This document shows, piece by piece, positions 1 through 59,879 of a stretch of 59,879 bases of DNA (position 1 is the first letter of the stretch; every line of letters begins with the position of its first letter). The notes below the pieces were generated by a model. That model worked only from the letters and a program-made list of their open reading frames with translations. It was not told where the DNA came from and did no database searches. The translations under genes and the position numbers were made by a program. The DNA is from a virus: IMG/VR virus record IMGVR_UViG_3300034198_020932, positions 1-59,879 of that record; one strand, given 5' to 3'.

Positions 1-69
1 ACAAAGCGTAGATTTAACAGTAAGACGTAAGTTTAATTACTATAAATTTAAAAAAAATTACAAGAGCTA

Positions 70-399
70 ATGAGCATAGACATTCAAAACGGATTTATTC
101 CACTATTTGAAAGAATCCTAGTTTTACCTGATTCAGTTGAAACTAAAACAGAAACCGGCATTGTATTATCGGTGGATGCAAGAAAAAGACCTAACACAGG
201 TAAAGTAATCGGACTAGGCCATCTTGTCGCAGATAATTCAAAATGCCCAGTTAAGGTTGGGGACAGAGTTTTGTACCAACGATATTCTGGACTTGATGTA
301 AAATGGGACGGTAGTAATTATCACCTAGTAATGGCGAATGATCTCTTAGCCATAATCAATAAGGATCAAGAAACACAATTTGAATTAAATGAGCAGTAA
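70..399 (+). CDS. GroES-like co-chaperonin (T4 gp31 analogue)
   Basis: A 109-aa protein with the compact beta-barrel pattern of GroES/Cpn10. It opens with FIPLFERILVLPD, followed by TGIVLS and then GKVIGLG and VKVGDRVLYQ, the classic GroES core segments. In T4 the equivalent protein, gp31, caps host GroEL so that the major capsid protein can fold. A gp23-type capsid gene is present in this window, so the same role is likely. Its length matches the GroES family (about 95-110 aa). It overlaps the next gene by 11 nt, so the two are probably cotranslated. The GroES assignment is firm; the gp31 role is inferred. Confidence 0.85.
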   Translation: MSIDIQNGFIPLFERILVLPDSVETKTETGIVLSVDARKRPNTGKVIGLGHLVADNSKCPVKVGDRVLYQRYSGLDVKWDGSNYHLVMANDLLAIINKDQETQFELNEQ

Positions 400-991
400 T
401 CTTAAAAGCTTCACTCAATTCGTGAACGAAGAAAAATCAAATGACTTTAGAGTTTTTTGTGATTTAGATGGAGTCCTAGTTGATTTCAATAGAGGCTTCA
501 TTGAGCTACCTAGCAATACTGAGAAGCTTTCGCCTAAAGACTACGAAAAGGCACATGGAAAAGATTCTTTGTGGCCGTTGATTGATGAACTTGGCGAAGC
601 CTTTTGGGAAAATCTACAATGGATGAAGGATGGCAGAGAATTATGGGACTATATTAAACGATATGATCCAATAATTTTATCTTCACCAAGTAAAAATCCT
701 GAGTGTTTTACCGGCAAGGCCAAATGGGTAAAAAAACATTTGGGAATAACTCAAGAGGCAGTCACTGACCCAGCTAATTTTACAAAGGACACTAGATTCA
801 TTTTAGCAAATCATAAACATACGTATGTTGAACCTGCTAAAACGATATTAAATAAACAACCTATACTAATTGACGATTTTAATCGAAAATTAGAAAAATG
901 GACTAAAGCTGGCGGAATCGGTGTTTTACATAATGATTCAACTGATACGATTCGAGTAATCGAAGAGATCGTTGGCCCGGCTGAAGACTAA
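389..991 (+). CDS. HAD-family phosphatase, 5'(3')-deoxyribonucleotidase-like, with FxxFxxE N-terminus
   Basis: The 200-aa protein carries HAD motif I as FCDLDGVLVDF (Asp25, Asp27) and a late ILIDDF segment that fits HAD motif IV. Short HADs of this kind in phages are usually annotated as 5'-nucleotidase or deoxyribonucleotidase, which would dephosphorylate (deoxy)nucleoside monophosphates. The exact substrate cannot be read from sequence. The first 14 residues (LKSFTQFVNE) match the short motif seen at the ends of many late proteins here, which could mean head packaging; this is odd for a gene in a GroES operon. It overlaps the upstream gene by 11 nt and is followed by a terminator. Confidence 0.7.
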   Translation: MSSNLKSFTQFVNEEKSNDFRVFCDLDGVLVDFNRGFIELPSNTEKLSPKDYEKAHGKDSLWPLIDELGEAFWENLQWMKDGRELWDYIKRYDPIILSSPSKNPECFTGKAKWVKKHLGITQEAVTDPANFTKDTRFILANHKHTYVEPAKTILNKQPILIDDFNRKLEKWTKAGGIGVLHNDSTDTIRVIEEIVGPAED

Positions 992-1047
992 AGTTCTCAG
1001 ACTTAAACTGAGTGGTGGAGCGCAAACCTATCTGGTTGGCCCGAATA

Positions 1048-1078
1048 CAAAAAAAGGACTCTAATGAGTCCTTTTTTG
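1048..1078. terminator. Bidirectional rho-independent terminator
   Basis: A perfect 6-bp stem GGACTC/GAGTCC (1056-1061 and 1066-1071) with a TAAT loop is flanked by an A run on the left and a T run on the right, so it can stop transcription from either direction. It lies between the GroES/HAD operon and the convergent holin and sheath genes. Confidence 0.85.
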
Positions 1079-1110
1079 TGTTTTAATTTAACACCATTAA
1101 AAGCAAGAGT

Positions 1111-1272
1111 TTACTTATTTTTAATGATTGACCAAATACCACCAGCCAGTGTTAAAATAGCACCAGATAATTCAGCGCTTACTGATTCAGTAAGAAGGCC
1201 GTTCATAATGAAAATACCTCCAAGAAAGGTAAGAGCGTGTCTAACGGTTCCTAAGAATTGTTCTTTTGTCAT
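1111..1272 (-). CDS. Small holin-like membrane protein
   Basis: A 53-aa ORF read from the reverse strand, beginning MTKEQFLGTVRHALTFLGG and ending IWSIIKNK. It has two hydrophobic segments (about residues 12-24 and 36-50) separated by a short polar turn, a charged N-terminus and a basic C-terminus. This is the layout of small class II holins. The pattern KEQFLGxxRHxLTFxGG followed by a second helix ending in IWS resembles the Pam3-gp28-type putative phage holins, recalled from memory. It is the last gene of the leftward unit after the tail sheath, a normal place for lysis genes. No endolysin is visible in the window. Confidence 0.6.
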   Translation of the reverse strand: MTKEQFLGTVRHALTFLGGIFIMNGLLTESVSAELSGAILTLAGGIWSIIKNK

Positions 1273-1333
1273 GTTTTTGTTGTTTTTTTATTACAAAGGC
1301 TCGGTTAGGCTGAGTCCTAATTTAAGTGTTTTC

Positions 1334-4300
1334 TTAGAAAGAAGGCGTAAATCCAGTAGAGTTAGAAGCCAATTGACCTCCTGCTCTTGTGATTGTGATA
1401 CGATTGATGAACTTGTGAATACCTCTTGGGAAGTCAACAATAATATCAATGATACCTGCATTATTTTCAAGAACTTCAGTTCCGTTATTTGAATCATCAA
1501 AGATTACATCGAATGTTGCGATACCTCTAGCGTCTTGAACTGCAGTTAAGTAGTTCTTAACAAGAGTTTTAACTCTTAAACGAGTAGTAGTATCGTTGAA
1601 ATCAAATAGGAAGTTCAACAAGATTCTTTCAATATCTCTTTCAATTGTTACCAATGCTTCTCTTACGTGAACGTTATTCAAAGCTGATTTAACTTTTTGG
1701 TATCCAGTATTATTTGAGAAAATCATAACACCGAAGCCTCTACGTCTAACGATTAAGTTGAAACCTGCTGGCTCCAAGAAGTCTCTATCGTCATTAGTTA
1801 AGTCGTATTCAACTCCTGTAATTTCAGGCTCAGTAATAATACCACGTTTACCTGCTACGATTGAGAAAGTATTTCCGCTAGAGTATTTCTTCATGTAAGT
1901 ATTAGCAACGTATGCAGCAGGTGGAATTGATTTATTTCTACCGCCTTCAAATATTACTAGGTTAGGCATGAAGTATGCAGTATATGATGATATTGCAATA
2001 CCGCCTCTTTCTCCACTTGCGAATCCAAATGTGTAAGATGGATTAGTCGATAAGTTACCACCAGTTGAAATGTATTCAGCTGATACTAAGTTAGTGTTAA
2101 CATCAATGAAGCTTGGATCAATTGATCTTTCGTATTGAGCGAATGATGGAGCATTTAGGATAGCTAAAGCTTTTCCGTGATTTGCTGCAAGTTGCGCAAG
2201 TTGTTGTTTAGAAGCGCTCCAAATTTGACCTTCATAAGAATCAATAATGTAACGATAATCTAGAGTCTCATTGTCTGCTAGTGTAGAAGCAATGTTAGTA
2301 TCATTGAACATGTAGTCCAAGATAGTGTTTTGGCGATCAGCTGTTCCGTTAGGATACAATCCGCTCTCATCAACTTGCATTGCAGGTACGTAAAAACCTC
2401 TAAGATCAGTTACGTAATTTTTGATTCCTTTGTAAACGCTAAGACCTGCATTTCCACCTAAAACCGCAGGCGTAATATCGATACCTGTGATATTTGCATC
2501 AGCCGCGGTATCGACAGTAACTGTGTATTTTAGAGTTTTAACAGGTAGGTTAGAAGGTCCATAATTAACCGTTACTAACTGTGCGTAAACCGATCTAATT
2601 CTTAATGATCTGTTACGAATGACTTGATCACCATTTGCATCTTTTACGATTCCAGCTTTAACCCATTGTCCAACCTTAAAGAATGAATCAATTAGATTTC
2701 TTTTAGTTGAATCGTACGAGTATCCGGCATTTACCGTTTCTTTCTTAGCCGTGTTTCCATAAAGTGAAGGATTAAGAGTAAATACCACTTGATTTGGAGA
2801 GAAGAACCTGTAGTTGTTAGCTCCAGTAGTGATGAAATAGTTAGAATCAGTTAAATCGAAATCCGCTTTAAATTGAGTAACGTTAGTTGATTTGATATGC
2901 AAGTACGCTGGTGCTGGACTAACAACATTGTCAGTTATGTACTGAGCGTCAACTTGGTTTTGGAATGCTGCATCTTGGTAAGCATAGAATTCAATGTACT
3001 TGATTTGACCTGTGCTTTGAGTTTTAACTAAACCGTCAGTTGATAAGTAAAGAGTAGTAGGCGTGCTAGATGGAGCAGCTAAGTAGTGCAAAGTATCACC
3101 AGTTTTAATGAAACCGTTTGCCCATGCAGTATAAAGTTTACTTCCGATAGTTGCAACTATGTACTTATCGCCAGTTGGTAAATTAGATGGACCTGAAAGT
3201 TTTTGAATTGTGTAAGTTTCGCCAGCAGCATAAGTTGAATTATAGTCAACATTATCTAATGCGAAATAATATTCGTATCCAGCTGATTTTCTATAACTCA
3301 TTACGTCAATTAGAGCAACTGGATCAACTGTGCTGATTCCGTTGTCTACTGTGTAAAGTTGCTTAGTCGCATCAGTTGTATTAAGTTCGTCAAATCCATA
3401 ACCTACTAGGTCAATTCTTTGTTCTGCTGCAGGTTCAGTTGAACTACCACTATCGAATGTAGCATTAGTTAAGTCAATCATGTCAACTTTCTTGTAATCA
3501 ATTGCACAGAATACTCCGCTTTGGCTGAATTTTCTATTGAACAATGTGTCTATTGCAGAAACTGCTCCAGTTAAATCTCTAAAATCAGGAATCATTGCTC
3601 CAATTGTACGATTTACAACTGAAACTTCTCTTAATGACAAGAAGTCATTCATTTTAGAAAGTTCAATACCTGATGGATTGAAATACTGTGCGTAAACTGG
3701 GTCCTTAGAAAGTCTAATATAATCAGTCCAATCGCCTTCAACTACTGCGATTTCAACGAAGTAGTCTGAAATGTAATCATCTGGGTGTAAGAATTCAGGA
3801 ATTTCTACTTTGTCTCCTAGAAGCTTGTAGTATTCCTTAACTTTAATGTCATATCCAGTAGTATCAGCTACTCTAACCCATGCAGTAACTGCTTTCTTAG
3901 AAAGGTTAACTAAACTTAAAAGTTTGTTAGCATCTCTATCAGCGGTTCCGGTTGCTGGGAATGAATCGCCTAATTGGATATTTTTGTACTTGTTAACTGC
4001 ATCAACATCAGCAAACCATAGTTTCTGAGTGTTGTAGAAACGTGAAAGACTATCTTGATAAAGATTAGCCGCCCAATTTGAATTATTTGATGCCGATTCA
4101 GTGTTGAATGTTGTAAAGTATGCAACATCTGTGTCCGCGACCGGTAAAAGATTCAAAGCGTAAACTGGGCCCTGTCTCAATGCTATTTCTATAGTTCTAT
4201 GAAAGAAACTTCCGTTCTTTTCTAATTTAGAATCATTTTCTCCGTATACTGCGGTTAATGAACGTAAGTCATTAATTAGTACTACTGAATTGATAGGTCC

Positions 4301-4426
4301 CTTTTTGCTGGTTCCTATTACGAGTCTGCCTGTCGATAAAGGTAAGCTGAGACTAGTGCTTTCGTCGATTTCGACTGTGTAAACACCGCTCGACTTGAAT
4401 CGGTTCAGATTTAATTTTTCTGCCAT
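1334..4426 (-). CDS. Contractile tail sheath protein (gp18-like)
   Basis: A 1030-aa protein. The N-terminus has the sheath pattern GVYTVEIDESTS followed by GRLVIGTSKKGP. The C-terminal third carries the conserved polymerisation domain, with a GKRGIITEPEITG segment, then RRRGFGVMIFSNNTGYQ, VREALVTIERDIE, and a terminal IDIIVDFPRGIHKFINRI. The sheath surrounds the tail tube and contracts on infection. It is much longer than T4 gp18 (659 aa); the extra length lies in the middle (roughly residues 330-700), probably surface-exposed inserted domains. Two late-promoter-like motifs and a hairpin precede it. Confidence 0.88.
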   Translation of the reverse strand: MAEKLNLNRFKSSGVYTVEIDESTSLSLPLSTGRLVIGTSKKGPINSVVLINDLRSLTAVYGENDSKLEKNGSFFHRTIEIALRQGPVYALNLLPVADTDVAYFTTFNTESASNNSNWAANLYQDSLSRFYNTQKLWFADVDAVNKYKNIQLGDSFPATGTADRDANKLLSLVNLSKKAVTAWVRVADTTGYDIKVKEYYKLLGDKVEIPEFLHPDDYISDYFVEIAVVEGDWTDYIRLSKDPVYAQYFNPSGIELSKMNDFLSLREVSVVNRTIGAMIPDFRDLTGAVSAIDTLFNRKFSQSGVFCAIDYKKVDMIDLTNATFDSGSSTEPAAEQRIDLVGYGFDELNTTDATKQLYTVDNGISTVDPVALIDVMSYRKSAGYEYYFALDNVDYNSTYAAGETYTIQKLSGPSNLPTGDKYIVATIGSKLYTAWANGFIKTGDTLHYLAAPSSTPTTLYLSTDGLVKTQSTGQIKYIEFYAYQDAAFQNQVDAQYITDNVVSPAPAYLHIKSTNVTQFKADFDLTDSNYFITTGANNYRFFSPNQVVFTLNPSLYGNTAKKETVNAGYSYDSTKRNLIDSFFKVGQWVKAGIVKDANGDQVIRNRSLRIRSVYAQLVTVNYGPSNLPVKTLKYTVTVDTAADANITGIDITPAVLGGNAGLSVYKGIKNYVTDLRGFYVPAMQVDESGLYPNGTADRQNTILDYMFNDTNIASTLADNETLDYRYIIDSYEGQIWSASKQQLAQLAANHGKALAILNAPSFAQYERSIDPSFIDVNTNLVSAEYISTGGNLSTNPSYTFGFASGERGGIAISSYTAYFMPNLVIFEGGRNKSIPPAAYVANTYMKKYSSGNTFSIVAGKRGIITEPEITGVEYDLTNDDRDFLEPAGFNLIVRRRGFGVMIFSNNTGYQKVKSALNNVHVREALVTIERDIERILLNFLFDFNDTTTRLRVKTLVKNYLTAVQDARGIATFDVIFDDSNNGTEVLENNAGIIDIIVDFPRGIHKFINRITITRAGGQLASNSTGFTPSF

Positions 4427-4449
4427 CGCTTTTGCGTATTATTTTGAAG

Positions 4450-4462
4450 TTATTTATTTATC
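4450..4462 (-). promoter_or_regulatory. T4-type late promoter motif, tail sheath (proximal)
   Basis: The reverse strand reads GATAAATAAATAA about 23 nt upstream of the sheath start. It matches the T4 late -10 element TATAAATA except at the first base. Confidence 0.55.
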
Positions 4463-4468
4463 GCATTA

Positions 4469-4499
4469 AGTCCAAATTCATACTTTCTGAACTTGGGCT
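4469..4499. other. Imperfect hairpin between tandem late promoter motifs
   Basis: A 31-nt inverted repeat (AGCCCAAGTTC / GAATTTGGACT as read on the reverse strand) with 11 pairing positions, one mismatch and one G-U, around a 9-nt loop. It sits between the two late motifs ahead of the sheath gene. It would be in the leader of transcripts from the distal motif only. There is no T run, so it is more likely a leader structure than a terminator. Confidence 0.35.
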
Positions 4500-4513
4500 A
4501 GTCGCGTCTGTAG

Positions 4514-4522
4514 TTATTTATC
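4514..4522 (-). promoter_or_regulatory. T4-type late promoter motif, tail sheath (distal)
   Basis: The reverse strand reads GATAAATAA, a second late element about 90 nt upstream of the sheath start. Confidence 0.45.
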
Positions 4523-4591
4523 AGCAACCAGCATAATAAACTTAAACTTTTTTCACTTTTGGGGTAAAAGATCTTGTAAAACTAACTAAAT

Positions 4592-5071
4592 ATGGCAAAT
4601 ACAGACAATTCCTGCGCAAAATTAGAAATTAAAGACCTTTGGTCAGATCGTACCGATGTAAACGAAGACACTCTTGGAGACATCATGACCTTACAGGCAG
4701 ATACTCAGAAAAATGTTTATGGGTATGACTTTAAGAACATGACCTTACGTGACCTAATGACATTTTGGCACATGAACAATCATGCAATGATCGACGAGAT
4801 TCACGAAGCAACCGATGCTCTTGGCGGAATCAAGGACGGTGAAGGTAATGCCATCTGGAAAAGATGGAAAAAGGCTCACGAGAGCTATTCGGATAAGAAA
4901 TTCTCAGATTTATCAGAAGGTGATCAGCTTGAGTGCAAATTTGAGGTGATTGATATGCTACACTTTTTTATGAACTATGCTATTTCAATCGGAATGACTC
5001 CTCAGGAGATGTACAACATGTACATGTCTAAAAACGAAGAGAATCGAGCTCGTCAACAGAATGGTTATTAA
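4592..5071 (+). CDS. Dimeric all-alpha dUTPase / dCTPase family (gp56-like)
   Basis: A 159-aa all-helical protein with the dimeric dUTPase pattern. The metal-binding helix shows HxxMIDEIHEATDALGG, and a second one shows KFEVIDMLHFFMNYAISIGM, with the E..ID..HF signature of the family. These enzymes hydrolyse dUTP, and in T4 gp56 also dCTP, to the monophosphate. It is the first gene of the replication operon, just ahead of the polymerase. Whether it also takes dCTP matters, because the window encodes an enzyme with a dCMP-hydroxymethylase signature. The family is clear; substrate preference is open. Confidence 0.75.
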   Translation: MANTDNSCAKLEIKDLWSDRTDVNEDTLGDIMTLQADTQKNVYGYDFKNMTLRDLMTFWHMNNHAMIDEIHEATDALGGIKDGEGNAIWKRWKKAHESYSDKKFSDLSEGDQLECKFEVIDMLHFFMNYAISIGMTPQEMYNMYMSKNEENRARQQNGY

Positions 5072-5089
5072 TTGGTAAAATAATAAAAC

Positions 5090-6463
5090 ATGATTGTAAG
5101 TACTGAATTTCACACGGAAGACTCGTCATTAGTCATTTCGTATTATAAGCCCGATGGAACAATTGGATTCATGAAAAAACCAATTCTACCGCATGATCTT
5201 TATAACTGGAACCTAACTCCTACTCCAACTGAGAATCGTAATTGGGATGGAAAGTTCCTAAAGAAAGTTCAAGGTAAGTGGCTAAGCCGATTTAGGCTCG
5301 AAGAATTAACCCAAACCAGATTAGATCAAACTGAGTTAGATTCAATCTATTCAGATGATAGTCCAAAAAAGTACTATCTGGATATTGAGATTCAGCTATT
5401 ATCAACAGATTTCCCAGATCCAAATAAAGCTGCAATGCCAGTTAATTTAATAACGTTTGTGAATGAGGATAATATCTGTTTCGTAATGTCAACCATGAAG
5501 AGCTTAGAGGCTCCAGTAATTTCTCAAATGCAAGATGAAGTTAACGAGTATTTCAAAGCGCATGGTCAAGATTTCACTCTTAAGTATTTGTTCTTTGAAA
5601 CAGAGGAAGAGCTGATGACTACTTTCTTTCACAAAGTACTTCCAAAAATTCCATTCTTAACCGGCTGGAACGTAATTGGCTTTGACTGGTTGTATTTGAT
5701 CAATCGTTGTAAGAATTTAGGAATAGAGCCAATGGCCCAAATGCCGTCTAAAACACTGATCGGTAAAGCAAAGATGCCAATTCACATGGGACTTCTAGAT
5801 TACATGGAAGTTTTCATGAACACTAAACCATATAAGGTTGTTGAAAATTATAAGTTAGATTACATTGCGAATCTTGTGCTTGGAACCACTAAATTACATA
5901 GTGAATATGCAACAATGTTAGAAGCTCAACAAGACGTTGAAAACTTTATTAAGTATAACATTATTGATACAATTCTTATTAAATTAATAGAAGACAAACT
6001 TGGTCTACTTGATGTTGCCTTTGCAATTTCTAAATTTGCACGAGTTGACGTCTCAAAAGTATTCTCAGCAGTATTCATTACTGAGACTTTAATGTGTAGA
6101 GAATTCTTAGAAAGAGGTTTATACATGGCAAATGATAGACGCGATCTTGAAGAAGATGCAACCTATGATGGTGCATACGTTGCAAAACCTGAACCTGGAT
6201 ATTATAAGTATGTGTCGTGTTTTGACTTCGCATCAATGTACCCAAACATCCAAATTCAGTTTAACATTTCTCCTGATGCATATTTAGGAAAAATTAAACC
6301 TGAACAACAGCCAACTGAAGGTCAAATTCTAACAAAAAACAATACTCTATTTACTAAAAATTTCGATTCAGCAGCTCGCACAATCTTAACTCGTTTGTAT
6401 AACGGTCGTGTTGACACAAAGAGCGAAATGAAAAAATTAGAAGAGCAACTAGATGCTAAATAA
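5090..6463 (+). CDS. DNA polymerase family B, N-terminal part (exonuclease plus motif A)
   Basis: This 457-aa protein is the first half of a gp43-type polymerase. It carries all three 3'-5' exonuclease motifs: DIE (98-100), the N-x-x-x-FD type segment NVIGFDW, and YNIID. It also has polymerase motif A, DFASMYPNI (Asp379). It ends 79 residues from that Asp in a helix KKLEEQLDAK, before motif B. Motifs B and C are on a separate gene starting near 53654. No intein-like sequence is visible at the break. The final helix resembles the start of the C-part, suggesting a short duplicated overlap. The halves must associate to make an active site. It overlaps the next gene by 11 nt. Confidence 0.9.
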   Translation: MIVSTEFHTEDSSLVISYYKPDGTIGFMKKPILPHDLYNWNLTPTPTENRNWDGKFLKKVQGKWLSRFRLEELTQTRLDQTELDSIYSDDSPKKYYLDIEIQLLSTDFPDPNKAAMPVNLITFVNEDNICFVMSTMKSLEAPVISQMQDEVNEYFKAHGQDFTLKYLFFETEEELMTTFFHKVLPKIPFLTGWNVIGFDWLYLINRCKNLGIEPMAQMPSKTLIGKAKMPIHMGLLDYMEVFMNTKPYKVVENYKLDYIANLVLGTTKLHSEYATMLEAQQDVENFIKYNIIDTILIKLIEDKLGLLDVAFAISKFARVDVSKVFSAVFITETLMCREFLERGLYMANDRRDLEEDATYDGAYVAKPEPGYYKYVSCFDFASMYPNIQIQFNISPDAYLGKIKPEQQPTEGQILTKNNTLFTKNFDSAARTILTRLYNGRVDTKSEMKKLEEQLDAK

Positions 6464-7142
6464 TCTTAAAAAAATATTACATAAAATTATGAACGGATAT
6501 GATATAGACACCCTGATTGCTGTAAAATCAAGCTTTCAGTCTAATAAATTTCAGTGGATAAAAACAAATGATCCAAACAAAATGGGCAAGGTAGTCGAGG
6601 TTAGGGACGTGGTTCCTGGCAGAAATGGTAGATTCATTGCAATGTTATCAGATGGTTCTCAAATTGACACCGATATGGTTTCATCAAATTTAATGATGCT
6701 AACTGACGGACAGGATCCATTATCGTTTGATGAAATTCGATCAATCAACTACATTCCATCTCTATCAGAAGAAGTTAAAGTTTCCAGCGATATCCCTACT
6801 GAATTTGTAGATGAAATTAAGGCACAAGCTCCTCAACCTATTCTTAGTGGTCAGCCCGCTCAAATTGTACAAGCTCCATCAAAATTTCAGTTAGATGTCG
6901 ATCCTGGAGATCTATTTGGAATGTTTTCACTCGAGGACACCGATTTAAACTTATCAGTTCGAATTAAGCTGCCGAGTAAAACTCTTCTAAAGATGATGTA
7001 TCAAAACTCAAAGAACAAGGAAGAGTTTTTGACCAAACTATCAAACTATATAAATAATAACGTAACTGTTGATGCTATCAAGAAAACCATGAAGAAAGCA
7101 TTGGCTGGTGACACCAAAAAGAAGACAATTACAAATGAATAA
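6453..7142 (+). CDS. Uncharacterised protein downstream of polymerase N-part
   Basis: I do not recognise this 229-aa protein. Residues about 35-80 (MGKVVEVRDVV, then MLSDGSQIDTDMV) look like a small SH3/KOW-like barrel. The middle is proline- and glutamine-rich. The C-terminal 60 residues are helical and basic. Its start lies inside the end of the polymerase gene (ATGCTAAATAA), so it is translationally coupled to it. The coupling makes a replication-related role plausible, but nothing more can be said. Confidence 0.6.
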   Translation: MLNNLKKILHKIMNGYDIDTLIAVKSSFQSNKFQWIKTNDPNKMGKVVEVRDVVPGRNGRFIAMLSDGSQIDTDMVSSNLMMLTDGQDPLSFDEIRSINYIPSLSEEVKVSSDIPTEFVDEIKAQAPQPILSGQPAQIVQAPSKFQLDVDPGDLFGMFSLEDTDLNLSVRIKLPSKTLLKMMYQNSKNKEEFLTKLSNYINNNVTVDAIKKTMKKALAGDTKKKTITNE

Positions 7143-7698
7143 GCCTCTAATATCAAAAGAAACGAGTAAGCTTGGAAGATTTAACGTGTTGACCTTGACC
7201 AAGGATCAACATTCGAATCAGTATCTAGCTGACGATCTTGAGTACATTTGCTTAATTCCATTTGAAAAATCTTCAGAGAATTCTATCAAGTCAGTGTACG
7301 TACTAGAATACCTCAACCCAGCAACGGACGTCCAAACTGACTCTTTAATAATTGATACAGTAAATCCTGATCTTGATAAAACTCCATACGACAGCGTTTG
7401 TCGTGCTCTAATTGAAGAAGCTGGCTTAAACATTGACGAGATGGGACTAACTGAAAATAGTATTTACTATTTAGGAGACATTCAAATGAATGCTCCAATG
7501 TCTTATAAAATGCACTGTTACGGGGTCGATATTACAAGCAAGTCAGTTCTTGAATTTACAAGAAATTTATCAAAGGACCATTTCACAAAAGAGAGTTCAT
7601 CTATCAAAAAGGTAGGCTTTCACCAAGTAGTAAATGGTGACTTTCCGGACTCGACTATTTTAGCAGGTTCATTTTTATTAGTTTCATATTTTAACTAA
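7135..7698 (+). CDS. Divergent Nudix-like hydrolase
   Basis: A 187-aa protein whose central segment CRALIEEAGLNI resembles the Nudix box core REUXEEXGU, with Ala in place of the first catalytic Glu partner, so it is a divergent member at best. Nudix enzymes cleave nucleoside diphosphates linked to another group. I placed the start at the ATG that overlaps the previous stop (ATGAATAA) rather than at an ATG 27 nt further up, because this type of overlap is the norm here. Function is tentative; it may be catalytically inactive. Confidence 0.5.
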   Translation: MNKPLISKETSKLGRFNVLTLTKDQHSNQYLADDLEYICLIPFEKSSENSIKSVYVLEYLNPATDVQTDSLIIDTVNPDLDKTPYDSVCRALIEEAGLNIDEMGLTENSIYYLGDIQMNAPMSYKMHCYGVDITSKSVLEFTRNLSKDHFTKESSSIKKVGFHQVVNGDFPDSTILAGSFLLVSYFN

Positions 7699-7707
7699 AT
7701 CCAATTC

Positions 7708-7729
7708 AGTATCCTTTGTAAAAGATACT
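7708..7729 (+). other. Hairpin upstream of uvsX
   Basis: AGTATC and GATACT form a 6-bp stem, extended by TTT/AAA around a GT loop after one mismatch. It lies 20 nt before the uvsX start and just after the preceding stop. It could be a weak terminator or an operator/leader structure; nothing decides between them. Confidence 0.3.
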
Positions 7730-7749
7730 AAAGATTAATTTTTATACAC

Positions 7750-8940
7750 ATGGCAAAATCAACAATGGACGCATTCGCCAAGTTTAACGACTTGCTCGAA
7801 AAGAAAGTCAAATCTAAAATTGAGATTCGCGGATTCTCAGACATCGAAGAGTACATTCCAACTGGAAACTACTTATTAAACGCGCAAATGTCGGGTTCAG
7901 TATTCGGCGGATATCCCAACACTCGAAGCATTGGTATTGCCGGAGATTCTGGAGCAGGTAAAACGTTTCTTTGTCTAAACGCGGTTCGTGAGCTTCAAAA
8001 GAAAGATTACATGGTAATCTATATTGATACCGAAGGTGCAATTGACTCTAGCGACTACTTAAAATTTGGAGTAGACCTATCTAAGCTAAAATATCTTCGT
8101 ATGGGTATGATCAGCGAAGTTAAGTTTTTTGTAAATGATCTAATCGAAACCATCAAAGAAAACCCAGGCCTTAAGATTGCTCTGTTCGTCGATTCAGTCG
8201 GCATGTTAGATACAGATAAGAGCAAGCGAGATATGGATGCAGGTAAGAATGCTGCAGATATGGGTCTTCGTGCAAAGGAGATGAGATCACTATTCAAGTC
8301 ATTGACTTTGGATCTTTCAAATTACAAAATTCCATTCATCTTTACAAATCACACCTATGCCTCAATGGATCAATATACTCCAAAAGGCATGTCAGGAGGT
8401 GGAGGTCCAGAATTCTCTGCATCAATTATCTTGATGTTAAGTAAAGGAACTCTTCGTGATGAGGCAAAAACCACTACTGGAATTATTGTTCGTAGTAAAA
8501 CTAAAAAGAATCGTTTAGCTAGACCGATCGATATTGAGTTTCATATTTCTTTCCATAAGGGTATGAATCCATTTGTTGGATTAGAACAATACGTTAGTTG
8601 GGAAAATTGCGGAGTCGGTAGAGGTAATAAGTTAACTGAAAAAGAATTCTCTAAACTTAAGCCAGATGAATCCGAATTATGTTCTAAATTTGAAGTGGAT
8701 GGAGAGATCTTCTACTTCTTACCCAAGAAATTAGGCAAAACTTACATCATTAGACATAATGGTGATGCCGTTCCAGTTAAGGAATTTTTCTCAGCAAGGC
8801 TTTTCACTAATGAAGTACTAACTGAACTAGATGAAAAGGTAATCAAGCCAACCTTTAAGTTTCCGGAAACTCAGGATGGAATTGATAATATGGAAACCGA
8901 AGAATTAGAAGACTTAACTGACACAGATAATGATCTTTAA
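7750..8940 (+). CDS. uvsX: UvsX, RecA-like recombinase
   Basis: A 396-aa RecA-family ATPase with Walker A GDSGAGKT (65-72) and Walker B ALFVDSVGML. Loop-2-like sequence (KGMSGGGGPEFSASIILML) follows, as in T4 UvsX. UvsX coats single-stranded DNA and drives strand exchange for recombination-dependent replication and repair. The length agrees with T4 UvsX (about 390 aa). The acidic C-terminal tail (about 20 residues) is typical of RecA-type proteins. The next gene starts within its last codons. UvsW and a likely UvsY lie near 49-51 kb. Confidence 0.9.
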   Translation: MAKSTMDAFAKFNDLLEKKVKSKIEIRGFSDIEEYIPTGNYLLNAQMSGSVFGGYPNTRSIGIAGDSGAGKTFLCLNAVRELQKKDYMVIYIDTEGAIDSSDYLKFGVDLSKLKYLRMGMISEVKFFVNDLIETIKENPGLKIALFVDSVGMLDTDKSKRDMDAGKNAADMGLRAKEMRSLFKSLTLDLSNYKIPFIFTNHTYASMDQYTPKGMSGGGGPEFSASIILMLSKGTLRDEAKTTTGIIVRSKTKKNRLARPIDIEFHISFHKGMNPFVGLEQYVSWENCGVGRGNKLTEKEFSKLKPDESELCSKFEVDGEIFYFLPKKLGKTYIIRHNGDAVPVKEFFSARLFTNEVLTELDEKVIKPTFKFPETQDGIDNMETEELEDLTDTDNDL

Positions 8941-9274
8941 TCTAAGCCAAGTAGCTCCCCTTAAATACTCTCTCGAAGCTCACATTGCTCTGCCGAACTA
9001 TCCAACTCGGCAGGACTTTGTGTTTGATATTACCTCATACCTAATTAGAGTTTCCGAAAGTAAGTCCAGAAAATTGGATCCAGATGATCTAAAATTTTCA
9101 ACAAAAACTCTAAAGTACGTTTTTAGCGATAAGATGAACGATGATGAATTTCGTGATAAAATAAAACTTATTATGAAAGACATGATAGAAGATGGTAGTT
9201 TGGAAAAAGCTGGAGAAAATCTAGTAATTAGCCAAAATGAATTTTTAAAACTTTACACAATTTCGAATAATTAA
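8930..9274 (+). CDS. Uncharacterised 114-aa protein between uvsX and the helicase gene
   Basis: The ATG lies inside the uvsX end (AATGATCTTTAA), giving an 11-nt overlap. The protein is mostly helical with charged stretches (DKMNDDEFRDKIKLIMKDM) and I recognise no domain. In T4 a protein of similar size, gp40, sits between uvsX and gene 41. That is a positional parallel only; I see no sequence evidence of homology. A helicase-loading or recombination accessory role would be a guess. Confidence 0.55.
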   Translation: MIFNLSQVAPLKYSLEAHIALPNYPTRQDFVFDITSYLIRVSESKSRKLDPDDLKFSTKTLKYVFSDKMNDDEFRDKIKLIMKDMIEDGSLEKAGENLVISQNEFLKLYTISNN

Positions 9275-9277
9275 ACT

Positions 9278-10801
9278 ATGACGATAGACTTTAAAGAGAA
9301 CATTGAGCTTCTCGAAAAAATAATCTTTAACTTTGTTTTGACTGAAGACGATGGAGATGTCGTGATAAAACCAAAGAATTACGATTCAATGGACAAGCGC
9401 GAAATCCTACCATTAGTCAAAGCTCATTATTTTAATGATGACACGTTACAGAGAGTCTATCGAGTTGCAAAAAAGTTCTTTGTTGAATATTCAAATGTTC
9501 CAACTCGAAATGAGCTTCGTGAACTTTGTAATCTTTCAAATTTAGATATTCCTGAAGCAAAGTTCAATGCACTATTTGCAGTTGACCTATCTAGTTATAA
9601 TTACGATTTTTTATTCAAGTACACAAAGGCTTTCATATTTTATAAGAATCTAAATGCGTCAGTAATTGACGTACTTTCTTATTTAAAAACAACTGAAATT
9701 AATCCGGAAAACGTTGAACTAATCACTAATGAAGTTAGAGAAAAATTCAATGAGAAATTAAACGTATCATTCACGAATGCCGAGTCCGGCCTAGATTTCT
9801 TTAATCCAGTAGATCACGTTCAATTATCAAAGATTGGTAATCCAACTGGATTTAAGTTTTTCGATAAGACATTAGGCGGAGGTTGGAACCCAAAAACACT
9901 AGTTGTTTTTCAAGGTCGACCTAAGGTTGGTAAATCAATGGTGCTTTCAAATATTGCAGGTAGAGCATTCGTGTCTGGTTGTAATGTTGGAATTGCAACA
10001 CTAGAATTATCTGATCGAAAGTACATGAAACGACTAGGCTCAATGATTCTAGAGATTCCTTTCAAGCATTATGATGCTCTATTGGATAAGACTCAAACCT
10101 CTGATGTTGCACAAAAGATGGAAAACTTAAAGAAAACCGTTCCAACTCTTGGCGAACTTATAGTAAAGGAGTTTCCTACCGGAACTGCTTCTGCTATTGA
10201 TGTTGAAAATTACTTTCTAAAAGTTCAACAAAATACCGGTAAAAAGTTCACAGTGATAGTCGTTGATTACATTAACTTGATGAGACCTATGAGAGAACAG
10301 GGAAACGTTTATGAAAAGATCAAAGTTATCTCAGAAGAACTTAGAGCAGTTGCAATTCGAAATGAGTGGTGTATTATTACAGCAACTCAAATCAAACGAG
10401 ATGCAGTAGATGATCAAGACTTAAGCATGTCCGATATCGCTGAGTCTTTTGGTCTTGTGCATACTGTAGATTCTCTATTTGGACTAATTAGAGGACCTAT
10501 GGAAAAGCGCATGAAGATTAAACTAATTGCTAACAGAGATGGCGGTTACACTGAAAGTTTTAAAATGTATAGAATGAGTTATGAATTTGCTAAGTTAACT
10601 GAAGAGACCGATCCTGCTTCTGAATTCTATTCGGATGACGATGATACTCAGTCTCTTGAAAATCAAATGCGAAGCCAATATCATACAGTTCAAACCACAA
10701 CATTGCCGCCTAACTTAATTACAATGGAAGAGGCAATGAGTCGACCGGCTCCTCAATTCAAATCAGCTAGTGACTATGACGATCTGCTGAATTCGATTTA
10801 A
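9278..10801 (+). CDS. Replicative DNA helicase (gp41, DnaB-like)
   Basis: A 507-aa DnaB-type helicase. The N-terminal helical domain is followed by the RecA-like motor: Walker A GRPKVGKS (213-220), the H1a-type segment GIATLELSDRKYMKR, Walker B VIVVDYINLM, and the H3-type segment IITATQIKRDA. It unwinds DNA ahead of the polymerase and works with the primase encoded near 55.5 kb. The acidic C-terminal tail after residue 440 is a likely protein-interaction region. It is slightly longer than T4 gp41 (475 aa). Confidence 0.9.
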   Translation: MTIDFKENIELLEKIIFNFVLTEDDGDVVIKPKNYDSMDKREILPLVKAHYFNDDTLQRVYRVAKKFFVEYSNVPTRNELRELCNLSNLDIPEAKFNALFAVDLSSYNYDFLFKYTKAFIFYKNLNASVIDVLSYLKTTEINPENVELITNEVREKFNEKLNVSFTNAESGLDFFNPVDHVQLSKIGNPTGFKFFDKTLGGGWNPKTLVVFQGRPKVGKSMVLSNIAGRAFVSGCNVGIATLELSDRKYMKRLGSMILEIPFKHYDALLDKTQTSDVAQKMENLKKTVPTLGELIVKEFPTGTASAIDVENYFLKVQQNTGKKFTVIVVDYINLMRPMREQGNVYEKIKVISEELRAVAIRNEWCIITATQIKRDAVDDQDLSMSDIAESFGLVHTVDSLFGLIRGPMEKRMKIKLIANRDGGYTESFKMYRMSYEFAKLTEETDPASEFYSDDDDTQSLENQMRSQYHTVQTTTLPPNLITMEEAMSRPAPQFKSASDYDDLLNSI

Positions 10802-10816
10802 AAAAACACAAATAAT

Positions 10817-11494
10817 GTGATACCTAGACAAAATGAAGACCGCTTAGATGATGACGATTTTAATTCGTTAAATTCTCATGAAGATGAAGATTTTTTATTT
10901 GAAAGCGAAGATGATTTATACTCAGACGATCATTTATTAACAGATGAATACGACGATGATGAACTTGAACGTCGTAGATCGGCCTATGCCGACCTAAAGA
11001 AGAATGATAAAATCTTCAACAACACCTATAACTTTGGACTGGATACAGCCGAAGACGAGGATGAAGGCACTCCAAGATCAAGCAGTTCTGAAATAAAACT
11101 AGATAGTGGTTCTCCGGATTACCACATGTACGATCCAGAAAAGTTCTCAGAGAGCCTCGACCTTAAGATCGTTCAACGAGACATATATGAATTCATCCAA
11201 TCTAATTCAAGGGTGAAGGCTATACTCGGAAATGAACCTGATAAAAAGAAATTTGTTAAATCAGAGATCAATGAAATATTTGAAATCCTAACCCTAGGAT
11301 TAGCGAATGGGGCAACCGGTAACGTATTCATAAATCCAATCCATGTTCTTGACTCAATTTCATCTTTGATCAACATGGAGTACAAAAAAATATTCGACCA
11401 GCTAACTTATGACAATAAGGAGGTTTTATTGGTAGAATTAAACAATAAGTACGGATTCTTAGAAAACACCGGAAAGAACTATAAAATATTCTAA
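10817..11494 (+). CDS. Uncharacterised acidic protein in the recombination operon
   Basis: A 225-aa protein starting at GTG; there is no in-frame ATG nearby. The first 60 residues are extremely acidic (runs such as DDDDFNS, DEYDDDELERRR), then a linker, then a helical C-terminal domain (about 115-225, with IVQRDIYEFIQSNSRVK and SSLINMEYKKIFDQL). Highly acidic N-termini can mimic DNA or bind basic surfaces. It lies between helicase and gp47 genes, so a role in replication or late transcription is possible, but I do not recognise it. Confidence 0.55.
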   Translation: MIPRQNEDRLDDDDFNSLNSHEDEDFLFESEDDLYSDDHLLTDEYDDDELERRRSAYADLKKNDKIFNNTYNFGLDTAEDEDEGTPRSSSSEIKLDSGSPDYHMYDPEKFSESLDLKIVQRDIYEFIQSNSRVKAILGNEPDKKKFVKSEINEIFEILTLGLANGATGNVFINPIHVLDSISSLINMEYKKIFDQLTYDNKEVLLVELNNKYGFLENTGKNYKIF

Positions 11495-12607
11495 ATGAAA
11501 CTAACTAACATTAGAAAAATAACTTTAGTTGGAGATCTTCACCTTGGAATAAAAAACAATTCAGTAGAATGGCTTCAAATTCAAAAAGACTTTCTACTGG
11601 ACTTTTTATTGAACAAGGTTGATGAAGACTTTGATGAAGACCGCGATGTTCTCTTTTTAGAAGGAGACATTTTTCATTCTCGAGAGTCAATCAATGTTAG
11701 AATTCATGATGAAGCCCTAACCATTTTCAAGAGGCTATCTGAAAAATTTAAGCGTGGAATCTACATTATTATTGGAAATCATGACGTGTACTATAAAGAT
11801 CGAAACGTAGTCCACTCGCTTAAATCAATTTCTCATATCGCTGATAACATTCATGTTTTTGAGAATCCTGAAATTCTGACAATTAATGGAACTCATAATT
11901 TTTTAATGTTACCTTGGGTTGAAGACACGAATCGTATCAATCAGATAATAACTGATCATCAAGATCTTTGTGAGTATATAGTTTGCCATGCAGACATTAA
12001 AGGATTGAGATTTAACAAGTGGACAAAGGTCGAGCATGGAATAGAAGTTGACATGTTAACTTCTTATAAAAGAGTTTACGCTGGCCACATTCACCACCGT
12101 CAGGAATTTAAAAATGTGCTCTATACTGGAACCCCATATCAGATGGATCGTGGAGATAGAGATAATGTTAAAGGATTTTATGAATTAACCCTTACTAATG
12201 ACTCAATTTCAGAAAGATTCATTGAAAATACTCAATCTCCAGTTTATAAGAAGTTTGATATTTACGAGCTATTAGAGATGCCGGCTGACCAGGTAGTTTC
12301 AAGTTTAAATAATGCTTTCGTTGATGTAATGATAAGCGTTAATTTCGTCAATAAGTTTCCAGTTACTCGATTCATTGAGGCTGTCTCTAAATCAACCCAC
12401 CGAAAAATTGAATTCTTTACCTATGTTGATCAAGTCAAAGAAGACTCGACTGGTTCTGACTTTAATCCCGAAGATCAATTCAACGTAATTGATATTTTCA
12501 AGAGCTTTATTAAATCAAAGGACTATTCTCAAACATTTAAGACTGATCTTGCTAGAAAGTTCGTTGAGATTCATAACATCGTAAAACAGGAAGGATCCCA
12601 TGAATAA
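11495..12607 (+). CDS. Recombination nuclease gp47 (SbcD/Mre11-like)
   Basis: A 370-aa metallophosphoesterase with all Mre11-type motifs in order: GDLHLG (Asp14, His16), EGDIFHS, GNHD, CHADIKG and GHIHH. With gp46 it forms the SbcCD/Mre11-Rad50-type complex that processes DNA ends and degrades host DNA in T4. The length is close to T4 gp47 (339 aa). The start follows the previous stop directly (TAAATG). Its 3' end overlaps the SET-like gene by 8 nt, so gp47, the SET-like protein and gp46 are made from one transcript. Confidence 0.92.
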   Translation: MKLTNIRKITLVGDLHLGIKNNSVEWLQIQKDFLLDFLLNKVDEDFDEDRDVLFLEGDIFHSRESINVRIHDEALTIFKRLSEKFKRGIYIIIGNHDVYYKDRNVVHSLKSISHIADNIHVFENPEILTINGTHNFLMLPWVEDTNRINQIITDHQDLCEYIVCHADIKGLRFNKWTKVEHGIEVDMLTSYKRVYAGHIHHRQEFKNVLYTGTPYQMDRGDRDNVKGFYELTLTNDSISERFIENTQSPVYKKFDIYELLEMPADQVVSSLNNAFVDVMISVNFVNKFPVTRFIEAVSKSTHRKIEFFTYVDQVKEDSTGSDFNPEDQFNVIDIFKSFIKSKDYSQTFKTDLARKFVEIHNIVKQEGSHE

Positions 12608-13091
12608 AGCTCCAAAGATCTTAAATACGCTTTACGTAAAACCAGTCAATGATAAAGAATTTGGCGTATTTACAAATGCTCCATTATACAGAGATTCAAT
12701 CGTTGAATTTTGTACATGGTTACCTATCAGTCAAAAACTTCAAATCTTAATTGATAAAAATGACTCTAATTTAGGTCGAAAATTATTCGTTAACCCAGAT
12801 GGAATTGAAAAGGAAAGACAGTTCGCAGCTAAGATCGCTGAGCTTGATTTACAAGAGAGACTAGACCGAGGTTTAATAACCCAGGAGCAATTTAAAGCGA
12901 TTCTAATTGAGGTTGCTAATCCAACTAAATTACTAAGCGTTGCTTCTCATGCAATATTATTAGGATTTGGGTCCATGTATCGTCAAAGTGAAACGCCTAA
13001 CATTACTTGGGAATACGATTCTGAATCTAAGCTCTATAAATTTTATACAACTCAAGATATCGCAGCGAATCGCGAACTTACATACTTTTAA
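12600..13091 (+). CDS. SET-domain-like protein
   Basis: A 163-aa protein with the outline of a minimal SET lysine methyltransferase domain. The opening strand is FGVFTNAPLYRDSIVEFC (21-38), equivalent to the G-x-F-A-x-x-x-I-x-K-G start. The end is LLGFGSMYRQSETPNITWEY (120-139), then FYTTQDIAANRELTYF, matching the G-S-x-x-NHS-x-x-PN and D-I-x-x-GEELTxxY motifs. The NHS cofactor motif is altered to RQS and the protein ends right after the terminal Tyr-Phe. It may therefore be a divergent methyltransferase or an inactive relative. It is wedged between genes 47 and 46 with an 8-nt overlap and a 2-nt gap. Confidence 0.6.
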   Translation: MNKAPKILNTLYVKPVNDKEFGVFTNAPLYRDSIVEFCTWLPISQKLQILIDKNDSNLGRKLFVNPDGIEKERQFAAKIAELDLQERLDRGLITQEQFKAILIEVANPTKLLSVASHAILLGFGSMYRQSETPNITWEYDSESKLYKFYTTQDIAANRELTYF

Positions 13092-13093
13092 TC

Positions 13094-14755
13094 ATGAAGA
13101 TACAAGAATTTTCTTTTAGAAACATTTGCTCATACGGAAATAAATTACAAACTTTTAAGTTTACTGATGAGCCTCGCCTTGTATTGGTTCAAGGTAAAAA
13201 CGGCAGTGGAAAATCCTCAATCTCAGATGCTTTAACCGTTTCAATTTACGGTAAATCCGCAATTCGTAAGACCAAGGAAATACCTAATCGTATTAATAAG
13301 AATGCCTATACTCAAATAAAATTTGTTACCGGAAACGGTCAACTTATTGATATCGAAAGAGGTATTGAGCCTAATTTTTCTAAACTATCAATTGATGGAG
13401 TCGAATACAATCTTCCAGATAAAAGAAGAGTAGATGAATTCATTGAGGACGAATTAACGAAAATTCCTTTTAATGTTTTCTCAAATACGATCAGTTTATC
13501 AGTAAACGACTTTAAGAGCTTTGTTAAACTTAGTCCAGCTGATAAACGCCAAATCATTGATAAAATATTCGGGCTAGACATAGTCAATGACATGTCAAAG
13601 GTCGCAAAGGAGGAGTCAAAAAAGATTAAGGGCGAAATTTTACCGCTTGAATCGGCAATTGCTAGCAATCAGAGGCTCTTAGAATCTTCAATCTCTCAGC
13701 TTGAAGCACTAAAGTCTGAAATAAAAACCAGCAATGAGGCAAAGATAACTGAACTTAACTCCACACTTGACCAATTAGTAAATGATAAAAAGACTGCACA
13801 TACTGAAGCTAGCAGTTTTTCTGGTAAAATTTCAGAAATTAGACAGAGTATTCGATCTGAGCAAGAAAAGCTAAGTACAGTTAGGGCAAATATTTCTGAA
13901 ATTCAAAAGAAGCTTGATATTTACAATAAAAATAAATGTCCACATTGTCTCTCTGACCTAACTGATGAAGTGCATTCTCAAATTAAAGATAAATTGGTCG
14001 CAAAAAAGGCTGAACAAGAATCGGCTTTTCCGGAAATCTCTAACCGAATAAAGGCTCATGAAAAGACTTTATCTGCTGTTGAAAATGAATCAGGCGAAGC
14101 TAAAGGAAAATACTATCAAATTGAAGCTCAAATAACCGCAGTTAAACGTGAAGTTTCTGAATTGAGTCGTCAGATTAATCAAACCTCTGATAAACATTTG
14201 ACTGAGGTAATTAATAACATTAAGACAGAAATTCAATCATCTAATTCTAGTCTATCTGACAGACAAGAAAAATTGAAAGTTTCTCAAGAAATGGAAATGA
14301 TCTTGTCAGATAATGGCATGAAAAAGATGCTAATGAGCCAAATCATTCCATTATTGAACAAAAAGATACTAAAGACTGCTAAAGTTTTAGAGTTTAAATT
14401 TGCATTTGAGTTTGATTTAGAATTTAATCCAATCATAACTCATTTGGGAATGCAAGTTTCCCCAGACTCGCTATCCGCTGGTGAACAAAAGAAAATGAAT
14501 CTCATTGTTTTGCTTTGTATCTTGGAATTAATTAAATTAAAACACAACAAGGTGAATCTTCTCTTTCTTGATGAAGTCTTTTCTTCACTAGACGTAGATT
14601 CAATTTTTAGGGTAGTCGATTTGTTAAAAACCTTTGCTAAAAAGTATGGCATGACAGTTTTCGTGATTTCTCATGATCCTCTACCTGAAGAATATTTTGA
14701 TACCAAGATCCAGGTTGAAAACATCGATCATTTTTCTGACCTAAAGATCGTTTAG
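13094..14755 (+). CDS. Recombination ATPase gp46 (SbcC/Rad50-like)
   Basis: A 553-aa Rad50/SbcC-type ATPase. It shows Walker A QGKNGSGKSS (33-42), two long coiled-coil arms, a zinc hook CPHC (282-285), the ABC signature LSAGEQKKMNL and Walker B LLFLDEVFSSLD, then a VISHDP switch histidine. It partners with gp47 to process double-strand ends. The size matches T4 gp46 (560 aa). It ends the recombination segment; the thymidylate synthase family gene begins 55 nt later. Confidence 0.92.
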   Translation: MKIQEFSFRNICSYGNKLQTFKFTDEPRLVLVQGKNGSGKSSISDALTVSIYGKSAIRKTKEIPNRINKNAYTQIKFVTGNGQLIDIERGIEPNFSKLSIDGVEYNLPDKRRVDEFIEDELTKIPFNVFSNTISLSVNDFKSFVKLSPADKRQIIDKIFGLDIVNDMSKVAKEESKKIKGEILPLESAIASNQRLLESSISQLEALKSEIKTSNEAKITELNSTLDQLVNDKKTAHTEASSFSGKISEIRQSIRSEQEKLSTVRANISEIQKKLDIYNKNKCPHCLSDLTDEVHSQIKDKLVAKKAEQESAFPEISNRIKAHEKTLSAVENESGEAKGKYYQIEAQITAVKREVSELSRQINQTSDKHLTEVINNIKTEIQSSNSSLSDRQEKLKVSQEMEMILSDNGMKKMLMSQIIPLLNKKILKTAKVLEFKFAFEFDLEFNPIITHLGMQVSPDSLSAGEQKKMNLIVLLCILELIKLKHNKVNLLFLDEVFSSLDVDSIFRVVDLLKTFAKKYGMTVFVISHDPLPEEYFDTKIQVENIDHFSDLKIV

Positions 14756-14782
14756 GCTAACCTTTTCTCATTTTCTTAGTAT

Positions 14783-14790
14783 TATATTTG
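14783..14790 (+). promoter_or_regulatory. Possible Bacteroidota-type -7 element
   Basis: TATATTTG fits the TAnnTTTG consensus of primary sigma factors in Bacteroidota. It sits 21 nt before the start of the thymidylate synthase family gene, in a 55-nt gap between genes, with a TTTT tract about 16 nt further up at the -33 position. It is one short match in AT-rich DNA, so weak. Confidence 0.3.
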
Positions 14791-14810
14791 AATAGTATTA
14801 TTTCCACAGT

Positions 14811-15704
14811 ATGATTACATTTAAAGGGCACACGTTTGCACAAGCATATAAACAGTCAATAGAGCACTTATTGACAAACGGGATGATTAACAATGCTAGA
14901 GGCACAACAAGTAAAGAATTGCTTGATGTTGCAATAGTAATTGATGATCCAACTCAGTGCTTGTATGATAATGAGGTCAGAGGATCTCAACAAAAGTACA
15001 TTGCTGCTGAATTTCTATGGTATTACGCAGGCCGTAATGACGTTGCCTTCATTTCAAAATGGGCAAAGTTCTGGGAAACCATTCAAAACCCAGACGGAAC
15101 CGCTAATTCAGCGTACGGCAATTTAATCTTTAATGAGAAGAATCAATATGGGATTACTCAATACCAATGGGCGATCCAAAGTTTAATGAATGACTCTAGT
15201 ACTCGACAAGCAATCCTTCATTTCAACAAACCTGATCACCAGTATTTGACAAATAAGGATTTCGTATGTACGATGTACGCGAATTTACACATTCGTCAAA
15301 ATAAGTTATACATGAGCGTTTACATGAGAAGTAATGATGCTATTTGGGGTACTCCAACCGATGTAGCATTCTTTTGTTCTTTGCAGATGCAAATTCATGC
15401 TCATCTAAAGGAAATCTATCCAGATCTTGAACTTGGTACATATACTCATGTTGCAAATTCTTATCATGTTTACGATAGACACTATGATTTAGCACAAAGA
15501 ATGCTAGGGTCAGACTTCGGCCCAGTTACTCTACCTGCAATTACTACTGATTTGATAGAAATAGACGGATCCTCAAGCGAAGATTTTAATATTGTATTCG
15601 CAGCAGCAACAAATCATACTGATGAACTTGTGTTATTTCAACAAGACAATGATCTTTTAAAATGGATTTTTGAAAAATTAAAAGAAGATAAGAATGTCAG
15701 TTAA
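14811..15704 (+). CDS. Thymidylate synthase / dCMP hydroxymethylase family enzyme
   Basis: A 297-aa ThyA-fold enzyme. The catalytic cysteine is in DFVCTMYANLHIR (Cys153), followed by the phosphate- and base-binding segment MRSNDAIWGTPTDVAFF (172-188) and SYHVYDRHYDL (217-227). In ThyA the base-recognition residue is Asn in GLPFNIASY. Here Asp184 takes that place, as in T4 dCMP hydroxymethylase gp42, whose flanking sequence is also similar by memory. That favours dCMP over dUMP, and so hydroxymethylation rather than dTMP synthesis. But a dCMP deaminase follows with an 11-nt overlap, which normally feeds thymidylate synthase. The family is certain; the product is not. Confidence 0.8.
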   Translation: MITFKGHTFAQAYKQSIEHLLTNGMINNARGTTSKELLDVAIVIDDPTQCLYDNEVRGSQQKYIAAEFLWYYAGRNDVAFISKWAKFWETIQNPDGTANSAYGNLIFNEKNQYGITQYQWAIQSLMNDSSTRQAILHFNKPDHQYLTNKDFVCTMYANLHIRQNKLYMSVYMRSNDAIWGTPTDVAFFCSLQMQIHAHLKEIYPDLELGTYTHVANSYHVYDRHYDLAQRMLGSDFGPVTLPAITTDLIEIDGSSSEDFNIVFAAATNHTDELVLFQQDNDLLKWIFEKLKEDKNVS

Positions 15705-16167
15705 TTCAACCAGCATACAGCGTCAACACATGATCGATGTCACGTACATCAAGATGGCCCAAACATGGTCAGGTCTTTCTCATGCGATCCGTAAAAAGGT
15801 TGGAGCCCTAATTGTAAAGAATAATACGATTATTGCCGATGGTTACAATGGAACACCATCCGGCTTTGAAAATGAATGTGAAATTGCAATAAATCACGAG
15901 GATGGATCATTTAAGGAGTACCAAACTAAATGGTATGTCTTGCATGCTGAGTCCAATGCTTTAGCAAAGGTTGCCAAATCAACACAAAGTAGCGAAGGGG
16001 CTACTCTTTATATTACCTACTCTCCGTGTACCGATTGTAGCAAATTAATTCTACAAGCAGGAATCAAAAGAGTTGTGTATTTAGAAGAATACCGAGATAT
16101 CGCCGGCCTAGACTTTTTACGAAGAGCTGGAGTTGAAGTTAAAAAAATCGACCCAGAAACTCTATGA
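15694..16167 (+). CDS. dCMP deaminase
   Basis: A 157-aa zinc-dependent cytidine/deoxycytidylate deaminase. It has the catalytic HAE motif (LHAESNAL) and the paired cysteines in SPCTDCSKLI. The upstream segment KKVGALIVKNNTIIADGYNGTPSGFEN is typical of dCMP deaminases. It converts dCMP to dUMP, supplying the dTMP pathway. It overlaps the upstream gene by 11 nt and the downstream one by ATGA, so the three are one unit. Confidence 0.9.
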   Translation: MSVNSTSIQRQHMIDVTYIKMAQTWSGLSHAIRKKVGALIVKNNTIIADGYNGTPSGFENECEIAINHEDGSFKEYQTKWYVLHAESNALAKVAKSTQSSEGATLYITYSPCTDCSKLILQAGIKRVVYLEEYRDIAGLDFLRRAGVEVKKIDPETL

Positions 16168-16565
16168 TCGATTCATTAGAAAGAAAGCTTGAAATAGTTT
16201 TTGTAAGAGATCAAAAGCAATTCATTCAAGCTTTTAATAAAAAGCAAAAATGCGACTATTTACTGAATGTAAATAAAATAATAAAGGAAAAATTCGATCA
16301 CGAAATTCTAGTGCCGAATAAAATCCAAGCATTCCTAATAAACTATGAGATTAAGAAACTAATCGATAAGGCAATTAATGTTAGGAACCGTAAGTATAAC
16401 CGAATAATCTATGTTAATGCTGGCCTCAGCGTTAGTAATATTAATAACACAATCAAGTTCTTAAATACCGCTTATGGAACAATCGAATTCGTTCCCAAAT
16501 TAATAGACGGGGACTTTGAAATTGGGGAACTCGCTGGAGTAGAGACAATAAAAAAGGGGCATTAA
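16164..16565 (+). CDS. Uncharacterised protein at the end of the replication operon
   Basis: A 133-aa, lysine-rich protein of unknown function. It starts by ATGA overlap with the dCMP deaminase. Its stop codon lies inside the loop of the following terminator hairpin, which marks it as the final gene of the rightward unit. No motif is recognised. Confidence 0.55.
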   Translation: MIDSLERKLEIVFVRDQKQFIQAFNKKQKCDYLLNVNKIIKEKFDHEILVPNKIQAFLINYEIKKLIDKAINVRNRKYNRIIYVNAGLSVSNINNTIKFLNTAYGTIEFVPKLIDGDFEIGELAGVETIKKGH

Positions 16566-16573
16566 GCCCCTTT
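16551..16573. terminator. Terminator between convergent units
   Basis: AAGGGGC and GCCCCTT form a 7-bp stem around ATTAA, which contains the stop codon of the rightward operon, followed by a T-rich tract. The A run on the left gives some activity for the leftward unit that ends at 16602. Confidence 0.8.
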
Positions 16574-16601
16574 CTTGTTTTATTAATTAAATGAGATGCA
16601 A

Positions 16602-16949
16602 TTACGCTTTTGATTTTACTACTTTACCGGAATAAATCATTGCATCTTCAGGTTTATTCTTGTCGTTAATAGCTACAATATCAAAATCTCCATCCTTATC
16701 GGCCTTTGGCGAAATCATTATCGTTGCATTAGGCTTGATACTTGAATTAGTTGAATTTATTACCGTGAATGAGATAGCTTCTTTGCTAGTGAAGTCTTTA
16801 TCACTAGTTCCTTCAACTTCAAATGATGCACCATCTGCTGAGATGATAAGTTTATAGGAATTAGGATTCGCAGAAGCAGTCGGCTCCGCCTTTTCAGGTG
16901 AAGTCATTTCGTCTTTTTCAGCTAACCACTGTTCAAATAGCTTGATCAT
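16602..16949 (-). CDS. Small tagged protein (LFEQWLAE N-terminus), candidate packaged head protein
   Basis: A 115-aa protein with N-terminus MIKLFEQWLAEKDEM, matching the F-x-x-[FYW]-h-x-E motif shared by many late proteins here. A linker rich in Ser, Pro and Ala follows, then a compact beta-rich domain (about 30-115) with alternating hydrophobics (YKLIISADGASFEVEG, DGDFDIVAIND). If cut by the gp21-type protease after Glu10, the beta domain would be released in the head. Function unknown. It is last in the leftward unit that also carries gp19. Confidence 0.6.
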   Translation of the reverse strand: MIKLFEQWLAEKDEMTSPEKAEPTASANPNSYKLIISADGASFEVEGTSDKDFTSKEAISFTVINSTNSSIKPNATIMISPKADKDGDFDIVAINDKNKPEDAMIYSGKVVKSKA

Positions 16950-16955
16950 TCTTAA

Positions 16956-17615
16956 TTAAGCGTTTTCGTCAGAATTGTCGTCATCTCCGATTGCATCGTC
17001 TTCGTTGCCATCTTCATTTCCGTCTTCATCATTCTCTTCTGTACAAAGTTTTTTAACTGCTGCACATAATAGATCGCAAAGATCTTCTTTTTCCATTTCC
17101 ATCTTTTCAGCGATGTCTTCAATGATGTCTTTAAGATCATCTCCAAAGTCTTCCATTAAAGCGGCTAATTGTTCTTCATCGATTACCGGCTCATCAGACG
17201 GCATATCGTCATTAGCTGGCATATCATCGTTTGCTGGCATATCTTCTTCTGCCTCAGCGAACATGTTGAAATCTTCGTTAACGAATTGTTCAAATCGAAG
17301 GATTTTTCCTTCTTCAACAGCGTCAACTGTTGCAATTGTTGGTTTTGCGTACATTGGTTCAAATGGTTTTTTCTTTGCCGTTCTTGAAATTAAGTCACGA
17401 GTTACCGCCTTCCATGTTGGGTCATAATTATGGTTGAATTTTCCACCTTCAAAATCGGCATTTCTGTCAATTACTCGCTGGTAGCCTTTCAATGTTTCTT
17501 TTTTTGATGTATCAAAGTCTTTCTTTGAATTTGGTCCTCCGAAACTAGGTTTCTTTGGATTCATGTAATCATCCATTGAAGGATTACGTCTGTCTTTGGT
17601 GTTGAACATGTCCAT
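16956..17615 (-). CDS. Acidic protein with internal RFEQFVNE motif, candidate prohead core protein
   Basis: A 219-aa protein in two parts. The basic N-terminal region (1-100) is followed by KILRFEQFVNEDF (104-116), which matches the N-terminal tag of neighbouring proteins but sits in the middle. The rest is strongly acidic, with the short repeats MPANDD, MPANDD, MPSDE (126-142) and a terminal run of D/E/N/G. Cleavage after the motif Glu would separate basic and acidic halves. T4 prohead core proteins are likewise small and charged; the comparison is by type only. It lies just downstream of the tail tube gene. Confidence 0.55.
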   Translation of the reverse strand: MDMFNTKDRRNPSMDDYMNPKKPSFGGPNSKKDFDTSKKETLKGYQRVIDRNADFEGGKFNHNYDPTWKAVTRDLISRTAKKKPFEPMYAKPTIATVDAVEEGKILRFEQFVNEDFNMFAEAEEDMPANDDMPANDDMPSDEPVIDEEQLAALMEDFGDDLKDIIEDIAEKMEMEKEDLCDLLCAAVKKLCTEENDEDGNEDGNEDDAIGDDDNSDENA

Positions 17616-17633
17616 ACTTTTAGATGATTATTT

Positions 17634-18218
17634 TTATTGTCCGATTCTTGATTCAGTGTAAGAGTCTGCTGTGAATTGTACAGTCAATTTATAGATACCT
17701 TCACTTGTGTAATCAAGAACAGTTTCAGTCATTTTATTAGGGCCAATGAATACTGGCGAGAACATGAAATCTCTAAAGATTAAACCTGCTCTGTTGAACT
17801 GAGTTACTTGAATGCTTGCATCTGCGTAATCGGTTTTTAATCCTTGACGACCAGTTAATGGGTTATAAATTAAATCAGCCCATGCTCTCAATGCATTGTA
17901 AATGTACATATCGTTAGTATTGTTTAAGTTAACCTCAAAATCAATTGTGAACTGATGATATGTTTGAGCTGGTTTTGCTGGTGCGTAAGTTCTTTGTGAG
18001 AATTTATAGTTTTGAATAACAACTGCTGATCCTGATCCTGCGTATTCCGGTAAGCTAGTTACTTTCAACACGTGTTCAAGCATTAAGTTATTACCAAAAC
18101 CGATTTTTCCAGACACTGCAGGTGGCGGGGTAATGATAACCTCGAACTGATTAAGGTAAATAGGTTCGTACTTACCAGGACCTGCTGTTGAATTTTTAAA
18201 ATGTGGTAGACCTGCCAT
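17634..18218 (-). CDS. Tail tube protein (gp19-like)
   Basis: A 194-aa protein with the T4 gp19 pattern: NQFEVIITPP near the N-terminus, then LPEYAGSGS, FEVNLNNTNDMYIYNALRAWADLIYNPLTGRQG, and a C-terminal DYTSEGIYKLTVQFTADSY. It stacks as hexameric rings to form the inner tube through which DNA passes. The length is close to T4 gp19 (163 aa). A late promoter motif lies 21 nt upstream of its ATG, over the stop of the previous gene. Confidence 0.85.
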   Translation of the reverse strand: MAGLPHFKNSTAGPGKYEPIYLNQFEVIITPPPAVSGKIGFGNNLMLEHVLKVTSLPEYAGSGSAVVIQNYKFSQRTYAPAKPAQTYHQFTIDFEVNLNNTNDMYIYNALRAWADLIYNPLTGRQGLKTDYADASIQVTQFNRAGLIFRDFMFSPVFIGPNKMTETVLDYTSEGIYKLTVQFTADSYTESRIGQ

Positions 18219-18239
18219 CGTATGTCTTTTATTTTTTAG

Positions 18240-18248
18240 TTATTTATT
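18240..18248 (-). promoter_or_regulatory. T4-type late promoter motif, tail tube gene
   Basis: The reverse strand reads AATAAATAAC 21 nt upstream of the gp19-like ATG. It overlaps the stop codon of the upstream gene. Confidence 0.5.
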
Positions 18249-19364
18249 CTGAGCCTGATCCACTTGTTTATCAGGGGCCTTTTCTTTTTGATCAGGTTCC
18301 CTAGCGCTCAGTTCTTTTTGTATTTGCTTTTGAATTGACTTGATCTCAGATGTAGATTTGCTTCCGAGAGTTATGTTCGTTGCCTTGATAACGTCAGCTA
18401 GATCAAGTTCAGGTTTTTCTTTTGAGTACACCGTATTAATTTCTGGAGTAAAGCTTAATTCAACAGAAGGCAGTATTTGAGCAAGTAAATTTCCGCCAAA
18501 TTTGAATTCCTTTTCGTTAAATTCGTCAAATACCATTTTGAAAGTATCTCCGAATACACCAGCCATTGTGATTTCTGCCCAGATTTTAGGCTTATTATCA
18601 ATCTGTTCTCCCGATATCTTTTTAGTTAAGTTATTTGATATTTTATAGAGAAACTTAACCCCGCCAGAATACGCTCCACGTTCTTGTTGACCTTCCATGA
18701 ATCTGAGCTTGTCTCCTCGAACTACTACTGTATATGCATATTCGCCAGCAGCAGCTTTAGGTTCCTCGGTCTTCACCTCAGGTTCATCATTTTCTTTTGG
18801 CTTATTGTCTATCACCGCAGGTGGTTGGGGTTGCTCGTACTTAACCAGAGCACCTCCAGAAGAGCCTTGGCCTAACTGTTTAGGTTGAGCAGGTCCAGCA
18901 TTTAACGCCTTTTGAGTCGAATCATCTTCTGCATCGACTTCTGCTCCTGAGCCTAATGCCTTTTGAGCACCAGGTCCTGCAGGTAGAGCCTTTTGCGCAG
19001 AATCGTCGTCTTCATCATCTTCTCCTGAACCTAATGCCTTTGGAGTAGGAGGTCCTGGAGGTAATTCTGCCTCGTTCTTAGCAGGTTCTTCCTTTTTCTG
19101 ATCCTTCTTCATCACCGCAATCTTTGCGTCAATTATCTTATTGATTTCAACGATTAGATCATTTAGAAGAGACCCGGATGTGTACTTGACATACTGTGGA
19201 GCACCGTATGCTGAACTGTACTTCAGGTCAGGATACACGTCAGTTTCATGAATCTCAATTGACTGCTTGTTCTGATTCCATAGGGGTTGTTGCCCTTTTC
19301 CAGGATTCTTCCAAGTGATCGCGAAACTAATTATTGATTCTGCTATTACGCCTTGTTCTGCCAA
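18240..19364 (-). CDS. Uncharacterised virion-region protein with Pro/Ala/acidic repeats
   Basis: A 374-aa protein with three parts: an N-terminal domain (1-90, MAEQGVIAESIISFAITW); a low-complexity linker (95-205) built of repeated units with PKALGSGEDDEDDDSAQKA and its variants; and a C-terminal beta-rich domain (about 205-345, with TVVVRGDKLRFME and EITMAGVFGDTFKMVF). It ends in a charged, lysine- and glutamine-rich tail. Position between gp19 and the capsid genes suggests a structural or assembly role. I do not recognise it. Confidence 0.55.
   Translation of the reverse strand: MAEQGVIAESIISFAITWKNPGKGQQPLWNQNKQSIEIHETDVYPDLKYSSAYGAPQYVKYTSGSLLNDLIVEINKIIDAKIAVMKKDQKKEEPAKNEAELPPGPPTPKALGSGEDDEDDDSAQKALPAGPGAQKALGSGAEVDAEDDSTQKALNAGPAQPKQLGQGSSGGALVKYEQPQPPAVIDNKPKENDEPEVKTEEPKAAAGEYAYTVVVRGDKLRFMEGQQERGAYSGGVKFLYKISNNLTKKISGEQIDNKPKIWAEITMAGVFGDTFKMVFDEFNEKEFKFGGNLLAQILPSVELSFTPEINTVYSKEKPELDLADVIKATNITLGSKSTSEIKSIQKQIQKELSAREPDQKEKAPDKQVDQAQNK
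18861..19061 (-). repeat. Tandem Ala/Pro/Asp repeat within a virion-region gene
   Basis: Residues 102-168 of the host gene contain two and a half copies of a roughly 28-residue unit, each with K-A-L-G-S-G, an acidic stretch of Asp/Glu, then QKAL and a PG/GP turn. It is likely a flexible linker, prone to length change. Confidence 0.7.
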
Positions 19365-19367
19365 GTG

Positions 19368-19673
19368 TTATCCTAGTTCTTTTTCGCCCTGGAATTCTTT
19401 TCCACGGTTAGATTTCTTTCTGGTTGGGTCGACTGGTTTATAGTTAGCCCAAATTTCATTGTAAATTCTGCAAGAAGCTCCCATGAAATTAACGATTCCA
19501 ACGTACTTCTTACGGTCTTCACCCTTCATTTTAGAGATTTTCTTTCCAATGCTTCGTGCATCATCCAAGTCCAATTCCTCATCATCAGTCTTTCCGACCA
19601 AGTCTTTAAGAGAATTTTCCTGAATCATGTAAGCTTGAAAGGACTGAACCTTATGCTTGTTTTGATCTTTCAT
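19368..19673 (-). CDS. Small tagged protein (SFQAYMIQE)
   Basis: A 101-aa charged protein. Residues 9-19 (VQSFQAYMIQE) are a slightly longer version of the F-x-x-[FYW]-h-x-E tag. The remainder is hydrophilic and helical with an acidic patch (DDEELDLDDARS), then basic sequence with KKSNRGKEF at the end. It sits just upstream of the repeat-linker gene with a 3-nt gap. Unknown function; a candidate prohead core or internal protein. Confidence 0.55.
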   Translation of the reverse strand: MKDQNKHKVQSFQAYMIQENSLKDLVGKTDDEELDLDDARSIGKKISKMKGEDRKKYVGIVNFMGASCRIYNEIWANYKPVDPTRKKSNRGKEFQGEKELG

Positions 19674-19691
19674 TTCAGGATCGCTTTTTTA

Positions 19692-20057
19692 TTACTTAGG
19701 CATTTTAGCCATGCCAGGTTCAACATTCTTGTTGATAGTCTTTCCTTTGATAACTAATTTAGCCATCTTAGGTTCAACTTCTTTCTTGATTGCACTACCT
19801 TTAGAAGTAGGTAATTTAGAAGTTTTTTCATCAACCGTCTTGTTGATAGCTTTACCTTTACCTTTAGGAAGGTCAGCCATTTCCGGCTTAACTGATTTGC
19901 TGATAGATTTACCATTTCCTTTAGGAAGATCTGCCGTCTTTGTGTCTACTGACTTGTTAGACTTTGAACCGTTACCTTTAGGTAGGTCAGCCATTTGTTG
20001 ATCGATTGCCTTCTTTTCAAGAAGAAATTCGCCGTAGCTTAAAACTGATTTGCTCAT
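19692..20057 (-). CDS. Basic repeat protein with capsid-tag-like N-terminus
   Basis: A 121-aa lysine-rich protein. The N-terminus MSKSVLSYGEFLLEKK carries the F-x-x-E-type tag (SYGEFLLE). The rest is five copies of a 19-residue repeat beginning at residues 23, 42, 61, 80 and 99, core ADLPKGNGKSISKSV, plus a short sixth start (AKMPK). The repeats are basic and low in hydrophobics, like a disordered DNA-binding or charge-balancing protein. T4 packages small basic internal proteins that carry an N-terminal targeting sequence, so a similar role is likely but inferred. A late promoter motif lies 34 nt upstream. Confidence 0.6.
   Translation of the reverse strand: MSKSVLSYGEFLLEKKAIDQQMADLPKGNGSKSNKSVDTKTADLPKGNGKSISKSVKPEMADLPKGKGKAINKTVDEKTSKLPTSKGSAIKKEVEPKMAKLVIKGKTINKNVEPGMAKMPK
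19695..19991 (-). repeat. 57-bp (19-residue) tandem protein repeat, five copies plus a remnant
   Basis: The repeat starts are spaced 19, 19, 19, 19 and 18 residues apart. DNA copies have diverged in the third position, so the array is not recent. Each unit holds an LPKG-type turn and a K-S/K-T-V strand. Confidence 0.75.
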
Positions 20058-20091
20058 TTTGTTTTATTATTTTATGTTGTCTTTAGGAATA

Positions 20092-20100
20092 TTATTTATT
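20092..20100 (-). promoter_or_regulatory. T4-type late promoter motif, basic repeat protein
   Basis: The reverse strand reads AATAAATAAT 34 nt upstream of the ATG and immediately after the capsid gene terminator. Confidence 0.5.
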
Positions 20101-20119
20101 TGAGCTCGAAGCATAAAAA

Positions 20120-20150
20120 CAAAAAAAAGGCTCTCCAATGGAGAGCCTTC
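20120..20150 (-). terminator. Terminator after the major capsid gene
   Basis: GGCTCTCC and GGAGAGCC pair as an 8-bp stem with a short loop (20129-20147). On the reverse strand it is followed by eight T, directly downstream of the gp23-like gene. Confidence 0.85.
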
Positions 20151-20177
20151 TATTATTGTCCTGTTTCGTTATTACGA

Positions 20178-21914
20178 TTAGTAAGAAGCAGAAGGACGAG
20201 TTGAACCAGTCAATACTCCTAGGCCAGTTACTTCCATAGTGATGTATTGAGTTTCAGGATGCCATCCAGCCTCAGTGATTGCATAACGAGACTTCATACC
20301 GATCTTAGGAGAGAAAGTTCCCTCTGCGATAGTTTGAAGAGACTCAGCCATGATGTAAGGTAAGAATTTAACACCTGGTTCTTCGTCAGCACCTTTACGT
20401 CCGATGTGGATACGGTTATCGCTGAAAGACAAGTTAGGATCTACGTAGATGGTTAAACCATGTACTTTACCTGCAGGATACAATTGACCTGGAGTAGAAG
20501 GTAGATCGTTGTTGAATGGAGCGAAAGAGTAACCAGCAACATCAGCAAGAGCAGATGCAACACGACCGTTAGTCACGATGTAAGTACCAGCACCGAAACG
20601 ACCTCTATGATAGATCAAGTTAGCCATTTCAAGAATTTTGGTTACAACGCGACGTTGTAGTGTTGAGATGTTCTCGAAACCAGTTGAACCTACAGTTAGG
20701 TCAAGGTTACAGATGTTAGCACCTTCAACCGCTTCAAGAGCAGTTTTGTGTGTTTTACCTAGAGTTAATACTCTGTCAACCAATTTCTTGTTGATAGATT
20801 GAGCAAGTTCGTTAACTGCTACGTTTTCCAACATAGAGATTACGTCGAAATTCCAAACTCTGTTAAGATCTTGGATTTGCTCAACTGTTGCAGAGATAGC
20901 AACTTGGTCGCCTTTAGCTTCGATGAACTTAGTGAACATACGAAGACCCATTTGACGGAATTTAGAAACCTCAGCGTCAGCACGAGACATTCCACCGAAA
21001 TTAGCTTGAGAGCCAGTAGATCCTAAGAAAGGACCGTCTACGTCTGTAGCTTCAGTTGAACCTGTACCAGTCCATTCAGTATCACTTAATGTAGTGAAAC
21101 CAGAGATGTGGTTTTCAAGAGCTGAAACTAATTCGAATTTCTCAGTTGTTGCGAAAGTGAATAGAGCAGAACCAGTTACTGCATAAGCACCAGAAGAGAT
21201 AGCAGAAACCGCTTTAAGAACTGGAGAACCAGTAGTTAAGTAGTCTTGGATAGAGTAGCTAGCTGAATCAGTAGCAGAGATTACTTTGAAGATAGGAGTA
21301 CCATCAACACGAGATCTTCCAACGTATTGGATGATCAAGTCATCAGTTAGAGCTCCATCGATACCGTAGATAGTACCTGCAGTGATTGATGCGATCAAAC
21401 CTGTACCAGCAGCACCTGCTAATACCGCGCCAGTAAGCTTCACTAGGAACGGCTCGTATTGCTTGTCAACATTACCACCTTGGTACACGTAATCTAGGTA
21501 AGGTAGGAAACCTACAGGAGAATCCATAGGAACTACACCAACTAGGTCGAAACCAATAGTTTTAGCAGCAACTTGGATAGCTACTGGTAAAAGGCTTGGG
21601 AATTTATCACCAGAACCTGATACAGTTGAACCGTAACCTGCTTTAGTAGCACCACCACCAGTGAACGGAGTCATTGAAGAAGTTGGAGCTGAAATAGCGC
21701 CCATTGCGCTGATTGAACCTGGCTGTTGTAGGAATAATCCTGGAGCAGCAGCAGCTTCATTGATAGCACCTGCATTATCGAAGATAGCATGGTTGTGAGC
21801 TAAGTCAACTAACCAAGGACGAGCGTTGATGTCTGCGCCATAACCTTCTAAAACTGGAGCCCATGTTTCTTTGATTGAAGCGTCATTCAATCTTTTGAAA
21901 ATTTTTGTTGCCAT
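20178..21914 (-). CDS. Major capsid protein (gp23-like)
   Basis: A 578-aa T4-type capsid protein with the HK97 fold expected for gp23. Diagnostic stretches are ADAEVSKFRQMGLRM, VTKILEMANLIYHRGRFGAG, YIVTNGRVASALADV, and the C-terminal PKIGMKSRYAITEAGWHPE. It is close in size to T4 gp23 (521 aa). The N-terminus ends in GAINE|AAAAPG (Glu53), a [LI]-x-E site of the sort cut by the gp21 protease in T4 gp23, so the first 53 residues are probably removed. A perfect late promoter motif lies 140 nt upstream, inside the preceding gene, and a terminator follows, so it can be made from its own transcript. Confidence 0.92.
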   Translation of the reverse strand: MATKIFKRLNDASIKETWAPVLEGYGADINARPWLVDLAHNHAIFDNAGAINEAAAAPGLFLQQPGSISAMGAISAPTSSMTPFTGGGATKAGYGSTVSGSGDKFPSLLPVAIQVAAKTIGFDLVGVVPMDSPVGFLPYLDYVYQGGNVDKQYEPFLVKLTGAVLAGAAGTGLIASITAGTIYGIDGALTDDLIIQYVGRSRVDGTPIFKVISATDSASYSIQDYLTTGSPVLKAVSAISSGAYAVTGSALFTFATTEKFELVSALENHISGFTTLSDTEWTGTGSTEATDVDGPFLGSTGSQANFGGMSRADAEVSKFRQMGLRMFTKFIEAKGDQVAISATVEQIQDLNRVWNFDVISMLENVAVNELAQSINKKLVDRVLTLGKTHKTALEAVEGANICNLDLTVGSTGFENISTLQRRVVTKILEMANLIYHRGRFGAGTYIVTNGRVASALADVAGYSFAPFNNDLPSTPGQLYPAGKVHGLTIYVDPNLSFSDNRIHIGRKGADEEPGVKFLPYIMAESLQTIAEGTFSPKIGMKSRYAITEAGWHPETQYITMEVTGLGVLTGSTRPSASY

Positions 21915-21933
21915 TTTGTTTTAAAATGTTTTT

Positions 21934-23217
21934 TTAGTTTTGTGCTCTTCTTTGGAGCATTTCAATGTAAGAATTAGAGTAGCCTCTTAGACTTTCATTG
22001 ACTTGTTTTAACGAGACATAACCTTCTTTACCTTGGTTTTCGTTAATTGTTTGATTATTTATATTTGCTTGAGTAGCAATTCTTTCACTAATTCCTCTAA
22101 GATTACGTGAATCCCAGAAAGCTTTAACTTGGTATGGAGTGTTCAACGACATGTTGTTAGCTTGTGCTGAAATCCAATTTTTTTCACCGTCTGTCATGCT
22201 TTCGTATAGCTCTTTGTATTGAGCAGGCATGAATTTAACGTAGTTCGGAGTGTTTTCAACTTGCTTGTTAAGAACCGCTTCCATAATGTTAACTACCTCG
22301 TCTTCTGTGAAGAAGATAGCACCTTTCATAGTCTCAACGATTGCAGTTTTAGACTCTTGATCCAAGTTGTAGAAAGCTTGTTTTCTAGATTCGCTTAACA
22401 ATTTTAAGAAAGGATATTTACCTTCCAATACTGCATTTGCGGTATTAGATTTGATATGAGTTAAGATACCATCAACTGCATTAACTAGATCGTCAACTGA
22501 TGAAGTTTCAGAGATTTCAAAATCAGCACTTTCGTTTAATTTTTTAACCTCTCCCAATAGAGAACGAGTCTTAGCTGTTGCTCCAGGAATCATTTTTTCA
22601 TTTAGAGTTTCAGCGATGTAGCTAGAATACTTGATACCTTTATCTAAGTTTTCTCCTAAGTAGTTAGAGTATTTGATCGCTGCATCAAGATTCTCAGCTA
22701 AGTAATTAGCGAATTTAATTCCATTTTCTGCATTCTCTGCAACGTATTCAGCATATTGAATAGTTTGATCAACGTTTTCAGCTAGGTAGTTAGTGTATTC
22801 AACGGTCTTTTCAACGTTTTCTGCAACATATTCAGTGTAGTTGATTGTTTCATTTACTTTTTGGCCTAAGTAATCAGAATAAGCAATGTTCTTCTGAACT
22901 TTTTCTCCTAGGTAATCGGAGTAATCAATCACGTTGTTTACTTTTTCTGCAACGTGCTCAGTGTAGCTAACGCCTTGATTCAACATTGTTGAAAGGTAGT
23001 TAGTGTATTCAACTAAGCTTTCCATTTCACCAGCTAAGTAGTTTACATACTCAACCATTTTTGAAACTACTGGAGATTCACCAGTTGAAGCGTTTTCAGA
23101 GATCTTTTGAAGACCTTTATTGTTTTTAGAGATACTCTCTTGTAAAGATGAAAATTTCTTTTTAACCAATTCTGAGTATTGGTTCATCTCTTCTTTTGTT
23201 ACAAACTCATTAGCCAT
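21934..23217 (-). CDS. Nested scaffold protein from internal start (gp22-like)
   Basis: The same frame restarts at MANEFVTKEEMNQY, an ATG with an A-rich leader (CACAGCAAATGG), giving a 427-aa scaffold without the protease. A late-promoter-like motif AATAAATAA lies 38 nt ahead. The stretch before the ATG (residues 221-236, Pro, Asn and Gln rich) reads as a linker. Separate scaffold production would allow the excess of scaffold over protease that capsid assembly needs, as in lambda C/Nu3. This is inferred; no expression evidence is visible. Confidence 0.5.
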   Translation of the reverse strand: MANEFVTKEEMNQYSELVKKKFSSLQESISKNNKGLQKISENASTGESPVVSKMVEYVNYLAGEMESLVEYTNYLSTMLNQGVSYTEHVAEKVNNVIDYSDYLGEKVQKNIAYSDYLGQKVNETINYTEYVAENVEKTVEYTNYLAENVDQTIQYAEYVAENAENGIKFANYLAENLDAAIKYSNYLGENLDKGIKYSSYIAETLNEKMIPGATAKTRSLLGEVKKLNESADFEISETSSVDDLVNAVDGILTHIKSNTANAVLEGKYPFLKLLSESRKQAFYNLDQESKTAIVETMKGAIFFTEDEVVNIMEAVLNKQVENTPNYVKFMPAQYKELYESMTDGEKNWISAQANNMSLNTPYQVKAFWDSRNLRGISERIATQANINNQTINENQGKEGYVSLKQVNESLRGYSNSYIEMLQRRAQN

Positions 23218-23925
23218 TTGCTGTGTATTATTTTGTTTGGGTGTTGTTTCAGGATTATTTATTTTATAGATTTTCACAGAATCTTCAAAACTGAAGTTTT
23301 CAGAAATATCCATTAATTTATTAGTAATCGCAGTAGTCTTTAGATTATCTAAAGATTCGAAAATTGCTGAGAAGCTTCCCTGTAAGCTTTCAGATACTTG
23401 AGATAAAGAAGCTTGTGAGAAACCAGGTTCAGCTACTAGATCGTAAGTGAATATTTTGTGTAGTTTAACTTTACCGTTCTGATCAACATTACCTGCTGCT
23501 CTAGACGATACTGAGGTTGTGCAACCTGATTCAACTAAGGTCTTTGCGATCTTTCCGCATGGAGTATCAAGAAGACGTAGTCTAATCTTTACGCTATTAG
23601 AACCTTCGTCGTATGTAAGGCCTTCGATTACGTGAGATACGTTAGCTAAAGAAATATCGAATTTTTGTGGATGGTCAAGTTCACCAAAGAGTCTGCGCTC
23701 TTCGATCTTCTTTTGTAGATACTGTAAGTGAGGTAAGTACTCTTGCTTTTCGTATACACGATTATTTTCGTTTACAACTCCGAAAACTGCTGCAGTACCT
23801 TCAAGAACGATGTCGCCATTGTTCTCTTTAGTTACAGTAACGGCCTCGTTAATTCGTTCAATGATGAATACTGAATTATCCGGAACGACCGTTTGGTTTA
23901 GGTTAGCGATTTTAGTATTACTCAA
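21934..23925 (-). CDS. Prohead protease-scaffold fusion (gp21 plus gp22-like)
   Basis: A 663-aa protein joining two T4 functions. Residues 1-190 are a gp21-type prohead protease: ERRLFGELDHPQ holds the probable catalytic His85 and SVSSRAAG the probable nucleophile Ser (140/141), followed by DLVAEPGF. Residues 240-663 are a helical scaffold with eleven 14-residue repeats (291-444, core YTNYLAENVDQT), then a helical C-terminal domain. In T4 the protease (gp21) and main scaffold (gp22) are separate genes. An internal ATG at residue 237 with a late motif ahead of it probably makes the scaffold alone. It precedes the capsid gene, as 21-22-23 in T4. Confidence 0.8.
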   Translation of the reverse strand: MSNTKIANLNQTVVPDNSVFIIERINEAVTVTKENNGDIVLEGTAAVFGVVNENNRVYEKQEYLPHLQYLQKKIEERRLFGELDHPQKFDISLANVSHVIEGLTYDEGSNSVKIRLRLLDTPCGKIAKTLVESGCTTSVSSRAAGNVDQNGKVKLHKIFTYDLVAEPGFSQASLSQVSESLQGSFSAIFESLDNLKTTAITNKLMDISENFSFEDSVKIYKINNPETTPKQNNTQQMANEFVTKEEMNQYSELVKKKFSSLQESISKNNKGLQKISENASTGESPVVSKMVEYVNYLAGEMESLVEYTNYLSTMLNQGVSYTEHVAEKVNNVIDYSDYLGEKVQKNIAYSDYLGQKVNETINYTEYVAENVEKTVEYTNYLAENVDQTIQYAEYVAENAENGIKFANYLAENLDAAIKYSNYLGENLDKGIKYSSYIAETLNEKMIPGATAKTRSLLGEVKKLNESADFEISETSSVDDLVNAVDGILTHIKSNTANAVLEGKYPFLKLLSESRKQAFYNLDQESKTAIVETMKGAIFFTEDEVVNIMEAVLNKQVENTPNYVKFMPAQYKELYESMTDGEKNWISAQANNMSLNTPYQVKAFWDSRNLRGISERIATQANINNQTINENQGKEGYVSLKQVNESLRGYSNSYIEMLQRRAQN
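22055..22063 (-). promoter_or_regulatory. T4-type late promoter motif for the major capsid gene
   Basis: The reverse strand reads ATATAAATAATC, an exact TATAAATA match. It lies inside the 3' end of the scaffold coding region, about 140 nt upstream of the capsid ATG. Confidence 0.65.
22594..23055 (-). repeat. 42-bp (14-residue) tandem coiled-coil repeat, eleven copies
   Basis: Residues 291-444 divide into eleven exact 14-residue units without gaps, each [VI]-x-[YF]-x-x-[YH]-[LVI]-[AGS]-x-x-[VLAM]-x-x-x. Fourteen residues are two heptads, so the array should make one long coiled-coil rod. DNA copies differ in many positions. Confidence 0.85.
23255..23263 (-). promoter_or_regulatory. Late promoter-like motif ahead of the nested scaffold start
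   Basis: The reverse strand reads AATAAATAATCC within the protease coding region, 38 nt before the internal ATG at 23217. Confidence 0.4.
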
Positions 23926-23944
23926 CGTAATTAGACTTTTTTGA

Positions 23945-23953
23945 TTATTTATA
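23945..23953 (-). promoter_or_regulatory. T4-type late promoter motif, protease-scaffold gene
   Basis: The reverse strand reads CGTATAAATAATC, an exact TATAAATA match 20 nt upstream of the start. Confidence 0.65.
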
Positions 23954-23989
23954 CGTGCCCCCTTTCGTATAAGGTGAGCAGTACTATCA

Positions 23990-24883
23990 TTATTTATTAA
24001 AGTCTAGTAGCAAGTCTTTTAAAATCTGTAGCTTTTCTTCACTAATTTTTGAAAAATCAGGCTTAGTAACAATTATCTTGAATACGTAGTTACCTCTATT
24101 GCCGAATGCTGAGACCAATCCCTGATTAGGTATTCTGACCGTAATGTCATTAAGGGTGTCCCGGTTAAAAGATTTTATGCGGTATTTCTTACCCAGTGGA
24201 CTTTCTAACATGGTTTCTTCATTGAATAACACATCATGCAGAGTAAGTTCAATTTTTTGAATAAGGTCACTTTGATCAATTTCAAGTCCTAGCATGTCGA
24301 TATTTACTCTAACTATTAGATCGCCAGTTACTAAAACTTTTCTAGCTCTGCCAAAGAAATCAGCCTCGTTTGCTTCTTGTGAAGAACCTCCGCCTCTAAC
24401 TTTTAGTAAAATGCAGTACTTGCCGTTTTCAAAGGTAATGGGATAACCGGTTTCAGTAAGATTAACTGAAACTTTTATCGATTTCATTTCGTTAGAGGTA
24501 GAACCCTCAACTGTTTTTGATATTGAATATTGAACTTCAAATGAGGTTCCATTCATTAGATCCTTGATTGATGCCCATTTATCAACGGTATGCGTTAGAT
24601 TCTTAAAGTCTGATCGTCTTCCACCAAATGAAAAGTCCTGAAAGCTTTCATAGAAAGTGTTATGCGAACTTCTAGGTCGACGGCTGTCATCGTAAGCTTT
24701 ACGTTTAGTCTCATTACCTAAAGTTTCGTATGCTTCCGCGATCTCTTTGAACTTATCCTCTGACTCTTTACTTCCCGCATTCTTATCGGGATGATGCTCA
24801 GTCACAAGCTTACGATATGCCTTTTTAATTTCGGCTTGAGGCGAGTTTTCAGCAACTCCTAGAGTTTCGTAATAATTTTTCAA
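23990..24883 (-). CDS. DnaJ/CbpA-like J-domain co-chaperone
   Basis: A 297-aa protein with a full J domain (1-65: [23 protein letters not shown] with HPD at 31-33, [16 protein letters not shown]). A linker, a divergent substrate-binding region and a short C-terminal domain follow, with no zinc-finger cysteines, so it is CbpA-like. It would recruit host DnaK. It starts at TTG; no in-frame ATG or GTG lies just upstream. It sits ahead of the protease, scaffold and capsid genes on the same strand, suggesting help in head assembly alongside the GroES-like protein. Confidence 0.85.
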
Positions 24884-24948
24884 AGGATCGAATCTAGTTC
24901 ATTATTTACAGTATAATACTAAATACCCTCGATAAGTTTACACTTGTC

Positions 24949-24957
24949 AATAAATAA
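24949..24957 (+). promoter_or_regulatory. T4-type late promoter motif, glycosyltransferase cassette
   Basis: AATAAATAAG on the forward strand, 19 nt upstream of the first glycosyltransferase GTG start. It suggests late expression of the cassette. Confidence 0.45.
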
Positions 24958-24976
24958 GAAAAAGTAAAATCTCCAA

Positions 24977-27013
24977 GTGAAAACAGTATTATTTACCTAC
25001 TATTCAAATCCGGTACAGGACGTTTTTCTAGAAAACATTGAATCGCTACTTAAAAATAGTGCATGCACGTATGACGAAATCGTTCTATGTTCTCAAATAG
25101 ACGTACCTATTAAAATAATAAAAGCCTTATCTAAGCACGCTATTGTAAGTCGAGTTTTTCCGGATCACAATTCTCAACAGGTAAAAAGAGCATCAAATCC
25201 AAACCGTTCTTATAAAGTCAGCCCATTCATATTAACTGCTCTGTCTTACAAGGAATCTATAGTTACCGTTTTTGATTCTCATCTATTCGTGATTAATCCA
25301 GTAGTCAATTACTCTGGCAATAATATCTTTTATAGGAACCATCGGGGAGTATTAAGCACACAGCTTTTTACAATCGTTAATACTGAGGCAACCTCTAATT
25401 TATTATTGAAAAGTTTAATTGATTGTGATTTCACAGATGACTCGACCAATCATAAATTCACTTTCATTATTGCAAATGCAGTACCGTTCACGACAGCAAT
25501 TATTTACGATAAGGCGTTCATATTCAGCAATCCTTCTGATCACGATGTGATAACCGAAGACAAGTTAATTGCGTTTGACCTATCAGAGACAATGACGTCG
25601 TCTGATGTACACAAACAGATGTGGGCTATTCGAAAGGCATACATTCCAAAAATTTCAACCCTAACTAAAATTGCGAATCATGCAAATTCTATAGTATCAA
25701 ATGCAGTTTCTGCGATTCAAGAAGCTGAAATGCCATTTAAAAAGACAGGAAGTCATGATCCAATAATACTTTTCAAATACACTTCACGAAGTCGACCTGA
25801 CCAATTTTATAGAGGTTTGATTAGTATCATTAATAAGTGTTCAAGTCCAAACTATTTAATATTATGTAGCTTCGATCATAACGATCCAACCTTACCTACC
25901 TATTTGGAATACATCAAGGAGTTAAACAATGACCGAATTACAGTTTGTCTAGGTGAGAGTAAAAGCAAAATAGACGCGATAAATCGAGATATTAACACAT
26001 ACGATAAGCCTTGGGATATTGTCGTTAACATGTCAGACGATATGATTTTCACAAAGGACGGATTTGATCTAATAATAAAAAGCGATTTCATTCAGTACTT
26101 TCCAAAGTTTGACGGAGTAATGCACTATCCTGATCAAGATGCCGGTCAAAAATTAATGACGTTATCAATACTCGGTAGAAATTATTACCTTAGATTCAAT
26201 TACATATACCATCCTGAATATTCTTCCCTATGGTGTGATAACGAGGCAATGGAAGTATCAATGATGCTTGGAAAATACAGGTACTCACCAGTTAGAATGT
26301 TTGATCATATTCACCCTGCATACGGCCATTGTCAAACTGACGAACAATACCGACACACAGAGTCATTTTATCACGCAGATAATGAGGTGTACCTAAGAAG
26401 AAAGGCAAAAGGTTTCAAGTTAAAGTTTGCAATATTGATTGCAACGATTGAGACCAGAAAGCCACAATTTGAAAAATTGAGAAGTTTCATACAATCTCAA
26501 ATCATTAAGAATTCTCTAATTGGTCAATGTGAAATAGTTCATATTAGTGATAATAAGGAAATTTCAGTAGGGCTAAAAAGGCAAAAGCTATTAGAATTAG
26601 CTAACAGTAATTACGTCGCATTCATAGATGATGACGATTGGGTGAGCGACGATTATTTAAAAATGATCTTGAATTCAATAGACTTACATGCACCAGACTC
26701 AATTGGATTTTTAGTTAGATGTACGTTTGATGGATCCTCTCCAATAATGGCAAAGGCCTCAAACAAATATGCCGACTGGGGAGAAGACATTGATGGATAC
26801 AAGTACGTTAGAACTCCTTATCATAAAACACCGATTAGGCGAGACCTTGCGGTTCAAATAGGATTTAAGGATATCCGATATGCCGAAGATCACGATTACA
26901 GCTGTCGACTAAAAGCTGCAGGTTTAATACGAAAAGAAGATTTCATTGACTTTCCTCTCTACTATTATAGTTATGTACATGAGAATCCAAATACAAAATA
27001 CGGTTTAAAATAA
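24977..27013 (+). CDS. Multi-domain glycosyltransferase
   Basis: A 678-aa protein starting at GTG. It has at least two glycosyltransferase-like regions. The C-terminal one (about 480-670) is a GT2/GT-A domain with GLKRQKLLELA and the metal-binding AFIDDDDWVSDDY, followed by YAEDHDYSCRLKAAG. The middle one (about 255-460) has NMSDDMIFTKDGFD and DGVMHYPDQDAG, also GT-A-like. The N-terminal 220 residues are unrecognised. Likely substrates are activated sugars; the acceptor (surface protein, glycan or modified DNA) is unknown. It is the first of five carbohydrate genes. Confidence 0.7.
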   Translation: MKTVLFTYYSNPVQDVFLENIESLLKNSACTYDEIVLCSQIDVPIKIIKALSKHAIVSRVFPDHNSQQVKRASNPNRSYKVSPFILTALSYKESIVTVFDSHLFVINPVVNYSGNNIFYRNHRGVLSTQLFTIVNTEATSNLLLKSLIDCDFTDDSTNHKFTFIIANAVPFTTAIIYDKAFIFSNPSDHDVITEDKLIAFDLSETMTSSDVHKQMWAIRKAYIPKISTLTKIANHANSIVSNAVSAIQEAEMPFKKTGSHDPIILFKYTSRSRPDQFYRGLISIINKCSSPNYLILCSFDHNDPTLPTYLEYIKELNNDRITVCLGESKSKIDAINRDINTYDKPWDIVVNMSDDMIFTKDGFDLIIKSDFIQYFPKFDGVMHYPDQDAGQKLMTLSILGRNYYLRFNYIYHPEYSSLWCDNEAMEVSMMLGKYRYSPVRMFDHIHPAYGHCQTDEQYRHTESFYHADNEVYLRRKAKGFKLKFAILIATIETRKPQFEKLRSFIQSQIIKNSLIGQCEIVHISDNKEISVGLKRQKLLELANSNYVAFIDDDDWVSDDYLKMILNSIDLHAPDSIGFLVRCTFDGSSPIMAKASNKYADWGEDIDGYKYVRTPYHKTPIRRDLAVQIGFKDIRYAEDHDYSCRLKAAGLIRKEDFIDFPLYYYSYVHENPNTKYGLK

Positions 27014-27017
27014 AAAA

Positions 27018-27695
27018 ATGGAAGCAAGTAAAGTTAAAGTTTGCATATTGAATGCATCTAACGGAACAGGCTGGTATCCAGTAGGATCACATAGACTTAA
27101 AAGATCATTAATCCATCATGGATACGCTCATGATCTTTTATTTTTTAATAATTGGCCAAACAATGAATTCGATAAAATGTGCCCGTATAATATAAAAGCA
27201 GCAGCCTTTGCTGAGGCTCTAAAAAAAGATTACGATATTATTTTATGGGCCGATTGCTCAGTGTGGGCCATTGATTATCCATATCCTGTGCTAGATATAA
27301 TAAATCATGACGGTTACTATTTTTGGAGATCAGGTTACACGTGCGCTCAGACCTGCTCAGACAAATGTTTAGATTACTTTGGGGTAGATAGAGATACTGC
27401 CGATACTTACCAAGATGTTTCAACTTCACTATTTGGAATTCATACAAAAAATGAACTTGGAGCTAGATTCATTAATGAATGGCTAAAGTCAGCAAAAGAC
27501 GGTCAATTTAAAGGTTCTAGAGAACATGATGGACAATCAAAAGATCCTAGATTTCTATTCCATCGTCAAGATCAATCGTGCGCAAGCATAATATCAAATA
27601 AGTTGGGAATGAAAATCCATGAAGAAGGCGAGCACATTCAATACTACAAGAAAAAACAACCCGACAATCTCATATTCACAATGAGAGGTCTTTAA
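27018..27695 (+). CDS. Putative glycosyltransferase, GT-A-like
   Basis: A 225-aa protein with features of small GT-A transferases: YDIILWADCSVWAID in the position of a D-x-D loop, DVSTSLFGIHTK, and FLFHRQDQSCASII, a common acceptor-side motif. I could not assign a CAZy family. It follows the large glycosyltransferase by 4 nt and precedes an FkbM methyltransferase, so it probably acts in the same modification path. Confidence 0.55.
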   Translation: MEASKVKVCILNASNGTGWYPVGSHRLKRSLIHHGYAHDLLFFNNWPNNEFDKMCPYNIKAAAFAEALKKDYDIILWADCSVWAIDYPYPVLDIINHDGYYFWRSGYTCAQTCSDKCLDYFGVDRDTADTYQDVSTSLFGIHTKNELGARFINEWLKSAKDGQFKGSREHDGQSKDPRFLFHRQDQSCASIISNKLGMKIHEEGEHIQYYKKKQPDNLIFTMRGL

Positions 27696-27709
27696 AAACA
27701 CACAAATTT

Positions 27710-28333
27710 ATGTATTCACAAAACGACGAAGAATCAATTCTTCTACAGCACCTAACTTCATTAACCGGCACTCTGCTCGATATTGGAGCAAATGACGGTA
27801 AAACTCTTTCAAATTCATTAGCCTTAATTGAAAAAGGCTGGTCTGCTGCCTTAGTTGAACCTGCAAAAATTCCATTTTCAAAATTAGCGAATCTACATAA
27901 AGACAACCAAAAGGTTCAGTGTATTAATTTAGCGATAGGCACTCAAATTGGAGAGCTAAAATTTTACTCAAGCGGCACTCACCTAAATGATGGAGATACT
28001 GATCTTCTTTCTACCTTATGCGAATCTGAATTATCTAGATGGGCTGGTACCGAAAATGAATTTACTGAAGAGACCGTATCAGTTGTCGATTTTAAAACAT
28101 TTTTAGACCATTCTGAGTTCAAGAAATTCGATCTAGTTTTAATTGATGCAGAAGGCCTTGATTACGAGATCCTAACTCAGATTGACCTTAACCAAATTGA
28201 ATGTTCAATGATTGTAGTTGAAACAAATAGTAAGGATGATGAGAAATACATTGAATATTGTGAGGCCTATGGGTTTAAACAAATCCATAAAACTCATGAA
28301 AATTTAATCTTTTCAAAAAATTTAAACTCTTAA
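27710..28333 (+). CDS. FkbM-family SAM methyltransferase
   Basis: A 207-aa methyltransferase of FkbM type. It has SAM-binding motif I LLDIGANDGKTLS, an acidic post-I residue ALVEPAK, and motif IV DLVLIDAEGLDYEIL. FkbM enzymes usually O-methylate sugars or small hydroxyl groups. Sitting among glycosyltransferases, it is likely to cap or decorate a glycan. The next gene starts immediately after its stop codon. Confidence 0.8.
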   Translation: MYSQNDEESILLQHLTSLTGTLLDIGANDGKTLSNSLALIEKGWSAALVEPAKIPFSKLANLHKDNQKVQCINLAIGTQIGELKFYSSGTHLNDGDTDLLSTLCESELSRWAGTENEFTEETVSVVDFKTFLDHSEFKKFDLVLIDAEGLDYEILTQIDLNQIECSMIVVETNSKDDEKYIEYCEAYGFKQIHKTHENLIFSKNLNS

Positions 28334-29116
28334 ATGGCTCATTTAGACGTAACTACCGGCACAGGATTCTTTTCATGTTCGACTGAGGCCTTATTGCAAT
28401 TAGTAATTTACTCATCACTGAACGGTAAACTACCAGAGTCAATCGATCGTAGCAAGCAATATGAATACCACACAAGTGATGCAATTACGAATATGATTCC
28501 ATACTACTTTAAGGAATCTGCCGAGCAGTTTGATGTCCCTCAAGGAGTTCAAATAAATTCAGATGGAGTCTACTCTCAATTCTGCGATTATCGAACACTT
28601 CAATTCGATATGATGAACCCTTATCTGTCAAAGTATTTTCAACCAAGTGAGAGAGTCAAATCTCGAGAATCCGAATTCATTCACAAGTACCGAATTTCTC
28701 CAGATAAGACATGCGCAATTTTTTACAGAGGAAACGATAAGGCTCGAGAGACACCTATTGCTAGTTACTCAGAATTTATTTCGCAAGCTGAGAAAGTCAA
28801 GGCAGAAAATCCAAATATTGAATTCTTGGTTCAAACTGATGAGGCTGAATTTCTTGAACTATTTTTAAGTAAATTCCCAGACGCTAAATACATATCAGAA
28901 ATTCCAAGAATTTCCAAGCAGGACAATTGGGTTACTCAAGTAATCAGTCGAGACTCTCGTCCGGATTTTGGAGTTGACTTTTTTAGTTCAGTTTTAATAC
29001 TTGCAAAGTGCCGTTATCTAATAACTCACTCAGGCAATTGCGGATTTTGGAGCGTTCTTTATCGTGGAACATTTGATGGAGTACGCCAATGGCAAAACGA
29101 TCATTGGATAATTTAA
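28334..29116 (+). CDS. Putative GT-B glycosyltransferase, fucosyltransferase-like
   Basis: A 260-aa protein. The segment CAIFYRGNDKARETP, then NIEFLVQTDEAEFLELF, and near the end YLITHSGNCGFWSVLYRG, resemble the nucleotide-sugar site of O- or alpha-1,6-fucosyltransferase-type GT-B enzymes, where an (H)xRxxDK loop and a T(D/H)SG(N) loop are conserved. The match is from pattern memory and could also fit other GT-B families. It directly follows the methyltransferase stop. Confidence 0.45.
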   Translation: MAHLDVTTGTGFFSCSTEALLQLVIYSSLNGKLPESIDRSKQYEYHTSDAITNMIPYYFKESAEQFDVPQGVQINSDGVYSQFCDYRTLQFDMMNPYLSKYFQPSERVKSRESEFIHKYRISPDKTCAIFYRGNDKARETPIASYSEFISQAEKVKAENPNIEFLVQTDEAEFLELFLSKFPDAKYISEIPRISKQDNWVTQVISRDSRPDFGVDFFSSVLILAKCRYLITHSGNCGFWSVLYRGTFDGVRQWQNDHWII

Positions 29117-29129
29117 AAATTTTACTAGT

Positions 29130-29981
29130 ATGAAATTAGCAGTAGGTTACGTTGTATTTGATGGGCTTGAAACTCTAGAAGCCTCAATTCGTTCAATTAG
29201 AGAATGCGTCGATATCGTGATTGTCTCTTACCAGACCGTGTCATGGGGAGGTACTCAGTGTTCGCCATTACTACTTCCCACATTAGAGAGGCTCAAGGAG
29301 AGCGGGCTTATTGACGTAATAATGGAATTCACAAAATTTGCCCCGTCATCCCTGACTAAACCGGACGATGTGATTCGAGCTAAGAAGTATGAATGTGATA
29401 AGCGACAAACTTGTTTGGAAAAAGCTCTTGAGCTTGGAGCGACCCATTATACTTCAATGGACGCGGATGAGTTCTACATAAAGGAGCAATTCGAAGAGGC
29501 AAAACGCCAAATCATCCAAGACAAGTTACAGGCAACCGCAGTCCGCTACATAAATTATTTGACACCCACTCTGCATCAAGGCTATTCTAGATTCAAGGTA
29601 CCGTTCATCTACGAGATTGGCTCAAAGAGTCGCCATCATTCAGTACAGTTCATGTTCTCTGACGTCGATCCAACTCGTGGAATCACCGATGATTCCTATA
29701 CCCGATCCAGAGTTTTTGAGCGTGATCTAATAACGATGCACCACATGGAAATGGTTAGGGAAGACCTGCTTGGCAAGTACCAAGCCTCAAGTCGTTATTT
29801 CAAGAAAAGGGAAGACTTGCCGACTCTTGCTGAGGATATTACTCATGCAAAGAAAACTGGCGAGCTCAGGTTCAGAGCAATCCATTTCGGGGATTCACTA
29901 AGCGGTTTAAACAAGGATTTAGTATTAACTGAATGTGAGGATCTTTTCGATTTACATTCCTACCGTTACGGTACCAGATAA
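29130..29981 (+). CDS. Glycosyltransferase (GT2-like)
   Basis: A 283-aa protein with a GT2-style start (MKLAVGYVVFDGLETLEASIR) and the metal-binding MDADEFY at about residue 110, preceded by GATHYTS. It is the last gene of the carbohydrate cassette. Its 3' end overlaps the convergent baseplate gene by 30 nt with no terminator between, so the opposing transcripts collide or overlap. Confidence 0.65.
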   Translation: MKLAVGYVVFDGLETLEASIRSIRECVDIVIVSYQTVSWGGTQCSPLLLPTLERLKESGLIDVIMEFTKFAPSSLTKPDDVIRAKKYECDKRQTCLEKALELGATHYTSMDADEFYIKEQFEEAKRQIIQDKLQATAVRYINYLTPTLHQGYSRFKVPFIYEIGSKSRHHSVQFMFSDVDPTRGITDDSYTRSRVFERDLITMHHMEMVREDLLGKYQASSRYFKKREDLPTLAEDITHAKKTGELRFRAIHFGDSLSGLNKDLVLTECEDLFDLHSYRYGTR

Positions 29982-30755
29982 TAATTTAGGCAACATTGAA
30001 GTAACATACGCTGAGTTTGCTCCTGGTGTGCTTGGCATTTTAGCATCGATCGCCGATGCAAGAGTCACTAACACTTCAAATAGAGTATTTCCCATCACCG
30101 CATGTTCAGCCTTTGCATTCGCGCCGATATTCGTTAATTGGCCGTTGACATTTACCGTTTGACCTTCAAGGGTTATCACATTGGACGTGACATTTACCTG
30201 TGAAGAGCTTTGTACGTTTATGACGTTTCCATCAAACTCCATTGATGATAGACCGTCCTTATGATAAATTTCAATCTTTGAATTTTGATCAATCGTTAGG
30301 TACGAGTCCTTCATTTCAAAGGTTAGGCCTCGACCCTTTGTGAAATATATTTTGATATGTTCATCTCCATCGAATAGGATATAGTGAGCACCCTCGTACT
30401 CGTAATCGGTACTTGCCTGTAAGGCTTCTTTGATATCGTCTCCAATCTCTTGGATTTGACCGTATTCTGGAGAATACAGGTTACCGTTATTAAATACTAC
30501 TTCAACGATTGACCCCTTTTTTGGAATCGAAATTGATCCAGCCTTTGCATACTGTCCAAAGAAAGTCGGCTTTTTCATTTGTATTGCCCATGGAATATCT
30601 TCAACCGCTAAATTATCAAATATGCTGAAAACTCTGACTCTACAACGGCCTTCTCTTAACGGATCTTTCACGTCAACTACCTCTCCCAAGTACTTGGTAA
30701 CGATTAATTCAGCGCCACTCTGTTCTTTTACAATTTCGTTATTTGAAGTTATCAT
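29952..30755 (-). CDS. Baseplate central spike/hub protein (gp5-like, no lysozyme domain)
   Basis: A 267-aa protein. The N-terminal OB-fold (GEVVDVKDPLREGRCRVRV, IPKKGSIVEVVFNNGN) matches the gp5/gpV/VgrG barrel. The C-terminal part (about 150-245) is made of short beta repeats (NVINVQSSSQVNVTSNVITLEGQ), like a beta-helix spike stem. The lysozyme domain found in T4 gp5 is absent. It would form the membrane-piercing tip with the gp27-like protein two genes upstream. Confidence 0.75.
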   Translation of the reverse strand: MITSNNEIVKEQSGAELIVTKYLGEVVDVKDPLREGRCRVRVFSIFDNLAVEDIPWAIQMKKPTFFGQYAKAGSISIPKKGSIVEVVFNNGNLYSPEYGQIQEIGDDIKEALQASTDYEYEGAHYILFDGDEHIKIYFTKGRGLTFEMKDSYLTIDQNSKIEIYHKDGLSSMEFDGNVINVQSSSQVNVTSNVITLEGQTVNVNGQLTNIGANAKAEHAVMGNTLFEVLVTLASAIDAKMPSTPGANSAYVTSMLPKLLSGTVTVGM

Positions 30756-30762
30756 ATATTAA

Positions 30763-31878
30763 TTATGGGTAAACGTCTCCAAGTTCGCCGTCTCTAATTA
30801 TTTTATTTCTATCGATTCCAGGATAAACGTCATCATTGACTCCTTGACCTCCAACCGGTCCAACCGGCGATCTACGACCAAAGACTTCATTTGTTCCAAG
30901 AACTTCATTACTTCTATTATACACATTTTGTGATAACGCGGTTTCAAGCCTAGTTTGCAATTGGTTAGTTATATCCCCAATGAGTCTTGCTGGTAGCCTT
31001 GCTGCACTAGATAAGAATCTTTGAGCTCTTCCTTCGAGTGAACTTGCGAGCCCTGAAAAAATACCTAGTGAATGATAATCCGAATCAGTTGATTGCTCGA
31101 ATTCTTCCAGTACCCAGCCTGCTTTTATCTTGAATGACGTGCTGAAAGGCTTGTCCTCAATATATGCCTTGATTTCACTGCCGCTTGTTGGGCCGCCCAA
31201 TGTTTCCGAAAAATCAAATTCACATCTTTGTAATCGGTACTTTATCTGGTGTAGACCGCTTGCTAAATTAGAAGATCGATCGTTAATGTCTCTGATCTCA
31301 AACAGCGTAATCGTCATGTCAAAAGTTCTTAAATTATCAGGTAGAGTGTAACACAGTCTATCTGAATCGTAAATTGCTCTACGGTAGAATTCTGCGAATT
31401 TAAGTAAAGGTTGCTCTATTGAATCTAAGCAGTTGATTGTAATTTCCGCTTTCTTATCGCCCTCCTTCACTCTCATTGCGGCCTTCCATAGTTGATCAAC
31501 TCCTTGAATTGATTGAAAGTACCATGGAGACTCTTGGAGTTTTCTTAACGTCGAAATAGCTGACGTCAAAAAGCCGGAGTTTCGATTTGTCCAAGGTGAA
31601 CCGTATTCCAATAACCAATCTTGAGCAGACCATTCAACTCCGTGATACATAGACAGCTTATTGGTTTCATCTTCCAATAGTGATGGTTTGAATAAGTTAT
31701 CCCAAAATAGACCGTCTCCAGTAGCTCCAAGCGATGTGGCTACGAATTTACTTTCAGGTGTAGCTTGATTCGGAAAGAAGTCAAGATCGAATGTCAAAAA
31801 TACTGGATCCTGTACATCATTCAGTGCACTCTTTACGAATTGTTTATACCTTTTAGGTCCGTTTATTAGTTGAGCCAT
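30763..31878 (-). CDS. Baseplate or tail-tube-initiator structural protein
   Basis: A 371-aa protein between gp5-like and gp27-like genes. The central segment TFDMTITLFEIRDIND and the preceding WYFQSIQGVDQLWK recall tube-like baseplate proteins (gp48/gp54 class), but I cannot separate these by eye. The C-terminal 100 residues are Gly/Pro/Arg-rich and probably disordered. It is likely part of the baseplate-tube junction. Confidence 0.5.
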   Translation of the reverse strand: MAQLINGPKRYKQFVKSALNDVQDPVFLTFDLDFFPNQATPESKFVATSLGATGDGLFWDNLFKPSLLEDETNKLSMYHGVEWSAQDWLLEYGSPWTNRNSGFLTSAISTLRKLQESPWYFQSIQGVDQLWKAAMRVKEGDKKAEITINCLDSIEQPLLKFAEFYRRAIYDSDRLCYTLPDNLRTFDMTITLFEIRDINDRSSNLASGLHQIKYRLQRCEFDFSETLGGPTSGSEIKAYIEDKPFSTSFKIKAGWVLEEFEQSTDSDYHSLGIFSGLASSLEGRAQRFLSSAARLPARLIGDITNQLQTRLETALSQNVYNRSNEVLGTNEVFGRRSPVGPVGGQGVNDDVYPGIDRNKIIRDGELGDVYP

Positions 31879-31883
31879 TAGTA

Positions 31884-33383
31884 TTAAATTTTATTTTCCA
31901 TTTTAGGTTCAGGTAACCAACTACGACGACTTAATAGCATCACAGTTGAAAATCTTTGACGCGATTCAGCTGAAGCGTTATAGTGATACGAAATACCTTT
32001 AACGTAGTAAGCTCCGCTTAAGTACTCATCTTTAACTTGAGCAGACGCAGTATCTCTTCCAGTCTTTTCTCGGTCCTGCTGACTATCTTGAACGGTTAAC
32101 TCGTCTTTTACTGAATCATCACTTGATTTTTTTAGTCGATCTCCGTATATGTCTACTGCAAGCCTAGCCCCTCTGCTGATATTATGATTAATTCCATCAA
32201 GCTTAACTCTCAATAGGTTTTTTTCAGTTTCTTCTCGGTTATGATGATTCACTAACTTAGCATATTTATAACTTATGTGAGCATTTCCATAATCGGTTCC
32301 CATCCATTTAACAATCTCATTACCATCATCCGTGTAATCTGTCAGATCTGGAGTTTGGTGAACTTGTTCTGCATCTGGCGATATGGTGGAAAGAGGTTCA
32401 ACGAACCAGTTCTTTAGCGCCTCTTCTTCACCGTGCTGATACATCTGCAATCTTTTTCTAAAACCTGACCTTTGTAAAATACTTCCATTTTCACTTACCA
32501 TGGAATACTCGACGATCGTAAAATCTGAGCCGGCTCCAAGATTTGAGCCGTTTGTTAATATTATTGGAACCTGTTCGTCAATGCTAAGACTATCAGCGGC
32601 GTCTTTTGCCAAGCTTAAATCGAGATATTCAGTTGAGGTTGCCGAATATCCCATTGGAATATCTTTATCGCTATCGAAAGGTTTAAATTGATTTTCAACA
32701 TTTACTAAACACAGTGTATAATATCGATCAATGAAACACTCAAAAAAAGTATCCTTATTTTTGAATGCATGGTCAGAGATCATCTTGATGAATGCTTTAT
32801 AGTTTAAGTTCGGATTAATCCAGGTCATTTTATCATCGAAGGTTTCCTCATTGGATGCGTATCCGATTTCAAGCTCCCTAGCTATTTTCTGTAGGGCTTC
32901 CTGTGATGTCATGTTTGGATATGACTTTACAAAATTTCCGTTAAGTTTGGGAATATAAAGTTCACCATACAAATCGTATCGAGTTATCGATGGCCCCATT
33001 GGAATTGACTGAATATCTGTTATTAAAAAGGTTTGGCAAAGTTCATTCAATTTTAAATGGCTCTTTGCAATATACACAGTCAACAGTGGATTCTTTTTAG
33101 GAAAGGTAACTGACGTAAATGTTCCAACTGAATCAAAAATACTCACATGTATTTTTGGAATCAATTCATCGTAATAAATTGAAGTTGATATGATATCAGT
33201 TGAAGCAATTCTAGAATTGCCTATTTTAATTAATGGTGACCTTTTTCCGAGTTGAGATTGATATCCGGTGCGGTCAGGAGTTCTTTGAACCTCACCTGCC
33301 GGGTCCTCAAAATCAAGTATATCAAGACTCGGTGGAGTCAATTTAGGATCAATCTTGGTCAGAATTATACTCTCTAATCCCAT
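31884..33383 (-). CDS. Baseplate hub protein (gp27-like)
   Basis: A 499-aa protein with features of hub proteins that carry the gp5 spike: an N-terminal ISTSIYYDELIPKIHVSIFDS beta domain, then FLITDIQSIPMGPSITRYDLYGELY, and a segment MTSQEALQKIARELEIGYASNEE typical of gp27/gpD-type hub proteins. A charged insertion lies near residues 430-460 (QDSQQDREKTGRD). It overlaps the gp53-like gene by TAATG. The assignment rests on fold-type pattern and position. Confidence 0.55.
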   Translation of the reverse strand: MGLESIILTKIDPKLTPPSLDILDFEDPAGEVQRTPDRTGYQSQLGKRSPLIKIGNSRIASTDIISTSIYYDELIPKIHVSIFDSVGTFTSVTFPKKNPLLTVYIAKSHLKLNELCQTFLITDIQSIPMGPSITRYDLYGELYIPKLNGNFVKSYPNMTSQEALQKIARELEIGYASNEETFDDKMTWINPNLNYKAFIKMISDHAFKNKDTFFECFIDRYYTLCLVNVENQFKPFDSDKDIPMGYSATSTEYLDLSLAKDAADSLSIDEQVPIILTNGSNLGAGSDFTIVEYSMVSENGSILQRSGFRKRLQMYQHGEEEALKNWFVEPLSTISPDAEQVHQTPDLTDYTDDGNEIVKWMGTDYGNAHISYKYAKLVNHHNREETEKNLLRVKLDGINHNISRGARLAVDIYGDRLKKSSDDSVKDELTVQDSQQDREKTGRDTASAQVKDEYLSGAYYVKGISYHYNASAESRQRFSTVMLLSRRSWLPEPKMENKI

Positions 33384-33982
33384 TATCCTGTGATTTTATT
33401 TTTTAATAGTGTAGAAAGAAGCTTGGTTCTTGAGATTGGATCTGGACAGTCTTCCTTCTTGATAGACGTAACTCCTGAGCCGAACACAACCTTTCCATTT
33501 TTTATAGTGACTGATGTATCTTTAGCGGCAGTTGTTGGAGCAACAGTCGTTCCGTATTTGGCCGTTAAGTAGTCAAGACGATTTTGATCCTGTTTAGTCG
33601 CTGGGCTAATGAATTGAGGCTTCTTTTTCTTTCTAGTAGAAGTCGTCCAATTATTATCTGATCCATTTAATTTGTCAGGATTTGTTAGCATTGCTGATAG
33701 TACCGAACCGTCTGGTAATTTAATGATATCGTTAACGTCTATTGCGAAAGGATTTGAAATCCCGTTGTACTTTAAAAGAATACATAAAAAGCTTGACGTT
33801 TGATAAAAGATCTTAGAAATTAAGTCCCCTCTCATTTGTAAGCCTTCTTCTACTACATACGTTTTACCCTGATTTACAGACACTCCCCTAAAAGAAACAC
33901 TACGCCTAGTTAAGTCAACTACTGAATCACCGTTCGTTTTAGTGAATCCTATCTTCTTTCCTAATATTGCAAGTTCTATCAT
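33383..33982 (-). CDS. Baseplate wedge protein, gp53/LysM-like
   Basis: A 199-aa protein. Residues 40-95 (YVVEEGLQMRGDLISKIFYQ, LLKYNGISNPFAIDVNDIIKLP) have the LysM-like layout seen in phage baseplate wedge proteins such as gp53, with a residue stretch for bundle binding rather than glycan. The C-terminal half is Lys/Thr-rich and likely extended. It sits in the baseplate operon directly upstream of the gp27-like gene. Confidence 0.5.
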   Translation of the reverse strand: MIELAILGKKIGFTKTNGDSVVDLTRRSVSFRGVSVNQGKTYVVEEGLQMRGDLISKIFYQTSSFLCILLKYNGISNPFAIDVNDIIKLPDGSVLSAMLTNPDKLNGSDNNWTTSTRKKKKPQFISPATKQDQNRLDYLTAKYGTTVAPTTAAKDTSVTIKNGKVVFGSGVTSIKKEDCPDPISRTKLLSTLLKNKITG

Positions 33983-33988
33983 AATTAA

Positions 33989-35992
33989 TTAGTTATTTCC
34001 ATATTGACGTTGGTAGTACAACAACAATAAACTATCGTCCACTGTACCCGGTGTTGGGTCTGCTGTAAACTTAGCGCTACCGAGCCCTTTCATTCCATAA
34101 CCGGTTAGGAATCGATCTCTGAAATTACTATACGAATCTTTTTTAGATCCAAGTTTTCCCCAAATTGACTCTAGTTTGTCCGGTGTAGTTTCAGAGCCAG
34201 TCAATTCATCCCAAGCTTTATTATTCTGCTCACCGAAAGTATCGGCTTGAGAGGAAGTCCTAAGAGCGCCAGCTGTTAATTTAGTTTGGCCATGGTTCAA
34301 CATTCTTTCAATCGCAGTTTTGTCCCTAGGTTTTCCTTGTTTTAATGTAACTGTGAACGATACACCGGTTGGAAAATCGTCAGGGCCAAGTTCATCGTCC
34401 CATGTCATTTTAACGTCGGTGCATAATAGATCACCCATCACAAAAATTGGATTCATGGGATTTCCAACAACTACATGCCATTCTCCAACTGGTCTATCGG
34501 ATAGAGCAGATTTAATTGAAATTAGTTCAGGGATTGCATTTCCTAATAGATCAGGTCTCATTAATCCAGCCTGTAAAACTTTTTGTCCAACCCCAAGCGG
34601 GTCTGAAACGATTTTACTTCCTGCGAGTTTTGCTGCGCCTACTAGATTTGCCCATATTGTACCGAACTCGGCTGAATTATTACCTGCGTGGGTTGAACCC
34701 CAACTTGTTAAGATATTACCAATTGCTTCGGTCGTCGTTGGGTCAAATTTTACTCCGACTTTAGGGAAGTACCTTGCAAGTTGGCCAAGAAATTGTGCAT
34801 CTTGATACGTCAAGTTCATGAAATTCGAAATAATCTCAAGTGCAGCAATTTTTGGGCTCATTCCATTAAATGATCTAAATGAGTATTGAAATTTTAATGA
34901 AATTGGATTACTATCAAACGTGTTTTGAACTCCTCTTTGGCGCATAGATGACTTGGTTATCACATTAACTGGCCCGTATATTCTATTCCAGTAAGGTCCG
35001 CTTGTTTGATCGTATAAGTTCTTTTGGAACTTTTGAATCTTTTCTTCGTACCCTGACGCCTGTTGCATTTGAGCATCGGTGCCGACTGTTCCGACGTATG
35101 CGGCCGTGATCGCTGCTGCAATCTGCTCTCCACCGGCTCCAATCTTTTTGACTAAGCCTAGCAATTCATTGAGAGTTATTTCATTACCTTCGATTGTTTG
35201 ACCAGTTGCTCCATCTACCGCATTAATTGTTGCCCATGGGATATCCCAACTAAAAACACCCAAACTATTTAGCGTGTTTGCAGTGTCTCCTCCGAACCAT
35301 GTAACTGCTTGAGCAACCGGTATTGCATTTCGACGGTCTCCACCTAATCTTAGAGAATCTCCGATTGGGAATGGATACCTGCGTAAAGTTATTAATCGAT
35401 TATTTGGAATTTTTCCGTAGTATTTACAATACATGAAGTCAGTATGTGAATACGGTTGAAAGCCTATAGGGGTTGCAGCAGAAACCTCTGCTCCCCATTT
35501 AATTAATCTGTTTGCCGTTGGATTAGACAATACTGGGGCCGATATATCATTGAAACTTTTAGCCGCTTTGTTCAGCGAAGCATCCGAGTTCTCATAGAAT
35601 TTAATTCTAGCTTCAATTTCTTTTACTAGCTCTTCCTTACCACCCAGATTTGCAGCTCTTTTTGCTTTGTTCAATGATGCTACTCTAAGTAAATTGTTTG
35701 CTTTAGAAGAAGTTGCGTAGTCTTCATCGGTCTTCAAATGGCTTGAGAATCCAATGAAATGTCCCTCGGCTCGATACGATGAACCTGCATTCAACGGGGC
35801 ATATTGAAACACCGTGAACTTGTTCATTATTGAACTTACATTGTGCTGTAAAAAACCCTGATCGTTTGGCCCAAGTAACCTATCGCTAATCTCAAATGGA
35901 GTCAACGTGTTATACTGTGCAAGCTTATCCATGTAATTGACACCTGCGAAAGCTTCTGATACTAATAATGAATTTATTGGTTCTGCTGGCAT
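33989..35992 (-). CDS. Large tail/baseplate structural protein
   Basis: A 667-aa protein with a late promoter motif just upstream, first gene of the baseplate operon. The segment EWHVVVGNPMNPIFVMGDLL, then VKMTWDDELGPDDFPTGVSF and TLKQGKPRDKTAIERM (about 500-570), is a tube-like domain I have seen in baseplate proteins of distant T4-like phages. The N-terminal half is helical. The exact T4 counterpart is not clear. A 6-nt gap separates it from the gp53-like gene. Confidence 0.5.
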   Translation of the reverse strand: MPAEPINSLLVSEAFAGVNYMDKLAQYNTLTPFEISDRLLGPNDQGFLQHNVSSIMNKFTVFQYAPLNAGSSYRAEGHFIGFSSHLKTDEDYATSSKANNLLRVASLNKAKRAANLGGKEELVKEIEARIKFYENSDASLNKAAKSFNDISAPVLSNPTANRLIKWGAEVSAATPIGFQPYSHTDFMYCKYYGKIPNNRLITLRRYPFPIGDSLRLGGDRRNAIPVAQAVTWFGGDTANTLNSLGVFSWDIPWATINAVDGATGQTIEGNEITLNELLGLVKKIGAGGEQIAAAITAAYVGTVGTDAQMQQASGYEEKIQKFQKNLYDQTSGPYWNRIYGPVNVITKSSMRQRGVQNTFDSNPISLKFQYSFRSFNGMSPKIAALEIISNFMNLTYQDAQFLGQLARYFPKVGVKFDPTTTEAIGNILTSWGSTHAGNNSAEFGTIWANLVGAAKLAGSKIVSDPLGVGQKVLQAGLMRPDLLGNAIPELISIKSALSDRPVGEWHVVVGNPMNPIFVMGDLLCTDVKMTWDDELGPDDFPTGVSFTVTLKQGKPRDKTAIERMLNHGQTKLTAGALRTSSQADTFGEQNNKAWDELTGSETTPDKLESIWGKLGSKKDSYSNFRDRFLTGYGMKGLGSAKFTADPTPGTVDDSLLLLYYQRQYGNN

Positions 35993-36012
35993 TAAATACG
36001 AATCATTTTAGT

Positions 36013-36021
36013 TTATTTATC
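36013..36021 (-). promoter_or_regulatory. T4-type late promoter motif, baseplate operon
   Basis: The reverse strand reads CGATAAATAAAC 20 nt upstream of the large baseplate gene and directly after a terminator. Confidence 0.55.
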
Positions 36022-36029
36022 GCAGAAAA

Positions 36030-36056
36030 TAAAAAAGGAAGACTTGAGGTCTTCCG
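36030..36056 (-). terminator. Terminator after the small tagged-protein operon
   Basis: GGAAGACCTC and GTCTTCC form a strong stem (36037-36055), followed on the reverse strand by six T. It ends the leftward unit whose last gene stops at 36081. Confidence 0.85.
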
Positions 36057-36080
36057 GTAGCAAGTATCTTGGTGGTATGA

Positions 36081-36635
36081 TTACCCCCATTCTCCAATTG
36101 TGAATTCGTAACTGAACTTGCTAGAGTCAAATGATTCATGCATATTGACCTCAATTGAGGTTGGTTCAATTGGAAACGGCTGTCGTGCATCGTCCCATTC
36201 AAATCTATCCCCAATATTATCATCAATTATTTCAAAGTAGGTAGTCACAGTATCATCGTTAGATTCATCCCAGGTCTCAACTTCAAGAGTCATTGTGATC
36301 TTTTTAGGAATGAAGAGCATGTTATCAATACCAGATTCATCCCACATCAATATTATATCATACTCAAGCTTAGCATTTCGGGCAGAAACATATTCAATTT
36401 CTGAGGTACTTGCAAAGCCCATTGACCTAAGTTCGCTATCTTCTTCTGGAGATATTCCAAGATTATCATTTTCCATTACTTTTGGATGGTCGTATATGCT
36501 AACTTTACCGCTTTCAAATGCCTTTGTTAGAATTTCAGGTTTTCTGTATGAATACTGAGCCCATTTAAGCTGCTCAGGGCCCTTATTAGATTCTTCTATT
36601 AGATAAGATTTAAACGACTCGAGTGCCTTTGCCAT
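36081..36635 (-). CDS. Tagged protein (SFKSYLIEE), unknown function
   Basis: A 184-aa acidic protein with N-terminus MAKALESFKSYLIEES, the F-x-x-[FYW]-h-x-E tag. The remainder is mixed alpha/beta with no recognised domain (KVMENDNLGISPEEDSELR, ITMTLEVETWDES). It ends the leftward unit and overlaps the previous gene by TAATG. A packaged head protein is the leading idea, from the tag only. Confidence 0.55.
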   Translation of the reverse strand: MAKALESFKSYLIEESNKGPEQLKWAQYSYRKPEILTKAFESGKVSIYDHPKVMENDNLGISPEEDSELRSMGFASTSEIEYVSARNAKLEYDIILMWDESGIDNMLFIPKKITMTLEVETWDESNDDTVTTYFEIIDDNIGDRFEWDDARQPFPIEPTSIEVNMHESFDSSKFSYEFTIGEWG

Positions 36636-36979
36636 TACTTCTTTGGATTTTCTCTTTTTATTAGATCAGCAAAAGACATTGCATATCTTTCGTTAATTCT
36701 CTTTTTGCTAGATCTGCTCGTTTTTTCAGCTGCCGCTTTTCTGCTCTTGACCAATTCAATATTGTCTAAATAAAGACCAGGGACAACTGCAATTCTTTCG
36801 CCATTGTAATCAATCGGTTCATCCAGTTCAACTTCAAATCGGTCAACGTCAGGCTCGTAGCTATTTTGGTAAATCTCAGAAATGGTACCGGTTGTACCGT
36901 CAACCATTTCAATGACGCCATTTTGTAGCTCTTCCGCGTCCGCCTTAATCATAATTCTGTCTCCGATTGAGAATTTCAT
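36635..36979 (-). CDS. Small SH3/KOW-like protein with C-terminal SFADLIKRE motif
   Basis: A 114-aa protein. Residues 1-75 look like a KOW/SH3-type barrel (MKFSIGDRIMIKA, GTTGTISEIY, RFEVELDEP). The basic C-terminal tail ends SFADLIKRENPKK, a version of the tag that elsewhere lies at the N-terminus. It overlaps its neighbours by ATGA and TAATG, so it is tightly coupled to them. Function unknown. Confidence 0.5.
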   Translation of the reverse strand: MKFSIGDRIMIKADAEELQNGVIEMVDGTTGTISEIYQNSYEPDVDRFEVELDEPIDYNGERIAVVPGLYLDNIELVKSRKAAAEKTSRSSKKRINERYAMSFADLIKRENPKK

Positions 36980-37245
36980 ACTGGTTCCTTTTTAATTTTT
37001 AAAGTTAGTGTACCGCTTCCCTTGATTAGCCTATGCCATTCATGTCTGGGAATCAATATATTATTATTTAACGAGACCGGTAGTGCATTATCTAATTGGA
37101 TCATCCAGTCCGTATCATTTTCTGAAATTATCTCTCTTGTCTCATCATCACGATGCCACTTTAATTCTATTGGATCAATATTTTGAGAAAATTCTCTGAC
37201 TAGGAATCCGTTCTCTTCCTTGATATTTACGTAAGGCTTTTCCAT
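36976..37245 (-). CDS. Small cupin-like phage protein
   Basis: An 89-aa protein. I placed the start at the ATG one base after the preceding stop (TAATATGG), rather than at an ATG 90 nt up that would overlap the previous gene. The sequence IELKWHRDDETREI, then WMIQLDN and HEWHRLIKGSGTLTLKI, looks like a small double-stranded beta-helix, with His and Glu in positions that could bind a metal. Similar short phage proteins exist but I know no function. Confidence 0.5.
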   Translation of the reverse strand: MEKPYVNIKEENGFLVREFSQNIDPIELKWHRDDETREIISENDTDWMIQLDNALPVSLNNNILIPRHEWHRLIKGSGTLTLKIKKEPV

Positions 37246-37246
37246 A

Positions 37247-38209
37247 TTACCAAAAACCTGGATAAGTTTTACCGCCCCATAGATGAGCGTATCGATTAAT
37301 TCTGCATGCCCAGTAGCCGGCCTTTGTTCTGTCATTTTTTAGGTGACATTGGTGTCTTGCTGCGAAACTTTTACGGGCTTTAGGATTACTTACTTTTGCA
37401 GTTAATCCGCCGTGTACATCGCCAAACGCAATCTTTTTAACTCTTTTTGTTTTTGGATTGATAACGTAAACGTAGTACTTCTTTGTTCCGCCTCTCATAG
37501 GTTTACCGATCTCGACCTTCTTGCCGTTGTATTCGGCTTCAAATAAGAAGTCTAATGGAACAATCTCTCCTCGATACTCGCCGAATCTTCCAAGATCAGT
37601 CTCTTCAAATAGAATCTGGTCGATTCCAGTAAGTTCAATCTCTCCTCGATCGTATGCCGTTCTAGCTTCAGCCAGGAGTTCAAAATGAGCTTGACTTGCT
37701 GGACGATACACTGACTCTGCTATTGAGAGACCTTCATTGATATGATACAGTAGACTTTCGGACATTGGGTCAAGATCCGGATTTGGAATTTTGTTCCACG
37801 ATCTTTCAGCATTAACTCCTCTTCCTCTAGCTAGTTTAATCTCATGGGCTACTTGTTTTAGATACACTAAGGCTTCTTCATAGTCTCCACTACTCATTAA
37901 CTCATCAATTTCTTCAGCCTCTTCTTTATCTAATTTTGCCATGTAAACGACTGCATGCCTTTGAGCATTGAATTGACATCTCATTGCCATCATGCCTACT
38001 GTGTGATTAAATTCTTTTGTAACCGAATCACTATCTTCCTTTGAAATGATTCCCATATCAAGTAGTTCAGTAGCAGCTTCCATTTCAACATCACTAGGAG
38101 CCTTCATGAATGACTCTAGGCCTTTACAATCGGCAATACCGTAGTACCATTCAGCTTGTGAATTTCTGAATGATTCATTGAATTGGCCAAATGTTTTTAA
38201 GGTCTTCAT
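37247..38209 (-). CDS. Tagged protein with DUF5872-like C-terminus
   Basis: A 320-aa protein. The N-terminus MKTLKTFGQFNESF carries the tag. The middle is helical. The C-terminal 80 residues (KKYYVYVINPKTKRVKKIAF, KARKSFAARHQCHLKNDRTK, YWACRINRY) match the basic, Cys-containing domain I know as DUF5872 from phages and large viruses. That domain is small and positively charged, so DNA contact is possible. A likely virion-associated protein; role unknown. Confidence 0.6.
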   Translation of the reverse strand: MKTLKTFGQFNESFRNSQAEWYYGIADCKGLESFMKAPSDVEMEAATELLDMGIISKEDSDSVTKEFNHTVGMMAMRCQFNAQRHAVVYMAKLDKEEAEEIDELMSSGDYEEALVYLKQVAHEIKLARGRGVNAERSWNKIPNPDLDPMSESLLYHINEGLSIAESVYRPASQAHFELLAEARTAYDRGEIELTGIDQILFEETDLGRFGEYRGEIVPLDFLFEAEYNGKKVEIGKPMRGGTKKYYVYVINPKTKRVKKIAFGDVHGGLTAKVSNPKARKSFAARHQCHLKNDRTKAGYWACRINRYAHLWGGKTYPGFW

Positions 38210-38229
38210 TTATTACTTACTGTTTTTAT

Positions 38230-39129
38230 TTAAAGTTCCCAAGCAGGATTCTTAATAATTAATTTACCGTTTTCAACTCTAGGTAATTCACCTAAATCTT
38301 GATAATCCGCATAAGCAATATCATTAGGATAAAACTTCTGACCATTAAAGACCAAATAATTTTCGCCAGTTTCTTCTCGGCCTGTGTGACTATGTCCTTG
38401 ACCTTTCAATTGAGTTCGAGCGGCGTCACCAATTGACGGTTTGCCAAAAATACTATTCCAAAAACTTTCTTGAATTGGCGCCTTCATGTTTTGTTTTACT
38501 AGTGTTCCGCCACATTCGCAAGAGTCTCCCTCTTTAATTAATTTAGCTTCGTATGAAATTCCGCATTCATTACAAGTATAGCTTCCCTCGGCCATGTAAT
38601 CTGCATTGCCTGGGTTGTCCATGAATTTTCCTTTATGCACTGATCTCTCTTTACCGAATTCGTCTTCATGTTTATCTTTAGGGCCGAAGTTCTTTAGCTT
38701 AGCTAAGTTCTCTGCTCTAGCCTTAGGATTATAATCACCCATATCGCCTTTTACGTTCGTATGAGGGGCTGAAGTAATATCTCTGTCGTGAATACCTTCT
38801 TCAACTTCCTCAGTCATTTCACCGATTAAAAAGTTAGCAACTTCTTCGATATCGTCCTTTGAGGTAGCAATGTGATCTACTGCCCAACTGTGTCCATTCT
38901 TTAAAATTTGATCAACTTTTAACGGATCCATTTTCAACATGATTTGAGTCAATCTATGGATTGTTTCCAAGTTTCCAAAGAACATGTAGTTCTCAGTTTC
39001 ATGGTGATCATCATGATCGATTTTAGCGGCTGGGTGTTGCTGCATATCAGCGTTTGGTGCCTGGTGAGGCATCATTTCTTGATCGTCATGATCATTAAAG
39101 AAACTTTCGAATGTTTTAACAATTCTCAT
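38230..39129 (-). CDS. Tagged protein with zinc-ribbon motif
   Basis: A 299-aa protein with N-terminus MRIVKTFESFFNDHDDQ (tag-like, ending in Asp rather than Glu). A His/Asp-rich stretch follows, then a helical segment (KVDQILKNGHSWAVDHIATS). A zinc ribbon, CNEC-x13-CEC (about 190-210), lies in its centre, followed by a C-terminal YLVFNGQKFYPNDIAY domain. Its role is unknown. It belongs to the same leftward unit as the other tagged proteins. Confidence 0.55.
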   Translation of the reverse strand: MRIVKTFESFFNDHDDQEMMPHQAPNADMQQHPAAKIDHDDHHETENYMFFGNLETIHRLTQIMLKMDPLKVDQILKNGHSWAVDHIATSKDDIEEVANFLIGEMTEEVEEGIHDRDITSAPHTNVKGDMGDYNPKARAENLAKLKNFGPKDKHEDEFGKERSVHKGKFMDNPGNADYMAEGSYTCNECGISYEAKLIKEGDSCECGGTLVKQNMKAPIQESFWNSIFGKPSIGDAARTQLKGQGHSHTGREETGENYLVFNGQKFYPNDIAYADYQDLGELPRVENGKLIIKNPAWEL

Positions 39130-39133
39130 TTTA

Positions 39134-40687
39134 TTATCTGTTATTTTGTTCTTTTATAAAATCTGCGAATCCCAACACTAGTGGAGATTTCTTCTTTTTC
39201 TTTTTGGTATTTCCGCCTAGCGAAACGAATTTGTCTCCTGATCCTAATGTTGTTTGAGTAGGTGGAGTGATTGGACCCATTGAACCAATTGATCCTGGTA
39301 CCTGTGGAGTAACACCAGGCGCTTCGCCATCCTCGGTTACTGCTTTCGGTTTAGGTTCATCAACTACTGACGTATCTAAAATAAAGAGTCTAGTGAAAGC
39401 ATCCGCTTTCATTTCTCCTTCTCTGCCCTTGACCGCTTTACCAACCGCCTTAGCTGTAGTATTTAAGGTTTTTGCGTATAGAGTATGTAGATGTTTACCG
39501 GTCTTAGCGAAAGCTTGACCAGCTGCAGTATTTCCAGTAGTATCCTCTCCAAATACAAGACCCATTAAGGCTTGAGAGGCTTTTCTAAACTTCATTACCT
39601 TTGTATCATCGGCTATTTGCTTGCCAGTAACCGGAAGAGCAGTCCTTTCATATAAAGGTAATTTCTTATTGAAATCGTAATGGATTCCTTTGTATTTCTG
39701 GGTTTCAAATTCTTTGCTCTTTGCTCTCTCGATGAGACTCTTTTGAATTCCGTCCACCATTCGAACTAAATATTCCTTGGCCTCGTCGGATACGTCTGGG
39801 AATCCGTTGATACTCACCTTTAGTGCGTTTGCTTCTCTAATAATATCAGCTTCGGCTGTCCAATTTGTGTATTGGAACTGAAAGATTCTTCTAATGATTG
39901 AGGCGGTGTTCTTATTAATGATTATTCCGCTCTTTAAGTCAGCTGAAGTGCCGGCTCCTAACTTGGCATCTATTTTTTGCTCGTATTCAGAATCGGCTGC
40001 TTTGATTCCAGCAGTAAGTTCATCAGACATGTCGTCCGTGATTACCTCAGCAACGTGAATTGCATCAAATACTTCGCTAGCTGCTTCTTTTTGAGCTTCC
40101 TCAGTCTCTGCCTGTTCAAATTTAGTGTATGCTTGTGTTGCTTTAACCGCAGGTAGTTTAATCTTTAATGAAAACGCGTCAGCTAGATCTTCCTGCACCT
40201 TTTTAATCTTTTCGTATACTTCTCCGCTAAAATCAGTAGTTCCCTTGCTTTCTAACTTAGAGTATATTTTTTCAAGAACGTGAATTCTTGAAACGAATGA
40301 AAGAATTTTGGTGCTTATCTCTTCGATCTCAACTTCATTGATTTCTTTCTTAGATAGAGCCTCTTCTAGATTTTTACGGAACTCTGCAACTCGTTCAGTT
40401 AGGTACTTGAAATAGCTGTCTAAAACAGTCTTCATTCTTGGATTACCAAAGTACTTTTCAAACGCAGGATCTTCCAGTTTCGCATTCAGATCATCCTCGC
40501 CCATTGCAAAAAAGGCATCTAATAATCTATTTAGCATTTCATTGGTGTCCTCAGTCTGCTTACCGTCTTCGCTGCCTGACTTCTTGTCCTTGTCCACCAG
40601 GTTATCAAGCTGACCTCCGATCTGAATGATGTCTGCTTCTAGTATCAGGCTCTGAATCGCCTGTAGTCTTTTTACTTTTAAAAACAT
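39134..40687 (-). CDS. Large helical protein with C-terminal GFADFIKE motif
   Basis: A 517-aa, mostly helical protein of unknown function. The first 400 residues are amphipathic helices (ESKGTTDFSGEVYEKIKKV, VRMVDGIQKSLIERAKS), then a Pro/Gly/Thr-rich linker, a lysine run and a terminal LVLGFADFIKEQNNR. The tag motif therefore lies at the C-terminus here. I chose the ATG two bases after the upstream stop (TAATATG); an in-frame ATG 12 nt earlier is also possible. It is probably part of the packaged set. Confidence 0.55.
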   Translation of the reverse strand: MFLKVKRLQAIQSLILEADIIQIGGQLDNLVDKDKKSGSEDGKQTEDTNEMLNRLLDAFFAMGEDDLNAKLEDPAFEKYFGNPRMKTVLDSYFKYLTERVAEFRKNLEEALSKKEINEVEIEEISTKILSFVSRIHVLEKIYSKLESKGTTDFSGEVYEKIKKVQEDLADAFSLKIKLPAVKATQAYTKFEQAETEEAQKEAASEVFDAIHVAEVITDDMSDELTAGIKAADSEYEQKIDAKLGAGTSADLKSGIIINKNTASIIRRIFQFQYTNWTAEADIIREANALKVSINGFPDVSDEAKEYLVRMVDGIQKSLIERAKSKEFETQKYKGIHYDFNKKLPLYERTALPVTGKQIADDTKVMKFRKASQALMGLVFGEDTTGNTAAGQAFAKTGKHLHTLYAKTLNTTAKAVGKAVKGREGEMKADAFTRLFILDTSVVDEPKPKAVTEDGEAPGVTPQVPGSIGSMGPITPPTQTTLGSGDKFVSLGGNTKKKKKKSPLVLGFADFIKEQNNR

Positions 40688-40688
40688 A

Positions 40689-41144
40689 TTAGGCTTCAAA
40701 TTGTAGTAAGTATTTAGTCTTATTAACCGAATCTAAAATTTCATCAGTTAGATTGTAAAGTTCAGAATCTTTATCCCTGTCGAATAGCTCGCAGAAAGTT
40801 CCTCTAAGAGCAGTCTCAACCATTCCAAAGAATTCATTAACTGCCATTTCATAATCACAAACTTCAATTGCAGCCTCTCCGAATTTCAATTCATCCTTTC
40901 CGTATTTACCGGCAATCGCTTCAACGATAGTGTCCATTTGATCAATGAAACCTTCATAGAACTCTCCATAATGACGATGTTCTCTATCATAACGAGTTTG
41001 CCAGTGAATTATTTTAGCCTGGTCAGCTATTTGCATTAGGGACAACATAAAATATGCTATTGATACATTTTGAGATCCTTCAACCTCTTCTAATTCTTCT
41101 AGTCCAAACATTAGTTTTTGTGTGTTTTTTGTGACTTTTGCCAT
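40689..41144 (-). CDS. Ferritin/Dps-like protein (DUF5856-type)
   Basis: A 151-aa, four-helix protein. AKIIHWQTRYDREHRHYGEFYEGFIDQMDTIVE matches the Dps/ferritin-like pattern H-W-x-T..H..x..FYE.x.D..D..xE, where His, Asp and Glu bind iron. A second helix pair follows. This fits the phage family I know as DUF5856. Dps-like proteins protect DNA against oxidative damage, but here iron binding is only suggested by residues. It is followed closely by the large helical protein (TAATATG) and overlaps the 60-aa gene upstream. Confidence 0.6.
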   Translation of the reverse strand: MAKVTKNTQKLMFGLEELEEVEGSQNVSIAYFMLSLMQIADQAKIIHWQTRYDREHRHYGEFYEGFIDQMDTIVEAIAGKYGKDELKFGEAAIEVCDYEMAVNEFFGMVETALRGTFCELFDRDKDSELYNLTDEILDSVNKTKYLLQFEA

Positions 41145-41293
41145 TTAGAAAATGGAGTTACCCAGAAATCTCGATTCACGTTCTTTTTCAAGTAATCGTA
41201 AACATCATTTCCAGTAGGGTGCTGTAACACAGCGTTCTGTAAAGGTTCTTTGCCCTTACGGTAATTGTCCAAATTTTTAAAGGTCTTTTCCAT
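41111..41293 (-). CDS. Small basic protein, first gene of the tagged-protein unit
   Basis: A 60-aa basic protein (MEKTFKNLDNYRKGKEP) with no recognised domain. It overlaps the Dps-like gene by 34 nt. A late promoter motif lies only 5 nt before its ATG. The start TFKNLDNY faintly resembles the tag without the Glu. It could be a leader ORF for the unit. Confidence 0.45.
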   Translation of the reverse strand: MEKTFKNLDNYRKGKEPLQNAVLQHPTGNDVYDYLKKNVNRDFWVTPFSKWQKSQKTHKN

Positions 41294-41298
41294 CTAGG

Positions 41299-41307
41299 TT
41301 ATTTATT
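41299..41307 (-). promoter_or_regulatory. T4-type late promoter motif, tagged-protein unit
   Basis: The reverse strand reads TAATAAATAACC, 5 nt before the ATG at 41293. A transcript from it would start at or near the start codon. Confidence 0.45.
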
Positions 41308-41396
41308 AAACTCCACCATCATTCTTTCGAGGGAGCTGGTTAAAACTTTATTGGCTGGGTCGATATAATTAATAAACACAAAAACTGTAATTACTA

Positions 41397-42968
41397 ATGA
41401 AGTTTGAAGAATTAACAAAAGATCAAGTATTACTAATTTCTGAAATTTACTGGAACAAAGAGCTAAGCTGGGACGACCGAATGAAACAACTTAGTGAATA
41501 TCTAGATAAATCAGAAAGAACCGTTCAAAAATGGTTAGCTAAACTTGGAATAACCGAGAGTTCTGTTCAAGAATCTCCACAATTAATAAAGGCCAGGGAA
41601 CGTAAGTTCGATAAGAAAAAGAAGAAATTTCTAATTACCTGGGCCCAAAATGATACCCCGGTTCACGAGGCATTTGTTTCTAACCTAGAAGCCTATGCCA
41701 ATGAAATTAATGCAGACATTCATGTGATTGCCGGTCGATACAAAAATCCAACATCCGTATTTGCTGACAAGAACTACGAAACCTGGTCAGATCGCATTCT
41801 AGATTATCTAGATGCAAATCGCCATGAACTTCACAAGCACATGTGGATCATGTCAGACGTAAAAATTCAGCCTACTGCAGTTGACCCAATGACTGGTTTA
41901 CAGGGCATGAGCGGAATTAATTCTTGCGTATTCGGCTCTCCGAAAGTTCACATGGAAACTATTCCAGTGCTTGAAGGTAATTTACCAAAAATGATGCTTA
42001 CGACCGGTGCCTGTACAGTTAAGAACTACACAGACTCCAAGTCCGGTAAAAAAGGCGAGTTCCACCACACTCTTGGTTTTGCGATAGTTGAAATTAAAAA
42101 TTCAGAAGTTTTCTTTGTTCGTCAAGTAACCGCGACTGAGGATGGAAACTTCTTTGATCTTAATTATAGAGTTGAGTACGATGATGATTCGTCAGAGAGC
42201 ACAGTTTCTAAAAATTCAGAAATCTCAGCAGCAATCCTTGGAGATCTTCACTACGGTCAACATGACGAGAGAGTGATTGATAAAACTCTAAAGATGTTCA
42301 AGGTTTTAAAACCTGATCATGTGGTTCTGCATGATGTGTTTGACGGACTTTCAATAAATCATCATGAGAGCAAAGATCCTTTCATTCAATATCAGAGAGA
42401 GATTGACGGTTCCAATCGTTTAGGTTGGGAAATAGATGCAATGCTTTCAGGCTTAGAAGATTTCGTAGAATACGATGTTACGATAGTTAGAAGCAATCAC
42501 GATGATTTCTTGGATAGATGGCTCAAGAGCACCGATTGGAGAAAGGCAACCACTCTAAAGAATTCTCTTGAGTACATGGAGTTCAGTACTCTTTTATTAA
42601 AAGGTCTTGCACCAAACGGAATCATTCCATACTTAATTAAACAAAAATTTCCAAAATTTAGAACGCTAGGCCGCAGCGATAGCTTTGTAGTTAATGGCTG
42701 GGAGCTTGGTCAACATGGTGATGTAGGATCAAACGGTTCACGTGGGTCGCTTTTACAATTCAGGAAGTTAAATACTAAAGTAGTAGTTGGCCATTACCAT
42801 TCACCGGGTAGAAAGGACGGAGCATTAGCAGTCGGAACTTCAACCCTATTAAGAGTCAACTATAACGTAGGCCCTAGTGGTTGGTTACAGTCGCACGTAA
42901 TCATTCATAAGGATGGAAAAGCGCAACACATAAATTTCATTAAGGGCGAGTTTACGACCTTATTTTAA
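41397..42968 (+). CDS. Metallophosphoesterase with N-terminal HTH, T5 A1-like
   Basis: A 523-aa protein. Residues 1-55 look like a helix-turn-helix (DKSERTVQKWLAKLGI). The C-terminal half (from about 275) is a calcineurin-like phosphoesterase with every metal motif: GDLHYGQHD, HDVFDGLSINHHE, RSNHDDFLDRW, GQHGD and GHYHSPG. The HDVFDGxSINHHE and SNHDDFLDRW strings are those I recall from the A1 protein of phage T5, which is needed for host DNA breakdown and second-step DNA transfer. A nuclease acting on host DNA is thus the best guess. It is the first gene of the rightward unit. Confidence 0.65.
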   Translation: MKFEELTKDQVLLISEIYWNKELSWDDRMKQLSEYLDKSERTVQKWLAKLGITESSVQESPQLIKARERKFDKKKKKFLITWAQNDTPVHEAFVSNLEAYANEINADIHVIAGRYKNPTSVFADKNYETWSDRILDYLDANRHELHKHMWIMSDVKIQPTAVDPMTGLQGMSGINSCVFGSPKVHMETIPVLEGNLPKMMLTTGACTVKNYTDSKSGKKGEFHHTLGFAIVEIKNSEVFFVRQVTATEDGNFFDLNYRVEYDDDSSESTVSKNSEISAAILGDLHYGQHDERVIDKTLKMFKVLKPDHVVLHDVFDGLSINHHESKDPFIQYQREIDGSNRLGWEIDAMLSGLEDFVEYDVTIVRSNHDDFLDRWLKSTDWRKATTLKNSLEYMEFSTLLLKGLAPNGIIPYLIKQKFPKFRTLGRSDSFVVNGWELGQHGDVGSNGSRGSLLQFRKLNTKVVVGHYHSPGRKDGALAVGTSTLLRVNYNVGPSGWLQSHVIIHKDGKAQHINFIKGEFTTLF

Positions 42969-42987
42969 ATAAAATAACCAGTACCAA

Positions 42988-44274
42988 ATGATAGATTCAT
43001 CAAACATCCAATCTCTTGTAGGAAACCATGTAGCTCCTTACATTTACAATTCCAAGGAATTCATTCCTGGAAAAACTCCAATTTATTACTCAGGCCCGTA
43101 TTGGGACAACCGCGAAATTGAAGCAGCAATCAATGCTTTTGTTAATGGTAAATGGATAACTACTGGTGAAAATGTTTTTAAGTTTGAAAGAGCATTTTCT
43201 CGTAGATTCAATGTTAAGCATTCGCTAATGGTCAACTCTGGATCCTCGGCAAATCTTGTAATGATTACTGCTCTAAAGACCAGATTTAATTGGCAGGATG
43301 AAGATGAAATTATCGTTTCTCCAGTTGGATTTCCAACTACAATTTCAGTTCTTTACCAGAACCGTCTCACTCCGGTATTCGTTGACATTGAATGGGACAC
43401 TCTTAATTTCGATGTAGATCAAATTGAGTCAAAAATTACTCCAAGAACAAAGGCCATTTTTGTTTCGCCAGTATTGGGTAATCCGCCTAACTTCGATAAG
43501 TTACTTGAAATTTGCGAAAAGCACAATATTCAACTTGTTGGAGATAACTGCGATAGTTTGGGTTCAAAATGGAAAGGTAAGTACCTTAATGAGTATTACG
43601 TTGCATTTTCAAATTCATTTTATCCAGCACATCACATTTCAACAGGTGAGGGAGGAATGGTTTGTACTAATGACGATGAACTCAAAAAGATAATGACGAG
43701 CGTTGCTTGGTGGGGTAGAGATTGTTACTGTGTGGGTTCAGCAAATCTTTTAGCATGCGGAACTTGCGGCAAACGATTCGACAAATGGCTAGACTCATAC
43801 GATGGAATAATTGACCATAAGTACGTATTCTCAAATATGGGATACAACTTGAAACCTCTAGACCTTCAAGGAGCAATCGGTTCTGAACAGTTGCTTAAGA
43901 TTGATGAAATTGAAACTAATCGTAAAGTATCAAAGACTCGATTGGAAAAAATATTCTTGGAAAATATCCCAGGAGTTAAAGCAGTTACAAGCTTAGAAGA
44001 ATCAGATACTTGCTGGTTTGGAACGCCTTTCATTTGCGAAGAACCTGGTCTAAAACAGAGACTTGTTCAGTATTTGGAAGATAATAAGATCCAAACTCGT
44101 AATTATTTCGCTGGAAATATTTTACTTCACCCAGGATATTCTCATTTAGGTAATTCAGCGGATTTCCCTGAATCAAATAAAGTGTTAGATAAAGTATTTT
44201 TCATTGGTGCTGCACCTCATTACACAGAGCCAGTATTTGAATACGTAGAACAAGTAGTAAAGAATTTTAAATGA
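42988..44274 (+). CDS. RfbH-like 3-dehydratase (PMP/[2Fe-2S], DegT family)
   Basis: A 428-aa DegT/DnrJ-family enzyme with the features that set the RfbH/E1 group apart from aminotransferases. The residue that would form the Schiff base is His (FYPAHHISTGEGG, His215) instead of Lys. It is followed by GRDCYCVGSANLLACGTCGKRF with four Cys (246, 248, 257, 260), which in E1 bind a [2Fe-2S] cluster. Such enzymes remove the C3 hydroxyl from a nucleotide 4-keto-6-deoxyhexose on the way to 3,6-dideoxysugars. It overlaps the next gene by ATGA, and a partner reductase is not obvious. Family assignment is firm. Confidence 0.8.
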   Translation: MIDSSNIQSLVGNHVAPYIYNSKEFIPGKTPIYYSGPYWDNREIEAAINAFVNGKWITTGENVFKFERAFSRRFNVKHSLMVNSGSSANLVMITALKTRFNWQDEDEIIVSPVGFPTTISVLYQNRLTPVFVDIEWDTLNFDVDQIESKITPRTKAIFVSPVLGNPPNFDKLLEICEKHNIQLVGDNCDSLGSKWKGKYLNEYYVAFSNSFYPAHHISTGEGGMVCTNDDELKKIMTSVAWWGRDCYCVGSANLLACGTCGKRFDKWLDSYDGIIDHKYVFSNMGYNLKPLDLQGAIGSEQLLKIDEIETNRKVSKTRLEKIFLENIPGVKAVTSLEESDTCWFGTPFICEEPGLKQRLVQYLEDNKIQTRNYFAGNILLHPGYSHLGNSADFPESNKVLDKVFFIGAAPHYTEPVFEYVEQVVKNFK

Positions 44275-45542
44275 TCATAGTATTAGGAGACGGATTACTT
44301 GCAACTGAGATAGTCAAACAGACCGGTTGGACTCAAGTTTCCAGAAATGGAGACGGTTTTGATATTACCGATCTTTCAACTTGGCAAAATCTATTAGATG
44401 AAGCCATCGTTATCGTGAATTGTATTGCATACACCAAAACGTATGATTCGAATCAAGATGCTAACTGGAAAGTTAACGTAGTTGGTGTAAAATCTCTAAT
44501 TGATTTCTGTAATCAAAGATCAATTAAATTGATTCACATTTCAACTGACTACATTTATTCAAACTCAGTACATCAAGCTTCAGAAACTGATGTACCCGTC
44601 CACCTACCTACATGGTACGGATATTCTAAATTGGTAGGAGATGCTCTAGTTCAATTAGAATCACACGATTATTTAATATGCAGAGAATCGCATAAACCAT
44701 ATCCTTTCCCATACGAAGTTGCCTGGGATGATCAGTTAACTAACGGAGATTTTGTAACAACCATTTCTGGCCTAATCATTGAGCTAGTCAGAAAAGGAGC
44801 AACTGGCGTTTATAACGTAGGCACTGATTTAAAAACTTGGCACTCGTTGACTGCTACTGAATTCAATACACTAGCCGGAAATCGTCCATCGATTGCACCG
44901 GCTGATATTTCAATGAATGTTTCAAAACTCAAAAGATTCAATAACTCTCTTAATAAAGAGGTTGTAATTGCAGCATACGATAGAGACTATTCATGGATTG
45001 GTCAACTTGACTCAACTATTAAACCTACCGTTTATCGTAAGGGTGAAGTCTCTGCAATTAATGACTCTGAAATTTATTTGTCAAATAACGTGGGCAGAGA
45101 TGTTCACACATTTTTCTATCATATCGTTAATCGATATGACAGCTTGGCAGACTTTACTTTTTTCTCACAAGACGATCCTTTCGATCATGTTGATAATTAC
45201 ATCAATTTGATCAATGGGTTACCTTGGGAGTGGACAGCCAATGCAGTTCTTCAAATCGATGAAATTTGGTTTTTTGATACTAAATTTAAGCATGTCTTAA
45301 CGACCGATAAATTAGGTAATCCTCATCACCCAGGATTAAACTTGGAACCAGTGTGGTCTCAGATATTTTCTGAACCTTTGCCAGAGAGTCTTGAGTTTGT
45401 TGCAGCTGGCCACTTTTGTGCTTCGCGCCAACAGCTTCACAAAAAACCAAAAGAATTCTATGAAAAGATTCTTAGAGTTCTAGAGGAGGATCCAATTTCT
45501 CCATGGTGTGTTGAACGCTTTGAAACTTACATATTCACATAA
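44271..45542 (+). CDS. SDR sugar reductase fused to a DUF3431-like domain
   Basis: A 423-aa fusion. Residues 1-235 are an RmlD-type short-chain reductase: an N-terminal Rossmann start IIVLGDGLLATEI (unusual G-x-G spacing), IVNCIAY, ISTDYIYS and the catalytic YGYSK. Residues 255-420 (SNNVGRDVHTFFYHIVNRYD, FTFFSQDDPFDHVDNYINL) resemble DUF3431, a glycosyltransferase-like family. The fusion could make and then transfer a deoxysugar. It ends at a strong terminator and follows the RfbH-like gene by ATGA. Confidence 0.65.
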   Translation: MIIVLGDGLLATEIVKQTGWTQVSRNGDGFDITDLSTWQNLLDEAIVIVNCIAYTKTYDSNQDANWKVNVVGVKSLIDFCNQRSIKLIHISTDYIYSNSVHQASETDVPVHLPTWYGYSKLVGDALVQLESHDYLICRESHKPYPFPYEVAWDDQLTNGDFVTTISGLIIELVRKGATGVYNVGTDLKTWHSLTATEFNTLAGNRPSIAPADISMNVSKLKRFNNSLNKEVVIAAYDRDYSWIGQLDSTIKPTVYRKGEVSAINDSEIYLSNNVGRDVHTFFYHIVNRYDSLADFTFFSQDDPFDHVDNYINLINGLPWEWTANAVLQIDEIWFFDTKFKHVLTTDKLGNPHHPGLNLEPVWSQIFSEPLPESLEFVAAGHFCASRQQLHKKPKEFYEKILRVLEEDPISPWCVERFETYIFT

Positions 45543-45567
45543 AAAAAGCTCCTTTCGGAGCTTTTTC
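45543..45567. terminator. Bidirectional terminator between convergent units
   Basis: AGCTCC and GGAGCT (45547-45552 and 45557-45562) form a stem extended by A/T pairs. It has an A run to the left and a T run to the right. It serves both the sugar operon and the convergent ligase gene. Confidence 0.85.
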
Positions 45568-45570
45568 TTT

Positions 45571-47439
45571 TTAATCTTCAATTTGTATTATTGGTTCTGG
45601 GTAGGATTCATTAGTTTCATCAGTCGTCACATTAGGATGATTAATATTCTCAGTTATTGATTCCATTAAATCCTTATTTAGATTATAGAATTCTGAATGG
45701 ACTGATGACGGGGTGTATTCTTTGTAGATACCGTAATTCTTTTCCTTTATTGAATTTAAAATTGTTTCCGATACTGAATCTGATGGAATTTCAATCAGTT
45801 TAGTATCTCGTTTAATATTCAAGTTTCTTGATCTCTTTTTTGCTAATTCTAACTGTAGCGCGATATCTTTTATTCTACTAGGTTCTGCTGCGATTGACAA
45901 CGGTTCGTATTGAGGCTTAATTGACTTAAGAATGCTTTCGATATTTCCATCGCTAATTACTACATGTCCTGTAATATTTTGAGTATCACTTGCTGCTAAT
46001 TTATTAAGAGCATTAGCTAGCGTTTCCTTTTTGAATGGAAATCTTTTGGTTTGTTTTCCTGGATGAATGCAGACAAGTAGAGTGGGTACACCAGTTTTTT
46101 CAGTTAGTGCTTTTGCCGTTTTGATATGGCCTTTATGGATTGGTTGAAATTCTGAGATTAGTAAATTTACCTTTTTGATTCTACGTTGCTCTCCTTGTTC
46201 TAACTCATAGGTTTCAAAATAGCCAGGGTTCTTTTCATCTCCAACAAATTCGTTAAATGATGGAAAGTAGTTCTCATATAGTTTTTCTCCCATTGCAACC
46301 TGATTTAATTTTTCAATTTGAGAAATTAGGTTAGATTTCATAGAATCTGTGAATAACGGAGAATTAATTTTAATTTTCTTTTTTCTAAAGGTATTAATGA
46401 AAACTCTGTATATTTCTTTGTAGTTTGGATTCTCTTGCAGTATTGGAATAACAGTCTGATCGTTTATTAGATCTGAATTAATATCAAATTCTTCACGAGT
46501 CAAGAATTCTGGAACCTGAATGTCAAGATCACTGTACTTATCTCCATATTCCTTAATGAATTCTACGAAAAGATGATTAAGTAGAGATACAAATCTCTCT
46601 TCAACTGTTTCTCCAGAGATGGTGAATGATCTTAGTTCAGAAAGTCTGTAACTTTCAATGAAATTCATTAGGTCGCTCACGATTATCCAAATGTAATCAT
46701 CGCTTTTTTTACCAACTTGAGGTTTAGGTAAGTTCTTTGAATTGTCGTAAAATACTGGATCAACCAATTTAGCTAATACTGCTGAATCTTCAGTTGAAGG
46801 CCCTTCGTCGTAAAATCTAAATACAACTTCGTCAATTGAACGATCGTCAATTGAATTTTGAGAATTCTCATCGACTGTTGGGCTAAGTATTGATATGAGA
46901 TGTTTAGTAAATGATTCGGTCTTAAACTTCTCCGATAACTTTTCAAGAGGAGTAAACACAAATTCTTGAATCTTTACTTGTTGATCCTCAGACAATTTTC
47001 CTTGAAATAGGATCGCAGGTTGATTAACGTTTAACGAGGTTGCCCATTTATTAAGCTCTTCTCTATCATGAATTACGCTAGTTGTTTGGTAATTCTCATC
47101 CAATACCTTGATATGGCTTATTGTTAGAGGATTCGCTCTACCTGGAGCATAATCGAACCCAAATACGTAATTTTCAGGTAGTGATTTTATGGAGTCAATC
47201 CCAAGACTCTCAAAATGTTTAACACCCGGCTCGTAGTACTTACTAAGAACTCGGTCGATGTAACTAATTTTGCTGTCTTTTTTAAAGAAGTTAAATTTAT
47301 CTGTACTTGCATCTCTTTTGGCACCAAAGTAGGCGCCTTCTATTTTTTCGTTAATGATGACGGTTTTATTAAGGAGGTTCTCCAAGAATTCCTTGCCACG
47401 TTTTTCATAAACGTCTCTTAAATGTGATAGTCCTGCCAT
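45571..47439 (-). CDS. Ligase-like nucleotidyltransferase fused to an HxGH nucleotidyltransferase
   Basis: A 622-aa protein with two nucleotidyltransferase domains. The N-terminal one has ligase/capping motif I as EKIEGAYFG (Lys32) and a motif IV-like IDEVVFRFYDEG (202-213), like RNA ligases. The C-terminal one (about 420-575) is a Rossmann adenylyl/cytidylyltransferase with SEFQPIHKGHIKTA (HKGH at 435-438), the NMNAT-type HxGH site, and a later SDSVSETILNSI that fits the ISxTxIR type position. SFNEFVGDE (394-402) between them matches the packaging tag. The late motif lies 6 nt before its ATG. The substrates are unknown. Confidence 0.6.
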   Translation of the reverse strand: MAGLSHLRDVYEKRGKEFLENLLNKTVIINEKIEGAYFGAKRDASTDKFNFFKKDSKISYIDRVLSKYYEPGVKHFESLGIDSIKSLPENYVFGFDYAPGRANPLTISHIKVLDENYQTTSVIHDREELNKWATSLNVNQPAILFQGKLSEDQQVKIQEFVFTPLEKLSEKFKTESFTKHLISILSPTVDENSQNSIDDRSIDEVVFRFYDEGPSTEDSAVLAKLVDPVFYDNSKNLPKPQVGKKSDDYIWIIVSDLMNFIESYRLSELRSFTISGETVEERFVSLLNHLFVEFIKEYGDKYSDLDIQVPEFLTREEFDINSDLINDQTVIPILQENPNYKEIYRVFINTFRKKKIKINSPLFTDSMKSNLISQIEKLNQVAMGEKLYENYFPSFNEFVGDEKNPGYFETYELEQGEQRRIKKVNLLISEFQPIHKGHIKTAKALTEKTGVPTLLVCIHPGKQTKRFPFKKETLANALNKLAASDTQNITGHVVISDGNIESILKSIKPQYEPLSIAAEPSRIKDIALQLELAKKRSRNLNIKRDTKLIEIPSDSVSETILNSIKEKNYGIYKEYTPSSVHSEFYNLNKDLMESITENINHPNVTTDETNESYPEPIIQIED

Positions 47440-47445
47440 ATTTAG

Positions 47446-47454
47446 TTATTTATT
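47446..47454 (-). promoter_or_regulatory. T4-type late promoter motif, ligase-like gene
   Basis: The reverse strand reads TAATAAATAACT, 6 nt before the ATG at 47439. It overlaps the stop codon of the kinase gene. Confidence 0.45.
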
Positions 47455-48054
47455 AGGCTCAAGTCCTAATAGCTTGCAGCATTCTTGGTTAAATGAATTA
47501 ACCGAAGCTTCATCGAATTGATTAAAGACAAAGCTCAAACCGTTATTTTTATTAGTATCTGCTAGATTCTTTAAGCCTGACTCAATTAAAGAAGCCATTA
47601 ACAACTGTTCTTCAGTAGTTGAATGCTTGCCGTCCCAAGTATCTTTGATTCTGCTTGAATCGCCGGTTTGGCCGGCAACTGATACGACCAAAGTTTTTGA
47701 GTTCTTATAGAGATCCGAATTGATTAGCTTAAGAAATTCAAGTTCAGCTTGACTGCGGCCCAACCGTTTACGTAGTATTGCCCAAGTATAAGCAGAGATA
47801 ATTGCTCTATCAAATATCCAAATCTTATCCTTGTATTCTGGTCGTAAATTCATTTCCATGATGGTCATGATGTTGCCTAGGCTAAAGTAGTGCAGTGCTG
47901 GAGTTGCATCAAGTTCAACAAGATCAAGCATCTTTACGTGATTTGCGAAGTAGAACTTATAGTACTCGATTCGCGGATCATCATACTTTTCAAGGAACTG
48001 ATTAATTAGAAACGTTTTGCCAGAGTGTCTGGCTCCTTCTACAAATAATATCAT
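47446..48054 (-). CDS. P-loop nucleoside or polynucleotide kinase
   Basis: A 202-aa kinase. Walker A is FVEGARHSGKTFL, near the N-terminus, and a DR motif follows in IWIFDRAIISAYTW, as in (deoxy)nucleoside/dTMP-kinase-type enzymes. The start ATG overlaps the upstream stop (ATGA), and I prefer it to an ATG 57 nt further up, which would run into the HAD gene. It stands between a HAD phosphatase and a ligase-like gene, which recalls kinase-phosphatase-ligase RNA repair, but a nucleoside kinase role is equally possible. Confidence 0.6.
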   Translation of the reverse strand: MILFVEGARHSGKTFLINQFLEKYDDPRIEYYKFYFANHVKMLDLVELDATPALHYFSLGNIMTIMEMNLRPEYKDKIWIFDRAIISAYTWAILRKRLGRSQAELEFLKLINSDLYKNSKTLVVSVAGQTGDSSRIKDTWDGKHSTTEEQLLMASLIESGLKNLADTNKNNGLSFVFNQFDEASVNSFNQECCKLLGLEPNK

Positions 48055-48581
48055 AATAATTTTAATCTTTCTACTTTTGAAAATTTTTCTAGGGATCTTG
48101 CTGAATCCCAATCTATTTTAATTACTGTGCTCTTATCGACAAAAATGAAATCGACAGTAGCATTTAGTTCAGTATATAAAAAGTAAGAGGTGTACTTAAT
48201 GATTTCCCAAAGAGAATCCTCAAATATCGTAATTGAGTCAGCTTCAGTAGTTTCTACCAATTCAATGACGGTCTCAGCCTTATCGCTTTCTCTTCCCAAG
48301 AAATAGGTTTTATCGAACCTAATATTATACTCAGAAAGTAGATCTAGAACAGCTGATTCACAAGCTTTAACTCGATGAGTTATCAAGTAGTTAAGACAAT
48401 CGTCTCCAGTTCTGTCAATTGTGTTTGCGATTCCTCTAATGTTGAACTTTTTTGAGAGTGATTCCGGCGAATCGAACCATTGATATGGTTCCATGCCCTT
48501 AGCTTCACTGCACGTGTAACCTGGCACCCTAAATAAGGTTTCGTCAAAATCAAATATGTTAATGTGTGGTCCGTTTTCCAT
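48051..48581 (-). CDS. HAD-like phosphatase
   Basis: A 176-aa protein with HAD motif I as NIFDFDETLFRVP, near the N-terminus, a Thr in YLITHRVKAC (motif II type), and a late SITIFEDSLWEI for motif IV. The FDFDETLF opening is the one found in HAD domains of nucleic-acid repair proteins, e.g. 3'-phosphatases. It overlaps the kinase gene by ATGA. With the downstream kinase and ligase-like genes it may form an RNA repair unit. Confidence 0.65.
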   Translation of the reverse strand: MENGPHINIFDFDETLFRVPGYTCSEAKGMEPYQWFDSPESLSKKFNIRGIANTIDRTGDDCLNYLITHRVKACESAVLDLLSEYNIRFDKTYFLGRESDKAETVIELVETTEADSITIFEDSLWEIIKYTSYFLYTELNATVDFIFVDKSTVIKIDWDSARSLEKFSKVERLKLL

Positions 48582-48594
48582 AGGCTATTTTACT

Positions 48595-48603
48595 GATAAA
48601 TAA
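48595..48603 (+). promoter_or_regulatory. T4-type late promoter motif, rightward unit
   Basis: GATAAATAACTT on the forward strand, 29 nt upstream of the ATG at 48633, in the divergent gap of 51 nt. Confidence 0.45.
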
Positions 48604-48632
48604 CTTAGTAGTTTTATCTAATATACCAAATA

Positions 48633-49100
48633 ATGAACAGAGTACTAAGACATACCCGCGAACACATGGGCAACCGTTATCACCTGGTTAGGGAATGCGT
48701 GCAGGCTCAAAAACCATTCGCGATCTATAATTTCACAAATTCCAAACAATACAACCAATTCCTTTACGATTTGGACAACTACGGTAAGCTTAATTACGTT
48801 TTACAGACGATTACCTCAGTTGACATGTCGAATAGAGCCAGACGAGTTTTTCCAAGCATCTTCGTGACAAACGAGGGTACTGAAGTCAACCTAGATCAAT
48901 TCAAAGAAATGGTTAAGGGCTCAATCAAACACTATAACTTAGACTCGATCGTATGTCTATACGACGGCGCAGTATCTGTTTTTTACAAGAACGGCGAGCA
49001 CCATGAAATTGGCAGCTCTCTTTATGCAAGTAGCAGCATTCAGGAGTTCAATAGCGATTTCTATCAAATCGAGGGCATCTATTATTGTTTTATCAGATAA
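48633..49100 (+). CDS. Uncharacterised protein upstream of uvsY/uvsW
   Basis: A 155-aa protein that I do not recognise. The N-terminus is basic (MNRVLRHTREHMGNRYH); the C-terminal half is beta-rich with SIVCLYDGAVSVFYKNGEHHEIG. It is the first gene of a rightward unit that ends with the UvsW-like helicase. A role alongside recombination is possible from position only. Confidence 0.5.
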   Translation: MNRVLRHTREHMGNRYHLVRECVQAQKPFAIYNFTNSKQYNQFLYDLDNYGKLNYVLQTITSVDMSNRARRVFPSIFVTNEGTEVNLDQFKEMVKGSIKHYNLDSIVCLYDGAVSVFYKNGEHHEIGSSLYASSSIQEFNSDFYQIEGIYYCFIR

Positions 49101-49132
49101 AACTTCGGTCAATATCTTGATAAAATATAAAG

Positions 49133-49573
49133 ATGGAAGAAACTACTCAAAAAAGAACGATTGCCGAGGTATTTAGAGATAAGCGCGAGCTTTTCTCCGG
49201 CGAAATTTATACAGGAATCAAGTTACTTGAAAACGTACGTAAGATTCCAGAAGCCCAGGTCACTTTCCTGAGCTTGAGACAGAGAATGCTGGAAGAGAAT
49301 CACACTCTAATCGAACACTTTACTCAGCTTAAAAAAACTTTTCGTGAAAAGAAGGGCGAGGAATGGATAGATGCTTCAAAGAATCATCAAATCCGATACG
49401 GAGCCAATGAAAAGAACACGATAGTTGACGGCAAGACAGCCTCTATCAAGGAAAAACTTGAACAAGTTGAAAACCAGATAGGATTCTATGCAGAATCAAT
49501 AAAAACAATAGACGCGGTTCTCTTTGGAATCAAAACTCGTCTAGACGTTCAAAAGCTCCTTGACGGGCATTAA
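49133..49573 (+). CDS. Likely recombination mediator UvsY
   Basis: A 146-aa helical protein directly before the UvsW-like helicase; T4 also has uvsY beside uvsW. The C-terminal third (NEKNTIVDGKTASIKEKLEQ, IGFYAESIKTIDAVLFGIKTRLD) shares the layout of T4 UvsY (137 aa): an E-K/M-K..L..D stretch, then a helix and a terminal DAIKSRGFAI-like helix. UvsY loads UvsX on SSB-coated DNA. The assignment uses length, position and a by-eye alignment; a profile search is needed to be sure. Confidence 0.5.
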   Translation: MEETTQKRTIAEVFRDKRELFSGEIYTGIKLLENVRKIPEAQVTFLSLRQRMLEENHTLIEHFTQLKKTFREKKGEEWIDASKNHQIRYGANEKNTIVDGKTASIKEKLEQVENQIGFYAESIKTIDAVLFGIKTRLDVQKLLDGH

Positions 49574-49589
49574 AATTACTCATACGTGA

Positions 49590-51122
49590 TTGTTAACATT
49601 TAAAGTTACAGAGGACCGTCGTCATCTACAATTAGTCTCTCATGACTTAAAGGGAGAGCTTAAGGACTTGCAACTATATTTCCGAAAAAGACAAAAGGGC
49701 TATCACTTCAATAAACTTTACAAACGAAAACTTTGGGATGGATTTGATAAATTCATTGATCCTGAACTAAAAATCGGGGTAGGTTTATGGAAAGAGGTGA
49801 TTAACTTCGGTAAGAAATATGATTATGAAATCGATATCGAAGGTCTTGAAGATCTGCTTAATCTAAAATTCACCAAGGAACAGCTTGACAAGTTTGCATC
49901 TGTTCTACTTGATGGAACTGGAATTGACATGCGAGACTATCAGTTAGAAGCAGCTCATCGTGCGCTAAAATACAAGTTCTGTTCTCAAGAGCTTGCGACC
50001 TCTGCTGGTAAAACCCTAATTCTCTACATTTATCTCTCGTTCCTAAAGCGTAAGGGTATTATAACAACCGATAAGAAAGCCCTAATCGTTGTTCCGAATA
50101 TTTCACTAGTTGGCCAAACCGCTGAGAAGTTTGAAAAGGACTATGCGACTGGCCTAATTAACTATAATGTACTTTCAGTTGGTGGTACTAACAAGTATTC
50201 AGATAAAAAGTTTGATGAGGCTGACCTAATCATATCGACCTATCAAAGCCTAAAGAACAAGGATGCTGACTTTTTTAAGAAGTTCTCAGTTCTATGTATC
50301 GATGAGTGTCATACCAGCCGAGGAGATTCAATCAAAAATATTTTGCTAGCCTCGACTAATGTTGAATACAAGTTGGGCCTCTCGGGTACAATCCAGATCG
50401 AGGAGCAGTATTCTGACTTCTTTAAGATTCAAGAATATTTGGGACCTTTAAGCATGACTCTGAAATCAAGCTTCTTAATTGATCAGCAACACTCGCCCAA
50501 CGTTTATATCAAGATGATTAACTTGCAGTATCCTGACAGCGAACCTTTTGTCAATCAGTACAAAGCACTAAGAGAAGCCGGCCAAGCTGGAAAACAATTA
50601 TTTGATTCTGAACGGGCTTTCATCGTGGGTTACGAGCCCAGAATCCAATTCATTTCTCAATTTGTTAAGAAACTTGGAGGAAATACCTTGATTCTATTCA
50701 TTAACGTCAAGGATCAGTATGGCCAACGCATTTGCGATAAAATCAGGGAATGGAATGACCATGCTTACTATATCGACGGCGGAGTTGATGGAGACGATCG
50801 TGCTGACTACAAGGAGGCAATGGAACGTGAGGAAGGCGCAGTCATTGTGGCAAGTTACGGAACTTTCTCAACTGGAATCGACCTCAAGAAGGTCAATAAT
50901 ATCATATTCGCTGAAAGTTATAAATCAGAAATCACGATCCGTCAATCGATAGGTCGTGGAATGCGTAAGCTTGCTGGAAAGCACGAAGTTACAGTATATG
51001 ATCTAATTGACGATCTTGACGGGTACATCGTGAAACACGGAAAGGTCCGCGAAGCAATTTATCTTAAGGAAAAATTCATTGTGTCAAAGCACAATTACGA
51101 TCTAAGTAAGCTTAAGGGTTAA
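49590..51122 (+). CDS. UvsW-like DNA helicase
   Basis: A 510-aa superfamily 2 helicase that starts at TTG; no ATG is nearby in frame. The N-terminal domain has GYHFNKLYKRKLWDGFDKF, as in T4 UvsW. The motor has RDYQLEAA (Q-motif-like), SAGKTL (motif I), DECH (motif II), the SGT segment (motif III) and a QSIGRGMRK (motif VI). UvsW branch-migrates recombination intermediates and resolves R-loops to switch off origins. The length is close to T4 UvsW (503 aa). Its 3' end overlaps the convergent gene by 11 nt. Confidence 0.85.
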   Translation: MLTFKVTEDRRHLQLVSHDLKGELKDLQLYFRKRQKGYHFNKLYKRKLWDGFDKFIDPELKIGVGLWKEVINFGKKYDYEIDIEGLEDLLNLKFTKEQLDKFASVLLDGTGIDMRDYQLEAAHRALKYKFCSQELATSAGKTLILYIYLSFLKRKGIITTDKKALIVVPNISLVGQTAEKFEKDYATGLINYNVLSVGGTNKYSDKKFDEADLIISTYQSLKNKDADFFKKFSVLCIDECHTSRGDSIKNILLASTNVEYKLGLSGTIQIEEQYSDFFKIQEYLGPLSMTLKSSFLIDQQHSPNVYIKMINLQYPDSEPFVNQYKALREAGQAGKQLFDSERAFIVGYEPRIQFISQFVKKLGGNTLILFINVKDQYGQRICDKIREWNDHAYYIDGGVDGDDRADYKEAMEREEGAVIVASYGTFSTGIDLKKVNNIIFAESYKSEITIRQSIGRGMRKLAGKHEVTVYDLIDDLDGYIVKHGKVREAIYLKEKFIVSKHNYDLSKLKG

Positions 51123-51801
51123 CCAACTTTATTTCAAAGTCTCTTTCTCTCCAGGTATGAACGTAATAACTTACGTCGTCTAACTTATGTTCAGTCTGTT
51201 CATATCCCTCTCCCCAACCATCAGAATACTGGCCTGATAATTCTGCTTTGATTGCATCAATGTCAAGATCTGATAGTGCAACAACTTCAACGATAAAATT
51301 ACCATCTCTAGTTATGCCTTTTGCTCTAATCGTTTCAACTCCTGGGACATCTGAATATTCTTCAAGTTTAGATTCATTGAAGTCACTAACTATATCATTT
51401 TCGAAATCATCAGCCTCAACTACTCCTTGGTAAGCTAACGGTTCTGTGAAACGTGCACCCTTAACTTCTTCCCAAGCTGCCTCAAAGAATTCGTCCTCAT
51501 CGATTTCCTCATTTTGGTATTGCTTGTAATCGTAACGGAAATCAAAGCCAAGATCATCAGCCTGGCGCATGAATTCATTAACTCCGTATTGCGACGCTTT
51601 CTCAAACCAGCTTTCGTAATCTACTTGAATGAATATTGGTGATTCAAACGTGAATGTTTTAGTTGTTGGAAAACCCATTGTTCCAAGTTCTCGAGTTGAC
51701 ATATCGTCCATTGTAGAATTGTCAGTTTCCGGCGTACGATCAAAATCGAATTCTAACTGCTTTTCTGTTGTGAACTGTTCGAATAGTTTAATGTGTTTCA
51801 T
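51112..51801 (-). CDS. Tagged acidic protein (LFEQFTTE)
   Basis: A 229-aa acidic protein with N-terminus MKHIKLFEQFTTEKQ, a clear version of the tag. The C-terminal part has GQYSDGWGEGYEQTEH, a Gly-rich motif I have seen in uncharacterised bacterial and phage proteins. Otherwise helical and acidic. A perfect late promoter motif (TATAAATA) lies 18 nt upstream. Probably packaged in the head; function unknown. Confidence 0.55.
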   Translation of the reverse strand: MKHIKLFEQFTTEKQLEFDFDRTPETDNSTMDDMSTRELGTMGFPTTKTFTFESPIFIQVDYESWFEKASQYGVNEFMRQADDLGFDFRYDYKQYQNEEIDEDEFFEAAWEEVKGARFTEPLAYQGVVEADDFENDIVSDFNESKLEEYSDVPGVETIRAKGITRDGNFIVEVVALSDLDIDAIKAELSGQYSDGWGEGYEQTEHKLDDVSYYVHTWRERDFEIKLVNP

Positions 51802-51818
51802 TTATAGTTGCTTTATTT

Positions 51819-51826
51819 TATTTATA
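51819..51826 (-). promoter_or_regulatory. T4-type late promoter motif, tagged protein
   Basis: The reverse strand reads TATAAATA exactly, 17 nt upstream of the ATG at 51801, overlapping the stop of the next tagged gene. Confidence 0.6.
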
Positions 51827-52583
51827 GAGAAGATTCACTAGCCCACTCGTAAAAATGAGTCTCGGCAGTTTTTCTAAAATTTTCAATTTCACCAGTTATC
51901 ATTGCTAAGTCTTCTCTAGTTTCAGTAAGCTCTTCGATCGTTTTATCTATCGAATTTAGTAAACTTTGCCTAGATTTCATTGCCTCTTGGCCATTCTCAA
52001 GGTCGTCAGCGCTAACCAATCCCATGTCAGCAAGTTCCTTAATGTCAGGATTGCTCAACATATTCTTAATTAGTTCAAGATCAGACTCATCGTCAAGGTA
52101 GTTCAAATAGTCTTCTATTTGATAACTTACATCGTCTTCGATATTATCATGAGTTGTTTCTGGATAGATTAGTAGCCAACCGCCGCTTTTGCCTCCGGCT
52201 CCAACTTCTTTTATCCATGAGAATGATTCTTTGTAGTCTTCGGCATGCATTTCATAAGTATCTTCCATGTACCTATACCAGTCCGCATACATCATTTCAT
52301 CATCAACCTCCTCTAGGTCTTCTTCTCCTCGTGCCGCTGCCCATTTCTCTAGGTCAGGATATGCATGAATTTTCATGTTTAGAGCGTAGTGAGCTCTACC
52401 GCCCTCACGTTCATACCAATACCTGTTCTCTAAATCATTCAAAGAGTTAGATAGCTCTTCTAACTTACCAAGGACTTCAGTATCCTGAAGTTGAGTTAAC
52501 TTACTTAAGTAATACGAACCAATATCTCGATTCGCTCTTTCCAATATGAATTGTGAAAATGTGTATAATCTATTACCTAGCAT
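51822..52583 (-). CDS. Tagged protein (TFSQFILE)
   Basis: A 253-aa protein with N-terminus LYTFSQFILERANRD (tag). A coiled-coil segment (about 25-55) is followed by acidic sequence (EEDLEEVDDEMMYADWYRYM), then a compact segment GAGGKSGGWLLIYPETTHD, and helical coils to the end. I do not recognise a domain. It overlaps the previous gene by 11 nt. Likely packaged with the other tagged proteins; inferred. Confidence 0.55.
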   Translation of the reverse strand: MLGNRLYTFSQFILERANRDIGSYYLSKLTQLQDTEVLGKLEELSNSLNDLENRYWYEREGGRAHYALNMKIHAYPDLEKWAAARGEEDLEEVDDEMMYADWYRYMEDTYEMHAEDYKESFSWIKEVGAGGKSGGWLLIYPETTHDNIEDDVSYQIEDYLNYLDDESDLELIKNMLSNPDIKELADMGLVSADDLENGQEAMKSRQSLLNSIDKTIEELTETREDLAMITGEIENFRKTAETHFYEWASESSL

Positions 52584-52977
52584 TTTGTGCTTTACTTATT
52601 TCGATTGCCTGTAATTGTTTTACTGCCTTTTTACGACTTGTGTGAGTTCCTAATACTTTAGTTCCCTTTTTATTCTTTACTTCCCATTTATCTCCGTGCT
52701 TAACAATCTTTTCGTTCATCTCATTAAACTCTGAAAAGCTATGAACCTTATTCTCTTGAATTACTAGTTCCAGCTGTTTTACTTGAACTGGCTCTGTTGC
52801 ATATTGATGTTCAGCACTACACTTTCCGAACGCGGCTGCACATGTTTCAACTTTTTTAACTATCTCAGCTACTTTATCTTTTATAACCTCAAGTTTTTGA
52901 ACTTGTAAGGTAGTTAGTTCGGTCGTATTCTCGTCAATCGTGTACAGATATTCAAGAAATTGGTCAATTTTTTCCAT
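52573..52977 (-). CDS. Small protein with C-terminal DNA-associated-type basic motif
   Basis: A 134-aa protein. The N-terminal half is a coiled coil (LEVIKDKVAEIVKKV). SFSEFNEMNEK (about 80-90) is a weak internal version of the tag. The C-terminal part (HGDKWEVKNKKGTKVLGTHT, RKKAVKQLQAIEI) is a basic W-x-V-x-(S/N)-x-x-G-(K/T)-x-LG-x-(H/F)-x-(S/T) module common in phage proteins. Function unknown. It overlaps the next gene by 11 nt. Confidence 0.5.
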   Translation of the reverse strand: MEKIDQFLEYLYTIDENTTELTTLQVQKLEVIKDKVAEIVKKVETCAAAFGKCSAEHQYATEPVQVKQLELVIQENKVHSFSEFNEMNEKIVKHGDKWEVKNKKGTKVLGTHTSRKKAVKQLQAIEISKAQNAR

Positions 52978-53583
52978 TTATAAGGATATTTTTGAGGCAA
53001 TAACAATGCCGAGTATTAATTTAGCGTAGACTAACTTAAAGTGAAAATACGTGAATATGATGTTTAAATTTTCTTTAGAAATCTTAACGACTCCCTTTTT
53101 GGTGTACATCTTGTTCACTGAATTTATTACTGATACTGCTTCAGATAAAGGTTTTCCACCCAGTAAAGACTGAATGACCTCGTTGAAGGTTTCCTTGCTC
53201 AATGACGCTGATCTATCTTTGATTCCATTGAGCCATAGATCCGCTTCCATTACGATATCACGTTTAAGAAAAATGTCCTTGGTCTTGAGACCTTTGTCTA
53301 TTCTTTTAGCTATCTTATCTAGACTTTTAATTGAGTCGGCGACTTCGCTAATCCACTCCAGTTCATCGGCATACATTGAGATCACCATTTTTGATGGTGT
53401 TCCGACATGTGTGAAATTTATTAAATTTGGACTAGTCTTTCTGGCTGAGAATTCTTCATCGAACATCATTGCCATGACTGGTGCAGAGGCAACTTCCATC
53501 GAAAATTCATTCCCGAATGGAAAATTTTGCATGAATGGGAAGGCCCGATTAATCTTAGTTCTTTCAGTAGTGACTTCTCTCAC
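52978..53583 (-). CDS. Uncharacterised protein, first in a tagged-protein unit
   Basis: A 201-aa protein starting at GTG. I do not recognise it. The N-terminal half holds Met/Phe-rich sequence (FPFMQNFPFGNEFSMEVASA), the middle is helical (WISEVADSIKSLDKIAKRID) and the C-terminus hydrophobic (FKLVYAKLILGIVIA), possibly membrane-contacting. A late promoter motif is 18 nt upstream. Confidence 0.5.
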   Translation of the reverse strand: MREVTTERTKINRAFPFMQNFPFGNEFSMEVASAPVMAMMFDEEFSARKTSPNLINFTHVGTPSKMVISMYADELEWISEVADSIKSLDKIAKRIDKGLKTKDIFLKRDIVMEADLWLNGIKDRSASLSKETFNEVIQSLLGGKPLSEAVSVINSVNKMYTKKGVVKISKENLNIIFTYFHFKLVYAKLILGIVIASKISL

Positions 53584-53601
53584 CTGACAAAAGCTTTTTG
53601 G

Positions 53602-53610
53602 TTATTTATT
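53602..53610 (-). promoter_or_regulatory. T4-type late promoter motif, 51-53.6 kb leftward unit
   Basis: The reverse strand reads AAATAAATAACC 18 nt upstream of the GTG at 53583. Confidence 0.45.
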
Positions 53611-53653
53611 TGGTAAATTAAACCAAATTGTGTATTTAAAGTACAACAAGTAT

Positions 53654-55267
53654 ATGTCAAAACAGCTAGAACAACAAATCAAATCATTGGATCTAAAGCA
53701 GAATGCAATAAAGATCCTAATTAACTCGTTTTACGGAGCCTTCGGTAACCGATACTTTTATTTTCACAACAATGATATAGCTCAGTCAATTACTTTGCAA
53801 GGTCAAGACTTGATCAAGTTCTCCATTAAAGCGGTCAATCACTATTTCACCCATAAGTGGCATTTAGACACAGAACTTCACGAAAAGCTTGGGATTACCG
53901 GTATGACAATCAATCAGATTGAGAAAGAAGCAGCAGTTTACACGGATACTGACTCAGTTTACGTATGTTTTGATTTCGCAGTTCAATCCGTTGAAGGATT
54001 AAACTTATCCGATAGTGAATCTCTTGAATTTTGCCTAGCAATCAATCGACATAGGTTAAAACACTATTTTGAGCAGGCATTTGAAAAATACGCATCTCAT
54101 TTCAACACAGATAATCGCCAGAATTTTGAGCTTGAGAACTTATCACGTGCCGGAATTTGGCTTGCAAAGAAAAAGTACGTGCTAAAGGTTTCATACAAGG
54201 ACAATAAGCATGAAAGATTATTGGACAAAGAATCCTTGATTATCAAGGGACTTGAAGCAATTCAAGCCTCATATCCAATATGGGCACGTAAACACCTACA
54301 GGATCTGTATTGGGAACTCTTAGACTTGGGTTACAACTTAGATCTTGAAAGAGATCTTATTCCTAAATTACTTAGTTTAAAAGACGAATGTAATGCACTA
54401 AGCGTTGATGAGATCGCATTCAACTTCTCAGTTAGAGTTTACGAAGACTACGTTAAGAAATTAAATCCACTTCAGCTTGAAACAGGTATGCCAATTTACG
54501 GCAGAGCTGCTGCATATCACAATCACTTAATCAAGAAAACAAATAATCAAAAGTATTCCTTGATTCGTAGCGGTTCGAAAATTAAATTCTACTATGCTGC
54601 TGCAAATGAACATAATTTCGATATTTTTGCATACGCTCCAGGTGCGTATCCTGAAGAATTCGCGGTTCCGATGGATCGTGATCAGCAGTTCTTTAGATTA
54701 ATTGTTGAGCCAATCAATAAGCTGCTGGTTGCAATGGGATATTCTGAACTTACTCCAAGTCTTGCTCGTAAAGTCGATATTATCAAGTCCAGAAGTCGCA
54801 GTAAGGACTTCACGCCAGAAGAAACTTTTCCGCTGTATGCAGTTAGTTCAGTTACGTTAGAGTATGCTGAAATTCCAGAAAGCTGTCAAGACTTCATAGG
54901 CAATCCTGATCTACAAGTTCCTCCAGCAATTTTCCCAATCTATATCTCATCCATTTCAAAATTTGGATTGAATACTGTGATTGTGCCTAAGCATGAACTT
55001 AAGAAGTATCGTGATCGAGTTGCCAAGAAATTAGGCATTGAGGTAGATGATCCCTTTGCAATCCCAGTTGAAACCATGCAAGAGTACCTAAGAGAAAACG
55101 GCTGGACTGAGATAATCAACAGTCCGACTGGAGGTTCATGGTTGCAAACTGAAAAATACGAAAAAGCGGTTAAGACCGGTAAGGACTATTATAAAATGGG
55201 ATATGATTTGGAAAAGGCATACAAGTCCGCAACAAAACCCAAACCTGTAAAAGTCACTGCTGAATAA
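53654..55267 (+). CDS. DNA polymerase family B, C-terminal part (motifs B and C)
   Basis: A 537-aa protein holding the second half of the gp43-type polymerase. It opens MSKQLEQQIKSLDLKQNAIK, then motif B as KILINSFYGAFGN, and motif C as YTDTDSVYV. The thumb region follows, and the C-terminus is basic, as expected for the clamp-contact region. I used the first ATG; a GTG 24 nt earlier would add eight residues. Its first helix is similar to the last helix of the N-part (KKLEEQLDAK), as if the break occurred with a short overlap. A small gene and primase follow. Confidence 0.88.
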   Translation: MSKQLEQQIKSLDLKQNAIKILINSFYGAFGNRYFYFHNNDIAQSITLQGQDLIKFSIKAVNHYFTHKWHLDTELHEKLGITGMTINQIEKEAAVYTDTDSVYVCFDFAVQSVEGLNLSDSESLEFCLAINRHRLKHYFEQAFEKYASHFNTDNRQNFELENLSRAGIWLAKKKYVLKVSYKDNKHERLLDKESLIIKGLEAIQASYPIWARKHLQDLYWELLDLGYNLDLERDLIPKLLSLKDECNALSVDEIAFNFSVRVYEDYVKKLNPLQLETGMPIYGRAAAYHNHLIKKTNNQKYSLIRSGSKIKFYYAAANEHNFDIFAYAPGAYPEEFAVPMDRDQQFFRLIVEPINKLLVAMGYSELTPSLARKVDIIKSRSRSKDFTPEETFPLYAVSSVTLEYAEIPESCQDFIGNPDLQVPPAIFPIYISSISKFGLNTVIVPKHELKKYRDRVAKKLGIEVDDPFAIPVETMQEYLRENGWTEIINSPTGGSWLQTEKYEKAVKTGKDYYKMGYDLEKAYKSATKPKPVKVTAE

Positions 55268-55480
55268 ATGATCGTTCAACTCAATCCAACAATACCATTA
55301 ACTACTCCGTTGGGAGACGGATTTGCCGTAGCCTTAATAGATTACGGCGAGGATCACGATTTAAAATGGGTCGTTATTCAGACTGGGTCTGGTGAGATCT
55401 GGACTTGGAAAAACTCTAAGGTTCGTGGAGTTAAAAATATAACAAGTGACCGAAACAACATAAGCGAAATTAAAGAATGA
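55268..55480 (+). CDS. Small protein between polymerase C-part and primase
   Basis: A 70-aa beta-rich protein (GFAVALIDYGEDHDLKWVVIQ, GEIWTWKNSKVRG), likely an SH3-like barrel. The start follows the polymerase stop directly (TAAATG) and the end overlaps the primase start by ATGA. Its coupling to both suggests a replisome-linked role, not identified. Confidence 0.55.
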   Translation: MIVQLNPTIPLTTPLGDGFAVALIDYGEDHDLKWVVIQTGSGEIWTWKNSKVRGVKNITSDRNNISEIKE

Positions 55481-56598
55481 GAATTGAGGAAGTAACTGCC
55501 TTCTTGGAAATCCTACTACGTAAGAGATTTCATGATGTGCCAGAAAAACAAAAGATTGAAGAACACAGCTCTCGAAAATTAAATTTCGCCTGCCCAATTT
55601 GTGGTGACTCTGATAAAAAGGTCTCCAAAAAACGTGGTAACTTATATTTAGACACCGGAGCATACAAATGTTTTAATGATGGTTGCATGGCATACTTGCC
55701 GATAGGTGAGTTCATTGCCAAGATGAGTAAGGAACATGGAATCATGTTGCCTAGCTTTTTATTGGACGGAGATTACCAGCCAGTGAAAGTAAAACGGGTT
55801 GAAAATCAACTCTTACGATTCCTAACTTCTGATACTAGTCAATTGGTCACAATCACCGATGTAATAAATCGATTTTCTCTAAAGCGACTTGATACTGTGT
55901 CTGAAGAGTCTACTGCATTTCAATACATCAAGTCAAGGGATCTTAATCTTATTGAAGACTTTGGCGATTGTCTCTACACTGATGCTAGCGATAATAAAGT
56001 TTACATATTTAATTTTGATCGCAGATCAGGTAGATTATTAGGCTTTGCAATTCGTAGCCTTGACCCAAACTCTGACAGAAAGTACATCATTAAATCATAT
56101 ACGGATCTTTCGCTAATCTTTGCTCAACGCGGTCTAAACAAGGAATTGGTTGAGGATGCAAATTTCCTAAACAACTATTTCAATATCCTAAATGTTGATT
56201 TCACAAAACCTATTTTGATGACTGAGGGTCAATTTGATTCTCTTCTACTTGAGAACTGCATTGCAACTTCAGGTGCCTCTAAAGCCAGAAGTATTCTTGC
56301 TAATCTTGGAGCAAAGGGCGCTACTCGAGTTGTTTTCGATAGGGATAAAGCCGGTAAAACTCAAATGATGAACTTCATTAAGCAAGGTTACTCAGTGTTT
56401 CTGTGGAATAAGGCAATCGATTATCTAAAAAAGAAATTCTCATCAATTGACGATATCAAGTCAATTCAAAGAATCAAGGACATCAATGATATGTACTCTT
56501 TCATCCATTCCAAGGACCCTGAGTACAGTCCACGTGACTTTAGTCAATGGATCAATAGCTATTTTAGCGAAACCGTGTTTGACATGGCGTACCTATAA
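55477..56598 (+). CDS. DNA primase (gp61-like)
   Basis: A 373-aa DnaG-type primase. The zinc-binding domain uses CPICGDSDKK (Cys39, Cys42) and CFNDGC (Cys65, Cys70). The TOPRIM core has MTEGQFDSLLL and VVFDRDKAG, with the Glu and the D-x-D needed for metal binding. It makes RNA primers on the lagging strand together with the gp41-like helicase. Length is close to T4 gp61 (342 aa). A late promoter motif overlaps its stop codon and serves the next gene. Confidence 0.87.
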   Translation: MRIEEVTAFLEILLRKRFHDVPEKQKIEEHSSRKLNFACPICGDSDKKVSKKRGNLYLDTGAYKCFNDGCMAYLPIGEFIAKMSKEHGIMLPSFLLDGDYQPVKVKRVENQLLRFLTSDTSQLVTITDVINRFSLKRLDTVSEESTAFQYIKSRDLNLIEDFGDCLYTDASDNKVYIFNFDRRSGRLLGFAIRSLDPNSDRKYIIKSYTDLSLIFAQRGLNKELVEDANFLNNYFNILNVDFTKPILMTEGQFDSLLLENCIATSGASKARSILANLGAKGATRVVFDRDKAGKTQMMNFIKQGYSVFLWNKAIDYLKKKFSSIDDIKSIQRIKDINDMYSFIHSKDPEYSPRDFSQWINSYFSETVFDMAYL

Positions 56599-56602
56599 AT
56601 AA
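56594..56602 (+). promoter_or_regulatory. T4-type late promoter motif, head completion gene
   Basis: CTATAAATAACT on the forward strand, an exact TATAAATA match over the primase stop, 4 nt before the ATG at 56607. Confidence 0.6.
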
Positions 56603-56606
56603 CTAT

Positions 56607-57113
56607 ATGAAACCTAAAGAGCAGAAGAGCATCAAAACCTTCTTAAAACCAAGAGCCGGGTCAATTAGGCAAGGCTATTTTAAACCCGCATTTCCTGAAA
56701 AATACGTCGGGGATCCAACTCAAATCATATTTAGATCAAGTTGGGAATTCAAGTTTCTTAAATGGTGTGATCACAGCCCAACTGTAATCAAGTACTCTAG
56801 TGAGCCGGTTGGAATTCCTTATTACAGCCCATTAGACAAGAGAGGTCACACTTACTACATTGATTTTTACGTTGTCACAAAGGACAGTGAAGGCCGAGAA
56901 CAGTCTTGGCTAATAGAGATCAAGCCAGATAAGTACACAAAACCTCCCACTGCACCGGACCGAATGACGAATAAACAGACTGCAAATTATGTCTATGCCG
57001 CAAAACAATACATCGTCAACCAGGCTAAATTCGAAGCAGCAAAAGAATTTGCTTCAGTTAGAGGTTTAAAATTCGGAATAATTACCGAAAACTTTCTGTT
57101 CAAATCAATATAA
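56607..57113 (+). CDS. Head completion protein gp4 (nuclease-fold)
   Basis: A 168-aa protein with the gp4 pattern: GYFKPAFPEKYVGDPTQIIFRSSWEFKFLKWCD, then SSEPVGIPYYSP and a PD-(D/E)xK-type core (YYIDFYVVT..., WLIEIKPDKYT). In T4, gp4 is needed to finish the filled head. The core resembles TnsA/restriction-type nucleases, so end trimming of packaged DNA is possible. It starts right behind a late promoter motif. Confidence 0.8.
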   Translation: MKPKEQKSIKTFLKPRAGSIRQGYFKPAFPEKYVGDPTQIIFRSSWEFKFLKWCDHSPTVIKYSSEPVGIPYYSPLDKRGHTYYIDFYVVTKDSEGREQSWLIEIKPDKYTKPPTAPDRMTNKQTANYVYAAKQYIVNQAKFEAAKEFASVRGLKFGIITENFLFKSI

Positions 57114-57122
57114 AAGATAGTA

Positions 57123-57755
57123 ATGGCAATACAGCAAATAAAGGACTACATTGAAACTGGCCGGGTCGAAAATTTTACTCAACCTGGTCCAAATTACCGA
57201 TTCGCAGAAGAGTCAGTACAGGTCCCAATCTTGATTCCTGGCCATGTCTATACATTCGTTGCGAAAACAATTAAGGGTAATGACGGTTTGCCTAGTCTAG
57301 ACGATTACACTACCGGTCAAACTAAGGGCTCAAAACCCTACATTGATAACTATCCAATATTCATTTCATTGGGAAGCAGCGGACCGATTGAATTTGGTTT
57401 CAATCTTAAAGTAATGCCCCAGACTCTTAGGCGAAAGTTCATTCAGACATATCTGAAGAGGATTTTACCAGTCCTGTCTAATCTAACTGATGATAAGGGC
57501 GGATTCCTAGAGTATCCAAAGCGAATTCGACAGCCTGAGATGAATCCTTTTGGAAAAGTTGATAAGAATTTCATAATGAGCATCAGCCCATATTCAGGTA
57601 TTAAATTTGAGTTCCTGGTTGATAAATATAACAGAGAAGAAATGCGATACTTGCGCTTAATAGATTGGCCGAATGTGCCAAAAATCGGAGAAGTCAACTA
57701 CTCTCGTGATGAATCTATTGCGACAAGGTCACAAATTTCAGACTTTTTGAAATAA
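57123..57755 (+). CDS. Uncharacterised virion-assembly protein between gp4 and portal
   Basis: A 210-aa protein with an extended beta-rich core. YPIFISLGSSGPIEFGFNLKVMPQTLRRKF is a segment that I have seen in neck/head-linked proteins of diverse T4-like phages but cannot name. The gene sits between head completion (gp4) and the portal, so a head or connector role is likely. Confidence 0.5.
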   Translation: MAIQQIKDYIETGRVENFTQPGPNYRFAEESVQVPILIPGHVYTFVAKTIKGNDGLPSLDDYTTGQTKGSKPYIDNYPIFISLGSSGPIEFGFNLKVMPQTLRRKFIQTYLKRILPVLSNLTDDKGGFLEYPKRIRQPEMNPFGKVDKNFIMSISPYSGIKFEFLVDKYNREEMRYLRLIDWPNVPKIGEVNYSRDESIATRSQISDFLK

Positions 57756-57760
57756 CATAA

Positions 57761-57769
57761 CATAAATAA
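57761..57769 (+). promoter_or_regulatory. T4-type late promoter motif abutting the portal start
   Basis: CATAAATAA ends directly at the portal ATG. It could be a promoter giving a leaderless transcript or only an A-rich translation leader. Confidence 0.3.
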
Positions 57770-59452
57770 ATGGCAGGATTTTTAGATAGCAATCCAGTAA
57801 GAGGACTTAGATCAGGTTTAACAGCGCTTAGCCGATTCGGCATGAAGTACGATGATCTACTCGTTAAGAATTCCCAAGCAATCGGTTACATTGAGGGCCA
57901 GCTAACGGGATTCAACAATGCATTAGGCGATGACCTAATGAAAGCAACTCTTGCTCTATCGGACACAACGTCTTCACTCAAGAATAAGTCAATTGCATTC
58001 TTTCAATTGGATTACGTTCAAAAAAGAGAGCGTCTTCGAGATCTTGCCTCAAACGGTGAGATTGAATTCGTTATTGAAACTATTGCAGACGATGCAATCG
58101 TATTTGACCAAGATAACCGTTTCTGTTATCCAAACGATCTAGTTGGTGAAATCAACTATCGTGGAAAGAACAAGGATGAGCGATTGAATTATCAACAAAA
58201 GATCTTGGACAAGTACCAAGAAAATTTTGAAAAGATTTACAATGCATGGGGCTTTGACCGAGGTATTTCTGCATGGCAGTACTTCTATCAATGGTTAATT
58301 GAAGGTCACTTGGCATTCGAAATCATTTACGATAACCTAACTAATCCAAAGGACATTATTGGTTTTAAAGAATTGGATCCATCTACTCTTTACCCTGAAG
58401 TTAAAAAGGACTCAAGTGGTCGTATTTACTTACAATGGGCTCAACGTGATCCAGTTAATAAAATGAATCGTACACTAACTGATTCTCAGATCATCTACAT
58501 TTCTTACTCAAATGAATTTAGAACGAAGCGAGTTAGTTTTGTTGAACGTTTAATTCGTTCATTTAACCTATTGCGTTTGATTGAGCACTCTAAGGTCATT
58601 TGGCATACAATGAACGCGCCTATTCGTTTAAAGACCACCGTTCCAGTTGGAACCAAGTCAATGCAAAAGGCAAAGGAGGACGTTCGCGAATTCACAAATA
58701 CTCTAAAGGAAGACATTTCATTTGATGGCAGTTCCGGAGAATTAATGGTTGACGGTAAACCTAATATCCTGTTCTATAAGAACTATGTTTTACCTAAGAA
58801 TGATCGAGGCGAGGCTATCGATATTGAAGCATTGGAATATCCTGGACCGAATTTATCAGGGTCTGAACTCCTAAAATACTTCCAAGATAAATTAAAACTT
58901 GATTCTAAATTACCTTACTCTCGTTGGTCTGAAAATCAGGGTTCTTACACAATGAACGCTGAGGGAATCTCAAGAGAGGAAATTCGTTACAATAAATTCA
59001 TCAAGCGTTTACGTTCAGCATTCAAGGAGTTAATGACTAAACCTCTCTACTTGCAAATGTGTTTAGACGTTAAGGACCTTAAGTCAGATCATCGATTCGC
59101 GAATGCGGTTGGTTTAACATGGCATGATGATAACGTGTTTGAAGAAATTAAGACTCAAGAGCTACTTAACAAGCGTCTTGCAACCCTTAATGCTATGAAA
59201 GCTGTAGTTAATGATGAAAATAAACCTTACTTCTCAACTGAGTACTTGATTAAAGAATACTTGAAGCTAAGTGATGAGGATATTGCCAAGAACAAGAGTT
59301 ATCAAGCTACGTCTGAGGGAGAAGCCGAAGCTGCTGCGGCTGGAGCAGCAGGAGGAGCAGCCCCAGCTGGAGGAACCGCCTCTGAGCCTGCTGCAGAAAC
59401 CGCTCCATCTGGCGAAACCGCTTCTGAAGTAGGAACCAAGGGTCAATTATAA
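57770..59452 (+). CDS. Portal protein (gp20-like)
   Basis: A 560-aa portal vertex protein. Diagnostic stretches: AFEIIYDNLTNPKDIIGFKELDP, SYSNEFRTKRVSFVERLIR, and APIRLKTTVPVGTKSMQKAKEDV in the middle, and GISREEIRYNKFIKRLR with the downstream crown region. It forms the 12-mer ring that gates DNA entry. The size is near T4 gp20 (524 aa). The last 45 residues are Ala/Gly/Pro/Glu-rich and probably disordered. Its start is preceded directly by ATAAATAA. Confidence 0.9.
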   Translation: MAGFLDSNPVRGLRSGLTALSRFGMKYDDLLVKNSQAIGYIEGQLTGFNNALGDDLMKATLALSDTTSSLKNKSIAFFQLDYVQKRERLRDLASNGEIEFVIETIADDAIVFDQDNRFCYPNDLVGEINYRGKNKDERLNYQQKILDKYQENFEKIYNAWGFDRGISAWQYFYQWLIEGHLAFEIIYDNLTNPKDIIGFKELDPSTLYPEVKKDSSGRIYLQWAQRDPVNKMNRTLTDSQIIYISYSNEFRTKRVSFVERLIRSFNLLRLIEHSKVIWHTMNAPIRLKTTVPVGTKSMQKAKEDVREFTNTLKEDISFDGSSGELMVDGKPNILFYKNYVLPKNDRGEAIDIEALEYPGPNLSGSELLKYFQDKLKLDSKLPYSRWSENQGSYTMNAEGISREEIRYNKFIKRLRSAFKELMTKPLYLQMCLDVKDLKSDHRFANAVGLTWHDDNVFEEIKTQELLNKRLATLNAMKAVVNDENKPYFSTEYLIKEYLKLSDEDIAKNKSYQATSEGEAEAAAAGAAGGAAPAGGTASEPAAETAPSGETASEVGTKGQL

Positions 59453-59473
59453 TTAATCTTTAATTCTCTATAA

Positions 59474-59879
59474 ATGCTAAGAAAAGTCACAGTAATAGGT
59501 GGAGCCGGATTCATCGGCTCTCATCTAATAGAATTATTAATCAGTGAAGGATTTTTTCCTACCGTCATTGATAACTTCTCAACTGGTAAAAAATCTAATC
59601 TACCGCTAGCTGGTATTGATATTAGAGATTATGATATTGCCGAGGATCCCAAGATGATCGCCTCGATGATAAAAGGTTCTGAATGTGTATTCCACTTAGC
59701 CGCATTAACGTCTGTCCAGGAGTCATTAGATCATCCTGATCGATATACTAAAGTTAATGTTGTTGGTACAGCAAACGTGCTTGAAGCCTGTAGAATTGCC
59801 GGCGTAAAAAAGCTTGTGTTTAGCTCGACTAGCGCGATCTATGGAAACACTGCAACCTTTCCTACTGATGAGACTCAGC
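59474..59879 (+). CDS. NAD-dependent sugar epimerase/dehydratase, truncated by the window
   Basis: The first 135 codons of an extended SDR enzyme. It has the NAD-binding start VIGGAGFIGSHLIE, VFHLAALTSV, and SSTSAIYGNT in the region of the catalytic Ser; the Tyr-x-x-x-Lys should lie past the window edge. Such enzymes (UDP-glucose 4-epimerase type) interconvert nucleotide sugars. It lies right behind the portal gene and starts in TATAAATG, which may be a late promoter or leader. It adds to the sugar genes at 24.9-30 and 43-45.5 kb. Confidence 0.8.
   Translation, partial: MLRKVTVIGGAGFIGSHLIELLISEGFFPTVIDNFSTGKKSNLPLAGIDIRDYDIAEDPKMIASMIKGSECVFHLAALTSVQESLDHPDRYTKVNVVGTANVLEACRIAGVKKLVFSSTSAIYGNTATFPTDETQ

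Follow-up and report, generated by a model that had tools for sequence, protein, structure and literature searches.

A predicted TolF-type iron-sulfur sugar 3-dehydratase and a reductase-DUF3431 fusion form a putative 3-deoxysugar module in a T4-like environmental phage

Introduction

The enzymes E1 and SpnQ share two hallmarks, a set of four cysteines and a lysine-to-histidine change, while ColD lacks the cluster (PMC8987622). In the cyanobacterium HT-58-2, the tolyporphin gene cluster includes a thymidylyltransferase gene, tolB, and tolyporphins bear abequose, a 3,6-dideoxyhexose, and 2-O-acetylabequose (PMC10459692). The TolF protein of this cluster is provisionally annotated in the literature as an aminotransferase, and we found no published assay of TolF or TolE. 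On the viral side, rfbH already appears among viral genes, as an auxiliary metabolic gene, in two virome studies (PMC10653327, PMC11295528). Here we compare with these systems a pair of overlapping phage genes that is predicted to make and transfer a 3-deoxysugar.

Results

Genomic setting

The window, i.e. the whole stretch of DNA analyzed, is a virus record of 59,879 bases and represents a fragment, not a whole genome. It encodes a gp23-type capsid protein, a UvsW-like helicase, a portal protein and a DNA polymerase; the virus is a T4-like, environmental phage. The following genes and domains are considered here:

42988..44274, plus strand: predicted E1/RfbH-type (TolF-type) NDP-4-keto-6-deoxyhexose 3-dehydratase, 428 aa, by profile and PDB homology
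43549..43767, plus strand: four predicted [2Fe-2S] ligands, C188, C246, C248 and C260 (C-X57-C-X1-C-X11-C, aligned with E1)
44271..44945, plus strand: RmlD-like SDR reductase domain, residues 1-225 of the fusion (RmlD E=1e-19)
44946..45542, plus strand: DUF3431 domain, predicted GT-A-like glycosyltransferase, residues 226-423 (DUF3431 E=1e-12)

The sequence-only reading of this DNA had described the two open reading frames, 42988-44274 and 44271-45542, as coupled by an ATGA, the first encoding a DegT-family protein with histidine in place of the Schiff-base lysine and the second an RmlD-like reductase fused to DUF3431; this observation is real and mostly right, and its anatomy is confirmed in each of these points, while its interpretation is partly supported. 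The window is colinear with two independent contigs, G001 (85.6 kb) and G002 (129.7 kb), the nucleotide identity being about 80-88%. Both genes occupy the same position there, with protein identities of 80-95%, so the pairing is not due to chance.

Elsewhere in the window, a Family B DNA polymerase is seemingly split into an exonuclease and polymerase start (5090-6463) and a C-terminal half (53630-55267) lying about 47 kb apart. The 622-aa product of 45571-47439 shows a cytidylyltransferase-like HxGH region around residue 430 and an N-terminal NEKIEGA faintly reminiscent of a ligase motif; a PDB search with this protein returned no match. In G001, the nearest relative, genes for two RNA ligases, a poly(A) polymerase-like protein and a metallophosphoesterase (L125, 1421-11341) adjoin those for a Gmd and a GDP-fucose-synthase-like protein.

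An E1-like dehydratase with a distinct cysteine spacing

The product of 42988-44274 matches the Pfam DegT family (E=3e-72) and scores 370.4 bits over residues 7-427 against the NCBIfam RfbH model NF011936, below its cutoff of 423. The best PDB matches are the E1 entries 3bcx, from Yersinia, and 3bb8 (E=8e-75, nearly full length). In the alignment with E1, C188, C246, C248 and C260 fall on C193, C251, C253 and C261, and H215, the first histidine of HH in FYPAHH (codon 43630-43632), falls on H220, the cluster ligands and the catalytic histidine of E1; the 3bb8 sequence has a lysine at the latter position. Unconserved cysteines or absence of the gene from related phages had been named as grounds for rejecting the assignment. 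We found H215 and C188 in all 86 viral homologues and C246, C248 and C260 in 85, the sole exception being the ColD-like S-CAM7, and the gene in both G001 and G002. All four cysteines are thus kept in the 85 Fe-type viral homologues, and, together with the histidine, in the cellular ones as well. The cysteine motif had been written C-x-C...C-x-x-C, which correctly included C246, C248 and C260; C257, also included, is variable among homologues and occupies no E1 ligand position, and C188 had been missed. A PMP-type, E1/RfbH-like sugar 3-dehydratase is well supported by these sequence comparisons.

In the E1 pattern, C-X57-C-X1-C-X7-C, the first two intervals agree with those of the window enzyme and the last differs. 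This last interval is X11 in 103 of 104 homologues and X7 only in L105, as in E1, with which L105 groups on the dehydratase tree; the phage and TolF enzymes therefore constitute a distinct subfamily. With this TolF-type subfamily defined by the X11 spacing and an adjacent SDR partner, the window enzyme qualifies as a member. We know of no activity for any protein of this subfamily. One homologue, from Woesearchaeota (L106, 5931-8684), is interrupted right after the catalytic HHM by several hundred residues that resemble an intein.

At L088, the HT-58-2 locus, the first base of the dehydratase frame is genome position 2,598,123, where tolF also begins, and the type-2 SDR upstream of it (2,596,678-2,597,817) is exactly tolE (PMC10459692, Table 10). 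TolF is 63% identical to the window dehydratase and has the same histidine, four cysteines and X11 spacing. Between TolE and the phage type-2 reductases the identity is 44-50%, and TolA is an RmlB (488 bits). Contrary to the aminotransferase annotation, TolF (L088, 7911-9314) carries the histidine and cysteines of the 3-dehydratases, which suggests that it is one of them. Of the annotated cellular relatives TolF is the nearest, and it probably makes the rare sugar of a cyanobacterial pigment.

One scan of IMG/VR yielded 527 relatives, and 79 records of a phage collection contain relatives, mostly more distant. The module is common in aquatic phages; given these counts, and with rfbH already on virome lists, the supposed rarity of a phage 3,6-dideoxysugar route does not hold. 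In a quick tree, which has long branches, megaphage LR756502 groups with the IMG/VR sequences (98% SH-aLRT), and two cyanobacterial sequences are nearest to this group. Cyanophages such as S-B05 fall elsewhere and probably acquired the gene separately.

An exchangeable reductase partner

The fusion frame (44271-45542, 423 aa) overlaps the dehydratase frame by the four nucleotides ATGA. Its reductase domain scores 66 bits against the rmlD family (cutoff 224) and possesses the glycine-rich motif and the catalytic T and YxxxK of extended SDR reductases, with G6, G8, T92, Y116 and K120 invariant in 30 homologues. A reductase lies directly 3' of the dehydratase in 71 of 84 viral loci, as type 2 in 35, as type 6, the type of the window, in 32, and as a type 6-DUF3431 fusion in four; SDRs of these types make up about 7% of all neighboring genes at the loci. 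The other 13 include contig ends, cyanophages with a different gene order and megaphage LR756502, where a type-6 homologue again follows the dehydratase, joined in this case to GT2. In nine of 16 bacterial loci, the gene directly before the dehydratase is a type-2 reductase. By parsimony, the dehydratase tree requires at least five switches of reductase type, which suggests that a reductase is needed but can be exchanged. This recurrent pairing with interchangeable reductases is the best reason to think that the reductase works on what the dehydratase makes.

The DUF3431 domain

In the model of the whole fusion, the structure past about residue 227 is unreliable, because the alignment had no DUF3431 rows. 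Modeled alone, the domain reached a pLDDT of 91.5; the 50 PDB structure matches listed are GT-A glycosyltransferases, with a best E of 1e-4 and TM-scores of only 0.28-0.44, which make the fold assignment no more than suggestive. A PDB sequence search with the DUF3431 profile gave a single, insignificant match. In 31 of 84 loci, the gene immediately before the dehydratase is a stand-alone DUF3431, and in L021 and L059 such a gene directly follows the type-6 reductase, the unfused form of the window gene. Elsewhere, DUF3431 is fused to GT2 and DUF5672 (L010) or to a weak GT10 match (L041). The GT2 domain that replaces DUF3431 behind the type-6 reductase of LR756502 is unrelated to it, and this fusion supports DUF3431 as a transferase. 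From sequence context and model together, DUF3431 is likely a glycosyltransferase.

Sugar-nucleotide genes and possible acceptors

Neither a 4,6-dehydratase nor a nucleotidylyltransferase of the expected families was found in the window, and supply by the host is therefore assumed. In bacteria, RmlB lies 0.5-10.4 kb from the dehydratase in four places in three genomes. A second dehydratase copy of HT-58-2 has an RmlB gene 493 bases away, and the distance is 1.8-1.9 kb in two other genomes, with a partial RmlB at 4.7 kb in a third. At the strict threshold, a dTDP-glucose dehydratase was not found in seven of the 20 bacterial genomes with a relative. Among the phages, RmlB exceeds its cutoff only in S-B05, and three others lie nearer the cutoff (292-339 bits).

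Four further genes of the window were considered for the acceptor, for later steps or for the sugar route:

14811..15704, plus strand: thymidylate-synthase-family, (d)CMP hydroxymethylase-like protein, Asp at the pyrimidine-specificity site (Asn in thymidylate synthase)
24977..27013, plus strand: 678-aa protein with two glycosyltransferase-like regions, the C-terminal one GT2; possible later step
27710..28333, plus strand: FkbM-family methyltransferase of the same operon; possible glycan methylation
59474..59879, plus strand: GalE-like epimerase, cut by the record end; 297-305 aa at full length in two colinear relatives

The plus-strand operon at 24977-29981, with the glycosyltransferase, the FkbM methyltransferase and three further, unassigned proteins, starts some 3 kb from the gene for the gp23 capsid protein, an arrangement in keeping with a glycan on the virion or surface. 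A dCMP deaminase adjoins the hydroxymethylase-like gene, and the two together suggest that the phage DNA is hydroxymethylated. Candidate acceptors are a virion glycan, 5-hydroxymethylcytosine DNA and the host surface.

The GalE-like gene behind the portal had been counted as a third sugar gene; it is indeed present, but about 14 kb away, and is at most a candidate member of this route. It was also considered as the missing 4,6-dehydratase and rejected, as galE is its best family and epimerases are its best PDB matches. TDE is the motif of the dehydratases; the relatives of the epimerase show SSTSAIYG instead.

Discussion

We consider it fairly probable that this gene pair is a compact module for making and transferring a 3-deoxysugar, with host-made dTDP-4-keto-6-deoxy-D-glucose as its most likely substrate. 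The dehydratase, with PMP and its [2Fe-2S] cluster, would take the C3 hydroxyl off an NDP-4-keto-6-deoxyhexose, most likely the dTDP-glucose derivative supplied by the host. The electrons would come from host ferredoxin, because the record showed no Fer2 (E3-like) protein; a Fer2 search for an E3-like or ferredoxin partner across the phage records was positive only for cyanophage S-B05. The RmlD-like domain would then reduce the 4-keto group. The product would be an NDP-3,6-dideoxyhexose; for a D-gluco-derived sugar, this means abequose or paratose, which differ at C4. The fused GT-A-like DUF3431 domain would transfer that sugar onto a phage-built glycan. The enzyme classes, the catalytic residues, their conservation and the genetic linkage can be read from the sequences; the nucleotide, the stereochemistry and the activity of DUF3431 are what we infer.

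An ordinary sugar aminotransferase, which the DegT fold and the annotation of TolF might recall, is hardly credible in view of the lysine-to-histidine change in all Fe-type members and of their four invariant cysteines. The CDP-hexose proposed earlier, when dTDP had not been considered, is the least supported nucleotide, and the classical O-antigen route of Salmonella and Yersinia through RfbF, RfbG and RfbH is a very improbable source here: RfbH is the top-scoring curated family and E1 the best structure match, but the dehydratase falls under the RfbH cutoff, its cysteine spacing is unlike that of E1, a CDP-glucose 4,6-dehydratase exceeds its cutoff in none of the 24 phage records and occurs in only two of 20 bacterial genomes, one of them that of the E1-type L105, and NTP_transferase is found in a single phage record of the 24. 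RfbF and RfbG were not found alongside the dehydratase in the window, which is a fragment. A GDP route is unlikely but stands higher: a phage Gmd would make GDP-4-keto-6-deoxymannose, which the same module would convert into a colitose-like GDP-3,6-dideoxyhexose. Six Fe-type phage records, including that of the closest relative G001, have a near-cutoff Gmd (386-408 bits), and several loci, e.g. L032 and L055, have gmd and fcl immediately ahead of DUF3431-dehydratase; in G001, Gmd and the GDP-fucose-synthase-like gene lie about 48 kb from the module and favor GDP there. On the other hand, most of the 24 phage records lack Gmd, ColD, the GDP enzyme already known, lacks an Fe-S cluster (PMC8987622), and fcl beside gmd suggests GDP-fucose as a separate product, with GT10/GT11-type transferases in the loci. 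In favor of dTDP are the kinship with TolF, whose cluster holds tolA (RmlB) and tolB and whose tolyporphins bear abequose, and the RmlB genes close to the dehydratase in bacteria. We would thus place dTDP first, GDP second and CDP third, the dTDP-4-keto-6-deoxyglucose substrate being likelier than its CDP form.

Whatever the nucleotide, the deoxysugar might instead be put on phage-made 5-hydroxymethylcytosine as anti-restriction armor, a doubtful possibility, yet one made more plausible by the hydroxymethylase-like gene than the sequence-only reading could tell. The product of 14811-15704 has its nearest matches among the hydroxymethylases of CMP (E 9e-21) and dCMP (E 7e-14) and carries the Asp of the specificity site, its gene is kept in both G001 and G002, and comparable Asp-type genes occur in G007 and G011; RB69 is a proposed precedent for phage-made sugars on hydroxymethylcytosine (PMC6024577). 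Against this, an ordinary thymidylate synthase of the Asn type occurs in four of the 24 records, so DNA is not the acceptor rule for the whole family, and no member of the thymidylate-synthase family was found in 13 of the 24, S-B05 included. A search for AGT-family transferases, run with no positive control, was empty, and in many loci the module sits within glycan islands holding several glycosyltransferases. The more specific proposal, that this phage sets a 3,6-dideoxyhexose of its own making on its hydroxymethylated DNA by means of the fused reductase-glycosyltransferase, is decidedly unlikely, and to our knowledge such a sugar has not been reported on DNA.

The new elements are the X11 subfamily that includes TolF, its exchangeable reductase, the separate reductase-transferase fusions and the likely role of DUF3431. 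They indicate that iron-sulfur sugar deoxygenases with interchangeable reductase partners are a family widespread among phages, predict a dTDP instead of a CDP route, and give the uncharacterized DUF3431 family a likely glycosyltransferase role. If true, this offers a testable route to which phage structure bears such sugars.

Compared with known systems, the window enzyme shares full-length homology, the catalytic histidine and four aligned cysteines with E1 (AscC/DdhC/RfbH, the CDP-4-keto-6-deoxyglucose 3-dehydratase, 3bcx), but its last cysteine interval is C-X11-C instead of C-X7-C, and neither CDP-glucose pathway genes over cutoff nor an E3-type reductase was found in the phage records. 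ColD, the GDP-4-keto-6-deoxymannose 3-dehydratase, and the S-CAM7 type share the DegT fold and the histidine replacing lysine; unlike the window enzyme, both lack the [2Fe-2S] cysteine set. RmlD, the dTDP-4-dehydrorhamnose reductase, has the fold and the catalytic T, Y and K in common with the partner domain, which differs by its short C-terminal part, a score far under the cutoff and the fused DUF3431. The rfbH of viromes is the same gene at the KEGG level, the available text of the two studies giving neither subfamily, partner, substrate nor fusion (PMC10653327, PMC11295528). The TolF/TolE pair of HT-58-2 differs in that the tolyporphin cluster has dTDP-glucose genes, of which the window has none, and in that the window partner is a type-6 RmlD-like reductase fused to DUF3431; TolE itself is homologous to the type-2 reductase that fills the partner slot in other phages.
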